Source of the DNA: Nocardioides pini
GTDB lineage: Bacteria > Actinomycetota > Actinomycetes > Propionibacteriales > Nocardioidaceae
Direction: 5' to 3'
Assembly: GCF_026712185.1 (NCBI RefSeq)
Contig: NZ_JAPPUX010000006.1
Location: forward strand, 1 to 64,000
Length of the DNA stretch: 64,000 bases
Both the position numbers and the translations under genes were made by a program. The notes beneath the pieces were generated by a model. The model saw nothing but the letters and a program-made list of their open reading frames with translations, searched no databases and was not told the origin of the DNA. Below, piece by piece: positions 1 through 64,000 of this stretch. How positions within the stretch are numbered: position 1 is the stretch's first letter; every line of letters starts with the position of its first letter.

Positions 1-21
1 GCGGGGCATTAGCGTGAGTCA

Positions 22-78
22 CGAGGACCTCCAGTAGGTGGGTTGGTGTGGTAACCCCCTCCGTACTGGAGGTCCTCG
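22..78. repeat. Perfect 15-bp inverted repeat (long hairpin) downstream of ribH
   Basis: Positions 22-36 and 64-78 are exact reverse complements, separated by 27 nt. Inside the spacer GGGTT and AACCC can pair, so the whole unit can fold into a long two-tier hairpin. It lies about 50 bp past the stop codon of the riboflavin operon on the minus strand, where a terminator would be expected. No clear T-tract follows on either strand. It could be a bidirectional terminator or the end of a small mobile repeat; what lies upstream is outside the window. Confidence 0.6.
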
Positions 79-124
79 CTACTCGTCTACGACTTCTCGT
101 TCACAACCTCTGTGGGAACTACAG

Positions 125-604
125 CTAGCCCGCCCGCACCGCCCGCACCACGCGGGCGGTGTCGAGCGCGGCGGCCGTGGCCTCCCAGCCCTTGTCCTCC
201 GCGGAACCGTCGAGCCCGGCACGGTCGAGCGCCTGCTCCTCGGTGTCGCACGTGAGCACGCCGAAGCCCACCGGCACGGCGTGGTCGACGCTGACCTGGG
301 TGAGGCCGTCGGTGGCGGCCGAGCAGACGTAGTCGAAGTGCGGCGTGCCGCCGCGGATGACGACGCCGAGCGCGACGACGGCGTTGTACCCCGCCTGCGC
401 GAGCGCGGCCGCCACCACCGGCAGCTCGAAGGTGCCCGGCACGCGGATCACCTCGGGCTCGCTGATGCCGTACGCCGCCAGGGCGCGCTCGGCGCCGCCC
501 ACGAGGCCGTCCATGACCTCGGTGTGCCAGCTCGCCGCGACCACCGCGACCCTGAGGTCGCTCGCGTCGTAGGGCTGGCTCGTCGGTGCTCCGGCGCCGC
601 TCAT
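125..604 (-). CDS. ribH: 6,7-dimethyl-8-ribityllumazine synthase
   Basis: This enzyme condenses 5-amino-6-ribitylaminouracil with dihydroxybutanone phosphate to lumazine, the penultimate step of riboflavin synthesis, in the cytosol. The protein is 159 residues, the normal length. It carries the family signatures VPGTFELP and [15 protein letters not shown], plus the early AASWH stretch. The start at MSGAGAPT gives the usual short N-terminus; an upstream in-frame ATG would add ten arginine-rich residues and is less likely. It is the last gene of the minus-strand rib operon, 76 bp behind ribBA, and should be under the FMN riboswitch near 4.5 kb. Its place after ribBA is the usual order in actinobacteria. 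Confidence 0.95.
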
Positions 605-680
605 GCACGTACTCGCTTCGCTCCGTGCGCGCACGAGGCACGTGGCGCACTGTGTTGGATGATTCGCTCGCTGCGCTCGC

Positions 681-1955
681 TCATGCTTCGTCTCCTTCGT
701 GCTCGAGCTGGTGGTCCAGCGCGAGGTCGGGCAGCTCGTGGCCCATCCGGTCGCGCTTGGTGCGGAGGTAGGCCTCGTTGTGCTCGGTCGGGTGGATCGT
801 GAGCGGGACGCGCTCGGCCACGTGGATGCCGAAGTCCTCCAGGCTCGCCGTCTTGTCCGGGTTGTTGGTCATCAGGCGGACCGAGGCGATGCCGAGGTCG
901 CGCAGCACCTGGGTGGCGGTGCCGTAGTGACGGGCGTCGGCGGGCAGGCCGAGGTCGAGGTTGGCGTCCACGGTGTCCCGGCCGCCGTCCTGCAGCTGGT
1001 AGGCCTGCAGCTTCGCGACGAGGCCGATGCCCCGACCCTCGTGGCCGCGGAGGTAGACCACCACTCCCCTGCCCTCGGCGACGATGGTGCGCAGTGCCTC
1101 GTCGAGCTGGGGTCCGCAGTCGCAGCGCTCGCTACCGAAGACGTCACCGGTCAGGCACTCGCTGTGGACCCGGGTCAGCACCGGCTCGCCCGCTGCGGCG
1201 GCCCCCGCGACGTCGCCGTACGCCAGCGCGACGTGCTCGCTGTCGTCGATGGTGATGCGGTAGCCGTAGGCCGTGAAGTCGCCGTGCCGGGTGGGCAGGC
1301 GGGTCTCCGCGACCCGCTCGACGTGGCGCTCGTGGCGGCGGCGGTAGCGCACGAGGTCCTCGATGGAGATCATCGCGAGGCCGTGCTCGTCGGCGAACGC
1401 CCGCAGCTCGGGCGCGCGCTTCATCGTCCCGTCGTCGTTGACGACCTCGACGAGCACGCCGGCGGGCGTGAGCCCCGCGAGTCGCGCGAGGTCGACGGCT
1501 GCCTCGGTGTGGCCGCGGCGCACCAGCACGCCGCCCTCGCGGTAGCGCAGGGGGAACACGTGGCCGGGGCGCGTGAGCTCCCACGGCTCGGTCGCGGAGT
1601 CGGCCAGCGTCCGTGCGGTGCGGGCGCGGTCGGCGGCGCTGATGCCGGTGCTGACGCCGTCGCGGGCGTCGACCGAGATCGTGTAGGCCGTGCGGAGCTT
1701 GTCCTTGTTGTGCGGGGTCATCAGCGGGATCTCGAGCCGCTCCAGCATGTCGCCCGGCATCGGCACGCAGATGACGCCGCTGGAGTGGCGGATGGTGAAG
1801 GCCATCAGCTCGGGGGTCGCCTTCGCCGCCGCGAAGATGATGTCGCCCTCGTTCTCCCGGTCCTCGTCGTCCACGACGACGACCGCCTTGCCGGCGGCGA
1901 TGTCGGCGACGGCCCGCTCGACGGAGTCCAGCCGCACGCGTTCCTGCACGCTCAC
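681..1955 (-). CDS. ribBA: Bifunctional DHBP synthase / GTP cyclohydrolase II
   Basis: The N-terminal half (about residues 5-205) is 3,4-dihydroxy-2-butanone-4-phosphate synthase, with [10 protein letters not shown] and TRPGHVFPL. The C-terminal half (about 210-410) is GTP cyclohydrolase II, with the zinc site [19 protein letters not shown] and [10 protein letters not shown]. Together they supply both precursors of lumazine from ribulose 5-phosphate and GTP. The frame stays open far upstream, but that part runs antiphase through the transporter gene. I chose the GTG at 1955 because it sits behind GGAGGAGGTG and overlaps the transporter stop as GTGA, giving 424 residues. Translational coupling within the rib operon is likely. 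Confidence 0.95.
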
Positions 1956-2656
1956 GCGGACACCTCCTCCGCACGGCGGTCGGGGTCCGTCGCGTCGACG
2001 ACGGTGCGGCTGGCGCGCAGCCACACGAAGAAGCCGATGACCACGAACACCGCGTAGAAGAGGTACATGCCAGCGGTCGGGTAGTAGCCGGCCTGCACCA
2101 GGGTGGTCACGCCGACGACGTCGACGAGGATCCAGATGAGCCAGAACTCCACCCAGCCGCGCGCCATGCCGTAGGTCGCGAGCATCGAGCCGGCGAGGAT
2201 CCACGCCTCGGTCGTCGGGCCCCACGAGCCCAACACCTGGGTGAGGAGGACGTACGCCGCCGCGTAGCCGACGACGCCGAGGACGAGCAGCTGGACCCGC
2301 TCGGCGCCGGTCGCCCATCGGGGTGCGATGGCGCCACCGTCGGACGCGCCGCCGGAGCGGCGTACCTGGCTCCAGCGCCACCAGCCGTAGACGGACACCG
2401 CGGCGAAGAAGACCTGGCGGCCGGCCTGTCCCCAGAGCGGCTCGTCGATCTGTCCGGAGAGCTCACCTGTGGCGAAGACCGTGAACAGCAGTACGTTGCC
2501 CACGAGTCCGATCGGCCAGGCCCACACCAGGCGCTTCATGCCGAGGATGGCGCTGGCGAGGCCGAAGAGGTTGCCGATGACCTCGCGGGCACCGAGCGCT
2601 CCACCGCCGGGCACCGGGATGGTGCCGTGGATGAGCCATTCGAGCAGGTCCATCAT
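1952..2656 (-). CDS. ribM: PnuC-like membrane transporter, probable riboflavin importer RibM/PnuX
   Basis: A 234-residue protein with about seven hydrophobic segments and the PnuC-family pattern of aromatic-rich helices ([19 protein letters not shown]). PnuC proteins import nicotinamide riboside, but in actinobacteria the homologue placed between ribE and ribBA under an FMN riboswitch (PnuX/RibM) takes up riboflavin by facilitated diffusion. The gene lies exactly there, overlapping ribE by 4 bp and ribBA by 4 bp, so I assign it to riboflavin. Substrate is inferred from context; nicotinamide riboside cannot be excluded from sequence alone. The last 15 residues are charged and probably cytoplasmic. 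Confidence 0.85.
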
Positions 2657-3291
2657 TCTTCCTCGTCGTCGTTGGGGGTGTGGGTGCGGCCCGGGGCCGG
2701 GGCGTAGGCGCCGAGGAGCTTCTCGACGTGCTTGGCGATGACGTCGGCCTCGAGGTTGACCAGGTCGCCGACGCGGCGGCTGCCGAGCGTCGTGCGGGCG
2801 AGGGTCTCGGGGATGAGGCTGACGGTGAAGCTGTCCTCACGGGCTTCGACCACGGTGAGGCTGACGCCGTCGACGGTGATCGAGCCCTTGTCGACCAGGT
2901 AGCGGTCGAGGTCGCCGGGCAGCGAGATCTCGACGACGTCCCAGTGCTCGCTCGGCGTGCGCGAGAGGACCTCGCCGACGCCGTCGACGTGGCCCTGGAC
3001 GATGTGGCCGCCGAGGCGCTTGTCGACGGTGACCGCACGCTCGAGGTTGACCCGGTCGCCGGGCGCCACGCCGCGCAGGGAGGTCTTGTCGAGCGTCTCC
3101 TGCATGAGGTCGGCGGTCCACCGCCCGTCGCCGAGCTCGGACACCGTGAGGCAGCACCCGTTGACGGAGATGGAGTCGCCGAGCCCCGTGCCCTCGAGCA
3201 CGGTCGCGGCCTGGACGGTGAGCCGGACGGCGTCACCCTGGTCGACGACCTCGGCGACGGTGCCGAGCTCCTCGACGATCCCGGTGAACAT
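2653..3291 (-). CDS. ribE: Riboflavin synthase, alpha chain
   Basis: Dismutates two molecules of 6,7-dimethyl-8-ribityllumazine to riboflavin and the diaminouracil that RibH reuses. At 212 residues it has the typical length and begins with the hallmark MFTGIVEELG. Two tandem lumazine-binding barrels are visible: the first has SISVNGCCLTV, the second has SITVDGVSLTV, about 95 residues apart. The C-terminal tail is acidic (DDEEE). The start codon directly abuts the ribD stop and the stop overlaps the ribM start as ATGA, so the operon is tightly coupled. The name ribC is used for the same enzyme in some species. Confidence 0.95.
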   Translation of the reverse strand: MFTGIVEELGTVAEVVDQGDAVRLTVQAATVLEGTGLGDSISVNGCCLTVSELGDGRWTADLMQETLDKTSLRGVAPGDRVNLERAVTVDKRLGGHIVQGHVDGVGEVLSRTPSEHWDVVEISLPGDLDRYLVDKGSITVDGVSLTVVEAREDSFTVSLIPETLARTTLGSRRVGDLVNLEADVIAKHVEKLLGAYAPAPGRTHTPNDDEEE

Positions 3292-4335
3292 TCAGAGCCT
3301 CCTGTGGGGGGTCATGGTCAGGCGGACGTTGGTGTCCTCGCCGTCGTGGCCCTGCAGCACGTGCACGTCCGTGACGTGGAGGTGGACGGCGTCGGCGATG
3401 GTGGTGATGCCGAGGTCGGCGACGGCTCCGGAGCCCGCGCCGAGCAGCATCGGGGCGACGTAGGCCACGACCTCGTCGACGAGCCCGGCCGCGAGGAAGG
3501 CCCGGGCGAGCGTGGGGCCGCCCTCGAGGAACACGTGCTGCCGGTCCCGCGCGAACAGCTCGGCGAGCGCCTCGGCGGGCTCGCGGGTGCGCAGGTGCAC
3601 CGTCTCGGCGCGGTCGTCGAGGATCCGTCGGTCGGGCGCGAGGTCGCGCAGGCCCATCACCGCGCGCAGCGGCTGATGTGCCAAGGGCACGTCGACCTCG
3701 TCGCGGACGGTCAGCTCGGGGTCGTCGACCTCGACGGTGTTGGTCCCCACGAGCATCGTGTCGCAGAGGCCGCGCAGGCGGTGGGTGTCGAGGCGGGCGG
3801 CGCGGCTGGAGACCCAGCGGCTGGTGCCGTCGGCTGCTGCGCTGCGCCCGTCGAGGGTGGTGGCGAACTTCCAGGTGACGAACGGCCGACCGTGGTCGAG
3901 GGCGAAGGTCCACGTGCGGTTGACGGCCTGCGCGTCCTCGGCGAGCAGCCCGCCCTCCACCTCGATGCCGGCCGCGCGCAGTCGGGCGGCACCACCCGCG
4001 GCCACCGGGTTGGTGTCCGCCTGGGCGAACACGACGCGGCGTACGCCGGCGGCGACCAGCGCCTCCGAGCAGGGACCGGTGCGCCCGGTGTGGTTGCACG
4101 GCTCGAGGGTGACGACAGCGGTCGTGCCCCGAGCGGCGTCACCCGCCTCGCGCAGCGCCTCGACCTCGGCGTGCGGTCCGCCGGCGCCGCGGTGGAAGCC
4201 CTCGGCGACCGTGGTGCCGTCCGGCGCGAGCAGCACGCACCCGACGCGCGGGTTGGGACCCAGCGGCACGCCCGGCGTGACGGCGAGCGCCAGCGCGCGC
4301 CGCATGGCGCTGCGCTCTGCCTCGCTGGTCGTCAT
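3292..4335 (-). CDS. ribD: Bifunctional pyrimidine deaminase / 5-amino-6-(5-phosphoribosylamino)uracil reductase
   Basis: Catalyses the second and third steps of riboflavin synthesis. The N-terminal cytidine-deaminase-like domain (about residues 8-150) has the zinc/catalytic motif GPHAEVEAL and the second zinc motif EPCNHTGRTGPC. The C-terminal reductase domain (about 155-347) includes VTWKFATTLDGR and the substrate-binding FLEGGPTLARAF. It is 347 residues, normal for RibD. The ATG is preceded by GGAGGCGGAG. It is the first gene of the operon, about 90 nt downstream of the FMN aptamer, and is the gene whose expression the riboswitch most directly sets. Confidence 0.95.
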   Translation of the reverse strand: MTTSEAERSAMRRALALAVTPGVPLGPNPRVGCVLLAPDGTTVAEGFHRGAGGPHAEVEALREAGDAARGTTAVVTLEPCNHTGRTGPCSEALVAAGVRRVVFAQADTNPVAAGGAARLRAAGIEVEGGLLAEDAQAVNRTWTFALDHGRPFVTWKFATTLDGRSAAADGTSRWVSSRAARLDTHRLRGLCDTMLVGTNTVEVDDPELTVRDEVDVPLAHQPLRAVMGLRDLAPDRRILDDRAETVHLRTREPAEALAELFARDRQHVFLEGGPTLARAFLAAGLVDEVVAYVAPMLLGAGSGAVADLGITTIADAVHLHVTDVHVLQGHDGEDTNVRLTMTPHRRL

Positions 4336-4387
4336 CTCCGCCTCCGGTCCGGGTGGGACTCAGGGGGGCGGGCGACGGGGCACTCCC

Positions 4388-4404
4388 CCACCGGAAGCCG
4401 GTGG
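4388..4404 (-). promoter_or_regulatory. Hairpin between FMN aptamer and ribD (possible expression platform)
   Basis: CCACCGG and CCGGTGG pair perfectly around a 3-nt loop in the ribD leader, roughly 25 nt past the aptamer and 50 nt before the start codon. It has no U-tract, so it is not a classical intrinsic terminator. It could be the switching or anti-sequestor stem of the riboswitch. Only the pairing is seen; the role is inferred. Confidence 0.4.
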
Positions 4405-4423
4405 TGGCGTGCGAGCCGTCAGC

Positions 4424-4545
4424 GTGCACTTCTCATCCGGACTATGACCGTCGGTCCAGGAGTTCCACCTGGTCAACCGGCCACTGGCTGTGGTCGGGTC
4501 GCGGACTGTGACCGCCGGTGCGGAGTTCCACCGCCCCCAGAGCAC
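4424..4545 (-). ncRNA. FMN riboswitch (RFN element)
   Basis: Read on the minus strand the segment has the conserved RFN blocks in order: GGGGCGGTGGAACTCC, then ACCGGCGGTCACAGTCCGCGA, a variable arm, GGTGGAACTCCTGGACCGACGGT and finally CATAGTCCGGATGAGAAG. These match the six-way junction aptamer that binds flavin mononucleotide. It lies directly upstream of ribD and in the same orientation, so FMN should repress the whole ribD-E-M-BA-H operon. The variable arm (CCAGTGGCCGG) is short, as in many actinobacteria. Confidence 0.93.
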
Positions 4546-4665
4546 GCAAGCTCTTCGTGGTGGCAACCATGCCACAGCGCGGACCATTCCCTCACCAAGG
4601 TCCGCCGGTGACGTGCGCAACACCTGCCGAGGGGCCCCTCGGCGGTCGTTGCCGCCCGTCCGGGG

Positions 4666-6009
4666 TCAGGCCTGGTCGAGGAACCGGTCGAAGACCCGCG
4701 CGCCGAACTCGAGCGCGTCGACCGGGACCCGCTCGTCGACGCCGTGGAACAGCGCCGTGAAGTCGAGGTCGGCGGGCAGGCGCAGCGGCGCGAATCCGTA
4801 GGAGCGCATGCCGAGCTTGCGGAAGTGCTTGGCGTCGGTGCCGCCGCTCATCGTGTAGGGCGCGACGAGCGCGTCGGGGTCCTCGGCGAGCAGGCTGCGG
4901 GTCATCGCGTCGACGAGGTCGCCGTCGTACGGCGTCTCCCACGGCTGCTGGTGGGACTCGAAGTCGAAGTCGACGCCGTCGCCGGCGAGCTCGCGCAGCG
5001 TCGCGAAGAACTCGTCCTCGTAACCGGGCAGGAAGCGGCCGTCGACCGTCGCCTGGGCGTCGGTGGGGATGACGTTGGTCTTGTAGCCGGCCCGCAGCAT
5101 GGTCGGGTTGGCGGTGTTGCGGATGACCGCGCCCAGCATCCGGGCGGCGTCGCCGAACTCCTCGACCAGCGCCTCGGCGTTGTCGGGGGTGGCCTCCGTG
5201 CCGGCGAGCTCGCCGACGGTGGCGAGCAGGACCTCCATGGTGGGCGTGAGCCGCACGGGCCACTGGTGGGCCCCGATGCGGGCGACCGCGCCGGCGAGCC
5301 GGGTGACGGCGTTGTCGTCGTTGATCATCGAGCCGTGGCCGGCCCGGCCGCGGGCGGTGAGTCGCATCCAGGCCATGCCCTTCTCGGCGGCCTCGATGAG
5401 GTAGACGCGACGGCCACGCACCGTGGCCGAGAAGCCGCCGACCTCGCCGACGGCCTCGGTGCAGTCGGCGAGCCAGTCCGCGTGCTGCTCGACGAGGAGC
5501 TTCGCGCCGTGACCGCCGCCCGCCTCCTCGTCGGCGGTGAAGCAGAGCACCACCTCGCGGTCCGGGGCGGCGTCGGCCGCTGCGCGGGCGCGCACGACGC
5601 TGAGCAGCATCGCGTCGAAGTCCTTCATGTCGACGGCGCCGCGGCCCCACACGTGGCCGTCCTCGATCTCTCCGGCGAACGGGTCGACCCGCCAGTCCGA
5701 CGCCTCGGCGGGTACTACGTCGAGGTGGCCGTGGAGCAGCAGCGGGGCCCGGCCGTCACCACCGCCCCAGCGCGCCACGACGTTGGCCCGCCCCGGCTGG
5801 CCCTCGATGACCTCGGAGTCGATGCCCACCTCGTCGAGGAGCGCGGCGACGTGCTCGGCCGCCTTGCGCTCGCCCGGGCCGTCGTCGGTCCCGTAGTTGG
5901 AGGTGTCGATCCGGATGAGGTCCTGGCAGAGCTGGACGACCTCCGCGGCGGGGTCGTAGGAGCGGTCGGTCGAGCGGTCCTGGGACCTGTCCTGGGGCGC
6001 CTGTTCCAT
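4666..6009 (-). CDS. M20/M25/M40-family metallopeptidase (dipeptidase-like)
   Basis: A cytosolic zinc-dependent peptidase or deacylase of the M20 family, about 447 residues. The first metal motif is LLHGHLDVVPA (about residue 90), the bridging aspartate lies in GRGAVDMKD (about 130) and the general-base/metal glutamates in FTADEEAGGG (about 165). A dimerisation or lid domain follows (about 215-330), and the last metal histidine is probably in ALFHGVDERVP. The exact substrate cannot be told; many actinobacterial members are annotated as dipeptidases or succinyl-diaminopimelate desuccinylase-like. Starts at 6009 and 6018 are both possible; 6009 was chosen for Shine-Dalgarno spacing. It is divergent from the tRNA-Leu gene. 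Confidence 0.85.
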   Translation of the reverse strand: MEQAPQDRSQDRSTDRSYDPAAEVVQLCQDLIRIDTSNYGTDDGPGERKAAEHVAALLDEVGIDSEVIEGQPGRANVVARWGGGDGRAPLLLHGHLDVVPAEASDWRVDPFAGEIEDGHVWGRGAVDMKDFDAMLLSVVRARAAADAAPDREVVLCFTADEEAGGGHGAKLLVEQHADWLADCTEAVGEVGGFSATVRGRRVYLIEAAEKGMAWMRLTARGRAGHGSMINDDNAVTRLAGAVARIGAHQWPVRLTPTMEVLLATVGELAGTEATPDNAEALVEEFGDAARMLGAVIRNTANPTMLRAGYKTNVIPTDAQATVDGRFLPGYEDEFFATLRELAGDGVDFDFESHQQPWETPYDGDLVDAMTRSLLAEDPDALVAPYTMSGGTDAKHFRKLGMRSYGFAPLRLPADLDFTALFHGVDERVPVDALEFGARVFDRFLDQA

Positions 6010-6051
6010 GCCGTCCATCCTGCCCCACGAGCAAGCACCTGCCCCGATTCG

Positions 6052-6077
6052 TTGGCGCGGAACTGCTTTGCTACTGT
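6052..6077 (+). promoter_or_regulatory. Possible promoter of tRNA-Leu
   Basis: TTGGCG at 6052-6057 and TACTGT at 6072-6077 sit just upstream of the tRNA, whose first base is 13 nt past the second hexamer. The spacing of 14 nt is shorter than the usual 16-18, so the -35 assignment is weak. The -10 position fits a short leader. Confidence 0.3.
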
Positions 6078-6089
6078 TCTCCAGCACTC

Positions 6090-6178
6090 GTCCGGGTGGC
6101 GGAATTGGCAGACGCGCTAGCTTGAGGTGCTAGTGCCCGTATTAGGGCGTGGGGGTTCAAGTCCCCCCTCGGACACCA
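6090..6178 (+). tRNA. tRNA-Leu (GAG anticodon)
   Basis: A class II tRNA with a long variable arm. The acceptor strands GTCCGGG (6090) and CTCGGAC pair over 7 bp with one G-U, followed by discriminator A and encoded CCA at 6176-6178. The D-arm contains GGAATTGGCAGAC. The anticodon stem CTAGC/GCTAG closes the loop TTGAGGT, giving anticodon GAG. The T-arm is GGGGG-TTCAAGT-CCCCC. The gene is intact. Its 3' end is duplicated 21.2 kb downstream, which marks it as a probable integration site for the region that follows. Confidence 0.95.
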
Positions 6179-6262
6179 GTCAGTGGGATCCCTCCCACCA
6201 CTCAGGTGGGGTAAGGGACGGGCAGAGGGCCTCGCGGAAGCGGGGCCCTGAGTCCATTTCGG
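6157..6262 (+). repeat. Direct repeat copy 1: tRNA-Leu 3' end plus two-hairpin segment (attL-like)
   Basis: Starts in the T-loop of tRNA-Leu and runs 84 bp past the CCA end. It aligns with 27364-27467 with about four substitutions and two small indels downstream of the tRNA. The part outside the tRNA contains two hairpins: CCCACC/GGTGGG (6194-6210) around ACTCA, and a 10-bp stem 6226-6235/6240-6249 closed by the tetraloop GGAA. Similarity ends abruptly after CATTTCGG. The second hairpin may terminate the tRNA transcript. Together with copy 2 it outlines a probable genomic island. Confidence 0.8.
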
Positions 6263-6462
6263 ACACGAAACGCATGCCGGGCACCGTCCGGCCTGCTCCT
6301 CCGACGGCAACCAGCGCCACGTCATCGGACACCGGACACCCGGACCTCGCCCAGGGCGCGGGCGCACGCAGTGCTCTGCCCGCATCGCCGGCTCTCGTGG
6401 CGGGTTCGGCGGGGACGGTTGCGGCGACTGCGCAAGCTCCGGTGTCTCGGACCGATTGGGTC

Positions 6463-7272
6463 ATGCCTAACGCCGCTCGCCCTCTCCGAACCCACCCCGC
6501 ACGCGCGGTTGGTGAGGCCAGCGCCTCGCCCGCCCGCACACGCGCCACCTCCCCCGCCCCGTCGGCTGGCACCTCAGCCGGCACGTCAGTTGGCACTGCC
6601 AGCGCCACCTCGACCGCCGGGTCGCTGCCGAGCGCCTGGGGCGCCTCAGGGCAGCAGCTCCTCCTCGAGCAGAGTGCTGCACTCGGCACCCGCTCCCCCA
6701 TCAACGTCGCGCTGCTGGAGAGCACCACCGGCGCCGACACCACCGCTACCGCCGACCTGTCGGCCATCTGGACGTTGGCCGAGGAGCCCGGCCGGCCCGC
6801 CGCCCGGATCACCATCCGGCGCCTCGACCCCAAGGGGCGCCTGATGCTGCCCCTCACACTCTCCAAAGAGATCAAGGTGGACGTGCTCGCCGAGTGCGAC
6901 GGCCCGGTCCTCACCCTCTTCCTGCCCGGCGCGGAGGGCCGTCCCGCCCTCCAGCGCGTCGTCGCGCCGCTCGCCCTCGACTCCCGCGGTCGCCTCGCCG
7001 TCAAGCAGGCAACCAGGACCCGGCTCGGCTGGACGCCGGGAACCGACGTCCTGATCGCCTTCGACGCCGAGAAGCAGACCATCACCCTCACTGCGGCCAG
7101 CGTCCTGCTGGCGATCAGCCAGAAGCCGGAGCGGGTGTTGAACATCTTGCGGAGCTCGACCTGCGTCACCCCGATCAACGACTGCCGGTGGGACGCCGGG
7201 GCCGCCCGGCGGATGGCCTCGGTCAGGGTGGCACTCATGGCGTTGCTCCTTCTCGCTGGGAGGTGGCCGTGA
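6463..7272 (+). pseudogene. AbrB/MraZ-like tandem-domain protein, 3' end lost at a deletion junction
   Basis: The frame encodes two similar beta-rich units, RRLDPKGRLMLPLTLSKE and PLALDSRGRLAVKQATRTRLG, each followed by a hydrophobic strand (VLTLFLP, VLIAFDAE). This resembles the doubled swapped-hairpin fold of AbrB/MraZ DNA-binding proteins. The roughly 100 residues before them are Ala/Thr/Ser/Gly-rich and low complexity, so the true start is uncertain (6274 or 6463). From about 7107 on, the frame reads antisense through the start of an ABC permease remnant, so the genuine C-terminus is missing or replaced. I infer that a deletion joined two unrelated genes here. DNA binding is a guess from fold resemblance. 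Confidence 0.45.
7090..7238 (-). pseudogene. ABC-2 type permease, truncated to its N-terminal ~45-50 residues
   Basis: The start codon overlaps the stop of the ATPase gene as ATGA, the usual coupling in such exporters. The first 44 residues, including VTQVELRKMFNTRSGFWLIAS, closely resemble the N-terminus of the intact permease at 58205 (VELRKSFDTRSGMWLLAS). The similarity stops around 7090-7107; beyond it the frame runs antisense into the AbrB-like gene and has no membrane segments. A full permease of about 270 residues would be needed, so the transporter encoded with the adjacent ATPase is broken unless a permease is supplied in trans. Confidence 0.75.
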
Positions 7273-8131
7273 GCTCGAGGAACATGTCCTCGAGCCCGGC
7301 GTCCTGGGCACGCAGCTCCGTCAGGGCGACGCCTGCCTCCAGCGCCACCTTCCCGACCAGGGCGGGGTCTGCGTCGGTGTGCAGGGCGCCGTCGGCGGAA
7401 CGGCTCGTAGCGATCCCAAGTTCGCCGAGTGCGCTCTGGAGCAGGACGGGGTCGGCCCCACGGACGACCGTTCCGGCGGCGTGCAGCAGCTCGCTCTTGG
7501 GGCCCTGGGAGACGATCCGCCCGTTCCCGATCATCACGATGTCGTCGGCGATGACCTCGATCTCGTGGAGCAGGTGGGAGGACAGCAGGACGGTGCCTCC
7601 TCGGTCGGCGTAACCGCGAAGCAGGTCACGCATCCAGCGGATGCCGGCCGGATCCAGGCCGTTGGCCGGCTCGTCGAGGATCAGTACCTCCGGGTCGCCG
7701 AGGAGGGCGGCGGCGATGCCCAGTCGTTGGCGCATCCCGAGGGAGTAGTTGCCGACCCGCCGGGACGCCTCGCTGGCAGTGAGGCTGACGACCTCGAGCA
7801 TCTGCTCGACGCGACTGCGCGGCAGGCCCATGTACAGCTGGGCGATGGTCAGGATCTCGCGGCCGGTGCGACCGGCGTGCTGGGCCGAGGCGTCGAGCAG
7901 CACACCGACCTCGAGTCCCGGGTTGGGCAGGTCGACGTAGTGGCGGCCACCGATGGTGACGGTGCCGGCGGTGGCCCGGGTGAGCCCGACCATGATCCGC
8001 ATGGTGGTGGACTTGCCGGCCCCGTTGGGACCGAGGAACCCCGTGACCCGGCCTGCTTGGGCGGTGAAGCTGACGTTGTCGACCGCGGTGACGTCCTTGT
8101 AGTTCTTGGTGACGCCCTCCACGGCGATCAT
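7235..8131 (-). CDS. ABC transporter ATP-binding protein (ABC-2 exporter type)
   Basis: A 298-residue ATPase with Walker A GPNGAGKS (residues 34-41), signature YSLGMRQR (about 134), Walker B with VLILDEPANGLDP (about 155) and the switch histidine in LLSSHLLHE. A roughly 85-residue C-terminal extension ends with the family pattern LEDMFLELT. It belongs to the DrrA/CcmA-like group that drives ABC-2 permeases exporting antibiotics, lipids or similar compounds. It overlaps the MMPL gene upstream by 4 bp and a decayed permease downstream by 4 bp. The ATPase itself looks intact; whether it still works is doubtful without its permease. It is very similar to the ATPases at 41527 and 57231. Confidence 0.9.
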   Translation of the reverse strand: MIAVEGVTKNYKDVTAVDNVSFTAQAGRVTGFLGPNGAGKSTTMRIMVGLTRATAGTVTIGGRHYVDLPNPGLEVGVLLDASAQHAGRTGREILTIAQLYMGLPRSRVEQMLEVVSLTASEASRRVGNYSLGMRQRLGIAAALLGDPEVLILDEPANGLDPAGIRWMRDLLRGYADRGGTVLLSSHLLHEIEVIADDIVMIGNGRIVSQGPKSELLHAAGTVVRGADPVLLQSALGELGIATSRSADGALHTDADPALVGKVALEAGVALTELRAQDAGLEDMFLELTATSQREGATP

Positions 8132-10338
8132 GAGTGGGCACCGCTGCCAACAGTCACCGAAACGGGCGCCGACCCTTGGTCGGGCACCGAGCCCTGGTCG
8201 TCAGTGACGTCTCGGCCCTCTGCGTCGATGTGGGGCAACAGGCGATCGAGCCAGGTCGGCAGCCACCAGTTGCGGTCCCCGAGCAGCTCCATCGTCGCGG
8301 GCACCAGCACCATCCGGACGAGGGTCGCGTCGATCAGGACCGCGACCCCCAGGCCCAGACCGAACATCTTGGTGAGCACGGACTCGCCCAGCACGAAGGA
8401 GAAGAAGACGGTCACCATGACAGCGGCGCTGGCCGTGATGACGCGGGCCGACTTGGCGAGGCCGTCCGCGACGGCGAGGGCGTTGTCGCCGGTGCGGTCG
8501 TACTCCTCCTTGATGCGCGAGAGCAGGAACACCTCGTAGTCCATGGAGAGGCCGAACAGGATCGCGAAGATGCCGATGGGCAGCTGGATGGGGACCGGAG
8601 TCGCTTCGGGGATGCCGACCAGGTCTCCCAGCGGCCCGCCGCCGGTGGCCAGGGCGAGGACCCCGAACGCCGCGCCGGTTGCCAGCAGGTTCATGAGCAC
8701 GGCCTTCAGAGGGACCAGGACGGAGCGGAACACCATCATCAGCAGCAGGAAGGACATCAGCAGCACGCCGCCGAAGAAGTACGGCAGCCGGTCTGCGGTC
8801 CCTCGTGTGGAGTCGACGTTGGCGGCGATCAGGCCGCCGACGTGGACCGTCAGACCCGTGTCGGCCGTGGCCGTGGGGATAGCGTCGTCGCGCAGCAGGT
8901 CGACGAGCTCCTCGGTGGCGGCGTCCTGCGGTGACGTGCTCGGGGTGACGGTGAGCACGGCGGTGTCCCCGGTCTCGTTCACGATCGCGGGAGCGATGTG
9001 GGCCACCCCCTCGATCTGGCCCAGCGAGGCTCCGAGCCGGTCAGCAGCGACTTGGAGGTCACCGGGTGCACCTTGCACCGTGAGGACCATGGGTGCCGAG
9101 AAGCCGGGGCCGAACCCTTCTGCCAAGAGGTCGTACGCCTGGCGGGTGGTGGAGGTGGGCGCGTCGTTCTCGGCGTCGGGGAAGCCGAACCGGATGCCGA
9201 GGAACGGTGCGGTCAGCGCGAGCAGCACGGCCAGTCCGCCGATCGCGGGAAGCCAGGGGCGGCGCTGGATGAAGCGGCTCCACCGGAACCACCGGGAGGC
9301 GTCGTAGGGACGGACGTGCTTGCTCACGAACGGGACGTGCAGGCGTTCGATGCGGTGACCGGTGAAGCCGAGCATGGCTGGCAGCAAGGTCAGGGACGCC
9401 ACGACGGTGACCAGGACAGCGAGGACCACGGTGAAGGCAAACCCGTTCATCGCGGGCTGCTCCATCAGCAGGATGCCCAGCATCGAGACGATGATTGTGG
9501 TCCCGGCGAACAGGACCGCGCGGCCGGCGGTCGCGATGGCGGTGGACGTGGCGCGCCGCGGGTCCTGGCCCGCCGCGAGACTGGTGCGGTAGCGGGTGAC
9601 GATGAGCAGGGCGTAGTCGATGCCGACGCCGACGCCGACCATCGCCGCTGTTGCGGGAGCCCAGTCCGGTACGTCGACGACCCTGCGCAGGACTTCGCCG
9701 AGTGCCATCGCGACACCGAGCCCGAACAGTGCGGTCACCAGCGGTAGTCCCATGGCCACGGCGGAGCCGAAGGTGAAGAGCAAGATGATGGCGGCCGCGA
9801 CCAGCCCGACCACCTCTGAGCCGACGGGTGCCGTCTGCGAGAGGGCAGCCACCGGGCCGCCGACCTCCACCTGCAGGGCGTCGTCGGCTGCCTCGAGGAT
9901 GGGATCGACCAAGGCAGCAGCCCGCGCCGGCGTGTACTCGTTGACGGTCGTGACGAGGGCGACGTCGGCGTACGCCGTCGTGCCGTCGTCGGAGATCTGG
10001 GCGGCGCCGCCCTGTGCGAACGGGCTGGCGACGCCGACCACGTCGTCGTGGCGCGCCACCTCGGCGAACAGCGCCTCGGCCCGGTCGCGCACCCGGGAAG
10101 ACGTCACCCCCTGCTCGGCGTGCAGCACGACCTGGACGGTGTCGCCCGAGCGCTGCGGGAAGCTCTTCTCCAATGCTTGGGCAGCCGCCCGCGACTCCGA
10201 GCCGGGTTGGAGGTAGTCCTGCCGAAACTCGCCGCCCAGGGCACCGGCGAGGAGGAAGGACGCGACCAGCGCGCCCAGCCACGTGATGACGACGACGCGC
10301 CGGTGCCTGAAGCACCAGTCAGCGAGAATGACCAACAT
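8128..10338 (-). CDS. MMPL-family (RND-type) membrane transporter
   Basis: A 736-residue protein with the tandem MMPL layout: one N-terminal membrane helix, a periplasmic-type loop (about 40-180), a block of five to six helices (about 180-330), a second loop (about 385-545) and a second helix block to about 705. The first block carries VGVGIDYALLIVTRYR and the second LFGLSMDYEVFLLSRIKEE; both contain the aspartates used in proton coupling. Such proteins export lipids, siderophores or drugs. The start follows GAGGAGCCCGAC. It heads a minus-strand transcript with the ABC ATPase, divergent from the LuxR-type regulator at 10475. The substrate is unknown. Confidence 0.9.
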   Translation of the reverse strand: MLVILADWCFRHRRVVVITWLGALVASFLLAGALGGEFRQDYLQPGSESRAAAQALEKSFPQRSGDTVQVVLHAEQGVTSSRVRDRAEALFAEVARHDDVVGVASPFAQGGAAQISDDGTTAYADVALVTTVNEYTPARAAALVDPILEAADDALQVEVGGPVAALSQTAPVGSEVVGLVAAAIILLFTFGSAVAMGLPLVTALFGLGVAMALGEVLRRVVDVPDWAPATAAMVGVGVGIDYALLIVTRYRTSLAAGQDPRRATSTAIATAGRAVLFAGTTIIVSMLGILLMEQPAMNGFAFTVVLAVLVTVVASLTLLPAMLGFTGHRIERLHVPFVSKHVRPYDASRWFRWSRFIQRRPWLPAIGGLAVLLALTAPFLGIRFGFPDAENDAPTSTTRQAYDLLAEGFGPGFSAPMVLTVQGAPGDLQVAADRLGASLGQIEGVAHIAPAIVNETGDTAVLTVTPSTSPQDAATEELVDLLRDDAIPTATADTGLTVHVGGLIAANVDSTRGTADRLPYFFGGVLLMSFLLLMMVFRSVLVPLKAVLMNLLATGAAFGVLALATGGGPLGDLVGIPEATPVPIQLPIGIFAILFGLSMDYEVFLLSRIKEEYDRTGDNALAVADGLAKSARVITASAAVMVTVFFSFVLGESVLTKMFGLGLGVAVLIDATLVRMVLVPATMELLGDRNWWLPTWLDRLLPHIDAEGRDVTDDQGSVPDQGSAPVSVTVGSGAHS

Positions 10339-10474
10339 GTCGGGCTCCTCAGGTCGAAAGATCGAGATACCTCGACGCTAGGGACGCAGCTCGCCGGTGA
10401 GGATGGGGCTGGCAGCAGGACTGCAGGGGCCAGCACCCCGATCGAGGGGCGCCACCACGACTAGAGTCGGACGC

Positions 10475-11137
10475 ATGGCCTTGCGGGTCGTCTTCGCCGA
10501 CGACAACTACCTCGTCCGCGAGGGCGTCGCGGCACTCCTGGTCGAGGCCAACGGCGTAGACCTTGTTGACGTCGTGGCCGACCCTGAGCTGTTGCACGCC
10601 TCGGTGGCCGCCCACTCCCCCCACGCGGTGCTCACCGACATCCGGATGCCGCCGACCCACACCGACGAGGGCATCGTGGCGGCCAAGCGGATCCGCTCCG
10701 AGCACCCGGGCACGGGGGTCGTGGTCCTGTCCCAGTACGTGGAGGAGGACTACGCCTTCGCCCTGCTGTCCGAAGGCGTCGCCGGCATGGGCTACCTGCT
10801 CAAGGAGCGGGTCAGCGACCTGGACGAGCTCGTCCGCGCCCTCACCGCCGTCGCCCGCGGCGGGTCGGCCCTCGACCCGCTGGTCGTCGAGGCGCTGCTG
10901 GCCCGCCGAGCAGGTGAAGGTCCGCTGCTCGGGCTGACAGATCGCGAGCGGGAGGTGCTGGCTGTAATGGCAACCGGGCGCAACAACGCGACGATCGCCA
11001 AGACGCTGTTCATGAGCGATCGGGCCGTGGAGAAGCACATCGGCTCCGTCTTCCAGAAGCTCGGGCTTGTCGACGAGCGGGAGACCAACCGCCGTGTCAT
11101 GGCCGTCCTCGCCTACGTCGAGGCCCGGGGCGGTTGA
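10475..11137 (+). CDS. NarL/LuxR-type response regulator
   Basis: A 220-residue two-domain regulator. The receiver (about 1-120) starts VVFADDNYLVREG and contains the phospho-acceptor aspartate in HAVLTDIRMPP, the conserved serine in VVLSQY and the lysine in GYLLKER. The C-terminal LuxR-type helix-turn-helix (about 148-212) has LTDREREVLAVMATGRNN and VEKHIGSVFQKLGL. The start was chosen 4 bp after ACGC because upstream residues do not fit a receiver. It precedes the histidine kinase at 11229 by 91 bp and is the probable partner. It is divergent from the MMPL/ABC genes, which it may control. A small dyad, TCGAG-ATAC-CTCGA (10362-10375), lies in the shared intergenic region. Confidence 0.92.
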   Translation: MALRVVFADDNYLVREGVAALLVEANGVDLVDVVADPELLHASVAAHSPHAVLTDIRMPPTHTDEGIVAAKRIRSEHPGTGVVVLSQYVEEDYAFALLSEGVAGMGYLLKERVSDLDELVRALTAVARGGSALDPLVVEALLARRAGEGPLLGLTDREREVLAVMATGRNNATIAKTLFMSDRAVEKHIGSVFQKLGLVDERETNRRVMAVLAYVEARGG

Positions 11138-11228
11138 GCCCGGCTAGGCGCGAGGTGCGGCCAGCCCCACCCCGAGGGGTTCGGCCGGTGTCCTGTCGCC
11201 TCACGCGCATGAGGCGCACACTCACAGG

Positions 11229-12551
11229 ATGAGGATCCGACGCGCGACGGGGCGGCTGCACAGCCGCGTCCTGCGCCGGGGGCTGGTGTGGATCGGCATG
11301 GCCGTCTTCGTGACCGGTGTCTACGTGGTGGTCGTCCGGGGAGGCGGGGCCATCATCGGCCGCACCGACTCGCCGAGCGTCGCCCTGTCCGTCCTGGCCA
11401 CGGCGACGGTGGCGTTGTCCTTCGCCCGCGTGCAGGTCGATGTCGAACAGTGGGCATCGCGACTGCTCGGCGATCGGACCGCGGCACCGTACGAGGTCCT
11501 CAGTCGGTTCTCCGAGGGCATGCCCGAGGAGGACTCGACCGACGACCTGCCGGCACGGATGGCTCGGTTGCTCGCTGAGGGGACCGGGGCCCAGTGGGCC
11601 CAGGTGTGGGTGTCGGTGTCCGACCGGCTGACGCTGGCCGCCACCTGGCCGGTGGACGCCGGGGCCACCGAGACACCACCCGCCCTCCTGCCGGGGGCCC
11701 GGGATGCTGCCGCGCCAAGGCTCCGCGCCCTGGCAGTCACGCACGGCGGGGAGCCCCTGGGCGTCCTTCGCCTCCAGGAGCGCCCTGGCCTCCTGCTCGC
11801 TCCGATCGAGGAGCGGCTGTTCACCGCTCTTGCGGACCGAGCCGGGCTGGTGCTGCGACACGTGGGGGTCCAGGCCGATCTCGCGGCCAGGCGCAGCGAG
11901 CTGGTGGAGCGGGCCGAGGAGCTGAAGGCATCGCGACGCCGGCTCATCGAGACCCAGGACGCCGAACGGCAGCGGTTGGAGCGAGACCTCCACGACGGAG
12001 CGCAGCAGCACCTGGTGGCACTCACGGTCAACCTGCGGCTGGCGCAGACGGTCTCGAGCAGGTCGCGGGTTCGTGCTGGCGCGCTCCTCGGGCTGCAGGT
12101 CGACGCTGCCACGGCCGCGATCGAGACGCTCTCCTCCCTCTCTCGCGGGATCTACCCGAGCCTGCTGTCCGAGCAGGGCCTGGTGGCGGCGCTGCGGTCC
12201 GCGGTGACCACCAGCGCGATACCGGTCACGATCGCCGCCGATGGTGTGGGGCGGCTCCCGGCCACGGTCGAGGCAGCACTGTACTTCTGCTGCATGGAGG
12301 CGTTGCAGAACGCGGCGAAGCACTCCGGCGCCAGCACGCTCGAGGTGCGCCTCAGCGAAGACGCCGGCTCGTCACGGCTCGTGGTGATCGACGACGGCGC
12401 AGGCTTCTCCCCCTCCAGCGGGCAGTCGACCGGGGCGGGGCTGGCCAACATGCGTGACCGGTTGGACGCCATCGGCGGAGTGCTGACAGTGACGTCGCTG
12501 CCCGGCACGGGCACCACCATCACTGCCTCGGTCGACGGTCGGGCGGCCTGA
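11229..12551 (+). CDS. Sensor histidine kinase (HisKA_3 type)
   Basis: A 440-residue kinase. Two N-terminal hydrophobic segments (about 20-37 and 48-65) are followed by a GAF-like region (about 105-212) and a coiled-coil linker. The dimerisation domain has the phospho-acceptor His255 in LERDLHDGAQQHL. The ATPase domain has an N-box EALQNAAKHSGA and G-boxes VIDDGAGF and GAGLANMRDR, so it should be active. The stretch before the GAF region is similar to the same part of the larger protein encoded next, which suggests the two arose by duplication with loss of most membrane helices here. It stands 1 bp before the next gene, so the two are co-translated. Confidence 0.92.
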   Translation: MRIRRATGRLHSRVLRRGLVWIGMAVFVTGVYVVVVRGGGAIIGRTDSPSVALSVLATATVALSFARVQVDVEQWASRLLGDRTAAPYEVLSRFSEGMPEEDSTDDLPARMARLLAEGTGAQWAQVWVSVSDRLTLAATWPVDAGATETPPALLPGARDAAAPRLRALAVTHGGEPLGVLRLQERPGLLLAPIEERLFTALADRAGLVLRHVGVQADLAARRSELVERAEELKASRRRLIETQDAERQRLERDLHDGAQQHLVALTVNLRLAQTVSSRSRVRAGALLGLQVDAATAAIETLSSLSRGIYPSLLSEQGLVAALRSAVTTSAIPVTIAADGVGRLPATVEAALYFCCMEALQNAAKHSGASTLEVRLSEDAGSSRLVVIDDGAGFSPSSGQSTGAGLANMRDRLDAIGGVLTVTSLPGTGTTITASVDGRAA

Positions 12552-12552
12552 C

Positions 12553-14646
12553 GTGCGCGCGGCGATCGCCTGGGCGGTGCTTGGCATCGTCATGGTCGCC
12601 ACCGTCCTGGACACCGTCTTCACCGCCGCGCACCGGTCTCTGTGGAACGAAGCCACGTGGGCCGAACACGGCTGGCCACTGGCGCCCCTGGCCGGCCTGG
12701 GGTGTGCCCTGATGGGCGCGCTCATCGTCCGGCGCCATCCCGCGCACCCCATCGGCTGGCTCCTATGTGTCGCCAGCCTGCTGTCCCTCACCCTGGCCGC
12801 GGACGCCTACGGCATCTGGGCGCTCGGCAGCGGCGCCCCCGGTCGCGACGCCTCGGGCCACCTGGCTTTGTGGGCGGCGCCGCTCCTCGGCTGGCCCGCT
12901 TTCGCCGCGCTGGTACTGGTGTTCCTCCTGGCACCGGATGGGCGCCTGCCCTCGCCACGGTGGCGCTGGGCCGTCTGGGTCACCGGCGCCGGGGTCACGC
13001 TGCACACGCTGGGAACCTTGACCACTCCACCCGGGGACTTCGTCTACGGGCAGCGGGACAGCACCCGCGCCGTCACCGCACCACTTCTCACACTCGGATG
13101 GATGCTGGTCGCGGTCGGGCTCATCGCCTCGACAGTCTCCCTGGTGCTGCGGCTCCGACGCTCGCGCGACGACGTACGCCGCCAACTACTGTGGATCGCC
13201 TCGGCTGCCATGCTCCTCGCGCTGGGGGTGGGCACGATCCTGGCGGTGCCGCGGCTGACCGGTGTCGAGGGAACCTGGGCAGCGGCGCTCCCACTGCGGG
13301 TCGCGCAGGTCGCCGTACCCCTGTGCGTCGCGGTCGCGGTACTGCGCCACCGGCTGCTGGAGATCGACCTGATCGTCAACCGCGCTCTCGTCCTGGCCCT
13401 CGCCACCATCCTCGTCGCCGGCGGCTACGTGCTCGTCGTCGTAACCGTCGGCCTCGCGGTGGACGGGAGCGACGGCTTCTGGCCCTCGCTGCTCGCCACG
13501 GCCGTCGTGGCGCTGGCCTTCCAGCCGCTACGGAGCTGGGTAGTCCGTGTCGCGGACCGGCTGGCGTTCGGCACGGCGGCCGCGCCGTACGAAGCGCTCA
13601 CCGACTTCAGTCGGCGCCTCGGCAGCAGCCCCGACCCCTCGAGTCTGCTGCCGTCGGTGGCCGAGGCCGCGGCGCGTGCGGTCAACGCCACCGAGACAGC
13701 GGTGGTACTCCACGTCGCCGCCGGCGCCGACCGGACGGCGAGCTGGCCGCCCGGCCCACCGGCTGACCGGGAACCCCCCGGGCTGGAGCTGCCGGTCACG
13801 TATCTCGGGGAACGCCTCGGCAGCATCACGGTGAGGATGCCGACCGGGCACCCGTTGCGCCGCCGTGACCACCAACTGCTGGCCGAGCTGGCCGACCAAG
13901 CAGGACTGGCGTTCCGCAACGCGCGACTCACGGTCGAGCTGTCGGACCAGGTGGAGCAGCTAGGCGCGCGCACCCACGAGCTGAGCGACTCGCGCCGTCG
14001 ACTGATCAACGCCGGCGATGCCGAGCGGAGCCGTCTCGAGCGAGCCATCGCCGGTCAGGTCCTTCCCCACCTGCGGCCGCTACCCGAGCGCCTGCGACAG
14101 CTCTCAGTGGTCGACAGCCGGGGCACGGATCCGGATGTGTCGGCCCTCGGTCTCTCGCTCGACCCGATGGTCGGTGCGCTCAACGCAGCGCTGGAGTCGC
14201 TGCGCGAGATCACCCGCGGCGTCTTTCCCGCCCAGCTCGCTCGTTCCGGGCTCCCCACCGCCCTTCAGTCCCTCCTCGCGAGGTCCGGCGGCTCACGCCG
14301 TCTCGTGGTCGACGAGCACGTTGACGGCCGACGCTTCGACTCCAGGGTGGAGGCAGCCGCGTACTTCTGCGTCGCGGAGGCGACGCGCGACCTGGGCGAC
14401 CCGGTACGCGTCGCCCTGTCAGTCGTCGACGACGCGCTGGTCGTGGTTGTGAGCGGCGGCGATGGCGGCCAGCTGCCGCTCAGCCAGATCCGTGATCGGG
14501 TCGAGGCCGCCGGAGGCACAGTTTCCTTGGTGAGCGAGGCGGGACTCACCTCTCTCGAGGTGTGGTTCCCGAGCTCACCTCAGGCAGTTGCTGCCGTCCA
14601 GGCCTCCCGCAGTCGGTCAGGGCCGAAGGCTGACTTGGTGATGTAG
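12553..14646 (+). CDS. Degenerate membrane histidine-kinase-like protein lacking the phospho-acceptor histidine
   Basis: A 697-residue protein starting with GTG one base after the preceding kinase. The N-terminal half (1-330) holds about nine membrane helices; a GAF-like domain spans about 345-460. At the dimerisation helix the sequence is ERSRLERAIAGQVLPHL (about 491-507), where active relatives have LHDG; the histidine position is alanine 500. The ATPase region lacks the N-box (EATRDLGDP instead of E..N..KH) and the first G-box reads VSGGDGG. It therefore probably neither autophosphorylates nor binds ATP and may act as a sensor that pairs with the kinase encoded upstream. Its last 67 bp overlap the convergent receiver gene. 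Confidence 0.85.
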   Translation: MRAAIAWAVLGIVMVATVLDTVFTAAHRSLWNEATWAEHGWPLAPLAGLGCALMGALIVRRHPAHPIGWLLCVASLLSLTLAADAYGIWALGSGAPGRDASGHLALWAAPLLGWPAFAALVLVFLLAPDGRLPSPRWRWAVWVTGAGVTLHTLGTLTTPPGDFVYGQRDSTRAVTAPLLTLGWMLVAVGLIASTVSLVLRLRRSRDDVRRQLLWIASAAMLLALGVGTILAVPRLTGVEGTWAAALPLRVAQVAVPLCVAVAVLRHRLLEIDLIVNRALVLALATILVAGGYVLVVVTVGLAVDGSDGFWPSLLATAVVALAFQPLRSWVVRVADRLAFGTAAAPYEALTDFSRRLGSSPDPSSLLPSVAEAAARAVNATETAVVLHVAAGADRTASWPPGPPADREPPGLELPVTYLGERLGSITVRMPTGHPLRRRDHQLLAELADQAGLAFRNARLTVELSDQVEQLGARTHELSDSRRRLINAGDAERSRLERAIAGQVLPHLRPLPERLRQLSVVDSRGTDPDVSALGLSLDPMVGALNAALESLREITRGVFPAQLARSGLPTALQSLLARSGGSRRLVVDEHVDGRRFDSRVEAAAYFCVAEATRDLGDPVRVALSVVDDALVVVVSGGDGGQLPLSQIRDRVEAAGGTVSLVSEAGLTSLEVWFPSSPQAVAAVQASRSRSGPKADLVM

Positions 14647-14951
14647 GCCGCCGCCCCGCACTCAGCGATGAAGCGCGCGCCCGCGTCCTCGTCGTACGTC
14701 GAGAGCAGCAGGACCACTGGAGCCGGGGTGCAGAGCCGTAGACGCCTCGTGGCCTCGAGCCCGTCCATGCCCGGAAGGTTCACGTCCATCAGCACCAGGT
14801 CGGGGAGCAACGCGCCCGCCGCCCCGATCGCCTCCTCGCCCGAGGCGACCCGCCCCACCACCCGGAACCCGTCGGTCTCCTCAATCACCGCGCTCATGGC
14901 GCGAAGGAACGGCACCTGGTCGTCGACGATCAGCACGCTCACGACAGTCAC
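14580..14951 (-). CDS. Stand-alone receiver-domain protein (CheY-like)
   Basis: A 123-residue protein consisting of one receiver domain: acidic pair in VLIVDDQ, phospho-acceptor aspartate in LVLMDVNLPGMDG, conserved serine in LLLSTYDED and lysine in AYITKSAFG. No DNA-binding domain follows; the gene stops within the 3' end of the convergent kinase-like gene. The GTG at 14951 follows GAGGAGGTGG with good spacing. A receiver without output domain may act as a phosphate sink or modulate the kinases next to it by protein contact. It could also be a truncated NarL-type regulator that lost its C-terminal domain, since overlap with the neighbour would be unusual for an original gene end. Confidence 0.85.
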   Translation of the reverse strand: MTVVSVLIVDDQVPFLRAMSAVIEETDGFRVVGRVASGEEAIGAAGALLPDLVLMDVNLPGMDGLEATRRLRLCTPAPVVLLLSTYDEDAGARFIAECGAAAYITKSAFGPDRLREAWTAATA

Positions 14952-15084
14952 CCCACCACCTCCTCGCCTCGAGTCTGATGGCGTACGACTGCCGGGCAGG
15001 AGGGGGTGAGCCGCACGAGTGCGGTGCTCAGCCCCCACCGCTCATTCGGCGACTCCCGGCCCTAGCGCTTCGACCATCCCCACC

Positions 15085-18000
15085 TCAGCCAGCACCCACC
15101 GCGGCGAGGAGCAACAACGCTTGGCGCTTGTCGTGACGTTCGCGCTCGGGAACCCCTGTCGGAGCCCGGGCGGCGGCGGCATCCGCCTGCTCGAGAAGGC
15201 TGAGGGCATGGATCGATCGGGCGTCCAAGGCCGCGTGGCGGGCCCGTGCGTCCAGAGCATGGACCTGCACCGCTACGTCCTGCATTCGCCGGGCCTGGTC
15301 GAGGACGGAGGCGAGCGTCGGCTCATCGCGGGTCTCAGCAGCGAGAAGGCACCTGCTCAGCAACGCTCCATCACCGCCGCCCGCGTGGGCGTACCACTCC
15401 ACGTTTCGCTCGAGCAGGTCGATCGCCGCGACCGCGTCCCCCTCCGCTCGCAACAGCTGGGCCAGGCGAAGTCGGGCGGTTGCCGCCAGCCGGCCATCCC
15501 CACCCGTCAGGGCCAGACCGATCGCACGACGCAGGGTACGGGCAGCGCGTCGGTCATTCCCCAGGTGGCGCTCGACGTCGCCCAGGTTCGCCAGGTGCAG
15601 GGCCGCCTGGCCCGGGAACCCCAGCAGGCGCGACTTCTCAGCGGCCTCGCGAAGCGAGTGCACCGCGTCCTCGATCCGGCCCTCCGCCTGGGCGATGCCG
15701 GCCAGCAGGCCTTGGGCGTGCACCAATCCCCAGGCGTCGTCGATCGGAGTCAGGATCTCTGCAGCGCCCGCGGCCTCTCGCGCAGCCGTCGGGGTGTCGC
15801 CCTGCATCAGGGCCGCATAGGCGGCGAGCACCCGGCTCGCCGCTTCCTCCCAGCGCTGCCCTGCCTGCTGATGTGTCTCGATGCTGCGATCCGCCAGGGT
15901 TGCCGCGAGGTCAGGTCGACCCTGTTGAAGCGCGAGGAACGCTCCGTGCCGATCGACGTCCGCTTCGGCCTTCGCGTCGGCGAGCTCGACGGCGAGTCGA
16001 CGAGCCTCGGCGAGGTCCTGCTCGGCGAGCGTCACGTCACCGGCCGACGCCTCGAGCCACCCGGCCAGCAGGTGCGCCTCGAGACGTTGCTGGGGCTCGG
16101 CCTGGACGCTGTTCGCCTTGCGGAGCCGCGCCGCGCCGGAGGCGCCCTCGCCCATCACCACCCACGTCCATCCCATGCGGGTGGCGATCTCGGTTCCCAG
16201 GGCCGGGTCGTGCCTGTTGCACCACGCGAGGGCTGCGTCGAGGTTGTTTCGTTCGGCTCGAGCTAGGCGCAGGCACATGGGTTGCTCCGCGGTCCGGATG
16301 TGCTGCTGGCACCACCGTGACATGTCGGCGTACCAGGCCGCGTGGGCTGCCCGCACGAGCAAGGTTCCACCACTGTCCTCGAGGCGAGCGCCGGCGAAGG
16401 TGGCGATGCTGTCGAGCAGTCGGTAGCGCACGTCACCGTCGACGGCGGTGTCCACCTCGACCAGGGAACGGTCGACGAGACGCGTGATGACGTCCACCGT
16501 CGCGGCGGGGGGCACGCCGAGTGCGAGGAGGACGTGTTCGACCGCGTCCAAGGTCGCACCACCAGCGAAGCAGGACAGCGCCCACAGTCCCCGCTGGTCG
16601 TCGGGGAAGAGCAGGTCGTAGCTCCATCCGATCGCGCCGGCGAGGGCCCGCCTACGTTCGGCGTCCGTGCTGCTGGGGTCGCGCAGCAGGGTGAAACGGT
16701 CGTCCAGACGCCGCGCGATGTCAGGGACCGACATGGACCGCGCGCGCCCCGCTGCTAGCTCGATCGCCAGGGGCAGTCCGTCGAGGGATCGGCAGATGTC
16801 TCCCACCAGATCGGTAGTGCGGTCGTCGAGGGCGAAGCGGGGCCGGAGCGCCTTGGCACGCGTGGCGAACAGGGTTACGGCGTCGGCCTGCTCGAGCGGA
16901 GCCAGGTGGTGCACCGACTCGCCGTCCACCCGGAGCGGCACCTGGCTCGTCAGCAGGAACCGTACGGACGGAACCGTGGCCTGCAGCCACGACACCAGGC
17001 CTGCCACGGCCTCGACCACGTGCTCGCAGTTGTCGAGCAGCAGCAGGGTCTGGGCGCCGCTGAGCCGTTCCAGCAGGGCTGCCTCACCTCCGGACACGTG
17101 CAGGTGGCCGGCGACGACATTCCTCAGATCAGCACTGCCATCCAGGCCTTCGAGACGGATGAGCCACACGCCACCGGGAAGATGACGACGCTGAGCAGCT
17201 GCGAGTGCACACGCGGTCTTGCCGATGCCCGCGGTCCCCACGAGGGTCACCAGACGGTGGTCGTCCATGGACTGCATCACCTGCGCGACGTCGCCGTCGC
17301 GGCCGATCAGTTCGGCAGCCCGCTCCGGAAGGTTGCTGGGACGGACCAGCGCGTCGTGAGGACGAGGATTCGACACGAGCGCTCCTTGGCGGAGCACCTG
17401 TGCCTCGAGATCTCGCAGCTCCGGCCCGGGCTCCACGCCGAGCTCCTCGACCAGGAGCGTGCGTACCCGCGCGTAGGCGGTGAGCGCTTCCGCCTGCCGC
17501 CCTGAGCGGTAGAGCGCGGTGATCAGTGACGCCCAGAGCCGTTCTCGCAACGGATGCTGGGTGACGAGCGCCTCAAGCTCACCGATGAGCTCTCCCCCAG
17601 CCCCGAGATCGGTGCGCGCCGTCATCGCGACCTCGAGGAGAGTCAGTCGCACCTCCTCCAGCTGGACCCGGTACGGAGCTGCCCAATCACCACACTCCAT
17701 GAGGACGTCGCCGCGAAACAGCGACAGGCCCTCGAGTGCCCTCGCCGATGCCTCGGCGGATGCGCCGCCCTCGAGGGCGGCGCTCGCCTCGGCAGCGAGC
17801 GCGATGGCGCGCCCGACGTCCACCTGGTGCGGCTCGACCGCCAGGAGGTAGCCGTCGGCGATCCCGCGGACGAGGTCCGCGGATCCCAGCGCACGTCGCA
17901 GCTGCGAGACCTTGGACTGCAGGGTGTTTCGGCTCGCCGCCGCACCGCCCCACAAGTCCTCCAGCAACGCATCGGTGCGCACGCGGACCCCTGGAGCCAG

Positions 18001-18102
18001 GGCCAGCCTGACGAGCAGCTCGGTGGTCCGTCCTGTTGGCACGGCAAGGAGCGACCCGTCGTCGCGAACCTCGACCGCGCCCAGCAGGGCGACTGTCAGC
18101 AT
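15085..18102 (-). CDS. AfsR/SARP-type regulator with BTAD, NB-ARC-like ATPase and TPR region
   Basis: A 1005-residue regulator. The N-terminal winged-helix (about 1-90) binds DNA in SARP proteins; the bacterial transcriptional activation domain spans about 95-240 and ends LLVEELGVEPGPELR. The STAND ATPase module has P-loop GTAGIGKT (289-296) and Walker B LLLLDNCEHV (about 350). From about 640 to the end it is alanine- and leucine-rich helical repeats, probably TPRs. This architecture is that of AfsR, which activates secondary metabolism or stress genes in response to unknown signals. It is divergent from the five-gene run 18235-21916, its most likely target, with dyad and direct-repeat motifs between them. 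Confidence 0.9.
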   Translation of the reverse strand: MLTVALLGAVEVRDDGSLLAVPTGRTTELLVRLALAPGVRVRTDALLEDLWGGAAASRNTLQSKVSQLRRALGSADLVRGIADGYLLAVEPHQVDVGRAIALAAEASAALEGGASAEASARALEGLSLFRGDVLMECGDWAAPYRVQLEEVRLTLLEVAMTARTDLGAGGELIGELEALVTQHPLRERLWASLITALYRSGRQAEALTAYARVRTLLVEELGVEPGPELRDLEAQVLRQGALVSNPRPHDALVRPSNLPERAAELIGRDGDVAQVMQSMDDHRLVTLVGTAGIGKTACALAAAQRRHLPGGVWLIRLEGLDGSADLRNVVAGHLHVSGGEAALLERLSGAQTLLLLDNCEHVVEAVAGLVSWLQATVPSVRFLLTSQVPLRVDGESVHHLAPLEQADAVTLFATRAKALRPRFALDDRTTDLVGDICRSLDGLPLAIELAAGRARSMSVPDIARRLDDRFTLLRDPSSTDAERRRALAGAIGWSYDLLFPDDQRGLWALSCFAGGATLDAVEHVLLALGVPPAATVDVITRLVDRSLVEVDTAVDGDVRYRLLDSIATFAGARLEDSGGTLLVRAAHAAWYADMSRWCQQHIRTAEQPMCLRLARAERNNLDAALAWCNRHDPALGTEIATRMGWTWVVMGEGASGAARLRKANSVQAEPQQRLEAHLLAGWLEASAGDVTLAEQDLAEARRLAVELADAKAEADVDRHGAFLALQQGRPDLAATLADRSIETHQQAGQRWEEAASRVLAAYAALMQGDTPTAAREAAGAAEILTPIDDAWGLVHAQGLLAGIAQAEGRIEDAVHSLREAAEKSRLLGFPGQAALHLANLGDVERHLGNDRRAARTLRRAIGLALTGGDGRLAATARLRLAQLLRAEGDAVAAIDLLERNVEWYAHAGGGDGALLSRCLLAAETRDEPTLASVLDQARRMQDVAVQVHALDARARHAALDARSIHALSLLEQADAAAARAPTGVPERERHDKRQALLLLAAVGAG

Positions 18103-18145
18103 GCTTCGACAGTAGGCCCCTCAACCCCCTCCTGCGGCGCGAGGA

Positions 18146-18213
18146 CTAGACGTTCTAGGGCGCTGAACTCTGTGCTGACGGTCCGCACCTGCGCCCGTCA
18201 GCCGGTCGTCAGC
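18146..18213. promoter_or_regulatory. Divergent control region with dyad and two heptamer repeats
   Basis: Between the SARP gene and 18235 lie a perfect dyad CTAGA-CGT-TCTAG (18146-18158) and two identical heptamers CGTCAGC (18196-18202 and 18207-18213) with an 11-bp period. SARP proteins typically bind heptameric direct repeats at 11-bp spacing near the -35 region. The second heptamer ends only 21 bp before the 18235 start codon, which is tight for a standard promoter, so the assignment is tentative. Confidence 0.35.
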
Positions 18214-18234
18214 GGGGCGGCGCAAGGTTCCCCC

Positions 18235-18603
18235 ATGCCCGATCCGACACTCGACCTGCTGCACCGCCTCATCGGTGGTGACCCAGCCGCCGCCTCACAG
18301 GTCATCCGGACCTCCGAGACGTCGACCTCGCCGAGTCTGCTGGTGGCCGCGGCACTGCTGAGCCGGCGACCTGAGCTCCTCGACAAGGCCGAGACGACCG
18401 CGACCACCAGCCGGGACCGCCAGCTCGTTGCCCTCGCCCGCGCCCACCTGCGTGGCGAGACCGACCGCCTTGACGCACTCGTGCGCGACCACCTCAGCGA
18501 GTACCCCGACAACCTGCTGGCGTCCTGGATCGCAGGGCGCCCTCCCGCGCAGGCCCTAGACCGAGACCCAGCCATCACCACCCCGGAGGACACGACGCCA
18601 TGA
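18235..18603 (+). CDS. Hypothetical protein, helical
   Basis: A 122-residue soluble protein that I do not recognise. It is rich in alanine, leucine and arginine and looks all-helical, with two similar helix pairs around LLVAAALLSRRPELLDKAE and LVALARAHLRGETDRLDAL that resemble TPR/HEAT-type repeats. The C-terminus is proline- and threonine-rich. The ATG was chosen because upstream codons are antisense to the SARP gene; an AAGG lies about 8 nt before it. It is the first gene of the run 18235-21916 and overlaps the next by 4 bp, so it is probably co-translated with the membrane protein. Confidence 0.7.
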   Translation: MPDPTLDLLHRLIGGDPAAASQVIRTSETSTSPSLLVAAALLSRRPELLDKAETTATTSRDRQLVALARAHLRGETDRLDALVRDHLSEYPDNLLASWIAGRPPAQALDRDPAITTPEDTTP

Positions 18604-19250
18604 CCACCACACCTGCCACCCCCTATTCCGCGAGCGGCACCCTCGGACCTGACTCTCGCCGCACGGCCCCGCACCCGTCACGGCGCACGACCAGGCGCTG
18701 GCTCGTGACCTTCCTCGGCTACCCCGTCGGCGGTTACCTCGCCTTCCTGATCGTCGGTCCGCTGGACTCGACCCCCACGGCGCTCGCTGGAGGAGCCCTC
18801 ACCGGAGCCGTCCTGGGCCTGGCCCAGGCATGGGCCTTCGGCTTCTCTCGACGTGGCGCGCTTCCCTGGGTGCTGAGCACTGCTGTCGGACTGGCGGCCG
18901 GGACCGCGATCGGAGCGGCCGTCACCACCTACGCGACCGACACCACCTCCCTGGTCGTGCTGGGCGCGGTGACGGGCCTGTGCGTCGGGGCCGCCCAGAG
19001 CGCGCTGCTGATCCGCCGCGTCGGATCGGTGGCACTGACCTGGCCGATCGTCCTCGCAGGAGCCTGGGCACTCGGCTGGCTCGTGTCCGAGGCGGTCATC
19101 GGTAGCTCCGTGGACAAGCACTTCTACATCTTCGGCTCCAGCGGCGCCATCGTGGTCGCACTCGTGACGTTGCCCCTCCCGCTGGTGCTCACCCGTCGCG
19201 ACTCCGCGGCCCGTCGGAGCGCAGCACGTCTTGTCGGGAGCGCGTCATGA
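18600..19250 (+). CDS. Hypothetical integral membrane protein
   Basis: A 216-residue protein with a charged N-terminal tail of about 35 residues (RRTTRRW) and about six predicted membrane segments from residue 37 on. Several segments are glycine/alanine-zipper-like (GGALTGAVLGLAQAWAFG, GLAAGTAIGAAV, GAVTGLCVGAAQ), a pattern common in small actinobacterial membrane proteins of unknown function. The C-terminal tail is arginine-rich. It overlaps both neighbours by 4 bp (ATGA), so it belongs to the SARP-flanked operon. No enzymatic motif is visible. Confidence 0.75.
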   Translation: MTTTPATPYSASGTLGPDSRRTAPHPSRRTTRRWLVTFLGYPVGGYLAFLIVGPLDSTPTALAGGALTGAVLGLAQAWAFGFSRRGALPWVLSTAVGLAAGTAIGAAVTTYATDTTSLVVLGAVTGLCVGAAQSALLIRRVGSVALTWPIVLAGAWALGWLVSEAVIGSSVDKHFYIFGSSGAIVVALVTLPLPLVLTRRDSAARRSAARLVGSAS

Positions 19251-20191
19251 GCCGCCATGTCGTCTTCGGGACCGGCCAGGTGGGCCGCCACGTCGTGGAG
19301 CATCTCGTCCGTGACGGGCACGACGTACTCGCCGTGAACCGCACCGGCACAGGTGACCTTCCGGGTGCTCGCGTCGTCGCCGGTGACGCCAGCGACTCCA
19401 ACTTCACCGAACGCGTCTGCAGCGGGGCAGACGTCGTCTACTTCTGCTTGAACGCGCCGAGCTACGACCGGTGGAGCGAACAGTTCCCCCCGCTCCAGCA
19501 CGGCGTGCTGGCTGGGGCAGCGTCTGCCGGGGCCCGGCTGGTCGTCCTGGACAACCTCTACACCTACGGGCCGTCCCACGGGCGAGACCTCGTCGAGACC
19601 ATGGCACCGGCGCCCACCTCGGACAAGTCCGCCACCCGCGCCACCATGACCGAGGAGCTCCTAATGGCTCACGCGAGGGGGCACGCGGAGATCGTCATCG
19701 GTCGCGCCTCGGACTACTTCGGACCCGGCACGACGCACTCCGCGCTCGGCGAATCGGTGTTCGGGCCTGCCCTCGCCGGCAGCACGGCGCAGGTGATGGG
19801 CGACCCACGACAGCTGCACAGCTACTCCTACACCCCTGATGTCGCCGCTGCACTCGTCAACCTGGCCACCGCCGCGGACGTCACGGGCCAGATCTGGCAC
19901 CTGCCCGTCGCACCCGCGCAGACCACGACCGCGCTCATCGACCACATCTTCTCGTTGGCGGGGCACCGTCCGCGCACCTTCGCCGCAGGTCGGCTCACCC
20001 TGGCTGCCTTAGGTCTGGTCAAGCCGATCATGCGCGAGTACCAGCACACGCTGTACCAGTTCACCGACAGGTGGATGGTCGACGACGCGAAGTACCGCGC
20101 GCGGTTCGGCGGCGAAGCGACGCCCCTCCACGACGGCCTGGCCGCGACCCTCGCCTGGTACCGCGAGGACGCCCTCGCCCACGCCGGCTGA
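19247..20191 (+). CDS. NAD-dependent epimerase/dehydratase-like (extended SDR) protein
   Basis: A 314-residue Rossmann protein. The nucleotide-binding turn is VVFGTGQVGRHV near the N-terminus, followed by GDASD where adenine-contacting acidic residues sit. The central part has DNLYTYGP, where a tyrosine occupies the region of the SDR active site, but the canonical YxxxK is not obvious, so catalysis may differ from true epimerases. Relatives are often annotated as NAD(P)H-binding or nucleoside-diphosphate-sugar epimerase. It overlaps the membrane protein gene by 4 bp. The substrate is unknown; co-expression with the SDR at 20942 suggests a small redox pathway. Confidence 0.8.
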   Translation: MSRHVVFGTGQVGRHVVEHLVRDGHDVLAVNRTGTGDLPGARVVAGDASDSNFTERVCSGADVVYFCLNAPSYDRWSEQFPPLQHGVLAGAASAGARLVVLDNLYTYGPSHGRDLVETMAPAPTSDKSATRATMTEELLMAHARGHAEIVIGRASDYFGPGTTHSALGESVFGPALAGSTAQVMGDPRQLHSYSYTPDVAAALVNLATAADVTGQIWHLPVAPAQTTTALIDHIFSLAGHRPRTFAAGRLTLAALGLVKPIMREYQHTLYQFTDRWMVDDAKYRARFGGEATPLHDGLAATLAWYREDALAHAG

Positions 20192-20234
20192 TCCCCGATC
20201 GACCCCGTCCCACCTTCACCGCAAGGAGCACCTG

Positions 20235-20945
20235 ATGACCACCACCACCCAAGCCCGTGTCGCCGCCGCGTCCCTCGCCCTGGCGTCGCTTCTGGCTATC
20301 GCCGGGTTCACCGTCCTCGGCATCGTCTTCGAGTACCCCCAGATCCTGGAGGAGCCCACCAGCGACGTCTTGGCGCTCTTCCGCAAGAACCAGACCTCCG
20401 TCACCACGTGGTTCCTCGTCCTTGTCGTCAGCGCCGCGCTGATGGCCCCCGCCGGTGTCGCACTCGGTCGCCTCGCCGGCGGAAGGTTGGGCAGATGGAT
20501 CGCCATCGTCGGAATAGGCGCCGCGACGGTCCAGGTCATCGGACTGCAACGCTGGGTCACGCTCATGCCTGGCATCGCCGGCGATGCGCTCGACCCGGCT
20601 GCCCGAGACGACGCAGAGGCTCGTTTCGAGCTGTGGCACACCCTTCTCGGCAAGGTCCTCGGAGAGACGATCGGCTACGCGCTGACGGCGATCTTCACGG
20701 TCCTCGTCGTCCAAGCGTTGCGCGGCACGGTCCTGCCCGGATGGGCCGCGGCCGCTGGCTACACCGCCGCGGCGCTCATCGCGACCGGCGTCGCTGTTCC
20801 CGTCGTGTCGGCCGCGAGCCTCACCAACTTCGCCGGGTACGTCGTCTGGTGTGCCTGGTTGCTCCTCGTCAGCTGGCTGCTGGTGCGCACGTACGGCGTT
20901 CAGCGCCCATCCGTGCGCCACCACGACCAGCGAGTGTCGGCATGA
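20235..20945 (+). CDS. Membrane protein, possibly DUF4386-like
   Basis: A 236-residue protein with about six hydrophobic segments. The stretch GLQRWVTLMPGIAG followed by a polar loop (AARDDAEARFELWHTLLGK) lies in the middle, a layout reminiscent of DUF4386-type proteins, although similarity to the clear DUF4386 member at 56461 is low. A GCAAGGAGCACCTG leader places a good ribosome site before the ATG. It overlaps the following SDR gene by 4 bp. The function is unknown. Confidence 0.7.
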   Translation: MTTTTQARVAAASLALASLLAIAGFTVLGIVFEYPQILEEPTSDVLALFRKNQTSVTTWFLVLVVSAALMAPAGVALGRLAGGRLGRWIAIVGIGAATVQVIGLQRWVTLMPGIAGDALDPAARDDAEARFELWHTLLGKVLGETIGYALTAIFTVLVVQALRGTVLPGWAAAAGYTAAALIATGVAVPVVSAASLTNFAGYVVWCAWLLLVSWLLVRTYGVQRPSVRHHDQRVSA

Positions 20946-21916
20946 CCAGCACGGCGGGCGGGCCGATGACGGGCAAGTCCGTCCTCATCACCGGAGCCAG
21001 CGGCGGCATCGGCAAGGCCACAGCGCTCCGCCTCGCCGAGATGGGGGCCGCCGTGTCCATCATCGGGCGCGACACCGGACGTACGACGACCGCGGCCCGC
21101 GAGATCCGCGGCGCTGGTGGAACGGACGTCCATTCCTTCGTCGCGGACCTCTCATCCCAGTCGGAGGTGCGCCGAGTCGCAGCCGACGTGCTGGCAGCGC
21201 TGCCACGCCTGGACGTCCTCGTCAACAACGTCGGCGGCTACTGGAACACCCGTCACACCACCATCGACGGCCTGGAACGTACCTTCGCCGTGAACCAACT
21301 GGCCCCGTTCCTGCTGACCCACCTGCTCATCGAGCGCCTCACCGCCACCGCCCCAGCCCGGGTGGTCACGGTGGCCTCGAACGCCCAGGCCCTCGGTCGC
21401 ATCGACTTCGACGACCTCCAGGGCGAGCACCGGTACTCCGGTGCCCGGGCCTACAACCAATCGAAGCTCGCCAACGTCCTCTTCACCTACGAGCTGGCGA
21501 GACGCACCGCGGGGACCGGGGTGACCGCCAACGCCCTGCACCCAGGGGTCGTCAGCACCGGGTTCGGCGCCTCGGACCCGGGTCGGAGCCAACGGCTGCT
21601 GGTCCCGTTCGCCCGCCCGCTCATGCAACGGCCCGACCAAGGTGCGCGCACCTCTGTCACGCTCGCGGCCGACCCCTCCGTCGAGAGGACCACGGGCGTA
21701 TTCTTCGCTCGCGGCAAGCCGAGGAAGTCCTCGCCCCGAAGCCATGACCGGGCCGTGGCTCGTCGGCTCTGGCAGAGGTGCGAGGAGCTGGTGCGCCTGC
21801 CACCGGCGGCACTCCAGTCAGGCTCGGAAGTCACTGCTGCGGCCTTGGGCAGCGTCGTGGACGAGGATCGCGACCTGCACGCGGTTGCTGACCCCGAGCT
21901 TCGTCAAGATCCGTGA
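20942..21916 (+). CDS. Short-chain dehydrogenase/reductase (retinol-dehydrogenase-like)
   Basis: A 324-residue classical-type SDR. It has the cofactor motif TGASGGIG (about residue 16), the DLSS adenine-pocket motif, NNVGG, the catalytic serine in VVTVASNA and the YNQSK tyrosine-lysine pair. The fold continues to GVVSTGFG. This subgroup resembles retinol dehydrogenase-like oxidoreductases using NADP(H); the substrate is not predictable. The last 33 codons overlap the convergent response-regulator gene by 99 bp and look unlike an SDR tail, so the original stop may have been lost. It closes the SARP-flanked operon. Confidence 0.88.
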   Translation: MTSTAGGPMTGKSVLITGASGGIGKATALRLAEMGAAVSIIGRDTGRTTTAAREIRGAGGTDVHSFVADLSSQSEVRRVAADVLAALPRLDVLVNNVGGYWNTRHTTIDGLERTFAVNQLAPFLLTHLLIERLTATAPARVVTVASNAQALGRIDFDDLQGEHRYSGARAYNQSKLANVLFTYELARRTAGTGVTANALHPGVVSTGFGASDPGRSQRLLVPFARPLMQRPDQGARTSVTLAADPSVERTTGVFFARGKPRKSSPRSHDRAVARRLWQRCEELVRLPPAALQSGSEVTAAALGSVVDEDRDLHAVADPELRQDP

Positions 21917-22495
21917 CACGTGCGCCTTCACCGTGGCCTCACTCATGAAGAGGGAGGCTGCGATCTCCGCGTTGGAGGACCCGTCGCCGACGGCGGTCGA
22001 AACCTCGAGTTCCCGGTCGCTGAGGTCCGCGAGCTTGCGTGCTGCCGCCTGTTGCCGATCCGAGGCTCCGGACGGCGCGAAGTGCGCCAGAAGAGTGCGC
22101 GTCACGGATGGGGAGATGATCGCGTCGCCGGCGGCGACCAGCCGGATGGCATCCAGGATGTCCGCCGGTGGGGTGTCCTTGACCAGGAAGCCACTGGCTC
22201 CTGCCCGTAGCGCCGCCACCACGTGCTCGTCGGCTTGGAAGGTCGTGAGCACGACCACCTGCGGGGGCGCGTCGAGTGCTCGTAGCTTCGCGGTCGCTGT
22301 GATGCCGTCCACGCGTGGCATCCGGATGTCCATGAGCACGACATCGGGATGGTGCTGCTGCACAGCCGCAACCGCCTCGTCGCCATCGCCTGCCTCCCCC
22401 ACGACGGTGATGTCGTCGGCGGAGGAGATGATCAGCCGCAGACCGGCGCGCACCAGCGCGTCATCGTCGACCAGCAGCACTCTCACGGGTGCCAT
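21818..22495 (-). CDS. NarL/FixJ-type response regulator
   Basis: A 225-residue regulator with a receiver (VRVLLVDDDALVRAG; phospho-acceptor in DVVLMDIRMPRVDG; threonine in VVLTTF; lysine in GFLVKDTPP) and a LuxR-type helix-turn-helix near the C-terminus (LSDRELEVSTAVGDGSSN, ATVKAHVSRILTKLGV). The usual LSxREREVL motif has a serine at the fifth position of the second half (EVSTAV), a minor deviation. Its start lies 13 bp inside the 3' end of the kinase gene at 22483, so the pair is co-translated. It probably controls the divergent genes at 23914. Confidence 0.92.
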   Translation of the reverse strand: MAPVRVLLVDDDALVRAGLRLIISSADDITVVGEAGDGDEAVAAVQQHHPDVVLMDIRMPRVDGITATAKLRALDAPPQVVVLTTFQADEHVVAALRAGASGFLVKDTPPADILDAIRLVAAGDAIISPSVTRTLLAHFAPSGASDRQQAAARKLADLSDRELEVSTAVGDGSSNAEIAASLFMSEATVKAHVSRILTKLGVSNRVQVAILVHDAAQGRSSDFRA

Positions 22496-23718
22496 GGGAG
22501 ATCCGCTTCCACGACGAAGTTGCCCACCTCATCGGCACCGAGACTGAGCGTCCCACCGGCCAGGGCCACACGTTCGCGGAGCCCCACGAGTCCCGCTCCC
22601 GCGCCGGGCAGGGTCGTGTCCGAGCGGGCGGGTGACGGCTGCGGGTTGCGCACGCTGATGTGCAGACCGGCGACCGGGGCGCCGGCCACCCGCACCGCGG
22701 CCGGGGTGCCGCGCGCATGCTTGCCGATGTTGGTCAGGGCCTCCTGCACGATGCGGTAGGCGTCGCGCCCGAGCGGAGCCGGCACTTGGACGTCCTGTGC
22801 CACGTCCATCTCGAACTCGATGTCCATGCCCGCGCGGCGGGTCTCCTCCACCAGCCGTGGGATGTCCCCGAGTGCCGGCTGCGGTGCCACGTCGACCGGC
22901 TCGTTCACGCTGCCCTCGCGCAGCACCCCGATGACGCTGCGCAGCTCCTCGAGCGCCTGACCTGCGGTCGAACGCAGCAGGACGGCGGTTTCCCGGATCT
23001 CCGCGGACGGCAGGTCCGGACGCAGCTCGAGCCCGCCGGCATGCAACGCGATCATGGAGATGCGGTGCGCGAGCACGTCGTGCATCTCGCGGGCGATGCG
23101 CGTTCTCTCCGCTGTCCTTGCCTGTTCCTCGTGCAGCTCCTGGTCGGCCTCCGCGCGCAGGGCCCGCTCGCGCAAGGACAGCAGCAGCTGTCGGCGGGCA
23201 CGGATGAACATGCCCCAGCCGCACGCGGCCAGCACCAGCGGCATGACGAACGCGACCACCGCGCCGGGACCGGTCGTCGGGCTGTAGGCGGCGTAGGCCA
23301 GCAGCGAGGGGACCCACAGCAGGCCGACCAGCACTGTCGGACGCACCGGGCGGTGGACCGCCAGGGACGACAGCGCCAGCAGACCTGCCGGCGTGGCAGA
23401 GCTCGACACCACCCCCGCAAGCATGGTCAGGACGGCAACACCCACCGGCCACCGGCGTCGCCACCACAGCGCGGCACACGCCACCACGCCTCCGGCGACG
23501 TCGACGGCGATCTGCCTGGTCGACCACGGGTCGGGGTTGTCGTGCAGCTCCGGGGTGAGGAACAGGGCACCCAGGACGACCGCGAGGACCAGGACGGCAG
23601 CGTCCACGACACGCTCACGACCGACGTGTCGGCGCATCGGGTCAGGGAGGGCCAGGTCGTCGGAGCCCGCCGCGGGGATGTGCCCAACGGCGGTCCACGT
23701 CGACGGCGACAAGGGCAC
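22483..23718 (-). CDS. Sensor histidine kinase (HisKA_3 type, DesK/NarX-like)
   Basis: About 411 residues. Five to six membrane helices occupy the N-terminal half (to about residue 170) without a large extracellular loop, as in DesK-like sensors. A coiled-coil linker leads to the phosphorylation helix ERTRIAREMHDVLAHRISMI with its histidine. The ATPase domain has the N-box EALTNIGKHARG and the G-box GAGLVGLRERV; the first G-box is weak (VRNPQPSP). The GTG at 23718 is my choice; an ATG at 23793 would add residues rich in proline and arginine and read through the palindromes. It is paired with the regulator at 21818. Confidence 0.88.
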   Translation of the reverse strand: MPLSPSTWTAVGHIPAAGSDDLALPDPMRRHVGRERVVDAAVLVLAVVLGALFLTPELHDNPDPWSTRQIAVDVAGGVVACAALWWRRRWPVGVAVLTMLAGVVSSSATPAGLLALSSLAVHRPVRPTVLVGLLWVPSLLAYAAYSPTTGPGAVVAFVMPLVLAACGWGMFIRARRQLLLSLRERALRAEADQELHEEQARTAERTRIAREMHDVLAHRISMIALHAGGLELRPDLPSAEIRETAVLLRSTAGQALEELRSVIGVLREGSVNEPVDVAPQPALGDIPRLVEETRRAGMDIEFEMDVAQDVQVPAPLGRDAYRIVQEALTNIGKHARGTPAAVRVAGAPVAGLHISVRNPQPSPARSDTTLPGAGAGLVGLRERVALAGGTLSLGADEVGNFVVEADLPWHP

Positions 23719-23754
23719 CTGCCCACCGTAGCCCCCGGGCACAGGCGGACGACA

Positions 23755-23791
23755 TCGACGAAAGTCGAGAATCCAGTCGCCGATCGGCGAC
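23755..23791. promoter_or_regulatory. Two perfect dyads upstream of the kinase gene
   Basis: TCGAC-GAAA-GTCGA lies at 23755-23768 and the 16-bp palindrome GTCGCCGATCGGCGAC at 23776-23791. Both sit in the 195-bp divergent region between the two-component genes and the membrane protein at 23914. They are candidate operators, for example for autoregulation by the NarL-type regulator. The evidence is symmetry and position only. Confidence 0.4.
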
Positions 23792-23913
23792 ATCCCAGGC
23801 GTTCATCCCTGGCACGTCGGCCAGGTGCCGTAGCAGTCCAGCCGATGTGGACGACGGACCTGCGAGACGAGGGTGAGGACATCACATCCGCCCCACCCCC
23901 GAAGGGAACCGCC

Positions 23914-24378
23914 ATGAACCTCACCCAGCAAACCGGAAGCCCCCTCTTCACCCCTCCTACCTCGGCCACGCCGCGGCCGGAGACGGCGCTGCCCACCTGG
24001 CGGCTCAACCTCATGCGCGTGGGCTACCTCGTCATGGGCGGCGGCCTGGTCGTCTACAAGTGGCCCGAGTTCTTCGCTCACCAACCGTGGGAGCTGATGC
24101 ACGGAACCGTCCTGGCCATGCTCGTCGCCATGTCCGTGCTGGCACTGCTCGGGCTGCGCTACCCCCGGCAGATGCTGCCCATCCTGTTGTTCGAGGTGGG
24201 TTGGAAGGCGCTCTGGCTCGGGTCCGTCGCGCTGCCGCTGTGGCTCGACGACAACCTCACCGGCGCCACACTGGACAACACCATCAAGGTCCTCTGGGTG
24301 ATCATCGTGGTCGCCGTGATCCCGTGGCGCTATGCCTTCCGCCAGTTCGTCCTAGCGCGCGGGGAGAGCTGGCGCTGA
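23914..24378 (+). CDS. Small membrane protein, DoxX-like layout
   Basis: A 154-residue protein with a soluble N-terminal tail of about 30 residues and four membrane segments, the pattern seen in DoxX-like proteins and related small membrane proteins of actinobacteria. The loop between helices one and two contains VYKWPEFFAHQPWELMHG. It is divergent from the two-component system and 1 bp upstream of the SRPBCC gene, so both probably respond to that system. No catalytic motif is visible and the exact family is uncertain. Confidence 0.7.
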   Translation: MNLTQQTGSPLFTPPTSATPRPETALPTWRLNLMRVGYLVMGGGLVVYKWPEFFAHQPWELMHGTVLAMLVAMSVLALLGLRYPRQMLPILLFEVGWKALWLGSVALPLWLDDNLTGATLDNTIKVLWVIIVVAVIPWRYAFRQFVLARGESWR

Positions 24379-24379
24379 C

Positions 24380-24838
24380 ATGAGCAAGATCATCACCACC
24401 CACCTCACGGTGGGCTCACGGGTCGAGGACGTGTGGGCGATCCTCACTGCGCTTGGTGCCTACGGCGAATGGAACCCGTTCATCACTTCGGCGTCCGGCA
24501 CGGTGGCGCCGGGCGAACGCCTCGACCTGGCGATCCATCCGCCGGGTGGCAGGCCCATGAAGTTCAAGCCCTGGGTCACCGCCGTGGAAGAGTGCCGCTA
24601 CATGGAGTGGCTGGGCCGGGCCGGGATACCCGGCATCTTCGACGGCCGGCACAGCTTCACCCTCACACCGCTCGCCAATGAGCGCACCCTTGTCCAGCAG
24701 TCGGAGACCTTCAGCGGCGCGCTCCTACCGTTCGCCAGTCCCCTGCTGGCACGCACCCGTCAGGGGTTCGACCAAATGAACGAGGCGCTCGGGCGCCGGG
24801 TCGGTGGCTCCCACCGGCAACCACCGCGGGGCTGCTGA
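24380..24838 (+). CDS. SRPBCC-domain protein
   Basis: A 152-residue single-domain protein of the START/SRPBCC fold. It begins THLTVGSRVEDVWAILTALGAYGEWNPFI, typical for the first strand and helices, and ends with the long C-terminal helix (RTRQGFDQMNEAL). Such proteins bind hydrophobic ligands in a deep pocket or act as cyclases or lyases; members beginning this way are usually annotated only as SRPBCC-domain proteins. It starts one base after the preceding gene's stop, so it is translated with the membrane protein. The ligand is unknown. Confidence 0.85.
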   Translation: MSKIITTHLTVGSRVEDVWAILTALGAYGEWNPFITSASGTVAPGERLDLAIHPPGGRPMKFKPWVTAVEECRYMEWLGRAGIPGIFDGRHSFTLTPLANERTLVQQSETFSGALLPFASPLLARTRQGFDQMNEALGRRVGGSHRQPPRGC

Positions 24839-24886
24839 CGCGGGTGCCGACCCCGATCCGCCGAGGCGGTACAAGGTGCCCGCCCG

Positions 24887-25531
24887 TCAGTGACGGGACG
24901 GCGTACGCACCCGCATCCGCTCCCCCGGTCGCCCGAAGATGCTCAAGATCTCCGCGGTGGCCTCGCCGGTGCTGCCGAACCAGTGCGGTACGTCGGTGGC
25001 GAACTCGGCGACGTCACCGGGCCCGAGCACCCACTCCTCCGCGCCAAGCACCAAGCGCACCCGGCCCGACAGGACGTAGATCCACTCGTGCCCTTCATGT
25101 GCCCGCGGCTCCGGGACCACGTTGTCGACCGGGATCACGATCTTCCACGCCTGGACCCCGTCCGGCTGGCGGGTGAGCGGGATCACCGTGCGTCCCTTCA
25201 CTCGTCCCGGCTTGAGACGAATTCGTGGATCACCCACGTCGGGAGCGCCGATCAGGTCGTCCAGCGGTACCCGGTATGCCGCGGACAGCATCAGCAGGAG
25301 CTCCAAGGTGGGGCGGCGCTGGCCGCTCTCCAGCCGCGACAGCGTGCTCTTCGAGATGCCGGTCATCGCGGCGACGGCTGTGAGCGTGAGCTTCCGCTGG
25401 GTGCGCACCGCCTTCAGTCGTTGCCCCGCTGCTTGGACCGCCGCCTGGACGGCGACCTCGACGGAGCCGGGGCCCGCCCCGTCGCCAGCGGCCCCGGCGT
25501 CTGCTGGCGGGGTGCCGTTCACAGAGGTCAT
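24887..25531 (-). CDS. XRE-family regulator with cupin domain
   Basis: A 214-residue repressor-type protein. A helix-turn-helix spans about residues 35-92 (LTAVAAMTGISKSTLSRLESG) and a C-terminal cupin about 130-205 (HEGHEWIYVLSGRVRLVLG, GDVAEFATDVPHWFG). Regulators of this PuuR-like type sense small molecules, often amines or amino-acid derivatives, through the cupin. The start at 25531 gives a normal N-terminus; a longer frame exists but reads across the divergent promoter. It is divergent from the flavoprotein at 25595, its most likely target. Confidence 0.9.
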   Translation of the reverse strand: MTSVNGTPPADAGAAGDGAGPGSVEVAVQAAVQAAGQRLKAVRTQRKLTLTAVAAMTGISKSTLSRLESGQRRPTLELLLMLSAAYRVPLDDLIGAPDVGDPRIRLKPGRVKGRTVIPLTRQPDGVQAWKIVIPVDNVVPEPRAHEGHEWIYVLSGRVRLVLGAEEWVLGPGDVAEFATDVPHWFGSTGEATAEILSIFGRPGERMRVRTPSRH

Positions 25532-25594
25532 CCCACCGTGCTTTCCCGGGAACGGCAACAACGGTGGTGCCCGGTCCAGTCGAGCCCGAGGCTT

Positions 25595-26536
25595 ATGAGC
25601 ATGAGCGAGTACGACGTGGCAGTCATCGGCGGCAGTGCAGCCGGCCTCTCCGCAGCCCTGGTGCTCACCCGCGCCGGGCGCCGGGTGGTCGTCATCGACT
25701 CCGGTTCGCCCCGCAACGCGCCCGCCGAGCACATGCACGGATTCCTGTCCCGCGACGGTATGCCTCCGGCGGAGCTGCTCACGATCGGTCGCGCCGAGGT
25801 CGAGGGCTACGGCGGCGTCATCGTGGGCGGCAGGGTCTCCGACCTGGTGCCCGACGGGCGCGCCGGCTTCTGGTCGCTACTCGACGACGGCTCGCGGATC
25901 CGGTCCCGCAAGGTTCTCGTCGCGACCGGGCTCCGCGACGAGCTCCCCGACGTCCCCGGGCTGGCCGAGCGATGGGCCCGCGACGTGCTGCACTGTCCCT
26001 ACTGCCACGGGCACGAGGTCGCCGGGCGCCAGCTCGGCGTCGTCGGAGGGGCGCCCGGTGCCGCCAGGTACGCACAGATCGTGCGGCAGTGGACCCACGA
26101 CCTGGTCTACTTCACCGGGCCCGGGACCCTCACCCCCGCAGAGCGCTCCGGCATGGGTGCCCGCGCCATCGGCGTCGTCGAAGGCTCCATAGAGGAGCTC
26201 GTCCTTGCCGACGACCACCTCGTCGGCGTCCGGATGGCCGACGGCAGCGTCGTGCCCCGGGACGCTCTCTTCGTCCCTCCCCGCTTCGTCCCGAACGACC
26301 AGCTCCTCCGCGCCGCAGGCTGTGCCGCCGGCGAGGACGACTGGGTCACCGTCGACGGCACCGGACAAACCAGCGTCCCGGGCATCTGGGCCGCCGGCAA
26401 CGTCGTCGACCCCCGCGCGCAGGTCATCACCGCGGCCGGGGCGGGCTCTGCCGCCGCCATCGCCATCAACGCCGATCTGGTCGACGACGACGTCCGCCAC
26501 GCCGTCGAGGCCTACAACCACGGCTACATCGCTTGA
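25595..26536 (+). CDS. FAD-dependent oxidoreductase, thioredoxin-reductase-like
   Basis: A 313-residue flavoprotein. The FAD-binding turn is VIGGSAAGLSAAL (about residue 10), the redox pair CPYC lies at 134-137 in HCPYCHGHE, and the second nucleotide site is VVGGAPGAARYAQ. The C-terminal FAD motif is GIWAAGNVVDPR. The length and CxxC position match the small thioredoxin-reductase-like group, many of which act on low-molecular-weight disulfides or on secondary-metabolite dithiols rather than thioredoxin. No thioredoxin gene is adjacent. It is divergent from the XRE-cupin regulator and followed by a small membrane protein gene. Confidence 0.88.
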   Translation: MSMSEYDVAVIGGSAAGLSAALVLTRAGRRVVVIDSGSPRNAPAEHMHGFLSRDGMPPAELLTIGRAEVEGYGGVIVGGRVSDLVPDGRAGFWSLLDDGSRIRSRKVLVATGLRDELPDVPGLAERWARDVLHCPYCHGHEVAGRQLGVVGGAPGAARYAQIVRQWTHDLVYFTGPGTLTPAERSGMGARAIGVVEGSIEELVLADDHLVGVRMADGSVVPRDALFVPPRFVPNDQLLRAAGCAAGEDDWVTVDGTGQTSVPGIWAAGNVVDPRAQVITAAGAGSAAAIAINADLVDDDVRHAVEAYNHGYIA

Positions 26537-26575
26537 CCCCCATCACGATCCCCGCAACATCGCCAAGGAGAACAC

Positions 26576-26833
26576 ATGAGCACCACGCATCAGCCCACAC
26601 CGGCAACCGCCCGACCTGTCGGTCCCCCGACCAAGCACCAGCTCGCTGTCATGATCTGGGTCGCGGTCTTCCCGACCCTGACCGTCCTCAACCTCGCCCT
26701 CGGCGACTGGCTCGGCACCCTGACACCCGTGGTGCGTACGTTCGTGCTCGCCACCATCGCGGTTCCGATCGTCATCTACGGCCTGATGCCACAGCTGCAC
26801 AAGCTCCGCGTGCGCCTGCTCAGCCGCGCCTGA
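26576..26833 (+). CDS. Small membrane protein, unknown function
   Basis: An 85-residue protein with a polar N-terminal tail (about 22 residues) and two membrane helices separated by GDWLGTLTPVVRT, ending in a basic tail. The ATG is preceded by CCAAGGAGAACAC, a strong ribosome site. It follows the flavoprotein gene by 39 bp in the same direction. Two-helix proteins of this kind are common beside thioredoxin-reductase-like genes and XRE regulators in actinobacteria, but their role is not known to me. Confidence 0.75.
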   Translation: MSTTHQPTPATARPVGPPTKHQLAVMIWVAVFPTLTVLNLALGDWLGTLTPVVRTFVLATIAVPIVIYGLMPQLHKLRVRLLSRA

Positions 26834-27291
26834 CCACGGCCACCATCGCCCGTACAACCATTGCACACCCCGCACCGCATCCCGTGGTCACAGCCGTGCC
26901 GAATCCATGCCGGCCCACCAACCGGCCCCATCGTGCGCCGTATCGCAGCAGAGCCCCTACGGCGGGCAGGGGTGCGATGTTCATCGAGACTGACGTGAGT
27001 AGCGCGTGCGCAGCACAACCGCCGTTCCCCCAGGTTTCCCCCGCACGGGCACCTGGTCAGCGACTACTGGACGACCACCCACTTCGGGCGTAACGTCGCG
27101 ACTCCCCTTCTGACCTGCGGCAACGCAGAATCCGAGTAGGTGACGCGACATGGCTCTGGGTGTACTACGACACCCGAATGTCGTTGCTGAGCGGGTCGCT
27201 GAAGTCAATCAGCGGCGGAGGCAATCGCCTCTATGCGGAAACGCAACCCGTCCGCTGCCTGCACCAGGTTCCGACACTGGAGGAGTTCACG
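26834..27291. other. Non-coding or decayed stretch at island end
   Basis: About 460 bp without a frame that I can support on either strand. Codon-position GC bias is weak and stop codons occur in all frames. No integrase or excisionase remnant is recognisable, although such a gene would be expected next to the attachment-site copy at 27364. Confidence 0.5.
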
Positions 27292-27456
27292 ATGACTGAG
27301 CCGCCTGACGCCGTTGAGCGCTTCCGGCAACCCGTCAGTGGGAGCCCGCCCACGGAAAGGTGCTCAAGTCCCCCCCTCGGACACCGGTTGGGATCCCTCC
27401 CACCACTCAGGTGGGGCAAGGGAAGGACAGAGGGCCTCGCAGAAGCGGGGCCCTGA
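27292..27456 (+). pseudogene. Possible gene start truncated by the attachment-site repeat
   Basis: An ATG preceded by GGAGGAGTTCACG opens a frame of 54 codons. The first 24 residues are unique and look protein-like (MTEPPDAVERFRQPV); the remainder reads through the tRNA-Leu 3' end and hairpin repeat and has no meaning. The simplest reading is a gene whose 5' end remains after the repeat arrived or was exchanged. No family can be named from so few residues. Confidence 0.3.
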
Positions 27457-27467
27457 GTCCATTTCGG
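27364..27467 (+). repeat. Direct repeat copy 2: tRNA-Leu 3' fragment plus two-hairpin segment (attR-like)
   Basis: Matches 6157-6262. It begins at TCAAGTCC of the T-loop, has one extra C in the T-stem, and continues through the acceptor end (CTCGGACACC) without the rest of a tRNA. Both hairpins are kept; the second has loop AGAA instead of GGAA with an unchanged stem. Similarity ends after CATTTCGG as in copy 1. The repeats lie 21.2 kb apart in the same orientation, as expected for the right end of an element inserted in tRNA-Leu. The mismatches suggest that the insertion is old or that the two sites differed before it. Confidence 0.8.
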
Positions 27468-27570
27468 GCTCAGCTGCCACGTCGGACACCGCCCGGTCCC
27501 CACGGTCTTCCTGCCCGGCTCGAGCCAGACCCGTGCTGCCTCGGCTCGGCGCTTCCCTGCACCTGGCTGC

Positions 27571-27600
27571 GCGCGGCCGATCGACGATCGGCCGCGCTTT
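27571..27600 (+). terminator. Strong intrinsic-terminator-like hairpin
   Basis: GCGCGGCCGATC and GATCGGCCGCGC form a 12-bp perfect stem with a 3-nt loop, followed on the plus strand by TTT. It lies 33 bp past the stop codon of the convergent DUF305 gene and may stop transcripts from both directions. Confidence 0.7.
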
Positions 27601-27630
27601 CCGCGGCCCTGGCGTCCGCGTCGTTGCGGC

Positions 27631-28293
27631 CTAGGACTCGAAGAGGTCGTTCATGGTGACGACCTCCTCCTTCTGTGCGTCGATGATCTGCCCCGCGAGG
27701 TCGACGGCGTCCTTGAACTGGCCGTCAGCCTGCTCCGCCTCGGCCATCTCGATGGCGCCTTCGTGGTGCTCGACCATCATCTGGAGCCACATGTCCTGGA
27801 ACTCCTCGTCGGAGGCGTTCTCGAGGACGTCCAGGTCCGCGAGAGTCATCATTCCCGGCATCTCGTCGCCGGGGTCCATGCCGTCCACGCCGCCCGTCGT
27901 GTCCGACAGGTCGCCCATCTCGTGGCCGGAGTTGACGTGGTCGCGCATGGTCGCGGGGACCGTCTCGCCCCACTTCGTGAGCCAATCGGCCATGGTCTCG
28001 ATCTCCGGTGCCTGGGCGTCGCGGATGCCTTCAGCGAGGGCCTGGACTTCAGGGTCGAGGGGGCGGTCGAGGGTGAGGTCGACCATCGAGAGCGCCTGGG
28101 CGTGGTGCTGGATCATCTCGGTGGCGAAGGTGACGTCGGCGTCGTTGTGCTCGGTGGTGCTGACCTCGGCCTGGCTGCCGGAACTGCCGGCGTCGGTGGT
28201 GCTGTCGCCACAGGCGGTGAGGCCGGCGCCGACGGCGAGGGCGAGGGCCAGCCCGCTGAGCGTGCGGGCACCGGTCTTGACCTTGTGCTGCAT
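27631..28293 (-). CDS. DUF305 lipoprotein, probable copper/metal-associated
   Basis: A 220-residue predicted lipoprotein. The N-terminal helix ends in the lipobox LTAC (GAGLTACGDS), after which a short linker leads to two DUF305 histidine motifs: MIQHHAQALSM near the start and MVEHHEGAIEMA near the end. A methionine/aspartate-rich loop (MDPGDEMPGMM) lies between them. DUF305 proteins are four-helix-bundle ferritin-like proteins often found in copper-resistance operons. The start at 28293 was chosen to give a normal signal peptide. It is the last gene of the copA-DUF6153-DUF305 run on the minus strand and probably acts on the outer face of the membrane. Confidence 0.88.
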   Translation of the reverse strand: MQHKVKTGARTLSGLALALAVGAGLTACGDSTTDAGSSGSQAEVSTTEHNDADVTFATEMIQHHAQALSMVDLTLDRPLDPEVQALAEGIRDAQAPEIETMADWLTKWGETVPATMRDHVNSGHEMGDLSDTTGGVDGMDPGDEMPGMMTLADLDVLENASDEEFQDMWLQMMVEHHEGAIEMAEAEQADGQFKDAVDLAGQIIDAQKEEVVTMNDLFES

Positions 28294-28423
28294 GAACTTC
28301 TCCTGGATGTCATGTGGGGTGTTGTGGGCAGGCGGACGCGACACCCGGCCCGGGTCCCTGCTGTCGAGGTCGCCGTCGACGGGCGGTCGAGCGCCCAGGG
28401 GTGGCGGGTGGTCGCGGTGCCTG

Positions 28424-28951
28424 TCAGCACCTGATGACGGAGAACTGCCAGGCGGGTGGTGGGCCGGTGCCTCGCACCCACTGCAACGTCCGCTCGCGGA
28501 CGGAAGCCGGTGCGAATCCGGTCGGCAGGAGCGGTCGGAGGACGCCGATGGCGAGGAGCCCGACGAGCGTGAGCCCTGCGGCGGCGAGCATGACGACGCA
28601 CTGCATGACCATGCCGGTCATGTCGTGCGGGCCGTGACCCACGCCGGCCGCACTGCTGGCCACGGCGGCTGTACGGGAGTGACCGTCGTGCGACGCGCCG
28701 GACGCCATCGCTGCGTCGTGGCGGCTGTTCATGCCGGCCGTGGACGTGCTCGAGGCCGCGGTCGCAGCGGTCCCAGCCGATGGAGCTGCGGTGACGGGTG
28801 CTGGGGTGCCGTGGTCGGCGAGGACGTGCATGCCCAGGATGCCGAGGACGAGCGCGCCCACCAGCGCAGCGAGCACAACACCCGTCCGGAGCCGAACAGC
28901 CGTCGGCACCCGCAGAACCCTGCGGGTGCCGACTGCGGTCACGAAGGTCAT
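28424..28951 (-). CDS. DUF6153-like small membrane protein
   Basis: A 175-residue protein with an N-terminal helix that ends in LGILGMHVLADHG, a low-complexity Ala/Ser/Thr linker holding several His and Met residues (HDGHS, HGPHDMTGMVM), a second helix (about 115-140) and a basic tail. This two-helix pattern with LxGMHxL and a Met/His-rich loop is the one I know from DUF6153 proteins near DUF305 and copper genes in actinobacteria. The His/Met content suggests metal contact on the extracytoplasmic side. It lies 28 bp after copA. The family assignment is from memory of the pattern. Confidence 0.7.
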   Translation of the reverse strand: MTFVTAVGTRRVLRVPTAVRLRTGVVLAALVGALVLGILGMHVLADHGTPAPVTAAPSAGTAATAASSTSTAGMNSRHDAAMASGASHDGHSRTAAVASSAAGVGHGPHDMTGMVMQCVVMLAAAGLTLVGLLAIGVLRPLLPTGFAPASVRERTLQWVRGTGPPPAWQFSVIRC

Positions 28952-28979
28952 CGCCCTCGATGGTACGGAGCGGCGGATG

Positions 28980-31370
28980 TCAGCCCAGTCGCTGGGTGCG
29001 GAGCCGGAGCGCGTTGACGATCACGCTGACCGACGACAACGCCATGGCGGCAGCGGCGACCATCGGAGACAGCAGCCACCCGAAGGCGGGGTACAGCACG
29101 CCGGCGGCGATGGGGATGCCCAGCGCGTTGTAGCCGAACGCGAGCCAAAGCCCCCTGCGGGTGTTGTTCATGACGGCGTGGGAGAGCTGGCGGGCGTGGG
29201 CGATGCCGTTCAGGTCGCCTCGCAGCAGCGTGACGCTGGCGGACTCCATGGCGACGTCGGTGCCGGTGCCCATCGCCAGGCCCACGTCAGCGGCTGCCAG
29301 AGCCGGGGCATCGTTCACCCCGTCCCCACTCATGGCGACCACGCGGCCCTCGGCGCGGAGCTTGTTGACGACGTCTGCCTTGTGATCGGGCAGCACCTCC
29401 GCCTCGACCCGGTCGATGCCCAGGTCAGAGGCGACGGCGGCGGCGGTCACCTGGTTGTCGCCGGTGAGCATGATGACCTCGACGCCCTCCTTGCGCAGCG
29501 CCGCCAGCGCGGCCGGGGTGGTCTCCTTGACCTGATCGGCGATGCCGATGACGCCCGCCGGGGCCCCATCGACTGCAACGAGGACGGCGGTGGCGCCGGT
29601 ACGGCGCAGGTCGTCGGCCTTGCCAGCCAGACCACCCGGGTCGACATCCTGGGACCGGAGGAAACCGGCGGTGCCGATGAGGACCTTGCGGCCCTCGACC
29701 GTGCCGAGGACGCCCTTGCCCGCGGGTGCGTCGAAGTCCGCGACCTCCGGCAGACGACTGTCGCTCGACCCGGCCCTGTCGGCCCGCGCCTTGTCGACGA
29801 TGGCACGAGCGAGTGGGTGCTCGGATGCGTGCTCGACCGCCGCCGCGAGGTTCAGCAGCTCTGCCTCGGTGTGAGCGGTGTATCCCTCGGCCATCTCGAC
29901 GGCGACGACGGCAGGCTTGCCCTCGGTGAGGGTGCCGGTCTTGTCGACGACGACCGTGTCGACCTTCTCCATCCGCTCGAGCGCCTCGGCGTTCTTGATG
30001 AGGACGCCCATCTGGGCGCCGCGGCCGACGCCGACCATGATGGACATGGGCGTGGCCAGGCCCAGGGCACAGGGGCAGGCGATGATGAGGACGCTGACGG
30101 CCACGACGAGCGCGTGCGCCAGCTTCGGGTCCGGACCGACGAGCGCCCACACGATGAACGCGAGCACCGCGATGCCGATGACGGTCGGCACGAACACGGC
30201 GGAGACGCGGTCGACGGTCCGCTGGATGGGTGCGCGGGAGCGTTGTGCTTCGGCGACCATGTTCACGATGCGTGACAGCATCGTGTCCCGGCCGACCGCG
30301 TTCGCGCGGACGAGCAGCGCGCCGGTCTGGTTCAGCGTGCCGCCGATGGCGTTGTCGCCGGGCTCCTTCGTCACGGGCATGGACTCGCCGGTGACCAGGG
30401 ACTCGTCGACGGCGGACTTCCCGTCCTCGACGAGCCCGTCGACGGGAACCTTCTCCCCGGGCCGCACGCGCAACAGGTCGCCGAGCTTGACCTGGTCGAG
30501 GGTGACCTCGTCCTCGGAGCCGTCCACGGCCACGCGGCGTGCGGTCCTGGGTGAGAGGTCGAGGAGGGCCTTGATGGCACCGGATGTGGCCTCGCGGGCG
30601 CGGAGCTCGAGAACCTGGCCGAGGAGCACCAGGGTCGTGATGACAGCGGCGGCCTCGAAGTACACGTCGACGGCGCCGTCCATGCGGAACGCCTCGGGAA
30701 AGATGCCGGGCGCGAGCGTGGCGACGACGGAGAACAGCCAAGCGACGCCGGTGCCCATCGCGATGAGCGTGAACATGTTGAGGTTGCGGGTCCGCACGGA
30801 CGCCCAGCCGCGGATGAAGAACGGCCATCCGGCCCACAGCACCACCGGCGTCGCGAGCGCGAGCTGGACCCATGCCGACGTCGTGGCTGTGATGTTGTCG
30901 TGGAGCCACGGGACGAGGTCGCGGCCCATGCCGAGGACGAGGACGGGGATGGACAGGACGACGCCGACCCAGAACCGTCGGGTCATGTCGCGCAGCTCGG
31001 GTGACGGGCCGGTGTCGGCGGTGACGATGACGGGTTCGAGGGCCATGCCGCAGATGGGGCAGGCACCGGGGCCGTCCTGCCGGATCTCCGGATGCATCGG
31101 GCAGGTGTACTCGACCGCCTCACCGGCGCCCGCGGTCGGCGGCTCGCCGCCCGCCCGAGCACCCTGCCCGTCGCCGGCATGGTTGTGGTCGGCGTGGTCG
31201 TGGCCAGCGTTCTCATGGTGCCGGGTGTACTGGGCGGGGTTGGCAAGGAACGTGTCCTTGCAGCCGGCGGAGCAGAAGTGGAACTGCTGGCCGTCGTGGT
31301 CGGCCGCTTGGTCGGTGGTGGCCGGATCGACGGTCATGCCACACACAGGATCGGTGACCTGGCGCGACAT
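28980..31370 (-). CDS. copA: Copper-translocating P-type ATPase
   Basis: A 796-residue P1B-type ATPase. The N-terminus has a YHS-type metal site ([16 protein letters not shown], residues 7-37), a His/Asp-rich linker, and a second metal-binding unit YTCPMHPEI...CPICGMAL (88-111). Eight helices follow; the ion path has [11 protein letters not shown] (431-441), the phosphorylation motif is DKTGTLT at 476, the phosphatase motif TGES at 327, and the SEHPL and GDGVNDAP motifs are present. CPC with these motifs indicates Cu(I) export. The MSRQ start was chosen because GGAGGCGACC precedes it; an ATG at 31403 overlaps the upstream stop codon. A CsoR-like operator lies just upstream. Confidence 0.92.
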
Positions 31371-31399
31371 GGTCGCCTCCGGGCGGTGGGTGTGCGCCT

Positions 31400-32035
31400 T
31401 CATGACTTCACCATACCCCTGGGGGGTATCATGTTAAGAGTGCTGAGCAGTGGCGAAGCCGGCCGGCCCTGCAGCAGCTCGACCACCTCCTGGGTGGACA
31501 CGACGGTGGCGAACTCGCCGTCGAGGTTCGTCGCCGTCGTGCGCGCCAGCTCGTCGGCGGTCACCACGTGCCCCTCCGGGCCGGTCCGATCGAAGGTGTG
31601 CGTCGCGTCCAGGGCGAAGAGGACGTCGTACCCGAGGTCCCCCGCCGCACGCGCTGTGGTCTCGCAGCAGTGATTCGTCGTGATCCCGCTGATCACCAGC
31701 GTGCCGATGCCGTTGGCTGCGAGCCAGCGGTGGAGGTCGGGTGCGCCATGGAAGCAGGAGTGGACGGTCTTGGTCACCAGCAGGTCCGGCGCCGAGGCGC
31801 GCAGGTAGTCCTTGAGTGCGTGTCCCGGGTTGTCGGGGTGGAACAGGCTTCCAGGTTTGCCGGACCGGTGCTGGACGAAGACCACGGGAAGGCCGGCGTT
31901 GCCGAATGCGTCGACGAGGTTCGCGATGTTCCGATCGGCGTCGCGGTTGTTGCGTCTCCCCCATCTCGGGTCGTCGAATGCTTCTTGGACGTCGATCACC
32001 ACCAGTGCGGTGTCAGGGCGTCGTGCGTCGTCCAT
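31400..32035 (-). CDS. Isochorismatase-family cysteine hydrolase
   Basis: A 211-residue alpha/beta hydrolase. The catalytic triad of the family is visible: aspartate in VVIDVQEAF, lysine in [12 protein letters not shown] and cysteine in [15 protein letters not shown], with the cis-peptide stretch VISG. Related enzymes hydrolyse isochorismate, nicotinamide or other amides; the substrate is not predictable. The enzyme core ends at about residue 190 ([13 protein letters not shown]); the last 20 residues are encoded by the copA promoter and its operator, an odd extension. The stop overlaps an upstream ATG of copA as ATGA. The start follows GAGGAGCAGAC. It may be transcribed with the copper genes or only be their neighbour. 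Confidence 0.85.
31413..31429. promoter_or_regulatory. CsoR-like copper operator upstream of copA
   Basis: ATACCCCTGGGGGGTAT is a near-perfect inverted repeat of the type TACCCC-N-GGGGTA recognised by the Cu(I) repressor CsoR. It lies 43 bp before the chosen copA start and inside the 3' end of the isochorismatase gene. Copper should therefore derepress copA-DUF6153-DUF305. No csoR gene is in this window, so the repressor must be encoded elsewhere. Confidence 0.75.
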
Positions 32036-32144
32036 GTCTGCTCCTCGCGCTCGGGTGGACGCCGGGCGGCGGCGTCCCCGTCACGATGGACAGGGTCGCT
32101 GTCGCCCGGCTGTCCCGTTCCTGTCGCGGCGGGCGCGGACGCCG

Positions 32145-35100
32145 TCAGGACGCCACGATGGGCATCAACGCCGCCATGTCGCGACGCTCGTGTGGCGGAG
32201 CGGGACGGGCCGACGACTCACGGATCCGAGCCGCCTCGACGAGCAGCCGCCTCGCCTCGTCCTGCTCGCCCCTCGCCGACGTCAGGCGTGCCAGGCTCTC
32301 GAGCGAGGTGGCGACGAGGCCCGGCTCACCGACCGTCCGACCGGCAGCCAACGACTGCTCGAAGCGGACGAACGCGCTCTCCAGGTCGCCGTCGGCCTCG
32401 TCGCAGCGGGCAAGGCCGGCCAGGGACAACCCCTCTGGTACCGGCGTGCCCAGGACCGCGAATCCGGCCATCGCCGCTTCGTACCCCTTCCGTGCTGCCG
32501 ACCAGTCCTCGCGCACCTGAGCGACCAGGGCCCGGCCGTACGTCGCGAGCACCTCCCCCGCCCCGTCTCCGACCTGCCGTGAAGCGGCGGCAGCGCGGTC
32601 GAACAGGTCGTTCGCCGCAGAGACGTTGCCGAGGTGCAGCTGCCCGACCCCGAGGTCGGCAAGGGCCCACTGCACGGTGTTCCACAGCCCAGCAGTGGTC
32701 GCCACGTCGATGGCCTCCTCGAGGACCCGTGCGCTCTCCTCGTAGCGACCGAACTGACGCAGTCCCCAGCCCAGGTGGTAGAGGATTGCGGACAGCCCCC
32801 ACGGGTCGTCGAGGCGGCGGAACGCCGACGCGGTGGCCCTCCCCAGGGGCACGGCGCCCGCCTCGTCGCCGGTCTTGAGGGCCGTCTCCATGCGGACGAA
32901 GCCGATCACGGCGCTCCCCCACGGATCGTCGTCCGCGTCGAACTGGGCCTCCGCCTCGGTCAGCAGGCGTTCGCGCTGCGCGGGGTCCGCGCCGGTCACC
33001 CCCTGGACCGCCAGCAGCACACGGGACAGGGCTGCCCGTGACCGCTCACCGAGCTCGTCGAACAGCAGGAGGCTCTCCCGCGCCGTCTCCTCGCAGCGCG
33101 GGCTGGGGTGCACCAGGCACGCACGGGGCCGTTCGACCAGCGAGACCGCCTGCAGGGCGCTCGCTCGAGCCAACGGGCTGCCGCCGTGGGCGGCGAGCAG
33201 CCGGCCCAGGACCTCCCTGCCTTCCATGTGGCGGCCCAGGTGCCAGAAGAGGCCCAGCGAGCCCGCCATCGACAGTGCCGCGTCAGGATCGCCACCGGGG
33301 CCGCCGAGCCACGCGAGGGCGGCGCGGATGTTGGGCTGGTCGGCCCGCAGTGCCTCGAGGGTCGCGCGCTGGTCGTGCCCGCGCAGCGCCATCTCGGAGC
33401 CCAGTGCCAGGTCGCGGTAGTGCTCGGCATGACGACGCGCGAACTCGTCGGTCTCGCCGCGGGTCACGAGGCGCTCGGCGGCGTACTGCCAGATCGTCTC
33501 CAGCATCCGGTAGCGGGTGGTCGGGCCGGGCTCGACGACCACCATCGACCGTTCGACCAGCCGGCCGACGACGTCCAGCACCTCGCCCGACCCCGAGTCA
33601 AAGTCGGAGACGATCTCCTCGGCTGCATGGAGGGTCCACCCTCCCTGGAAGACGGACAACCGCTCGAAGACCCTCCTCTCCGCCTCTCCGAGGAGCTCAT
33701 AGCTCCAGTCGACCGTGGCCCGCAGCGTCTGCTGGCGCGCCTCGGCGGTCCGGGTGCCGGAGGTCAGCAGGGTGAAGCGTTGGTCCAGCCGACCGGCGAT
33801 GTCGGCAGGTGAGAGCGCTGAGGTCCGCGCCGCAGCCAGCTCGATCGCGAGCGGGATCCCGTCCAGCGACCGGCAGATCCGTCCGATGGCGGCCAGGTCC
33901 CTCTCGTCGAACACCGACCCGGGGCGAACGGCCCGGGCGCGCTCCGCGAACAGCTGCGCCGCCGCGAAGTCGAGCACCCGTCCTGGCAGGACGTCCTCCG
34001 GCGGTGTCTCGAGCGGCCCGACGGACACCTGCACCTCGTCGGGCACCGCGAGCGCCTCCCGGCTGGTGGCCACCACGGTGACGTGGGGGCACCGGCCCAG
34101 GACGTCGTCGACGAGCGCCGCGACCGCATCGACCACGTGCTCGCAGTTGTCGACCAGCAGCAGGAGCTGCTTGTGCCCGAGGAAGTTGATGACCCTCTCC
34201 CGGACGTCGCGGTCACCCGCCGCGCCGTCCATCGGTACCCCCAACGCGTCCGCCACGGCCATCGGGACCTGGTCGGCGTCGTTGATCGCCGCGAGACGGA
34301 CTCCGAACGCGCCGTCCTCGAAGTCGCCGGCGACGCGTGGCGTGATGGCCAGCGCCAGGCTCGTCTTCCCGGCCCCTCCCGGGCCGATCAGTGACAGGAG
34401 CCGCGCCTCCCCCACCAACCCGGTGAGGGCGTCGAGCTGGGCGTCGCGACCGATCAACGGCCGGACCACGGTCGGAAGGTTGGTGGCACGGACCGCGGCA
34501 GCCGCGCGTGGCCGCGGGGTCGGCACGACGACAGGTACCGGAGGTGCCAGGTCGGCGGGGCCGCCCAAGGACGGTTCCTGCCGCAGCACCCGTTCGTGCA
34601 GCGAGCGGAGCGTCAGCGACGGCTCGAGCCCCAGCTCCTCGTCGAGCTCGTCCCGGGTCCTGGCGAACACCTCCAGTGCGTCGACCTGCCGCCCGCTGCG
34701 GTACAAGGCGACCATCAGCAGGCCGGCCATCGCTTCCAGGGTCGGGTCCGCCGACACGACGGGCTCGAGCTGCGCGAGGACCTCGGCGTGCCGCCCCAGG
34801 GCGAGGGCGACCTGGGCCCGCTCCGTCATCGCCGCGATCTTCAGCTCGGACAGGCGTGCCGCCTCGGCGATCGCCCACTGCTCGGTGGTGAAGTCGCTCA
34901 GGGGCTCGCCGGACCAGAGGGAGAGGGCGTCGTCGTACCGAGCGAGCTGCTCCGCGGTGTGCCCGTCCGGGGTGCCGGTCGCGTTGATCGCGCGTGCCTC
35001 GCGCAGCTGCTGCTCGAACTTGTGGGCGTCGACCTGGGTGGGGGCCACGTCCGCGCGGTATCCGACGCCCTCACGTGTGACGACGTCATCCAGGCCGACC

Positions 35101-35336
35101 GCCTTGAGCGAGCGTCGCAGCTTGGAGACTCGGATCTGCAGGGCGTTCATGGGGTCGACCGGCAAGGTGGATTCCGACCAGAGTCGATCGACCAGCAAGG
35201 TGGCCGGGATCGTCCGTCCGGGCGCCAGCAGGAGCTGTGCCATGAGCGCGCGCTCGGCAGCTCCCGGAAGCTTCGCCGACCGACCGTCGACCGTCATGCC
35301 CATCGGCCCGAGCAACCGGAACTGCGGCTGACCCAT
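32145..35336 (-). CDS. AfsR/SARP-type regulator with BTAD, AAA ATPase and TPR region
   Basis: A 1063-residue protein with the same layout as that at 15085: winged helix (about 1-98), BTAD (about 103-250, ending ELDEELGLEPSLTL), STAND ATPase with P-loop GPGGAGKT (318-325), Walker B LLLVDNCEHV (about 400), a helical DNA- or ligand-coupling part, and alpha-helical repeats to the C-terminus. Such proteins switch on neighbouring genes, often for exported metabolites. It is the first gene downstream of the HMA/MFS group and 109 bp behind the isochorismatase gene in the same orientation. What signal it senses is unknown. Confidence 0.9.
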   Translation of the reverse strand: MGQPQFRLLGPMGMTVDGRSAKLPGAAERALMAQLLLAPGRTIPATLLVDRLWSESTLPVDPMNALQIRVSKLRRSLKAVGLDDVVTREGVGYRADVAPTQVDAHKFEQQLREARAINATGTPDGHTAEQLARYDDALSLWSGEPLSDFTTEQWAIAEAARLSELKIAAMTERAQVALALGRHAEVLAQLEPVVSADPTLEAMAGLLMVALYRSGRQVDALEVFARTRDELDEELGLEPSLTLRSLHERVLRQEPSLGGPADLAPPVPVVVPTPRPRAAAAVRATNLPTVVRPLIGRDAQLDALTGLVGEARLLSLIGPGGAGKTSLALAITPRVAGDFEDGAFGVRLAAINDADQVPMAVADALGVPMDGAAGDRDVRERVINFLGHKQLLLLVDNCEHVVDAVAALVDDVLGRCPHVTVVATSREALAVPDEVQVSVGPLETPPEDVLPGRVLDFAAAQLFAERARAVRPGSVFDERDLAAIGRICRSLDGIPLAIELAAARTSALSPADIAGRLDQRFTLLTSGTRTAEARQQTLRATVDWSYELLGEAERRVFERLSVFQGGWTLHAAEEIVSDFDSGSGEVLDVVGRLVERSMVVVEPGPTTRYRMLETIWQYAAERLVTRGETDEFARRHAEHYRDLALGSEMALRGHDQRATLEALRADQPNIRAALAWLGGPGGDPDAALSMAGSLGLFWHLGRHMEGREVLGRLLAAHGGSPLARASALQAVSLVERPRACLVHPSPRCEETARESLLLFDELGERSRAALSRVLLAVQGVTGADPAQRERLLTEAEAQFDADDDPWGSAVIGFVRMETALKTGDEAGAVPLGRATASAFRRLDDPWGLSAILYHLGWGLRQFGRYEESARVLEEAIDVATTAGLWNTVQWALADLGVGQLHLGNVSAANDLFDRAAAASRQVGDGAGEVLATYGRALVAQVREDWSAARKGYEAAMAGFAVLGTPVPEGLSLAGLARCDEADGDLESAFVRFEQSLAAGRTVGEPGLVATSLESLARLTSARGEQDEARRLLVEAARIRESSARPAPPHERRDMAALMPIVAS

Positions 35337-35455
35337 GTCTCTCCCATCGTGACGTCCTCATGGTCCCGCTCACCCGTCCTGCTCGCAATCGCCGCCGGGT
35401 CTGCTGCCAATCCGCCCAGCGGTTGTTCCCCGGGTCGGCGGTTCGCGCGCACTGG

Positions 35456-35503
35456 AAAGCCGCGCTCCGGAGGGGCAGGGGGTGCCTCCTCCGGAGCGCG
35501 GCG
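35456..35503 (-). terminator. Intrinsic terminator behind the copZ-like gene
   Basis: Arms 35460-35474 and 35489-35503 are perfectly complementary over 15 bp (GCCGCGCTCCGGAGG and its complement), followed on the minus strand by TTTCC. It starts 6 bp past the stop of the HMA gene, so it should end the MFS-HMA transcript before the SARP gene. Confidence 0.8.
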
Positions 35504-35508
35504 GCTCG

Positions 35509-35727
35509 TCAGGCCAGCTGGTAGCCGGCCTCCGCGACGGCCTCACGCACCTGCTGGGTGGTGATCGGCTGCCGCGTGGTCACGTGGACCTTCCCCGAGG
35601 CGAGGTCGACCTCGACCTGGGAGACGCCGTCGAGGGCGCTGACTTCCTCGGTCACGGATCGGACGCAGTGGTCGCACGTCATGCCGACGACGTCGTAGGT
35701 CTGGGTGGTGGTCTCAGCGGGAGTCAT
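35509..35727 (-). CDS. Heavy-metal-associated (HMA) domain protein, CopZ-like
   Basis: A 72-residue protein that is one HMA domain: first strand YDVVGMTCDHCVRSV with the copper-binding GMTCxxC pair, then ALDGVSQVEVDLASGKVHV and the terminal EAVAEAGYQL. This is the CopZ-type chaperone that carries Cu(I) to CopA in the cytosol. The start at MTPAETTT was chosen for length and the preceding GGAGAACCACC. It follows the MFS gene by 57 bp and ends at a terminator. It is the only obvious metal chaperone with CxxC near copA, 4 kb away. Confidence 0.9.
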   Translation of the reverse strand: MTPAETTTQTYDVVGMTCDHCVRSVTEEVSALDGVSQVEVDLASGKVHVTTRQPITTQQVREAVAEAGYQLA

Positions 35728-35784
35728 GGTGGTTCTCCTTCTCTTGGTGGTGCCGGCCATGGGCGGCCGGCCTTGGTGGGACTG

Positions 35785-37230
35785 TCAGACCGCTGCGGGC
35801 AGCTCGTCGGTCTCGGGGGTTGCCGGAGCGGTGGACCGCAGCCAGGCATTTGTGACCAGGGCACCTACGGCCGCGATCGCGGCAGCGCCGAGCAAGCCGG
35901 CGGAGTAGCCGGCGGTCTGTGCGGCGGCGTCACCAACGCGATCGGCACCGAACGCCGAAGCCAAGGCCGTCATCGCAGCGAGCCCGAGCGCGGAGCCGAC
36001 CTGGTAGTTGGTGCTCACGATGCCGGACGCGAGGCCGCCCTCTTCGGGCGCAGCCGAGGACAGCGCCAGCCCGAGCGAGGGGATGAACGCCATCGCCATG
36101 CCTGCAGCGGTCACGAGGGACGCGGGCAGGACGTCGGCGACGAAGCTGCCATCGGGCCCGATGAACGACAGCCACACCAGGCCCGCCGCCAGGACCGCGA
36201 GTCCGGCGACCGTCATCGCCTGAGGACCGAATCGGCCGATCAGGCGCGGCGCCAGCGCGATCATCCCGATCATGATCGTGACCGTCAGGGGCAGCAGGGC
36301 GGCACCGGACGCGAAGGCGCCGAGACCGAGGACCTGCTGCAGGTAGAGGTTCACGAAGAAGAACATCGGGATCCAGGCCGCCCCCAGCATGAACTGGGCG
36401 AAGTTGGCCGCCGCCAGGTTGGGCGCGCGGAAGATGCCGAGCCGCATCAGCGGCTCACGGCGCCTGGCCTGCAGGAGGACGAAGGTACTCAGCAGGCCGA
36501 TGCCGGCCGCGCCGGCCAGCAGGGTGATCGGCGAGGTCCACCCGGACTGCGGCGCCGTGACGACGCCGAACACCAGCGACCCGAGGCCGGCGGTGACGGT
36601 GACGGCACCGGCGACGTCGAGCGAGCCGGGCCGCGTCGTTCCCTGCGGCATCACGGAGCGCATCGTGGCGAGGACGACCGCCGCCAGGGGCACGTTGATG
36701 AAGAAGACCCACGGCCAGCTGGCGTACTCGGTGAGCACCCCTCCGAGGAAGACGCCGGCCGTTCCACCGGCCGGAGCGGCCGCGCCGTACAGGGACAGGG
36801 CCTTGGTCAGCTCACCGGGGTTCGCGCCGAAGATCGTGAACAGCAGCGTGAGCGCGGCCGGCGCGATCAGCGCCGATCCAGCGCCCTGGACGGCGCGGCC
36901 GACCAGCTCGGTGGTCGGGTTGGCGGCGAGACCGGCCAGGAGGGAGCCGACGGCCAGGATCGCCCAACCTGCGCCGAAGATGCGGCGGGCGCCGAACAGG
37001 TCCGACAGGCGCCCGCCGAGGAGGAGGAGGCCACCGAAGGCGACCACGTAGGCGTTGAACACCCAGGTGAGCCCCTCGGGGCTGAAGCCGAGGTCTCGCT
37101 GCATCTCGGGAAGCGCGACGCCGATGATCGAGGTGTCCATGATGACCATGAACTGGGCCGCGGCGATGAGCCCCAGAGCCAGCCAGCGTCGGCTGCTCGG
37201 GGTCCCCGCGGGCGTGTGGGTGGAAGACAT
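35785..37230 (-). CDS. MFS exporter of the DHA2 (EmrB/QacA) type
   Basis: A 481-residue transporter with about 14 membrane helices. The N-terminal half has VIMDTSIIGVALPEMQRDLG, the motif-D1 stretch of drug:H+ antiporter family 2, and GGRLSDLFGARRIF, the loop 2-3 motif. Helix 5 holds GPALGGxxx-like PAGGTAGVFLGG. Such proteins export drugs, dyes or toxic metabolites. Its neighbours on both sides encode HMA proteins in the same orientation, which raises the idea of a metal-linked substrate, but the protein itself has no Cys/His-rich motif. Substrate unknown. Confidence 0.88.
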   Translation of the reverse strand: MSSTHTPAGTPSSRRWLALGLIAAAQFMVIMDTSIIGVALPEMQRDLGFSPEGLTWVFNAYVVAFGGLLLLGGRLSDLFGARRIFGAGWAILAVGSLLAGLAANPTTELVGRAVQGAGSALIAPAALTLLFTIFGANPGELTKALSLYGAAAPAGGTAGVFLGGVLTEYASWPWVFFINVPLAAVVLATMRSVMPQGTTRPGSLDVAGAVTVTAGLGSLVFGVVTAPQSGWTSPITLLAGAAGIGLLSTFVLLQARRREPLMRLGIFRAPNLAAANFAQFMLGAAWIPMFFFVNLYLQQVLGLGAFASGAALLPLTVTIMIGMIALAPRLIGRFGPQAMTVAGLAVLAAGLVWLSFIGPDGSFVADVLPASLVTAAGMAMAFIPSLGLALSSAAPEEGGLASGIVSTNYQVGSALGLAAMTALASAFGADRVGDAAAQTAGYSAGLLGAAAIAAVGALVTNAWLRSTAPATPETDELPAAV

Positions 37231-37390
37231 GCTGATGCCCTTCTCTGAGGTGGGTCGAACGGGTGGCGTGCCCCCGCGGTGGGCCCGTGACGGGGTGCGG
37301 TGGAGTCACGTTCGGTGCGAAGGTTGCTGCCGGGTCCTGTCCCGGTGCTGTCGTGCGTCTGTCGCTGTGTGACTGCCGGCTGTGGGCGGG

Positions 37391-37600
37391 TCAGACCTCG
37401 CGTAGGACCGGTCGGTAGGTCGTTCCCTCGAACGCGGCGAGCACGTCAGCGCGGGTCATGGAGCCGACGAGGTGGATGGTGGAGCGCAACGGGTCGGCGA
37501 CCACGCGCTCGACGCCGGCGACGTCGCGCAGTCGCGCGGTCACCTCACGTACGCAGCGGCGGCACGACATGCCGCTCACGGTGAGCTCCAGCTCGTCCAT
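37391..37600 (-). CDS. HMA-domain protein with CxxC
   Basis: A 69-residue single HMA domain: LTVSGMSCRRCVREV at the N-terminus, GVERVVADPLRSTIHL in the middle and AAFEGTTYRPVLREV at the end. Compared with typical CopZ it has arginines between the cysteines (CRRC), which is uncommon and may alter affinity or partner choice. It is 160 bp upstream of the MFS gene and divergent from the small-gene run at 37851. A role as a second copper or zinc chaperone is likely, but direct evidence is absent. Confidence 0.85.
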   Translation of the reverse strand: MDELELTVSGMSCRRCVREVTARLRDVAGVERVVADPLRSTIHLVGSMTRADVLAAFEGTTYRPVLREV

Positions 37601-37850
37601 CTCGTTGCTCTCTCACTGCCTGAGGCATCAGTCCTGTGGTGGTGAGCCAAGGGTGCGAGCCGGCGCTGTCCACTCGCTGTCCGTGACGACCCACGGGTGA
37701 ACGCACTTCCTGACCGTGCCCGCTGTCGCCCGTCCCGCTGTCGTCCGAACTGCTGCGCGGACAGCGCTCGGACAGAGCAGCGCAAGCCCTCGGTCGCACG
37801 GTCATCCCAGACACCGACACGTTCTCGGATCTCCCAAGGAAGTGGACGAC

Positions 37851-38015
37851 ATGGCTGCATCACGGAACATCGAGGAAGAGTCCGGGACCTACCAAGCCCG
37901 CCACCGGCACCCGCACAACGGGTACTACGCCGGCGACTTCTCTCGTCAGCCCCTTCGGCTGCTGACCTACCGGGACGGCCAGTACCAGACCGCCGTCGTG
38001 CGCTCGGTGTCATGA
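37851..38015 (+). CDS. 54-residue protein of unknown function, His/Tyr-rich
   Basis: Starts with MAASRNIEEESG and contains a compact basic, aromatic and histidine-rich segment (RHRHPHNGYYAGDF), then LRLLTYRDGQYQTAVV. It is soluble and not recognised by me. The ATG has AAGGAAG at 8 nt. The gene ends in an ATGA overlap with the next one, so it is translated together with 38012 and 38242. The four histidine/arginine pairs could bind metal, which would fit the HMA neighbours, but this is inference. Confidence 0.65.
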   Translation: MAASRNIEEESGTYQARHRHPHNGYYAGDFSRQPLRLLTYRDGQYQTAVVRSVS

Positions 38016-38245
38016 GCGCCACCGAGACGGAGAGCCCGCGAGTCAAGCAGATGCGCCCCGTCGTCGACGCACCAGACCACGACGTCGAGGTCGGTCACCG
38101 CTCGCTCCACCGACCGACCCGGACCCCGTGGGACTCGCTGAACTCGCGCCTCGCCGGACCTCCCGGGCTGCAGATCACCCTCTTCGAGGAGCTCGCACCG
38201 AGCCACCCATCCACGACCCACCAAACCGAAGGAGCACGGCCATGA
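38012..38245 (+). CDS. 77-residue protein of unknown function
   Basis: A small, probably partly disordered protein rich in proline, histidine and threonine (VDAPDHDVEVGHRSLHRPTR, then SRLAGPPGLQITLFEEL). It has no membrane segment and no known motif. It overlaps both flanking genes by 4 bp (ATGA), which is the best evidence that it is real. Confidence 0.6.
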   Translation: MSATETESPRVKQMRPVVDAPDHDVEVGHRSLHRPTRTPWDSLNSRLAGPPGLQITLFEELAPSHPSTTHQTEGARP

Positions 38246-38514
38246 CCACCTACCACCTCCAGATCAACGGCTCGTCCGACGCGAGCCACGCCAGCCGCCT
38301 CGAGTCGAACCTGCGCCGTCTCGTTGGCGTCTCCGACGCCACGACCGACCGCAGGGGCAACGTCGTCGTCCGCGGCGGAGAGGGCCTCTTGCCACTCATC
38401 AGGTGCGCGCTCACCGGAGCCGGATACGAGATCGCCTCCGACCGCGTCGCACACCGGATCCCGTCCGTCACCCGCTGGTACCAGCAAGGCTGGCTGACCG
38501 CGTCCATGCGCTGA
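38242..38514 (+). CDS. HMA-like fold protein lacking the metal-binding cysteines
   Basis: A 90-residue protein with the strand-helix-strand-strand-helix-strand rhythm of HMA domains: YHLQINGSSDASHASRLESNL, GVSDATTDRRGNVVVRG, LIRCALTGAGYEI. Where true HMA proteins have GMTCxxC it has NGSSDASH, so Cu(I) binding as in CopZ is lost. A C-terminal tail (about 68-90) is aromatic and basic. It could be a regulator or partner of the HMA proteins encoded 1 kb upstream, or a member of another ferredoxin-like family. It ends the coupled three-gene run 37851-38514 and is followed 25 bp later by a tiny zinc-ribbon-like gene. Confidence 0.65.
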   Translation: MTTYHLQINGSSDASHASRLESNLRRLVGVSDATTDRRGNVVVRGGEGLLPLIRCALTGAGYEIASDRVAHRIPSVTRWYQQGWLTASMR

Positions 38515-38539
38515 GCCGCACCGAGAGGAGGCGACACCG

Positions 38540-38689
38540 ATGCACGCGATCACCCCGGCCACGAGGCCACGGACCGCGGCCCGGATGCCCGGAGCCGCTC
38601 CGGCCTGCTGGTGCGGACAAGAGCTCGATGTCGCCCGCCACGGCCACTGCCCACGGTGTGGACGCAGGCGCGCCACCTTCCCGCACTGA
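38540..38689 (+). CDS. 49-residue zinc-ribbon-like protein
   Basis: A very short frame beginning MHAITPATRPRT and holding CWCGQELDVARHGHCPRCGRRRA. The pairs CxC and CxxC, spaced by 13 residues, with histidines between, form a minimal zinc-ribbon or knuckle. A strong ribosome site, GAGAGGAGG, stands 9 nt before the ATG, and the gap to the preceding gene is 25 bp. A metal-binding role would suit the neighbouring HMA-type genes. The gene is easily missed because of its size. Confidence 0.6.
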   Translation: MHAITPATRPRTAARMPGAAPACWCGQELDVARHGHCPRCGRRRATFPH

Positions 38690-38741
38690 AGTCCACGAAA
38701 CCGCTGTTGACGCGCAGGCGCCAACACCCCCGAGGAGAACC

Positions 38742-39755
38742 ATGAGAGCCGCCGTAGTCGGCACCGAGCCGCAGGAACAACCTGTCCGAGTCATGGAGGT
38801 GCCCCGTCCCCACGCCAGAGGCGACTGGGTCGTCGTACGCCTGGAACGCGCCAGCCTCAATCGACTCGACGCCATGATGTTGGAGCAGCGGACCTCCGAA
38901 GCCCCGGGCGCGATCTTCGGCTCCGACGGAGCGGGCGTCGTCCACGAGCTCGGACCGGACGTCCCCACGTCCACGGGCTGGGCAGTCGGCGACCACGTCA
39001 TCGTCTCCCCGTCGCTGCACTGGGGCCCGGACGAACGCTTCCCATCTCCCGAGTACGAGATCCTCGGCTCCCCCACCCACGGCACGCACGCCGAGTACGT
39101 CGCCGTCCCGACCGCCAACCTCCACGCCAAGCCCCAGCACCTCACGTGGGACGAGGCGGCATCGCTGCCCATGGCCGGACTCACCGCATGGCGGGCACTG
39201 GTCACCCGCGGTCGCCTGGCGAAGGGCGAGACGGTGCTCGTGGGAGCCGCATCGTCCGGAGTCGGCACCGCAGCCATCCAGATTGCCGTAGCAGCCGGCG
39301 CGCGAGTCGTTGCCGTCACTGCCTCGGGCGCCAAGGCCGCCGAGGCTCTTCAGCTCGGCGCTGCCGCAACGGTCGACCGCACCGCCGGCGACCTCGCCGA
39401 CCAGCTCCGGGCCGCCACGGGCGGTCGCGCCGACCTCGCGCTGGACCCGACCGGCAGGCTCTGGGGCCAGTTCGTCGAGAACCTACGCCCGGCCGGCCGG
39501 CTCGTCGTCGTAGGCAAGATGGCCGCGGCCGCCGCAACCCTCGACGTCCAGTCGGTCTACTGGAAGCAGGTCGACGTCCTGGGCTCGTCGATGGGCAGCC
39601 CTCGCGACTTCGCCGCGCTCCTCGCCCAGGTGACGGCCCGCCGCTGGGCCCCGCGCGTGGACAGCGTGTTCCCACTCGACGACATCGCGGCCGCCTACAC
39701 GCGCCTCGACGCCGCCGACCGCGTCGGAAAGGTCGTCCTCGATGTCCGCGCCTGA
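38742..39755 (+). CDS. Zinc-independent quinone oxidoreductase-type alcohol dehydrogenase (MDR family)
   Basis: A 337-residue medium-chain reductase. The catalytic-type N-terminal domain has ASLNRLDAMMLEQ and GSDGAGVVHELGPDV; the cysteine/histidine zinc ligands of alcohol dehydrogenases are absent, so it belongs to the quinone-oxidoreductase group. The NADPH-binding Rossmann part has VLVGAASSGVGTAAIQIA (about 165-182). The start follows CGAGGAGAACC. It stands alone between the metal-related small genes and a secreted protein gene, all on the plus strand. The likely reaction is NADPH-dependent reduction of a quinone or enone. Confidence 0.88.
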   Translation: MRAAVVGTEPQEQPVRVMEVPRPHARGDWVVVRLERASLNRLDAMMLEQRTSEAPGAIFGSDGAGVVHELGPDVPTSTGWAVGDHVIVSPSLHWGPDERFPSPEYEILGSPTHGTHAEYVAVPTANLHAKPQHLTWDEAASLPMAGLTAWRALVTRGRLAKGETVLVGAASSGVGTAAIQIAVAAGARVVAVTASGAKAAEALQLGAAATVDRTAGDLADQLRAATGGRADLALDPTGRLWGQFVENLRPAGRLVVVGKMAAAAATLDVQSVYWKQVDVLGSSMGSPRDFAALLAQVTARRWAPRVDSVFPLDDIAAAYTRLDAADRVGKVVLDVRA

Positions 39756-39852
39756 GGCGACGCCCCCACCACCTCGTCCGCCCGACTGCCGGCCAGCCGC
39801 ACATCACCCACACCGCACCATCCACGACCACCCTCCAGGAAGAGGAACCTTC

Positions 39853-40506
39853 GTGAAGATCACCTCCGCAACCAAGCTCGCCGGCGTACTCATGCTCGCC
39901 GTCCTCGGCGCCGCGCCCAGCGTCCAGGCTGCCGATGCCCCCGTGTCCCACTCGGAGGACACGTCTGTCACGGCTGCCCAGCGCAGCCGCACCCGGTTCG
40001 CGGACCGACGGGGCGATGTCCGCAAGGCGAAGCTCGACATCCGCGGGGTGAGTGTCGTCAACCGTCCCGACCGCCTGCGGGTGCGGGTCTCGTTCCCCGG
40101 AGTGGCCGAGACCTACGACTTCCCCACGGGCGCGGTGATGGTCTACCTCGACACGGACGAGTCACGGGACGGCCCGGAGTACGGCCACTTCATGGACTTC
40201 TGGAGCGACCACCGGTTCGCTCCCACGGACGGCTGGACGGAGCAACGGGTCCGCGCCTGGAGCCACTCGCCCGAGGGACGCTGCGTCGCGGACGCCGGCG
40301 TCCGGAGCGACGAGCAGAGCAAGCTGCGGTGGTTCGAGTACGTCGTCCTCAAGCGCGATCGCTGTTTCGAGGCGAACGACGTGCGGGTGGCCGTGTCGAC
40401 CATCAACATAGGCGAGCTCCGGCCGTTCCGCGAGTACCGCCGCCCCGCCTGGGACCACCTCACCTCGCGGCATGCCTGGACGCCCTGGGTGCCCGAGACC
40501 GACTGA
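39853..40506 (+). CDS. Secreted protein of unknown function
   Basis: A 217-residue protein with a signal peptide (VKITSATKLAGVLMLAVLGAAPSVQA, cleavage after AQA-like VQA). The mature part starts with a disordered stretch and then has beta-rich sequence with GDVRKAKLDIRGVSVVN, VYLDTDESRDGPEYGHFMDFW and a conserved-looking pair of cysteines (GRCVADAG, RDRCFEAND). It is reminiscent of actinobacterial secreted proteins that resemble carbohydrate-binding folds, but no family is recognised. GTG start behind GGAAGAGGAACC. Confidence 0.75.
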   Translation: MKITSATKLAGVLMLAVLGAAPSVQAADAPVSHSEDTSVTAAQRSRTRFADRRGDVRKAKLDIRGVSVVNRPDRLRVRVSFPGVAETYDFPTGAVMVYLDTDESRDGPEYGHFMDFWSDHRFAPTDGWTEQRVRAWSHSPEGRCVADAGVRSDEQSKLRWFEYVVLKRDRCFEANDVRVAVSTINIGELRPFREYRRPAWDHLTSRHAWTPWVPETD

Positions 40507-40526
40507 CCACGACAGGGAACCCGACG

Positions 40527-41501
40527 ATGTCCACCTCAGCCAGCCCCGGTTCGTGGGGCGCCGCTCTCGTCACGGCGGTGGCCCCGGTCGCGTGGGGGAC
40601 GACGTACGTCGTCACCGCGCACCTCCTCCCCGACGGACGTCCGCTGTTCGCAGCCGCCACGCGCGCCCTGCCGGCCGGCCTCGTCCTGCTGGCACTGTCG
40701 CGACAGCTGCCCCGCGGGAACTGGTGGTGGCGCGCGCTCGTCCTCGGGCTCCTGAACTTCGCAGCCTTCTTCCCCCTCCTCTTCTTGTCGGCCTACCGGC
40801 TACCCGGCGGCGTCGCCTCCACCGTGCACGCCGCGTCCCCGCTGGTCGTCATGGCGCTCGCCTGGCTCGTCCTGCGCGAGGTGCCCGGCAGGCTCCGGGT
40901 GCTCGGCGGCCTGGTCGGACTGGTCGGGGTCGGACTGCTCGTCCTGCGATCCACCTCCTCGATCGACACCCTCGGCCTGCTGGCCGCGGGCGGTTCGGTC
41001 CTCAGCTCAGCGCTCGGATTCGTCCTGGTCCGACGGTGGCCGGCCCCTGTCGACACCCTGACCCTCGTCAGCTGGCAGCTCGTCGTCGGTGGCCTCGCAC
41101 TCGTTCCGCTCACCCTGGTCGTCGAGGGGCCGCCGCCCGCGCTCGACCTCTCCGCAGTCGGCGGTCTCCTCTGGCTCGCGGGAATCGGCACCGTGCTCGC
41201 CTATGCGTGCTGGTTCCGCGGCCTGGCGCGGCTCCCCGCAGGGACCGTGTCCCTCATCGGCCTGCTCAACCCCGTCGTGGCCACGTCACTCGGGATCGTC
41301 GTCTCGGGAGAGCCGTTCGGTGCGGTGGCCGTCCTGGGCATGTCCCTCATCGCGGGAGGCGTGCTGCTGGGTCAACCAGCCCTCGCGAGCCGTCGGCGCG
41401 CCCCCCGAGACCACGTGACTCCCCTCCCCTGCGCGGGCGACGACGGCCATCCGGCCGCCGCGCGAGTCCCCGCCGACACGCCCGCCACCCGCGCCGCGTG
41501 A
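40527..41501 (+). CDS. EamA/DMT-family exporter
   Basis: A 324-residue transporter with ten membrane helices in two five-helix EamA halves (about 10-145 and 150-290). The first half starts VAPVAWGTTYVVTAHLLP, typical for the family, and the second contains GIGTVLAYACWFRGLARLPA. These proteins export amino acids, metabolites or drugs. The C-terminal 40 residues are disordered and rich in Ala/Pro/Arg. It follows the secreted-protein gene by 20 bp and precedes the ABC pair by 25 bp. Confidence 0.88.
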   Translation: MSTSASPGSWGAALVTAVAPVAWGTTYVVTAHLLPDGRPLFAAATRALPAGLVLLALSRQLPRGNWWWRALVLGLLNFAAFFPLLFLSAYRLPGGVASTVHAASPLVVMALAWLVLREVPGRLRVLGGLVGLVGVGLLVLRSTSSIDTLGLLAAGGSVLSSALGFVLVRRWPAPVDTLTLVSWQLVVGGLALVPLTLVVEGPPPALDLSAVGGLLWLAGIGTVLAYACWFRGLARLPAGTVSLIGLLNPVVATSLGIVVSGEPFGAVAVLGMSLIAGGVLLGQPALASRRRAPRDHVTPLPCAGDDGHPAAARVPADTPATRAA

Positions 41502-41526
41502 CCCCCTTGAGAAACGAGTCCCCGTG

Positions 41527-42453
41527 ATGATCGAGATCGAACACCTCACCAAGCGCTTCGGCAGCACGCTTGCCGTCGACGACATCAGCTTCACCGTCCG
41601 TCCCGGCCTCGTCACAGGGTTCCTCGGCCCCAACGGCGCCGGCAAGTCCACCACCATGCGGATGGTCCTCGGCCTGGACCGCCCCACCGGTGGCACCGCG
41701 CACGTCAACGGCCGATCGTTCGTCGACCTACCCTCACCGGCTCGAGCCGTCGGCGCCATGCTCGACGCCGGGCAGGTCCACCCCCGTCGTACGGCGCAGG
41801 CTCACCTGACCGCGCTCGCCGAGACCATCGGCGAGGGGCGCGTCCGGGTGCAGCAGGTGCTCGACCTGGTGGGTCTCACCGACCAGGCACGACGTCGCGC
41901 CGGAACGTTCTCCCTCGGCATGCGCCAGCGGCTCGGGATCGCCGCCGCCCTCATCGGCGACCCCGGCATCATCGTGCTGGACGAGCCGATGAACGGGCTC
42001 GACCCCGACGGGATCATCTGGGTCCGCTCGCTCCTGCGGCGCCTGGCGGACGAGGGGCGAACGGTGTTCGTCTCCTCCCACCTCATGGGGGAGATGGCGC
42101 AGACGGCTGGCCACCTCGTCGTCGTCGGCAGGGGTCGCCTCGTCGCCGACGTACCGACCGACCGGCTGCTGAGCGACCACGCGTCCGTGGTCCGCGTCCG
42201 AGGTCCCGAACCGACACGTCTCGCACGAGTGCTTGCGGACGCGGGCGGAACCGTGGAACCCGCCGGCGACTCTGCTCTCCACGTGACCGACCTCGACCCC
42301 GCACAGATCGCCCGTCTCACGCTCGACCACCGGCTCGAGGTGCACGAGCTCGTGACCGAGCGCCGCTCCCTCGAGGACGCCTTCCTCGAGCTCACGCACG
42401 ACGCCACCGACTACCGCGCCGACCACACCACCGAAAGGACGGTGACGCCATGA
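41527..42453 (+). CDS. ABC transporter ATP-binding protein (ABC-2 exporter type)
   Basis: A 308-residue ATPase with Walker A GPNGAGKS (about 34-41), signature FSLGMRQR, Walker B IIVLDEPMNGLDPDG and the switch histidine in VSSHLMGE. The C-terminal extension ends RRSLEDAFLELT. Its sequence is close to those at 7235 and 57231, including the AVDDISFTV start. ATG at 41527 or the GTG three bases upstream. It overlaps the permease by 4 bp (ATGA), so the two form a complete exporter. Confidence 0.9.
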   Translation: MIEIEHLTKRFGSTLAVDDISFTVRPGLVTGFLGPNGAGKSTTMRMVLGLDRPTGGTAHVNGRSFVDLPSPARAVGAMLDAGQVHPRRTAQAHLTALAETIGEGRVRVQQVLDLVGLTDQARRRAGTFSLGMRQRLGIAAALIGDPGIIVLDEPMNGLDPDGIIWVRSLLRRLADEGRTVFVSSHLMGEMAQTAGHLVVVGRGRLVADVPTDRLLSDHASVVRVRGPEPTRLARVLADAGGTVEPAGDSALHVTDLDPAQIARLTLDHRLEVHELVTERRSLEDAFLELTHDATDYRADHTTERTVTP

Positions 42454-43274
42454 GCACCCCGAAGCCCGCCCCGGCCACGACCCCCACCCGACACGCCCAG
42501 GGCCCGACGATCGCCCGGGTCACCACGAGTGAGGCCGTCAAGCTCAGGACCCTGCGGTCCCACGTCGTCCTGCTCACCACAGCCATCCTGTTCCTGTTCG
42601 TCCTGGGACCCGTACAGGCGCTCGGGCAGGTGCTCGCACCCCAGAGCGCCCAACCCGTCCCCGATCTCGGCGCCGCCACGTCCGTGGCGCTCAACGGCGG
42701 AGTCACGGCAGCCCTGCTCCTGGGGGTGCTCGGTGTCCTCAGCGTCACCTCGGAGTTCCCCACCGCACTGGTGCGGACCACCTTCTGGGCCGTCCCGAAG
42801 CGGGGCCTGGTGGTCGGCGGGAAGGCCATGGCGTTCTCGCGGCTGGTCCTCCCCCTCGTCCTCATCGGCGCCGTCACCGCCCTCGAGGTGTCGCGGTTGG
42901 TCCTCGCACGCGTCGATGCGCCGCTGACCTGGGCGGAGCCGGGAACGTGGTGGGCCGCTGTCGCCATGTCCCTGTACGCAGTCGGCTGGGGCCTGCTGGG
43001 TCAGGCGCTGGGATGGATCCTGCGGTCCGCCGTCGGCGCCGCGTTCGCCCTGCTCGGCCTGATGTTCGTGCTCCCGATGCTCGTGGGGCTCCTCCCTCGC
43101 CCGGTGTCTGACGCCGTGCTGCCGCTGCTGGCCTCAGAGGCCGGCGCCGCGATGATGCGCGTCGACCAGTCCGGGCCAGGGCTGGCTCCCCCGTTCGCGG
43201 CCATCGTGTGGATCGGCTGGATGGCGGCCGGCCTGGTCGTGGCGACCGTGACCGTTCGCCGGCGAGATGCCTGA
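42450..43274 (+). CDS. ABC-2 type permease
   Basis: A 274-residue membrane protein with six helices and the first-helix entry TSEAVKLRTLRSHVVLLT, which parallels the VELRKSFDTRSG stretch of the other permeases in this window. SVTSEFPTALVRTTFWAVPKR is the typical coupling-helix region after helix two. It overlaps the ATPase gene by 4 bp upstream and the SARP-type regulator by 8 bp downstream. The exported substrate is unknown; export of a product made by the genes that follow is possible. Confidence 0.9.
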   Translation: MSTPKPAPATTPTRHAQGPTIARVTTSEAVKLRTLRSHVVLLTTAILFLFVLGPVQALGQVLAPQSAQPVPDLGAATSVALNGGVTAALLLGVLGVLSVTSEFPTALVRTTFWAVPKRGLVVGGKAMAFSRLVLPLVLIGAVTALEVSRLVLARVDAPLTWAEPGTWWAAVAMSLYAVGWGLLGQALGWILRSAVGAAFALLGLMFVLPMLVGLLPRPVSDAVLPLLASEAGAAMMRVDQSGPGLAPPFAAIVWIGWMAAGLVVATVTVRRRDA

Positions 43275-46200
43275 GGCGGGCGATCCCGTGCTGGCCACAG
43301 TCATGGATGCCAAGGATGGGCCCAGGATCGACGCGCGGATCCTTGGTCTCCTCGACCTACGGGTGGACGGACAACCGGTCGAGATAGCCACGCGCCGCCA
43401 GCGTGCCCTCCTGGTCCTGCTGCTCCTCAACGTCGGCCGGGTGGTCAGCACCGAGCGCCTGATCGACCAGCTCTGGGACGGCGCACCTCCGCCTCAGGGC
43501 GCCGTGACGCTGCGGTCGTACATCTCGAACCTCCGGCAGGCCCTGGGCGCGACGGGTGCGCTCGGGTCTGCCCTCGTCACCCGCGGTCCCGGGTACCTCA
43601 TCGACCTTCCAGCGGAGTCGGTCGACGCCACGCGGCTGCGGACCCTCACCCAGACAGGCCGCGACCTCCTGCGACAGGGCGCGGCGACCGACGCGCTCAC
43701 CACCCTGGACGAGGCGGTCGGACTCTGGACCGGAGATCCGTTGTCCGAGGTGTCGGACCACCAGTTCGCACAGAGCATCGTCGCGCAGCTGACGGAGACC
43801 TATCTGGCGGCGGTGGAGGGCAGGTTCGAGGCGATGCTCGCCGCCGGACGGCATGCCGACGCCCTTCCGGAGCTCGACGGCTTCGCCGCCGACCACCCCT
43901 TGCGGGAAGAACCGCAGGCGCTGCTCATGCTCGCGCTGTACCGATGCGGGCGGACTGCCGACGCGCTGGAGGTCCACCGCAGGTTTCGGGTCATGCTCGA
44001 CGACGAGCTGGGCATCCTCCCCTCGAGCCGCATGGACTCACTGCTCCAGCGGATCCTGTCGCAGGATCCCGACCTCGACCCACCGCCCGCCGCACTCGAG
44101 GCCGATGCCCTGCCCGCCGCTACGACCCCGAGCCCCGCGGCTGCGTCCACAGAGAAGGCACTTCCGGCGCCCGCCGCCGGCGGTTCGACTCGGATGCTCG
44201 TCGGACGCGAGCGAGAGCTCGGCGTGCTGCAAGCCGCGCTCGACAGACTCACCACGAGCGGCACGGGGTCGCTCGTGCTGCTGGCGGGCGAGCCCGGCAT
44301 CGGCAAGACGACACTGCTCGAGACGCTCGATGAGATGGCGCGTCGGCGGAACGTCCCTGTGCACTACGGCCGGTCCCCCGCCGCGTTCGGGGCACCCCCG
44401 TTCTATCCGTGGTCCCAGGTCGTCGACAGCGTGGCGGCACGCCTCGGCGACCAGGAGCTCGAGTCGCTCGTCTCGACCCGTGCGCGGCCGGTCGCCCAGC
44501 TGTCACCTGCGGTCGCCGGTCGAGTCGGAGTCGAGGTCCCACCGCCCGGCGACATCGTGAGCGCCATGCGGTTCCCGCTGTACGAGGCGGTCTCGACCTA
44601 CCTCTGCCGAGCCGCCGATGGCCCGCTCGTGGTGCTGCTCGACGACATCCACTGGGCAGACCTCCCCAGCCTGGAGCTGCTGTCCTACCTCACGCCCTCC
44701 CTCGCCACCCGGCCGCTCCTCCTCGTCGCGGCCTACCGGGACCTCCCGAGCGACACCAGCGAGGCGTTGGACGCGACCCTTGCCACCGTCTCCCGCGAGG
44801 ACGTGACCTCGGAGGTCCACCTCGGTGGCCTCGCCCAAGGCGACGTAGCGGTGCTCGCGGCCGACCTGCTCACGACCGCTGCACACCCCGAGCGACACGA
44901 GCGCTTCGCCGACGTCCTCTACGAGCGCACCGGCGGCAACCCGTTCTTCGTCCGCCAGCTGGCGCGCCTGCTCCTCGAGGACGATCCGCCCGTCGCGACG
45001 CGTCCTGCTCCTGTCCCGCCCGGTGTGCGCCACGTCATCGCAAGCCGGCTCAAGCCGTTGCCCGCCGCAGTCACCGCCCTGCTCGCCTCGGCCGCTGTCA
45101 TCGGACGCGAGTTCGACCTCCGCACGGCAGCCACCGTGGCCGGCATCGAGCTGGAGGAAGCGCTCGACGCCTACGACATCGCGGCCCGGCACGGTCTCGT
45201 CGAGCCGACCGACGACGGCGGACACACGTTCGTCCACGCGCTCGTCCAGGAGGTGGTCCTCGAACGCCTCCCGGCCGGGCGGGCCAGCAGGCTCCATGGA
45301 GCGGTCGCCCAGCTGCTGGCGCACGAGGGTGCCAGCTCGCCCGCGGTCGTCGCCACACACACCTGGGCCGCGCGTGACGTGCTGGGACCGGCAGCGGTCG
45401 AGTCACAGCTGGCGGCAGCCGACGCGGCCGTGGCGGTGTGCGCCCACGAACAGGCCGAAGTGCACCTCCGACGCGCGCTGCACCTCGTGCGTCAGGCGTC
45501 ACCACCAGACCCCGACGCCGAGCTGTCGGTGCTGCTGACCCTGCTACGGCTCATCATCACCTCCCGCGGCTGGGGCCACCACGGGGCGAGAGCGGTCGCG
45601 GACCGAGCGCTCCACCTGGCCGAAGCCGGTGCCTTCAGCGACGACAACGCCCGCCTGTGGTGGTCGCTGTTCTTCCTCCTCATCGACCAGGACGACCAGG
45701 CGTCATACGTCGGCGTCGCGCGCTCGCTCCTGGCCGCGTGCGAGGCCCCCGATCCCCGCGGCCGGATCGGGAACGCCTCCCGCGCCTCGGTGCACCTCAT
45801 GGCCGTCTTCGACGCGTTGTCCACCGACGACCGGGATGCGGCCCGCCGTCACCTGACCCGTGCCGGCGAGCTGATCGAGGCCGCAACCGCGGCGGAGACG
45901 TCCGCATACGACGAGAACCTCCACGTCATGTACCACCTGATCGAAGGTGCCTGGTTCGGCATGCAGGGCGACGGCGATGCCCACCAACGGGCCGTCGAGG
46001 CGGCGGTCGCGCTCGCGGACGCCGACGGCCGTCCGTTCCCTCGCGCTGTGGCGCGCGCCCTGGGCGCGGTCCAGGCCTTCTACAGCCCCGGGCACGACTA
46101 CCTGAAGGAGCTCGCCGACCCGGCGCTCGACCTCTGTCTCCGGTTCGGATTCGGTTGGCTGGGCACGGTCGCCGAGTCGGTCCACGAGTGGTCCGAGGCA

Positions 46201-46440
46201 CTGGCCGGCGGCGACGGCACCCGGACCGTTGCCGCCCTCCAGACTCGGCTCGAGGACATGACACGCGGGGGTCGCAACGGCACTCGCTCGACCATGCTGG
46301 CCCTGCTCGGCGACGTCCACGCCGCACTCGGTGAACCAGATCTTGCTCGGGAGACCTACCTGCAGGCACGGCAGGACCCCGGGCCCTACCGCCAGCTCTT
46401 CATCACCCTCCTCGACCGAAGGATGGCGTCGCTTCCATGA
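43267..46440 (+). CDS. BTAD/AAA regulator (SARP-like, with AAA_16-type ATPase)
   Basis: A 1057-residue regulator. The winged helix and BTAD cover about 25-265 (ending MLDDELGILPSSRM). An AAA_16-type ATPase follows with P-loop GEPGIGKT (341-348), Walker B LVVLLDDIHWAD (about 455) and sensor stretch ERTGGNPFFVRQLARLL. The C-terminal 350 residues are helical repeats. Unlike LuxR-type LAL regulators there is no C-terminal helix-turn-helix; DNA binding must be N-terminal. It overlaps the permease by 8 bp and the CPBP gene by 4 bp, so it is embedded in the operon rather than divergent from it. Confidence 0.9.
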   Translation: MPEAGDPVLATVMDAKDGPRIDARILGLLDLRVDGQPVEIATRRQRALLVLLLLNVGRVVSTERLIDQLWDGAPPPQGAVTLRSYISNLRQALGATGALGSALVTRGPGYLIDLPAESVDATRLRTLTQTGRDLLRQGAATDALTTLDEAVGLWTGDPLSEVSDHQFAQSIVAQLTETYLAAVEGRFEAMLAAGRHADALPELDGFAADHPLREEPQALLMLALYRCGRTADALEVHRRFRVMLDDELGILPSSRMDSLLQRILSQDPDLDPPPAALEADALPAATTPSPAAASTEKALPAPAAGGSTRMLVGRERELGVLQAALDRLTTSGTGSLVLLAGEPGIGKTTLLETLDEMARRRNVPVHYGRSPAAFGAPPFYPWSQVVDSVAARLGDQELESLVSTRARPVAQLSPAVAGRVGVEVPPPGDIVSAMRFPLYEAVSTYLCRAADGPLVVLLDDIHWADLPSLELLSYLTPSLATRPLLLVAAYRDLPSDTSEALDATLATVSREDVTSEVHLGGLAQGDVAVLAADLLTTAAHPERHERFADVLYERTGGNPFFVRQLARLLLEDDPPVATRPAPVPPGVRHVIASRLKPLPAAVTALLASAAVIGREFDLRTAATVAGIELEEALDAYDIAARHGLVEPTDDGGHTFVHALVQEVVLERLPAGRASRLHGAVAQLLAHEGASSPAVVATHTWAARDVLGPAAVESQLAAADAAVAVCAHEQAEVHLRRALHLVRQASPPDPDAELSVLLTLLRLIITSRGWGHHGARAVADRALHLAEAGAFSDDNARLWWSLFFLLIDQDDQASYVGVARSLLAACEAPDPRGRIGNASRASVHLMAVFDALSTDDRDAARRHLTRAGELIEAATAAETSAYDENLHVMYHLIEGAWFGMQGDGDAHQRAVEAAVALADADGRPFPRAVARALGAVQAFYSPGHDYLKELADPALDLCLRFGFGWLGTVAESVHEWSEALAGGDGTRTVAALQTRLEDMTRGGRNGTRSTMLALLGDVHAALGEPDLARETYLQARQDPGPYRQLFITLLDRRMASLP

Positions 46441-47309
46441 GGATGAGCACGACGAGGGTCCAACGACGAACCAACAACCCCTCAACCACGTCGATCCACC
46501 GTGGTGCCATGACCGCGACCCACTCAACCCCCGCCGACCGGACCACGCCGCGTCCCGCCCACTCCCTGCTCACGTTCACCGCGATCGCGCTCCCCGCGGG
46601 GTGGATCTTCCTCAGCGTCCCCCTGCTCACGGGGTGGCCGGTGGCCCCCTTCGTCCTGGCCACCCTGTTCCTCGGCATGGTTCCCGCCGCGCTCCTGCTG
46701 ACGCGCCGCGGGAAGAACACCAGCGTCCGCGACCTCCTGCGTGACTGCATCCGCCTGCCCCACCCCGTGGCGTGGCTGATCCCCGCCACGTTGCTCATTC
46801 CGGTCGCGACCCGAGTCGGGGCATCGCTCGTCGGCGGGGGCGAGCCCCTCACCTCTGCCCTCGTCGTCGACCTGATCGTCAACGTCGTGTCCAGCGTCCT
46901 CATCGTCAACCTCTGGGAGGAGATGGTGTGGGCCGGCTTCGTCCAACGGACCGCCTCGAAGGCGTACGGCTTCGTGCGCAGCGCCCTGCTCACCGCCGCG
47001 TTGTTCGTCGCCATCCACCTCCCTCTCGCGTTCTACGGCATCGAGGGCGCGGCCGACCTCGCACGCAACCTCGCCATCATGGTCGCCTCCGGTATCGGCC
47101 TGCGGCTCCTCATCGGAGCCCTCGACGTGTGGGGGCGCGGCAGCATCCTCGCCGTCGCCCTCCTGCACGCGACGTTCAACGCCAGCGCGGACCTGGTCGA
47201 CGCCGACGCCGACTGGATCAGGTACGCCGTCACCCTCGGCTTCGGGCTGATGGTCCTGCTCGCTCCCGGCCTCCGTCGCAGCCACGCCTGGACGGAGGAG
47301 CTCCGATGA
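46437..47309 (+). CDS. CPBP-family intramembrane metalloprotease-like protein
   Basis: A 290-residue protein with about eight membrane helices in the CPBP (Abi/CAAX-protease-like) arrangement. Motif one reads NLWEEMVWAGF, where most members have EExxxR; the arginine position is alanine. The histidine motifs are FVAIHLPL and LLHATFN. If the glutamates and histidines bind zinc it may cleave membrane peptides or modify prenylated substrates. Two starts are possible, 46437 (ATGA overlap) or 46509; the first 24 residues look disordered. It is followed without gap by phzF. Confidence 0.83.
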   Translation: MRMSTTRVQRRTNNPSTTSIHRGAMTATHSTPADRTTPRPAHSLLTFTAIALPAGWIFLSVPLLTGWPVAPFVLATLFLGMVPAALLLTRRGKNTSVRDLLRDCIRLPHPVAWLIPATLLIPVATRVGASLVGGGEPLTSALVVDLIVNVVSSVLIVNLWEEMVWAGFVQRTASKAYGFVRSALLTAALFVAIHLPLAFYGIEGAADLARNLAIMVASGIGLRLLIGALDVWGRGSILAVALLHATFNASADLVDADADWIRYAVTLGFGLMVLLAPGLRRSHAWTEELR

Positions 47310-48181
47310 CTGTCGAGGTCCTGCGCTACTCCGCCTTCCCGGAGGACGGCGCCGGCGGCAACCCGGCCGGCGTCGTCCTGGGAGCTGCATCCCTGAGCGA
47401 GCCGCAGATGCGCGCGATCGCGGAGGCCATCGGCTACTCGGAGACCGCCTTCCTCAGCCCCACCTCCGAGTCGGACCCGGCGCGACTCAGGGTGCGGTAC
47501 TTCAGCCCGCGGGCCGAGGTCGACTTCTGCGGCCACGCCACGGTCGCGTCCGCGGTGGCCATCGCGGAGAGGTACGGCGCAGGCGTCCTGACACTGGAGA
47601 CGAACGTCGGCCTCGTGCCGGTCTCCACCCGCCATGACGGGGTGGAGCTGACCGCCACGCTGACGTCGCCGGCGACCTGGACCCGTCCCGCCGGCGACTC
47701 GGCGGGCGAGGCGCTGGATGCCCTGCGACTGGCGGCGAGCGACCTCGACCCGGCCTACCCGGTGCACGTCGCATTCGCCGGCAACAAGCACCTGGTGGTC
47801 GGCGTCCGGGACCGATGGACCCTCGATGCGCTCGACTACGACTACGGCGCACTCGAGAGGCTGATGGGCCGCGAGGGCTGGACGACGGTGCACGTGTTCT
47901 GGGCCGAGGACCGCCACCGGTTCCACGCCCGCAACGCCTTCCCACCGGGCGGCGTGCGCGAGGACCCGGCGACCGGGGCTGCCGCGGCGGCGTTCGGGGG
48001 CTACCTCCGTCAGCTGGAGCTCGTCGACGTCCCGTCGAGGATCGTCGTGCTGCAGGGCCGACAGATGGGCGCGCCGAGCCGGCTCGTCGTCGACCTGAGA
48101 CCCGGGTCCGACACGGTCGAGGTCACCGGTACCGCCAGGCGCCTCACCCTGACGCCGTACGACGACGTGGACCTGCCATGA
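47306..48181 (+). CDS. PhzF-family isomerase/epimerase
   Basis: A 291-residue protein of the PhzF / diaminopimelate-epimerase fold. The N-terminal domain has AGGNPAGVVL and the catalytic glutamate in GYSETAFLSP; the EVDFCGHATVAS stretch is the family signature, with EDPATGAAAAAFGGYL in the C-terminal domain. PhzF isomerises a phenazine precursor, but most homologues act on unknown acids. It overlaps both neighbours by 4 bp, so it belongs to the coupled run. No other phenazine genes are present, so phenazine synthesis is not implied. Confidence 0.9.
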   Translation: MTVEVLRYSAFPEDGAGGNPAGVVLGAASLSEPQMRAIAEAIGYSETAFLSPTSESDPARLRVRYFSPRAEVDFCGHATVASAVAIAERYGAGVLTLETNVGLVPVSTRHDGVELTATLTSPATWTRPAGDSAGEALDALRLAASDLDPAYPVHVAFAGNKHLVVGVRDRWTLDALDYDYGALERLMGREGWTTVHVFWAEDRHRFHARNAFPPGGVREDPATGAAAAAFGGYLRQLELVDVPSRIVVLQGRQMGAPSRLVVDLRPGSDTVEVTGTARRLTLTPYDDVDLP

Positions 48182-48621
48182 GGACGTTCACGGTCGTCCC
48201 GAACGAGCCGCACACGTGGCCCGGCATGCCGCCAGCCGCGCGCGCCGTCACTGAGTTCCTCTCGAGGGTGCGCGTCACGGGCGACACCGCGGCCGCCGAA
48301 CTGCTGATGGGAAGCTCGGTCCCCGCCCACCAGCACCTGGCCGAGCGCGACGAGACGGTGGTGCGATCGCCGCACGAGTACGCCGCCCACGTACGCGACA
48401 TGCTCAAGGACCACGGGCCGTTCCGGTTCGAGGTCCATGAGCTGCTCGCAGAGCAGGACCACGTCTTCGTGCGCTGGCTCCAGCACGGCCACCTGCCCAC
48501 CCGCGGCGCGTCCCCGCGTCCGCTGCGCGAGGCGGGCTCGGCCGTCTACCGCGTCGAGGACGGACGCATCCAGGAGTACTGGATCCAGCTCGACCGCCTC
48601 GGCGAGCGCCTCCAGCGCTGA
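48178..48621 (+). CDS. SnoaL/NTF2-like protein
   Basis: A 147-residue protein with the cone-shaped NTF2-like pattern: helix AVTEFLSRVRVTGDTAAAELLMG, loop HQHLAERDETVVRSPHEYAAHVRD, then strands FEVHELLAEQDHVFVRWLQHGHL and AVYRVEDGRIQEYWIQLD. SnoaL-like enzymes act as polyketide cyclases, isomerases or hydrolases; the ligand cannot be told. It overlaps phzF by 4 bp. Confidence 0.82.
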   Translation: MRTFTVVPNEPHTWPGMPPAARAVTEFLSRVRVTGDTAAAELLMGSSVPAHQHLAERDETVVRSPHEYAAHVRDMLKDHGPFRFEVHELLAEQDHVFVRWLQHGHLPTRGASPRPLREAGSAVYRVEDGRIQEYWIQLDRLGERLQR

Positions 48622-48662
48622 CCCACGGCTCCACCCCACCCAACCCCGACAGGAGAACGACC

Positions 48663-49250
48663 ATGACCCACGACCAGATCCAGCAGTCCCCCACCCGCAC
48701 CCTCGAAGGCCACCTGCTTCCCGCCCCGGGGGTGTGGGACATCGACCCCGGGCACACCGACCTCGCGTTCGTGGGACGCCACTTCATGGTCACGAAGGTG
48801 CGCGGCCGCTTCACCGACGTCACAGGCCGCGTCGTCATCGCCCCGCAGATGTCAGACTCCACTGTCGAGGTGACGATCGGCATGGCGAGCGTCGAATCCG
48901 GATCCGCCGACCGCGACGACCACATCCGCTCCGCAGACCTCTTCGACGTCGAGCGCTACCCCACGGCGACCTTCGTCAGCCGGAGCGTCGACTGGGGCGG
49001 CACCTCCGGCACGGTCCACGGCGATCTCACCATCCACGGCGTCACGCGGCGCGTGCCGCTGATCGTCTCGTTCGAGGGCTACGTCCCCGACCCGTGGGGT
49101 GGCCACCGCGCCATCTTCTCGGCGCGCACCGCCGTCAACCGCGAGGAGTTCGGCATCACCTGGAACATGGCGCTGGAGGCAGGCGGCCTCCTCGTGTCCA
49201 AGGACGTCCGGATCGAGATCGAGCTCGAGACGGTCCTTGCCGGCCAGTGA
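48663..49250 (+). CDS. YceI-family lipid-binding protein
   Basis: A 195-residue protein of the YceI lipocalin-like fold, with GVWDIDPGHTDLAFVGRHFM at the start, VRGRFTDVTG and EVTIGMASVESG, the middle HIRSADLFDVERYPTATFV, and the terminal strand KDVRIEIELETV. YceI proteins bind isoprenoid or other long-chain compounds in a barrel. No signal peptide is present, so it is probably cytosolic. It follows 41 bp behind the SnoaL gene with AGGAGAACGACC before the ATG. Confidence 0.9.
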   Translation: MTHDQIQQSPTRTLEGHLLPAPGVWDIDPGHTDLAFVGRHFMVTKVRGRFTDVTGRVVIAPQMSDSTVEVTIGMASVESGSADRDDHIRSADLFDVERYPTATFVSRSVDWGGTSGTVHGDLTIHGVTRRVPLIVSFEGYVPDPWGGHRAIFSARTAVNREEFGITWNMALEAGGLLVSKDVRIEIELETVLAGQ

Positions 49251-49327
49251 GCCCCGTCCGCGTGCGGGGCGCCCCACCCCTCGGCGCCTCGCACGCGACC
49301 CGCCTCCCACCCCGACAGAGGATCGCC

Positions 49328-50254
49328 ATGACTTCCGACACCGTCGACACCGCTCTCCAGGCCAGTGCCCGAGACGCCGTCCGGCGCGAGCGCACCGCAT
49401 TCCGTGCCGACGACGGGAGGGTCCTGGAGGCAACGTGGTTCCGTCCGCGGTCGCCTGGGGCGGGACGCGTGCTCATCGCGCCTGCCATGGCCACGCCCGC
49501 CGCCTTCTACGCAGCCTTCGCCACCTGGCTGGCCGGGCGTGGGATGACGGTCCTGACGTTCGACTACCGCGGCACCACCGCCACCCCGTCCGAGCTCCGC
49601 CGCGAGACGGCGGACCTCCTCACCTGGGCGGGTGACGCCGCGGCCGCGCTTGAGCACCTCCTGGACGACGCGCCGGCCGGCGACCACACCCCCGTGGTCT
49701 GGATCGGGCACAGCTTCGGAGGCCAGGTGCTGCCGTTCGTGCGGCACGACCTCCTGGACAGCGCCGTCCTCGTCGCCACCGGCAACGGCCACTACCACCA
49801 CAACCCGGCGTGGTTGCGACGACGAGCTCCGCTGCTCTGGAGAGGCATCGTGCCGCTCACCACTGCTGCGGCTGGCTACTTCCCCGGGCGGCGACTCGGC
49901 CTGGGAGACCTCCCGACCAGGGTGGCACGCCAGTGGGGTCGCTGGTGCATGCACCCCGAGTACTGGGGAGCAGACGTGCGCGACATCGCCGCGCGCCACG
50001 CGCTCATCACCCATCCGGTGACTCTCGTCTCGACGAGCGACGACCCGCTCGTCATGCCCAGTGGGCCCGCTGCGCTGGCGCGCGCACTCAGCAACGCGCC
50101 CGTGTCCGTCGTCGACCTGTCGCCCGACCAGCTGAGCGTGGATTCGATCGGGCACCACGGTCTGTTCCGTCGCGGGCTCGCACATGCCTGGGAAGCCGTG
50201 TTCGCGCCGCACCTGCCGCACGCCGTGATGGCCACCACACGTGCCCAAGCCTGA
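49328..50254 (+). CDS. Alpha/beta hydrolase
   Basis: A 308-residue hydrolase. The nucleophile elbow is WIGHSFGGQ (serine about residue 139), an oxyanion-site stretch is APAMATPAAFY, and the acid may be the aspartate in TSDDPLVMPS; the base histidine is probably in IGHHGLF near residue 280. A cap region of about 60 residues (about 155-215) lies between. The substrate is unknown. It is 77 bp from yceI and 54 bp from the GNAT gene. Confidence 0.87.
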   Translation: MTSDTVDTALQASARDAVRRERTAFRADDGRVLEATWFRPRSPGAGRVLIAPAMATPAAFYAAFATWLAGRGMTVLTFDYRGTTATPSELRRETADLLTWAGDAAAALEHLLDDAPAGDHTPVVWIGHSFGGQVLPFVRHDLLDSAVLVATGNGHYHHNPAWLRRRAPLLWRGIVPLTTAAAGYFPGRRLGLGDLPTRVARQWGRWCMHPEYWGADVRDIAARHALITHPVTLVSTSDDPLVMPSGPAALARALSNAPVSVVDLSPDQLSVDSIGHHGLFRRGLAHAWEAVFAPHLPHAVMATTRAQA

Positions 50255-50308
50255 TCCAACATCGCCGGCGCAGAGTCGCGTCACCAGATCTACGAAGGAG
50301 GAGCCACC

Positions 50309-50905
50309 ATGACCCGCACCACGACCCGGCCCCTGCGCCAGCCCGGCGTCGACGTCCACCTGCGCCCGGTGCGCCTGGGCGACTGGCCCCGCATCCACGA
50401 GTGGGCCCGCCGACCGGACGTCACCCAGTACCAGGCCTGGGGCCCCAACCGCGCGGTCGAGACACGTGAGTACGTCGTCGCGGCGATCGAGGCAGCCCAC
50501 CAGGTGCCGCAGGTACGCCATGTCCTCAGCGTCGTCCAGTCCGACCGTGTGGTCGGACTGGTCGAGCTCACGGTCGTCGACGTCGAGGCCGGGATCGCCG
50601 AGGTCGGCTACGCGGTCCACCCCGACGTCTGGGGCCGTGGCATCGCCACCGAAGCAGCACGTCACGCCGTACGATTCGCGTTCGACGAGCTCGGGATGAG
50701 GGTGGTCACGGCGACGTGTGACACGACGAACGTCGCATCCGCGCGCGTCCTCGAGAAGCTGGGGATGCACCTGGAGCAGACCATCCCGCACGATGTCTGG
50801 GTGGGCCGCCGCTGGCGTGACACGCACGTCTTCTCGGTTCGCGCAGAAGAGCAGAGGAACGCCCTGTCCGCGACCCCGTGCGCGACCGCTGGGCGGGTCG
50901 CCTGA
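50309..50905 (+). CDS. GNAT-family acetyltransferase (RimJ/RimL-like)
   Basis: A 198-residue N-acetyltransferase. The opening VHLRPVRLGDWPRIHEWARRPDVTQY is typical for the RimJ/RimL subgroup, and the acetyl-CoA-binding turn is GYAVHPDVWGRGIATEAARHAV. The C-terminal strands contain MRVVTATCDTTNVASARVLEKLGM. It may acetylate a ribosomal protein, an antibiotic or a small amine; substrate unknown. The stop codon shares its last base with the start of the next gene (TGATG). Confidence 0.88.
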   Translation: MTRTTTRPLRQPGVDVHLRPVRLGDWPRIHEWARRPDVTQYQAWGPNRAVETREYVVAAIEAAHQVPQVRHVLSVVQSDRVVGLVELTVVDVEAGIAEVGYAVHPDVWGRGIATEAARHAVRFAFDELGMRVVTATCDTTNVASARVLEKLGMHLEQTIPHDVWVGRRWRDTHVFSVRAEEQRNALSATPCATAGRVA

Positions 50906-51855
50906 TGACCGGGGACGAGTCGCGGGCCGGGTCTGCACAGTCCTGGGTCGCGAGACACGCGACCGCGGTCTTCACCCTCACCGCTCTGCTCACGTCGTAC
51001 GCCGCACTCGGCCTCATGATCCTGGTGGACCGCGGCCACCTACCCGGCCGGTCGATCCCGTCACGGATCGGCTCGGACATGGAGGAGGCGTCCAGCGTGG
51101 TCCTCGTGCTCGTCCTCCTCGTCACGACGATCACCGTCACGCGGGTCGTCGAGGGCCCCCCCGGTGTGCGGGTGATGCTCGCGAGGGTCACCCGCTGGCG
51201 AGTCCCCTGGAGGTGGTGGCTGGTGGCGGTCGCCGCGATCCCGGTGGTCACGGTGGCACTGGCAGCAGCATTGGGCGACAGCGTGGTCGCCCCGTCCCCC
51301 AGCGCGCTGGTCGACGAGCTCGTCGCCGCCGTGGTGGCGCTCCTGCTGATCAACGTCGCGGAGGAGACGAGCTGGGCCGGCTTCCTCCAGACCCGGCTCG
51401 AGCGAGCCCACGGCCTCCTGGTCGCCGCAGTGCTCACCGCCGTGCCGTTCGCGCTGGTGCACATTCCCATCCGGGTGGTGGCGCGCGAGATCGACAGTCC
51501 CGCCGACCTGTTGCCCCAGTTCACCGTCCTGATGGTGTTGTGCATCATCATCCGGATGCTGCTCGGCGGCGTGATGCGCGGCGCCGGCAACAGCCTCCTC
51601 GTCGTCGCGGCGACCCACACGTCCTTCAACCGCTCCAACAACGTGGACGGGATCGCCGCCGACCTGCTGGTCGGGCAGGCGAGGCCCTTGGCCGCGCTCG
51701 GTGCCGCGATCGTCGTCATGGCGCTCATCCTCATCGCTCTCCGAGGACGGCTGGGCAGGGCCGAGCGCCTCCGGCTCGACGCAGCGGAGCTCGACACGCC
51801 CGCGCCGACTCCGCGACCGGCTCGCGAGCAATCCACTCGTCCAGGACGCCGATGA
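50905..51855 (+). CDS. Second CPBP-family membrane protein
   Basis: A 316-residue protein with about eight helices and the same odd motif one as the gene at 46437: NVAEETSWAGFLQTRL, with alanine where EExxxR proteins carry arginine. The second motif is FALVHIPIR and the third ATHTSFNRSN. The shared EExxWAGF marks the two as closer to each other than to canonical CPBP proteins. The C-terminal 35 residues are disordered. It ends the plus-strand run, 39 bp before a convergent MFS gene. Confidence 0.83.
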   Translation: MTGDESRAGSAQSWVARHATAVFTLTALLTSYAALGLMILVDRGHLPGRSIPSRIGSDMEEASSVVLVLVLLVTTITVTRVVEGPPGVRVMLARVTRWRVPWRWWLVAVAAIPVVTVALAAALGDSVVAPSPSALVDELVAAVVALLLINVAEETSWAGFLQTRLERAHGLLVAAVLTAVPFALVHIPIRVVAREIDSPADLLPQFTVLMVLCIIIRMLLGGVMRGAGNSLLVVAATHTSFNRSNNVDGIAADLLVGQARPLAALGAAIVVMALILIALRGRLGRAERLRLDAAELDTPAPTPRPAREQSTRPGRR

Positions 51856-51894
51856 GGCGCACTGCCATCCAGGCTGTTGCACAACGGGCGGTCG

Positions 51895-53172
51895 CTACCT
51901 CACGTTCTTGATGGGCGCTACGGCGAGGGCGCCGCCGAGCGCGCACGCGCCGGCGACCGCGTACAGGACGGCGTAGCTGCCGCCGCCGAGAGCCAGGATG
52001 GCTGGCGCCATGGTTGGCGCAAGAGCGAAGGGCAGGGCGCCGGCGATGTTGAGGACCCCAAGGTCCTTTGCAGCGGTGAGGGGGTCGGCGAGCACGTCGA
52101 CCACGAGCGCGAGGTCGACGGCCATGTACATGCCGAATCCGACGCCGCCGATCGCCATGCCGACGAGGTACCCGTTCACAGAGGTGGATGCGGCGATGAC
52201 GAACAGGGCGCCGGCGTAGACGATCGCTGCCGCGGTCACGAACACCTTGCGTCGCCCGACCCGGTCGGAGATGCGCCCGGCCACGGGGGCGACGATGACC
52301 AGCGCGACTGACTGGGCGACGGTGCCGAGGTACACCTGTCGGGGCACCGCATCCTCGGCGCTGCCGATCTGTTCGAGGAGGAAGAAGGTCTGGAAGGTGA
52401 CCAGGAACGCGTAAGCGGTGACGAGCAGGAACCGGGACAGGAACGCCCACGCGAAGTCGGCGTTGCTGCGGGGGCTGACGTAGAACGTGGCAGCGAGCTC
52501 GCGCAGGGACCACGGCGGCTTGCCGGTTCCATCGAGGCGTCGGTCCGTCAGGCGCCACGCGAACAGCAGGACGGCAACACCTCCCACGGCGCACGGCACC
52601 GCGAACATGAGCACCGTCGAGTGGTCGAAGAGCTGAACGAGGTACGTGCCGGTCACGGATGCGATGGGAACGGCGAGGCCCAAGACGCCAGCCACGACCC
52701 CACGCTGGTCTGTCGGGACCTGGTCGGCGAGGACGGCCGTCTGCGCGGCGAGGGTGGCGTTGAAGAAGACTTGGCACAGGCACCAGCCGAGCAGGACGGT
52801 GCCGACGTCCGGTGCGGTTGCAATCACCATCGTCCCGACGGCACCGACCGCCACGCCGGTCACCATCCACGGGCGCCGCATGCCCCACCTACTGGTGGTG
52901 CGGTCGCTGAGCCTGCCGAACAGCGGGTTCGCGATGATCGAGAGCAGCGACCCGGTTCCGGCGACCAGGGCGAGGTTGCCGGGAGCGGCGTCGGCGCCGA
53001 CGAGGTCTCGGACCTTCAGGGCGAGCGAGACGAGCAGGGGCGCGAGGAACAGCAGCGACCCTCCGGTGTAGGAGAGCGCATACAGGGCGATGAAGCTCCA
53101 TCCCACCCGGCTCGGCGGCACAGGATCGGTGCCGAGCGCGCGGCCATCGTCGCGATGCGCGGGTCCGGGCAC
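51895..53172 (-). CDS. MFS transporter, GPH/SLC45-like
   Basis: A 425-residue transporter with twelve helices. The first loop motif is NPLFGRLSDRTTSRWGMRRPWM and the second half repeats VAGRISDRVGRRKVF, a layout shared with the sugar:cation (GPH) and SLC45-like carriers. The substrate is open. It is convergent with the CPBP gene (39-bp gap) and divergent from the LuxR-type regulator at 53336, which may control it. Confidence 0.87.
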   Translation of the reverse strand: MPGPAHRDDGRALGTDPVPPSRVGWSFIALYALSYTGGSLLFLAPLLVSLALKVRDLVGADAAPGNLALVAGTGSLLSIIANPLFGRLSDRTTSRWGMRRPWMVTGVAVGAVGTMVIATAPDVGTVLLGWCLCQVFFNATLAAQTAVLADQVPTDQRGVVAGVLGLAVPIASVTGTYLVQLFDHSTVLMFAVPCAVGGVAVLLFAWRLTDRRLDGTGKPPWSLRELAATFYVSPRSNADFAWAFLSRFLLVTAYAFLVTFQTFFLLEQIGSAEDAVPRQVYLGTVAQSVALVIVAPVAGRISDRVGRRKVFVTAAAIVYAGALFVIAASTSVNGYLVGMAIGGVGFGMYMAVDLALVVDVLADPLTAAKDLGVLNIAGALPFALAPTMAPAILALGGGSYAVLYAVAGACALGGALAVAPIKNVR

Positions 53173-53335
53173 GGCTCCCCCGTGTGGTTGTCCAAGGAAG
53201 GGTTGCTGTCGGAACCAGCATGGCCCCGCTCGGAGGAGCTACGACAGGAGCGCCGGTCAGGTTTGACCCGAATTGAGCAGGTCCCGTGCTGCCTCCTCCC
53301 CTAGGCTTCGAGAAGGCTGCTGGGAGGGAGCGCCG

Positions 53336-56047
53336 ATGGTTGACGCCCTGGTGCAGACCAAGCTCACGTTGCCGCGACCCCGACCGGGGCTGGTGGCCCG
53401 TGCTCGCCTGACCGAGGAGCTGCAGCGCGCCCACGACGCCGCCCTGGTGCTGGTGTCTGCGCCCGCCGGCTTCGGGAAGTCCACGCTGTTGGCGTCGGCC
53501 TACGGTGACGCAGCCTCGGTGGCGTGGGTGTCTCTGGACCGGCGGGACGGCGACCCTTCTCGCTTCTGGACCTACGTCCTCCATGCTCTTGACGCCGTGA
53601 GCTCCGGCTCGGCCGCCACCGCGTTGAGCGTCCTCGAGTCAGCCGGCGGCACGCTGACAGATGTCATCGGGATCCTGGTGAACGAGTTGAGTGTCCGCGC
53701 CGAGGACGTGACCATGGTGCTCGACGACTACCACCTCGCCGACACCCCCGAGGTCAGCGAGACGGTCGCGCTGCTCCTGGAGCACCGGCCGCCACAACTT
53801 CGGCTGGTCCTCGGAACGCGCGCTGATCCGGCGCTGCCGTTGTCACGGCTGCGCGCTCGCGGGGAGCTGGTCGAGCTCCGTGCCGCAGACCTGCGGTTCA
53901 CCCTCGACGAGGCCGGCGACTACCTGAACGAGGTCCATGACCTCGGGTTGACAACGTCTGACGTCGAGACCTTGGAGACCCGGACCGAAGGATGGGTCGC
54001 AGCGCTGCAGCTGGCCGCAGTCTCGTTGCGGGGCCGGGACGACTCCTCGGGGTTCATCGCGTCGTTCGCCGGCGACGACCGTTTCGTCGTCGACTTCTTG
54101 GCCGACGAGGTCCTCGACCAGCAGCCCGGTCCACTGCGGCGGTTCCTGCTGGACACCTCGGTGCTGGACCGGCTCTCGGGCCCGTTGTGCGATGCGGTCG
54201 CCGGCCCCGTCGACGGCATGGCCGGCGGTGCTGTGCTCGAGCTGCTGGAACGACGCAACCTGCTCCTGGTGCCGCTCGACGACCACCGACGCTGGTACCG
54301 CTACCACCACCTGTTCGCCGACGTGCTGCATGCGAGGCTGCTGGCCGAGCGTCCAGGTGATATTCCGGTGCTGCACGGGCGGGCGACCGGCTGGTACGAG
54401 CAGGCGGGGGACGTGGAGGCGGCGGTCCGTCACGCCTTCGCGGCGGGCGACGTGGACCGTGCAGCAGACCTCATCGAGGTCGCCACTCCAGACCTTCGAC
54501 GGCGCCGGGCCGAGCGGCTGCTACGAAGCTGGGTGCCGGCCGTGCCGTCGGAGGTGTTGGCGCGCCGGCCGGTCCTCGCGAGCAACCTGGCCGGTGGCCT
54601 GATGGCGAGCAATGTCTTCGACGGTGTGAGCGAGCGCCTCGACGCCATCGAGGCCACGCTGGCCTCGCCGCCGATCGACATGGTGGTGCGAGACGAGGCA
54701 GAGTGGCGGCGACTGCCTGCGGTCGTGGCGACCCATCGCTCCGGCCTCGCCCTGGTGTCTGGAGACCTGGAAGCGACGCTTCAGCAGGCCGACGTCGCGC
54801 TGGAGCGGGCGGGTGCCTCAGACCAGTTGACGGTCGCATCCGCGTCCGCGCTCAAGGGGCTGGCGTCGTGGACGGTCGGAGACCTCGTAGCGGCACTGGA
54901 CAGCTACCGGGCCGCCGCCCGGGGACTCGCAGCTGTGGACTACGTCGCCGACGTGCTTGCCTGCACAGTCACGGTGGTCGACCTGGAGCTGGCGCTGGGC
55001 CACCTCGACGCCGCCCAGCGGGCCGCACAGGACGCACTCGACCTCGCCGACGCAGCCCAGGACCGGTTGCAGGTGGACGTCGTGCGCGGGACGGCGGACA
55101 TGCGGCTGGCGTTGGCGCGTGTGGCGTGGGAGCGGGGCGAGTCCGACGAGGCCGCAGATCATCTACGGGCTGCGGGTGACCTCGGCGACGACGCCGGCCT
55201 TCCGCAACATCCGTACCGATGGCGTGTCGCGATGGCCACCCTTCGCGAAAGCGGTGGCGAGCACGAGGCCGCAGACGCGCTGCTGGTCGAAGCGGAGCGA
55301 CTCTTCAACAGCGACTTCCTGCCGAACGTCCGGCCCGTGCCCGCCGTGCGCGCAAGGCTGCAGATCCGCCACGGCGATCTCGCCGCTGCACGGCAGTGGG
55401 CCGCCAAGGCGGGAGTGGCCCTCCAGGACGACCTCAGCTACCTGCGCGAGTACGAGAACGTCACCTTCGCGCTGCTCCTGATGGCCGAGCACGAGGAGAC
55501 GGGCGACTCGGCGATGCTGGGGGCGGCAGCCGCCTTGCTGAGCCGGCTCCGGGACTCCGCCGCCGCCGGTTCTCGCACGGCCACCGTCGTCGAGACCTCC
55601 ATCCTGCTGGCCTTGGCTGCCGACGCTGCTGGTCACGATGAGAAGGCGCTCTCGTGGCTGACGGATGTCAGCGCTCTCGCGCATGCCGTCGGCTGGGTGC
55701 GCCCGTTCCTCGATGCCGACCCGCGGATCCAGGGCCTGCTGGCGTTGACGCCCGGAGGATCGGCGTTCGCGGATTCTGTGGCGGCCGCCTCTCGCGACGC
55801 GGTCACCGTCGCCGCTCGAGGGGCTTCGGAAGGCCCGGGAGGCGGCGCGGCTCTGGTCGCACCGCTCAGCGCTCGAGAGCTCGACGTACTGCGCCTGCTC
55901 GGCTCGGACCTCGACGGTCCCGCCATCGCCCGCCACCTCAACGTGTCGCTGCCCACCGTGCGTACCCACACCCAACGGATCTACATGAAGCTCGGCGTGA
56001 ACAACCGCCGCGCCGCAGTCCGTCGGGCCCACCAGCTGCGTCTCTGA
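53336..56047 (+). CDS. MalT/LAL-type LuxR regulator
   Basis: A 903-residue regulator of the MalT type. The N-terminal STAND ATPase has P-loop APAGFGKST (about 42-50) and Walker B VTMVLDDYHLAD (about 130). Several hundred residues of helical repeats follow, and the C-terminus carries a LuxR-type helix-turn-helix, LSARELDVLRLLGSDLDG to VNNRRAAVRRAHQLRL (about 845-903). The start follows GGGAGGGAGCGCCG. MalT-type proteins sense small ligands through the repeats. It is divergent from the MFS gene and upstream of the genes at 56148-59020. Confidence 0.92.
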   Translation: MVDALVQTKLTLPRPRPGLVARARLTEELQRAHDAALVLVSAPAGFGKSTLLASAYGDAASVAWVSLDRRDGDPSRFWTYVLHALDAVSSGSAATALSVLESAGGTLTDVIGILVNELSVRAEDVTMVLDDYHLADTPEVSETVALLLEHRPPQLRLVLGTRADPALPLSRLRARGELVELRAADLRFTLDEAGDYLNEVHDLGLTTSDVETLETRTEGWVAALQLAAVSLRGRDDSSGFIASFAGDDRFVVDFLADEVLDQQPGPLRRFLLDTSVLDRLSGPLCDAVAGPVDGMAGGAVLELLERRNLLLVPLDDHRRWYRYHHLFADVLHARLLAERPGDIPVLHGRATGWYEQAGDVEAAVRHAFAAGDVDRAADLIEVATPDLRRRRAERLLRSWVPAVPSEVLARRPVLASNLAGGLMASNVFDGVSERLDAIEATLASPPIDMVVRDEAEWRRLPAVVATHRSGLALVSGDLEATLQQADVALERAGASDQLTVASASALKGLASWTVGDLVAALDSYRAAARGLAAVDYVADVLACTVTVVDLELALGHLDAAQRAAQDALDLADAAQDRLQVDVVRGTADMRLALARVAWERGESDEAADHLRAAGDLGDDAGLPQHPYRWRVAMATLRESGGEHEAADALLVEAERLFNSDFLPNVRPVPAVRARLQIRHGDLAAARQWAAKAGVALQDDLSYLREYENVTFALLLMAEHEETGDSAMLGAAAALLSRLRDSAAAGSRTATVVETSILLALAADAAGHDEKALSWLTDVSALAHAVGWVRPFLDADPRIQGLLALTPGGSAFADSVAAASRDAVTVAARGASEGPGGGAALVAPLSARELDVLRLLGSDLDGPAIARHLNVSLPTVRTHTQRIYMKLGVNNRRAAVRRAHQLRL

Positions 56048-56147
56048 CGCCACCTCGGTTGCCCCCACGCCAACCGGACGAAGTTCATCACCGCTGTCAT
56101 CACCTGTGATGACGCGCTCTCATCAGGTCCGTTCCTAGCTTCGCGCC

Positions 56148-56420
56148 ATGAGCAGCAGCGACACCTCCCCCGCTACGACGGGCGAACCGGCCGGCGCCCG
56201 GGCCGGTGACTGGTACGAGATCCGTGTCCAAGGCCGACTCGACGACCGCTGGACTGCCTGGTTCGACGGCCTCGACCTGTCTCGCGCCGACGACGGCACG
56301 ACCGCCCTGCGAGGCCCCGTCACCGACCAGGCGGCCCTTCACGGACTGCTGCACAAGCTGCGCGACCTCGGGGTCCCGCTCCTCTCCGTCACCCGGACCG
56401 AACCCGGCCCGACGGCCTGA
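56148..56420 (+). CDS. Small conserved protein of unknown function
   Basis: A 90-residue soluble protein with a disordered start and the core WYEIRVQGRLDDRWTAWFDGL and GTTALRGPVTDQAALHGLLHKLRDLGVPLLSV. This core is a pattern common in actinobacteria: a strand-rich part that ends with a helix and DLGxPLLSV. No function is known. It lies 101 bp after the LuxR-type regulator and 40 bp before a DUF4386 gene. Confidence 0.8.
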   Translation: MSSSDTSPATTGEPAGARAGDWYEIRVQGRLDDRWTAWFDGLDLSRADDGTTALRGPVTDQAALHGLLHKLRDLGVPLLSVTRTEPGPTA

Positions 56421-56460
56421 TCCCATCCACCGCCTTCATCGACGCACCCAGGAGCCCCAG

Positions 56461-57234
56461 ATGACCACCACCCAGCGCACCACGAGCGTCACCGCTCCCC
56501 GCCAGACGACCCCCAATCCGACGCGCCGGGCCGCCACCATCGTCGGCTGGCTGTTCATCGTCACCTACGTGACCTCCATCGCAGCCAAGATCGGGTTCTA
56601 CCCGCCGCTGTTCGACGGGAACTACATCACCGGCCCCGGAGACGACACCCGCGTCCTGTGGGGCGCGTTCGCAGAGTGCATCCTCATCATCGCCAACATC
56701 GGCACCGCCACCGCGCTGTACACCGTCGTCAAGCACAGGTACCCGAACCTCGGGCTCGCCTTCATCGCCGCCCGCATCATGGAGAGCGTCTTCATCGGTG
56801 TCGGCATCCTCGCCGTCCTCAGCGTCGTCACGATGCGACAGGACTACGCGGCCGCCGACGACCAGTCCGCCGCCGGCCTGGCCGTCGTCGGAAACGCCTT
56901 CCTCACCATGCAGCAGTGGACGTTCAACCTCGGCCCTCAATTCGTCGTCGGTGTCGGCAACGGCCTCGTCCTCGGCTGGATGATGTGGCGCTCCGGCCTG
57001 GTGCCCCGCCCGCTCGCCGCGCTCGGCCTCATCGGCGGCACGTGCATCGTCCTCACTGGCTCCGCCGCCGTCCTCGACCTCATCGAGCCCGGCGGTGCCT
57101 TCCAGAGCCTCTCCGCCGCCCCGGAGTTCTTCTGGGAGCTCGGCTTCGGCATCTACCTCATCGTCAAGGGCTTCAAGACCCCCACCGACACCCCACGCAC
57201 GACGGATGACGAGGCAGCGGCGGTGGCGCGATGA
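56461..57234 (+). CDS. DUF4386 membrane protein
   Basis: A 257-residue protein with a polar N-terminal tail and about seven membrane helices. RRAATIVGWLFIVTYVTSIAAK opens the first helix and VVKHRYPNLGLAFIAARIMESVF is the DUF4386-like centre. The family has no assigned function. It overlaps the ABC ATPase gene by 4 bp, so it is probably co-translated with the exporter. Confidence 0.87.
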   Translation: MTTTQRTTSVTAPRQTTPNPTRRAATIVGWLFIVTYVTSIAAKIGFYPPLFDGNYITGPGDDTRVLWGAFAECILIIANIGTATALYTVVKHRYPNLGLAFIAARIMESVFIGVGILAVLSVVTMRQDYAAADDQSAAGLAVVGNAFLTMQQWTFNLGPQFVVGVGNGLVLGWMMWRSGLVPRPLAALGLIGGTCIVLTGSAAVLDLIEPGGAFQSLSAAPEFFWELGFGIYLIVKGFKTPTDTPRTTDDEAAAVAR

Positions 57235-58208
57235 TCACCGTCGACGCCGTCACCAAGACATACGGCACCTTCACCGCCGTCGACGACGTCACCTTCACGG
57301 CCCTCCCGGGACGCGTCACCGGCTTCCTCGGCCCGAACGGGGCCGGGAAGTCGACCACCCTGCGGGTCCTGGTCGGACTCACCCCGCCCGACCGAGGCTC
57401 CGCACAGGTCCTGGGTCGCCGGTTCAAGGACCTGCCCAACCCGGGCAGGGAGGTCGGCGTCCTCCTCGACGCCTCCGCCCAGCACGCCGGTCGCACCGGT
57501 CGTGAGGTCCTCACCATCGCCCAGCGCACCATGGCCCTTCCGAGCGCACGAGTCGACGACGTGATCGATACCGTGGCCCTTACTGAGGACGAGGCCGGAC
57601 GACGCCTGCGGGACTACTCGCTGGGCATGCGGCAACGTCTCGGCCTCGCCCACGCCCTCCTTGGCGACCCCGAGGTCCTCATCCTCGACGAGCCCGCCAA
57701 CGGCCTCGACCCCGCCGGCATCAGGTGGATGCGGGACCTGCTCCGCGGGTACGCCGACCGCGGCGCCACCGTGCTTCTGTCCTCGCACCTGCTGCACGAG
57801 ATCGAGGTCGTCGCCGACGACCTGGTCGTCATCGGCCACGGTCGCGTGGTTGCGGCCGGCACCAAGGCCGACCTCCTCGCCGGAGCCGGCACCCACGCCG
57901 CCACCCGAAGTCCCGCAGCTCTCTCGGGCGCCCTCACCGCGTCCGAGGTGACCCACCAGCTCGTCGAGACCGCCGGCACTTCGGGCGTGGACCACCCGGT
58001 CGTCCTTCGCGTCGACACCGACCCCGAGACCGTCGGCCAGGTTGCCGCGGCCGCCGGCATCGCCCTCACCGAGCTGCGGTCCGCCGACGGCGCCGGCCTG
58101 GAAGAGATGTTCCTAGCCCTGACCGCCGACACCCAGCGCGACCGCCACCCGACCACCGAAGCGGCCGCGGCCGCGGAGACACCCAGCCTGCAAGGAGCAG
58201 TCGCATGA
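57231..58208 (+). CDS. ABC transporter ATP-binding protein (ABC-2 exporter type)
   Basis: A 325-residue ATPase: Walker A GPNGAGKS (about 34-41), signature YSLGMRQR, Walker B VLILDEPANGLDP and LLSSHLLHE. It is strikingly similar to the ATPase at 7235 over the first 215 residues (for example VGVLLDASAQHAGRTGRE and DPAGIRWMRDLLRGYADRG), so the two are close paralogues. It has a longer C-terminal extension ending EEMFLALTA. It overlaps the DUF4386 gene upstream and the permease downstream by 4 bp each. Confidence 0.9.
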   Translation: MITVDAVTKTYGTFTAVDDVTFTALPGRVTGFLGPNGAGKSTTLRVLVGLTPPDRGSAQVLGRRFKDLPNPGREVGVLLDASAQHAGRTGREVLTIAQRTMALPSARVDDVIDTVALTEDEAGRRLRDYSLGMRQRLGLAHALLGDPEVLILDEPANGLDPAGIRWMRDLLRGYADRGATVLLSSHLLHEIEVVADDLVVIGHGRVVAAGTKADLLAGAGTHAATRSPAALSGALTASEVTHQLVETAGTSGVDHPVVLRVDTDPETVGQVAAAAGIALTELRSADGAGLEEMFLALTADTQRDRHPTTEAAAAAETPSLQGAVA

Positions 58209-59020
58209 GCACCCACACCGCGCCGATGGCCGTGACGTCCCGCTCGGCCCTCCCGTCCCGGACGGCGCTTCTTCCCGTCCCGGTTGTTCGCCTCGTCGGC
58301 GTGGAACTGCGCAAGAGCTTCGACACCCGCTCGGGTATGTGGTTGCTCGCCAGCCTAGGCTTGGCCGCGGTACTCACGACCGGCGCAATCATTGCGTGGT
58401 CTCCGGCCGAGCAGCTGACGTACAGCCAGTTCACTCTTGCCATCGGCGTGCCCATGACCATCATCTTGCCCATCATCGCGGTGTTGTCGGTGACGTCGGA
58501 GTGGAGCCAGCGCTCCGGTCTCGCGACCTTCACCCTCGTCCCGCACCGCGGCAAGGTCCTGACCGCGAAGGCCGTCGCCGCCGTCCTGGTCACCGTGCCG
58601 GCCACAGTGGCAGCCTTCAGTGTCGGAGCTCTCGGCACCCTCGCGGGCGCAACCCTGGCCGGTATCGACCCCGTGTGGGACCAAGGATGGGCCGACGTCG
58701 GCTACTTCGCGCTCGGGCAGACGCTGCTGCTCCTCACCGGGTTCGCTCTGGGCGCTCTCATCCGCAACAGCTCGGGCGCCATCGTGGCCTACATGTTGTA
58801 CGGGTTCGTGGCTCCCGGCCTGCTGGCGTTCCTGGCACTCAACCAGGAGTGGTTCGCCGACGCCCGGCCGTGGGTCGACGCGAAGTACAACCAGGACGCG
58901 ATCCTGCGTGGCGCCCTGACCGGCGACGGATGGTCCCACCTGGCGGTGACCAGTCTGGTGTGGTTGGTCGTCCCGATGGTCGTCGCCGTTGTCAACGTCC
59001 TCCGGTCGGAGGTGAAGTGA
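58205..59020 (+). CDS. ABC-2 type permease
   Basis: A 271-residue membrane protein with six helices. The entry VRLVGVELRKSFDTRSGMWLLAS matches the N-terminal stub at 7090-7238, and SVTSEWSQRSGLATFTLVPHR is the coupling region. It is the intact counterpart of the decayed permease in region 2 and forms a complete exporter with the ATPase before it. Confidence 0.9.
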   Translation: MSTHTAPMAVTSRSALPSRTALLPVPVVRLVGVELRKSFDTRSGMWLLASLGLAAVLTTGAIIAWSPAEQLTYSQFTLAIGVPMTIILPIIAVLSVTSEWSQRSGLATFTLVPHRGKVLTAKAVAAVLVTVPATVAAFSVGALGTLAGATLAGIDPVWDQGWADVGYFALGQTLLLLTGFALGALIRNSSGAIVAYMLYGFVAPGLLAFLALNQEWFADARPWVDAKYNQDAILRGALTGDGWSHLAVTSLVWLVVPMVVAVVNVLRSEVK

Positions 59021-59237
59021 CGTGGAGAGACGCCGCGTCGAGGACGACGCCGTCTCGCGGCCACAGTCGGAGGGACCGGATCGGGCCGGCGGTCGTGTCG
59101 TCGTCCAGGCCCGCTCCGGCGGGCCGGAGGTCCTTCGAGACGTCCTGGGGTTCTTCTGCGTCCGGAGCAACCTCGGGCGGTCCGGCTGCGTCATCCCTGT
59201 GACCGGCCGATCCGCGGCCTCGACTCGGGAGCCGCAC

Positions 59238-59783
59238 ATGCGTCGCACCACCCTGACCACCGCCCTGGCCACTGCCCTCACCACCGTTGCGCTGACCCTG
59301 CTGGCGGCGCTCCCGACCGGGGCCTCCACCGCTGCGCCCGCCCCGGGGGCCGCGTCGGTGCGGACGGTCACCTACCCCGGCCTCGGCGCGACCGTGACGC
59401 TCGACCACCTCGACCGGATCGCCCGGACCCCCCGGCCGTTCCAGGACTTCGTCGAGCGGCGGCTGACCCGGCTGTGGAAGCAGAACGACCCGCGTCCGAG
59501 GTGCCGGCCGGCGGCGACGATGATCGTGAAGACGTGGCGCTCGGACGGCTACGCGCTCATCAGCGACATGGGCAACTTCGCTCCGTGCCCCGCCGGTGGC
59601 TGGGTGCAGATCGCCGTCCGGACCGCCGACGGATGGCGCACGCCGGTGCGGCTCGGCGCCCAGGAGCCGTTCCGCTGCCGCGTCCTGGCGTCGTACGACG
59701 TCCCGGTGGCCGTGGTCCCGGACGGCAAGTGCTACGCCGGCGGCCAGGTCGTGTCGTACGAGGCGTGGCTCGCGGAGCGCTGA
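59238..59783 (+). CDS. Secreted protein of unknown function
   Basis: A 181-residue protein with a signal peptide (MRRTTLTTALATALTTVALTLL, then AALPTGAST). The mature part has four cysteines (PRCRPAA, FAPCPAGG, FRCRVLA, GKCYAGG) that could form two disulfides, and strands such as ALISDMGNFAPCPAGGW and VQIAVRTADGWRTPV. The frame continues upstream, but that part has no signal and reads through a promoter region. It is 217 bp behind the permease and ends 2 bp before the convergent APC gene. Confidence 0.75.
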   Translation: MRRTTLTTALATALTTVALTLLAALPTGASTAAPAPGAASVRTVTYPGLGATVTLDHLDRIARTPRPFQDFVERRLTRLWKQNDPRPRCRPAATMIVKTWRSDGYALISDMGNFAPCPAGGWVQIAVRTADGWRTPVRLGAQEPFRCRVLASYDVPVAVVPDGKCYAGGQVVSYEAWLAER

Positions 59784-59785
59784 CG

Positions 59786-61408
59786 TCAGCCCTCGAACGC
59801 CTCCACGACCGTCTCGTCGATGGTGGTCCTCGGTCCGGTGAACCACCTCTTGGCGGAGACGTTCCACCACACGGCCAGCAGCGCGAGCGAGGCGAGGGTC
59901 ACGAGGGGTGCGTAGTTGACGAACTTCCACGCGAAGTCGGTCTCGCTGAACGGGTTGCCGGCCGGCACGAACGGCATCGACAGGTAGAGGATGACGATGA
60001 CGATCTCGGCGACGGCGACGAGGTTCATCCACTTGTACTTGGCGCCGTTGTTCCAGGTGCCGACCTCGAACCGGTCGCCGTGCTTCCAGCGCAGCCAGAT
60101 GGGGATCGCGAAGGCGAGGTAGAGCCCCATCACCGCGATCGAGGTGACCGCGTAGAAGGCCACCGGGACGATCAGCGGGGCGTCGGGGGTGCCGATGTTG
60201 ACCTCCACCAGCGCGGGCAGGGTGACGGCGGCCGAGAAGAACGCCACGAACATCACGGCGTTGGAGGGGACCCGCGTCGCGGTCAGCTTCTTGAGGGTGG
60301 AGGACCCCGGGATGGCCCCGTCGCGGCTGAAGGCGAACGTCATCCGCGAGGCCGACGTCATGCACGAGGTCGCGCAGAAGAACTGCGCCGAGGCGGAGAT
60401 GAAGAGCACGAGCCCCGCCCAGTTCGCGCCCATCGACTGCACGAAGATGTACGCCACTCCGCCGGCGCCGACGCCCGCGTTGTCGGGGTTGCCGCTCGCG
60501 TCGTCGGGGATGGCGAAGACGACCGTCAGCAGCAGGATGTAGCCGCCGATCACCGAGTAGAGGATCGACTGCCAGATGCCCTTCGCGGCCGCGGTCGAGG
60601 CCTCGGCGGTCTCCTCCGAGAGGTGCGCGCAGGCGTCGAACCCGGTGATCGTGTACTGCGTCAGCAGGAAGCCGAAGGGCACGATGGCGAACCAGAACCC
60701 GAGCGTGCCGGTCTCCCCGCCGAAGTAGCCCGAGTTGTTGAAGCGCTCGGTGAAGACGTAGCTGAACGACTGGTGCTGCTCGGGGACGAACAGCAGGATC
60801 ACCACGATGGCCGCCGCGCCGACGACGTGCCACCACACCGAGACGTTGTTCATGACCGCCATCAGGTGGCTGCTGAAGATGTTGAGCACCGACACCAGCA
60901 CCAGGACGACCAGGAAGATGACGAAGACCCGGGTCAGCGAGTAGCCCTCGGCGAAGCTCTCCGACCACGTGCTGATCGTCAGGTCGATGAAGGTCGCGCA
61001 GCCGTAGGAGACACCGGCGGTCACGGCGACGAGGCCGATCAGGTTCAGCCAGCCGGTGAAGAACCCGGCCATCGGGCCACCGAGCTTGGCGGCCCACCAG
61101 TAGATGCCTCCGGACGTCGGGTAGGCCGACACCAGCTCCGACATGGTGAAGCCGATGATGAGGATGAAGATGCCGAGGATCGGCCACGACCAGGAGATCG
61201 AGATCGGGCCACCGTTGTTGAAGCCGGCGCCGAAGTTGGTGAAGCAGCCGGCGAGGATCGAGATGATCGAGAACGAGATCGCGAAGTTGGAGAAGCCCGA
61301 CCACGAGCGGTTGAGCTCCTGGCTGTAGCCGAGCTTCGCCAGGTGCTTCTCGTCCTCGCTGAGCTGTGCGACGTGGTGAGCCGGGACCGGCTCGTGTGCT
61401 TCGGGCAT
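59786..61408 (-). CDS. APC-family amino acid/amine permease
   Basis: A 540-residue permease with twelve helices. Helix one is preceded by GYSQELNRSWSGFSNFAISFSIISIL, and the GGIYWWAAKLGGP stretch is typical of the GABA/choline/amino-acid group of APC permeases. The start follows GGAGGGTCCGCC. It is divergent from the FadR-type regulator and next to the ligase and aldehyde-dehydrogenase genes, so it probably imports the amine or amino acid they degrade. Confidence 0.9.
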   Translation of the reverse strand: MPEAHEPVPAHHVAQLSEDEKHLAKLGYSQELNRSWSGFSNFAISFSIISILAGCFTNFGAGFNNGGPISISWSWPILGIFILIIGFTMSELVSAYPTSGGIYWWAAKLGGPMAGFFTGWLNLIGLVAVTAGVSYGCATFIDLTISTWSESFAEGYSLTRVFVIFLVVLVLVSVLNIFSSHLMAVMNNVSVWWHVVGAAAIVVILLFVPEQHQSFSYVFTERFNNSGYFGGETGTLGFWFAIVPFGFLLTQYTITGFDACAHLSEETAEASTAAAKGIWQSILYSVIGGYILLLTVVFAIPDDASGNPDNAGVGAGGVAYIFVQSMGANWAGLVLFISASAQFFCATSCMTSASRMTFAFSRDGAIPGSSTLKKLTATRVPSNAVMFVAFFSAAVTLPALVEVNIGTPDAPLIVPVAFYAVTSIAVMGLYLAFAIPIWLRWKHGDRFEVGTWNNGAKYKWMNLVAVAEIVIVILYLSMPFVPAGNPFSETDFAWKFVNYAPLVTLASLALLAVWWNVSAKRWFTGPRTTIDETVVEAFEG

Positions 61409-61493
61409 GGCGGACCCTCCGAACAGACGATCGTGCGAATGTGAACCGGACGCTAGACCCGGCCCGATTCGGGTGTAAATACGTTGGCGGAAA

Positions 61494-61515
61494 AATGGTA
61501 TGAACTCAGACCATT
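61494..61515. promoter_or_regulatory. Inverted repeat in the permease/FadR divergent promoter
   Basis: AATGGT (61494-61499) and ACCATT (61510-61515) are perfect complements around a 10-bp spacer. FadR-group regulators bind TGGT..ACCA-like dyads, and this one lies between the permease and its likely regulator. A second short dyad CCCGA-T-TCGGG is at 61463-61473. The spacer is longer than typical FadR sites, so this is tentative. Confidence 0.4.
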
Positions 61516-61566
61516 GCTTCTCGGCGCCGATTGACGCCGGCCGTCGTCGCCCCGAAGGATGAGGTC

Positions 61567-62301
61567 GTGACCGCATCGCCCGCACCGCACCTGCCCGGAG
61601 CGGTGCTGCGGCCGGTGCGCGGGCACCACGCGTTCGAGGCGTGCGTGGAGCAGCTCGCCACCGCGATCCGCCTGGGGGTCTACCCGCTCGGGTCGACGCT
61701 GCCGCCGGAGCGCGAGCTCGCCACCATGCTCCACGTCTCGCGGGCGACGCTCCGCGAGGCGATGGCCGCGCTGCGCGAGGCGGGTCTGGTCCAGACCACG
61801 CGCGGCCGCGGCGGCGGCACCGTCGTCACGCTGAAGCCGCGGACGCCGCCCGCCCGGGCCGCCGCCCGGATCTCGGCGGCCCGGCGCGGCGACTGGCTCG
61901 ACGCGCTGGAGTTCCGCCGCATCGTCGAGCCCGGCGCCGCATACCTCGCGGCGAGCGCGACGCTCGACCAGGAGCACCTCGGCCAGCTCGAGCGCGCGCA
62001 CGCCGAGGTGGCTGCCGCCACGAAGACGGCGCAGCACCGGCAGGCGGACTCCCGCTTCCACCTGACGATCGCATCGCTGTCCGGCTCGCCGCGGACCGTC
62101 GAGGCGGTGACCTCGGTGCAGGCGACCCTGCACGAGATGCTGCTGGCGATCCCGGTGCTCGGCACCAACATCGCCCACTCGGACCGGCAGCACGCCGCGC
62201 TCGTGCGGGCCATCGAGTCCGGCAACGCCGAGCGGGCGCGCAAGACCATGGAGCAACACTGCGACGACACGGCGGCGCTGCTGCGCGGCCTCGTGGGATA
62301 G
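61567..62301 (+). CDS. FadR-family (GntR) transcription regulator
   Basis: A 244-residue regulator. The winged helix (about 18-90) has EQLATAIRLGVYPLGSTLPPERELATML and SRATLREAMAALREAGLV, the GntR DNA-binding pattern. The C-terminal FCD domain (about 105-230) is all-helical with the metal-ligand residues of the type RFHLTIASLSG and HAALVRAIESGN. The GTG at 61567 was chosen; an upstream TTG is possible. It is divergent from the permease and 8 bp upstream of the ligase gene, so it likely controls both directions in response to a pathway acid. Confidence 0.9.
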   Translation: MTASPAPHLPGAVLRPVRGHHAFEACVEQLATAIRLGVYPLGSTLPPERELATMLHVSRATLREAMAALREAGLVQTTRGRGGGTVVTLKPRTPPARAAARISAARRGDWLDALEFRRIVEPGAAYLAASATLDQEHLGQLERAHAEVAAATKTAQHRQADSRFHLTIASLSGSPRTVEAVTSVQATLHEMLLAIPVLGTNIAHSDRQHAALVRAIESGNAERARKTMEQHCDDTAALLRGLVG

Positions 62302-62309
62302 GAGACCCG

Positions 62310-63680
62310 GTGACCCAGCTGCGCAACGACCGCCACCTCACCATGGAGGGACTGCGCCAGCGCATCGACGCCGGCGACGTCGACACGGTGGTCCTCGCCT
62401 TCACCGACATGCAGGGCCGGCTGCAGGGCAAGCGCCTGCACGGGCGCTACTTCCTCGACCACGTGGTGGGTCACGGCACCGAGGGCTGCAACTACCTCCT
62501 CGCCGTCGACGTCGACATGAACACCGTCGCCGGCTACGCGATGACGTCGTGGGAGCAGGGCTACGGCGACATGGAGTTCGTCATGGACGAGCAGACGATC
62601 CGGCTGCTGCCGTGGCTCCCGGCGACCGCGATGGTCCAGTGCGACCTCGAGTGGACCGACCACCGCCCGGTCGTCGCGAGCCCCCGCGCGATCCTCAAGG
62701 CCCAGCTCGCGCGGCTCGCCGAGCGCGGACTCGTCGCCATGGCCGGCACGGAGCTCGAGCTCGTCATCTACGACGACAGCTACGAGGACGCGCACCGCAT
62801 GGGCTACCGCGGCCTCACCCCGGCCAACCAGTACAACGTCGACTACTCGATCCTCGGCACCACGCGCATCGAGCCGCTGCTGCGCGACATCCGCAACCAC
62901 ATGTACGCCGCGGGGCTCGACGTCGAGGGCGCGAAGGGCGAGTGCAACTTCGGCCAGCACGAGGTGGGGTTCCTCTTCAACGACGCCCTGACGACCGCCG
63001 ACAACCACGCCGTCTACAAGAACGCCGCCAAGGAGATCGCTGCCCAGCACGGCAGGTCCGTGACCTTCATGGCGAAGCCCAACGAGCGCGAGGGCAGCTC
63101 GTGCCACATCCACCTGTCGCTGCGCGGCGAGGACGGCTCGCTCGTGTTCTGGGACGACGCGAACCAGGGGCGTACGCCGCTCTACGACAGCTTCATCGCC
63201 GGCGTGCTCGCGACGGCCGCGGACTTCACCCTGCTCTTCGCGCCCAACATCAACTCCTACAAGCGGTTCGCCGACGGCTCGTTCGCCCCCACCACGATCG
63301 GCTGGGGCCTGGACAACCGCACGTGCGCCGTCCGCCTGGTTGGGTCCGGGGCCGGCGCGAGGATGGAGAACCGCATCCCCGGTGCCGACACCAACCCGTA
63401 CCTGGCCCTGGCCGCGATGATCGCGGGCGGGCTGCACGGCATCGAGGAGGAGCTGGAGCTCGAGCCGGAGCTGACCGGCAACGCCTACGCCTCGGACAAG
63501 CCGCGCGTGCCTCACACGCTGGCCGCCGCGCGGGAGGCGTTCCACTCCTCGTCCGTCGTCCGGGGCGCCCTGGGCGACGAGGTCGTCGACCACTACGCCA
63601 ACATGGCCGACGTCGAGCTGGCTGCCTACAACGCCGCCGTCACCGACTGGGAGCTCGTCCGCGGCTTCGAGCGGCTGTGA
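62310..63680 (+). CDS. Glutamine-synthetase-family ligase (probable gamma-glutamyl-amine ligase)
   Basis: A 456-residue glutamine synthetase fold protein. The beta-grasp N-domain contains VVLAFTDMQGRLQGKR; the catalytic part has the first metal glutamates in AGTELELVIYDD, KGECNFGQHEVGF, the ATP/glutamate site KPNEREGSSCHIHLSL, the flap-side NSYKRFADGSFAPT and the terminal NRIPGADTNPYLALAAMIAGG. True glutamine synthetases differ in the ammonium-site residues, and with a permease and an aldehyde dehydrogenase next to it this looks like an enzyme that gamma-glutamylates an amine (polyamine or ethanolamine) for degradation. The amine is inferred from context only. GTG start behind GGAGACCCG. Confidence 0.85.
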   Translation: MTQLRNDRHLTMEGLRQRIDAGDVDTVVLAFTDMQGRLQGKRLHGRYFLDHVVGHGTEGCNYLLAVDVDMNTVAGYAMTSWEQGYGDMEFVMDEQTIRLLPWLPATAMVQCDLEWTDHRPVVASPRAILKAQLARLAERGLVAMAGTELELVIYDDSYEDAHRMGYRGLTPANQYNVDYSILGTTRIEPLLRDIRNHMYAAGLDVEGAKGECNFGQHEVGFLFNDALTTADNHAVYKNAAKEIAAQHGRSVTFMAKPNEREGSSCHIHLSLRGEDGSLVFWDDANQGRTPLYDSFIAGVLATAADFTLLFAPNINSYKRFADGSFAPTTIGWGLDNRTCAVRLVGSGAGARMENRIPGADTNPYLALAAMIAGGLHGIEEELELEPELTGNAYASDKPRVPHTLAAAREAFHSSSVVRGALGDEVVDHYANMADVELAAYNAAVTDWELVRGFERL

Positions 63681-63705
63681 CAAGGGCTTGCGAGGAAGGT
63701 CTGAC

Positions 63706-64000
63706 ATGAGCACTCTCATCAATCCGAGCACCGGCGAGGAGCTGGACGCCTCCCCCGCCTCGGCGTCGCTCGAGGACGCCGACGCCGTCATCGCCCGCGC
63801 CCACGAGGCGTTCCCGGCGTGGCGTGACCTCGCGCCCGGCGAGCGGGCGCGGCTGCTCCGCGCGTTCGCCGCGGTGGTCGACGCGCACAACGAGGAGCTC
63901 GCCCGGCTCGAGGTCCTCAACGCCGGTCACACCATCGCCAACGCGCGCTGGGAGGCGGGCAACGTCCGCGACTGCCTGAACTACTACTCCGCCACGCCGG
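63706..64000 (+). CDS. Aldehyde dehydrogenase, 5' part (runs off the window)
   Basis: The first 98 codons of an aldehyde dehydrogenase: STLINPSTGEELDASP, then AVIARAHEAFPAWRDLAPGERARLLRAF and ARLEVLNAGHTIANA, the usual N-terminal NAD-binding layout. The catalytic cysteine lies beyond the window. ATG follows AGGAAGGTCTGAC. It is 25 bp behind the ligase gene in the same orientation and probably oxidises the gamma-glutamyl aldehyde formed in the same pathway. Confidence 0.85.
   Translation, partial: MSTLINPSTGEELDASPASASLEDADAVIARAHEAFPAWRDLAPGERARLLRAFAAVVDAHNEELARLEVLNAGHTIANARWEAGNVRDCLNYYSATP

Follow-up and report, generated by a model that had tools for sequence, protein, structure and literature searches.

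Positions 37391 to 38689 of the 64,000-nucleotide stretch of Nocardioides pini DNA analyzed here (the window) probably mark where a copper (metal) efflux regulon begins, with its divergent promoter and leading genes; this regulon would be driven by a SARP-type regulator and include satellite small proteins. Five small frames lie in this interval: CRRC-HMA (37391-37600, reverse strand) and, on the forward strand, P1 (37851-38015), P2 (38012-38245), P3 (38242-38514), and P4 (38540-38689). The original prediction had placed these frames beside an MFS exporter and a CopZ-like gene and had proposed that they form one metal-sensing or metal-delivery set. The spot that it singled out is real, but the border of the unit was drawn wrongly: one of the five frames is a pseudogene remnant, another (P3) occurred in no more than two of the 215 genus genomes searched, and the likely organizer is a SARP gene (32145-35336, reverse strand) that lies outside the interval.

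Genes and a VOC remnant in the interval

Both 4-bp ATGA overlaps (P1 with P2, and P2 with P3) were present, and the four frames other than P2 were compared with their counterparts in Nocardioides sp. Root122. Identity between the two was 87% for CRRC-HMA, 79% for P3, and 78% for P1 and for P4. The corresponding dN/dS values, which are rough given how short the genes are, were 0.21 (CRRC-HMA), 0.29 (P1), 0.37 (P3), and 0.43 (P4), compared with 0.11 and 0.19 for the neighboring MFS exporter and oxidoreductase genes; when P1, P3, and P4 were read in shifted frames as a control, the values ranged from 0.91 to 3.46. These alignments indicate purifying selection on four of the five frames, all but P2. 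Codon-position composition gave scores of 15.3 for P3, 6.5 for P1, and 3.5 for P2 (barely supported). The score for P4 was negative (-6.3, not called), so that the case for P4 as a gene rests on its conservation among relatives in place of composition. Shine-Dalgarno sequences, judged by eye, were seen for P1, P3, and P4; by the same inspection, none was found for P2.

P2 has kept the start and the end of a glyoxalase/VOC protein and has lost its middle. Of 58 other Nocardioides genomes, 17 gave matches to P2 (lowest E 1.3e-12); 11 of these loci were read, and the matching protein was glyoxalase-like in every one. When P2 was compared with ten of the proteins (the eleventh, L107, was left out), its last part aligned with the VOC end in 10/10 and its first part with the VOC start in 8/10 (best E 2.5e-5), which is why we regard the middle as deleted; a BLASTP comparison with one VOC protein instead aligned the first part of P2 to that protein's middle. 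Relative to the superfamily, whose domain spans about 120 residues, P2 retains the start (VKQMRPVVDA) and the end (PTRTPWDSLNSRL...LFEEL), and some 90 residues between them are missing, so that it is not a working VOC protein. In Root122, most of the P2 stretch is absent. P2 was therefore rejected as a gene, given that only the first and last parts of the VOC domain align and that it has no Shine-Dalgarno sequence by eye. The interval thus holds four genes and one remnant; the coupled trio described earlier does have its two overlaps, but it is not a trio, as its middle frame is the remnant. At another locus (L088), the P2 relative beside a P1 gene matched Pfam Glyoxalase at E 4e-10. Intact VOC/glyoxalase-type genes adjoin P1 on the opposite strand in L088 and L103, an arrangement that fits an old P1-VOC neighborhood behind the remnant in the window.

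Further genes flank the interval. To the left, all on the reverse strand, are a DHA2-type MFS exporter (35785-37230; Pfam MFS_1; NCBIfam efflux_EmrB at 207.8 bits, below the cut-off of 230.2), a CopZ-like HMA protein (35509-35760, although the start may be 35727; Pfam HMA, E 2.6e-16; NCBIfam TIGR00003 at 64.1 bits, cut-off 62), the SARP gene, an isochorismatase-like protein (31400-32035; Pfam, E 4e-32), and a copper-type P-type ATPase (28980-31403) in which Pfam recognized YHS and HMBD domains and which carries CPC and YN/SS motifs. To the right, the next gene on the forward strand encodes an MDR-type oxidoreductase (38742-39755; Pfam ADH_N and ADH_zinc_N), which occupies the same place in Root122.

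The cassette and its GGACAG repeats

CRRC-HMA (69 aa) is the first gene of the leftward unit. It matched Pfam HMA (E 2e-8; 34.9 bits, cut-off 24.8) and carries the CxxC pair of an HMA metallochaperone as CRRC at residues 13-16. Its top NCBIfam match was CopZ_AFE_1862 (NF047957; E 3.8e-11); however, the score was 43.2 bits against a cut-off of 85, and CRRC replaces the usual site. When 149 family genomes were searched with a CRRC-HMA profile (E 1e-9), five of them, the window's own included, gave six places in total, and the gene was also present in Root122, G175, and G480. The copy in G050 at L055:8328-8606 reads RRRC at the metal site and has thus lost the first of its two cysteines.

Around most of the CRRC-HMA places, P1 and CRRC-HMA stand back to back with the MFS gene behind CRRC-HMA, and CopZ, ATPase, and SARP genes follow in varying order. 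This cassette (divergent P1 and CRRC-HMA, DHA2-type MFS, CopZ, copper-type ATPase, and AfsR-type SARP) extends past the interval and was recognized in eight genomes, namely the window's own (G000), Root122 (G189), G050, G055, G129, G175, G091, and G480. There were exceptions: G055 ends inside the MFS gene; the P1 of G480 is located elsewhere in the genome; in G091, no P1 was seen and MFS precedes CRRC-HMA; and in G050, the ATPase has CPD rather than CPC and lies some 10 kb or more away, with no CPC ATPase in the loci read. Elsewhere (G000, G189, G129, G175, G091, and G480), the ATPases contain CPC, YN, and SS motifs, which we take to denote the Cu(I) type; two of the six were also scanned with Pfam. 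These motifs make copper the likely substrate of the ATPases and, by extension, suggest copper for the regulon. The ATPases near the same SARP differ in type, with YHS/HMBD domains in the window and an HMA-type enzyme with a YtkA-like part in Root122 (L060:11098-14391).

The SARP of the window (1063 aa) has Trans_reg_C, BTAD, and TPR domains above cut-off and an AAA/STAND match below it; Trans_reg_C and BTAD were above cut-off in the G480 regulator as well, so that both proteins have the winged-helix DNA-binding and BTAD parts of a SARP. Over the first 260 residues, six other cassette SARPs were 67-91% identical to that of the window, compared with 37% for a second SARP of the window. The latter, a large SARP-type regulator at 43288-46440, is located downstream of the rightward genes. 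A search with the SARP N-terminus in 75 order genomes at E 1e-60 returned only the window's own.

The 250-bp gap between the divergent P1 and CRRC-HMA genes contains two exact GGACAG-N5-GGACAG sites (11-bp period); the entire 4.5-Mb genome has three. One of them faces CRRC-HMA (37666-37682, reverse strand), is kept in Root122, and is followed 10 nt later by the beginning of the -10-like hexamer CACCCT (37650-37655, reverse strand). The other faces P1 (37759-37775, forward strand), with CAAGCC, a possible -10 region of P1, 7 nt behind it (37783-37788, forward strand). In seven cassette genomes, 26 exact sites were counted, of which 21 lay no more than 30 kb from the cassette and 5 lay elsewhere; the reversed control pattern occurred three times, always in G091, and base composition predicts about one site per genome. 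Each of the eight cassette genomes has such sites ahead of cassette genes, and one of the eight (G480) was recognized by its clustered sites. Moreover, a site pair was located upstream of 6/6 cassette P1 genes but of 0/19 other P1 genes. In a control of 14 genomes chosen only for P1, 21 sites were found versus 12 for the reversed pattern, and sites were clustered in a single genome, G480, where the three sites belong to a full cassette in which CRRC-HMA stands between the site and the MFS gene. Eight of these 21 sites were read: the G480 cluster of three, and five in four genomes picked for CG after the first repeat, none of which (0/5) was in a cassette.

The spacing behind the sites was compared with that of known SARP promoters. 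According to excerpts of the cited sources, the direct repeats of SARP promoters are spaced by 11 or 22 bp, with the 3' repeat 8 bp away from the -10 region, and the -10 of afsS is CACTGT (PMC10936776); the sites of PimR are heptamers with 4-bp spacers, again giving 11 bp (PMC5930380). Among 22 cassette sites (20 exact and two with one mismatch, from nine loci), CANNNT occurred exactly 10 nt behind 11 and 9-11 nt behind 12, against a background of 2.8% for 9-11 nt. CAA was found 7 nt behind the site before 6/6 cassette P1 genes. CA at either +7 or +10 was present at 21/24 exact sites near cassettes versus 4/10 elsewhere; the CRRC-HMA site of G480 is among the three near-cassette sites that lack it. 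Counted from GGACAG, the distance from site to CA is thus 7 or 10 nt, versus the 8 bp reported.

It seems quite unlikely that a different regulator binds the sites, with the SARP as a bystander. Such a reading could appeal to the SARP gene of the window, which has no site directly before it; it is opposed by the 11-bp period, which fits the SARP promoters described in the part of PMC10936776 consulted, by the -10 placement, which may fit them, and by the co-occurrence of SARP and sites in each of the seven cassettes with a visible SARP gene.

The genes behind the sites bear on what the regulon is for. CRRC-HMA followed by MFS was found behind sites in seven loci, a second CRRC-HMA in G050, MFS in G091, CopZ in L058, L085, L120, and L059 (followed by an ATPase in the first three), P1 in six, and P4 directly in G175 and G480. 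Two further sites have less familiar genes behind them: one on contig 29 of G175 (L118), possibly a genuine target, stands ahead of a short frame and a hydrolase gene, and one in G050 (at position 1686 of L056) is followed by an Arg-rich 54-aa frame (L056:1431-1595), a possible further small member of the regulon. Counting against a copper-efflux role, the MFS protein resembles drug exporters. An alternative that we judge unlikely, while giving it appreciable weight, is that drugs, quinones, or electrophiles are what the SARP regulon responds to. The MFS exporter and the oxidoreductase would then be its center and the copper genes accessories, included since such compounds disturb copper and thiols too. 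The best matches of the MFS protein, which were to EmrB/LmrA/TcmA-type drug-export models, would agree with this, as would the oxidoreductase, the lost VOC gene, and the hydrolases in or near P1 units. However, sites also precede CopZ with ATPases (L058, L085, and L120) and CRRC-HMA in eight places, and we therefore favor a role in copper (metal) efflux.

The small proteins P1, P3, and P4

P1 (54 aa) was delineated by profile search and has the core IEEESGTYTGxxHxHNGYYAGDFS. A 31-residue profile of it, run against 391 order genomes, identified 23 places; these were spread over 18 genomes, five of which had two. Together with G050 and G055, 25 P1 genes were read, and 24 were aligned; L094, whose start codon is not in place, was left out. 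Across the 24, the core was conserved and the last 20-30 residues varied freely. None of these members had a Pfam or NCBIfam match at E 0.1, and the profile had no match among solved structures at E 1. A single-sequence search in 296 class genomes recovered only P1 itself, and the profile, when run against 296 phylum and 296 class genomes, recovered the window's own gene plus one weak partial match in each set (G841 and G442; E 0.005). No P1 was found in viral contigs, and neither P1 nor P3 had a match on plasmids. A structure model of P1 was of low confidence (pLDDT 61.4, pTM 0.31) and was not used.

P1 was also found at 19 places without the cassette, so that a link to metal is not what defines it. 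By eye, a histidine kinase and a response regulator lay within about 2.5 kb of P1 in five of the loci outside the cassette, four of which also had an ABC transporter. In L086, L092, L099, and L102, P1 is divergent from the kinase and accompanied by the ABC transporter; with L090, these loci form a second recurrent P1 setting with another kind of regulator. In L087, L089, and L093, a large LuxR-type regulator (family assigned by eye) lies no more than 7 kb from the P1 relative. Upstream of P1 in L095, L097, L100, L103, and L104, we noted by eye a motif of roughly TGTCGA-N13-CCGTTCGTGG, which may be a promoter for an alternative sigma factor. One P1 relative (L104:7955-8143) diverges from the family after HNGYYA and is perhaps frameshifted.

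The conserved N-terminal and variable C-terminal parts would also suit a leader peptide or the precursor of a modified peptide, particularly as the last 20-30 residues are so free to vary. We consider this very unlikely: no peptide-modifying enzyme stood out on reading through the neighbors, the genes behind P1 differ between loci, and a promoter and terminator scan of 37200-39000 returned no match and no terminator-like hairpin.

P4 (49 aa) resembles a mini zinc ribbon. Its consensus, CWCGQ-x5-R-x-G-x-CxRCG, is common to relatives in four genomes, with the CxC and CxxC pairs invariant, so that the earlier description of a minimal zinc ribbon appears to be a fair reading. P4 had no Pfam or NCBIfam match above cut-off, and its one match in viral contigs, which lies in no P4-like frame, was taken as chance. 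The P4 of G175 was found when a site lacking a called gene was read, and that of G480 was found with the G480 cassette; both stand directly behind a site. In the window and in Root122, P4 is on the same strand as the P1 site, 847 nt and 724 nt behind it, respectively. Behind P4 in the G480 cassette is a 45-aa frame (L127:4368-4505) with no Pfam match. As judged by these searches, P1 and P4 are conserved small proteins outside any Pfam or NCBIfam family and would constitute new families.

P3 (90 aa) appears to be a cysteine-less relative of HMA proteins, in agreement with its earlier description as an HMA domain whose metal site has been erased. By phmmer, it matched the HMA region of Bacillus subtilis CopA (E 1.8e-4 and 3.3e-4); by hhalign, it aligned to CopZ-like proteins at 86.6% and to CRRC-HMA at 62.7%; and no Pfam match was obtained at E 1. 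The CxxC pair of an HMA metallochaperone is absent from P3 in both the window and Root122. The structure prediction that had been suggested as a check yielded the HMA order of elements (b-a-b-b-a-b; pLDDT 65.7) but did not single out HMA: the top Foldseek row was CopA at E 0.057, and the VIA Z score was 5.3 for an HMA protein versus 6.2 for unrelated rows. At E 0.01, the P3 search gave matches in 120 of 215 genus genomes; two of these were P3, in the window and in Root122, and nearly all others were inside long frames. Four of the non-P3 matches were read by eye, and these were helicase-like proteins (L002, L014, and L022) and CopA (L043). A family search (14 of 197 matched) and a scan of genome contigs (one locus) both agreed with the rarity of P3, which was rejected as a conserved part.

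With respect to gene order, CRRC-HMA, P1, and P4 recur in other Propionibacteriales, but P3 and the P2 remnant do not bear out a conserved five-frame cluster. The idea of a single, self-contained set of small frames for metal sensing or delivery is therefore highly improbable, even though the frames are adjacent and include HMA-like and CxxC proteins; in addition to the remnant and the rare P3, P1 and P4 are apart in G175 and G480. The link to metal that the original prediction had postulated is supported by the association of CRRC-HMA with CopZ, with copper-type ATPases in 6/8 cassette genomes, and with common promoter sites.

A predicted SARP regulon and its meaning

The sequences themselves show that the genes are conserved and under selection, where the sites lie, and that the cassette regulators are orthologs; the mechanism built on this is inferred. 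In it, an activated AfsR-type SARP would bind both direct repeats (11-bp period) of the 250-bp gap, recruiting RNA polymerase in both directions. As the operons are predicted from sequence, leftward transcription would extend through CRRC-HMA, the MFS exporter, CopZ, the SARP gene, and CopA, and rightward transcription through P1, P3, P4, and the oxidoreductase. The role would most likely be copper (metal) handling, with copper as the presumed signal: CopZ and CopA would take Cu(I) out, and CRRC-HMA and P4 may be metal-binding proteins that serve as carriers or buffers. P3, its ligands lost, could act only through pairing with another HMA domain. As a small protein switched on by the SARP, P1 would occupy the place that AfsS has relative to AfsR.

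The closest known parallel is AfsR-afsS of Streptomyces which, in the part of PMC10936776 consulted, comprises a large SARP with AAA/NOD-like and TPR parts and 11-bp direct repeats at the promoter of a small-protein gene. SARPs are described there as activators of antibiotic biosynthesis, whereas the predicted targets here are copper-chaperone, ATPase, and exporter genes. The likeness of P1 to AfsS would be one of position. The cassettes also resemble CopZ/CopA copper efflux in their CopZ-like HMA proteins and CPC-type ATPases, but here a SARP takes the place of CsoR and CueR, the usual metal regulators of such systems, and MFS, CRRC-HMA, P1, and P4 are present in addition. A full-text search of the literature found no description of the regulon or of P1. 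What is new here is the link between the sites and the regulon, together with the P1 and P4 families; the remnant at 38012 is ordinary.

More tentatively, it is possible that this branch of AfsR-type SARPs is a copper-responsive activator of CRRC-HMA, MFS, CopZ, and CopA that acts via GGACAG repeats and deploys two new small-protein families, and that P1 is a general stress peptide of Propionibacteriales, captured separately by unlike regulators (SARP, two-component, and LuxR-type) and passing on their signal as AfsS does. To our knowledge, the signal detected by the sensor half of large SARPs is unsettled. If true, a SARP with copper-chaperone and copper-ATPase targets would provide a testable signal for that sensor half, with one compact promoter and a defined site.
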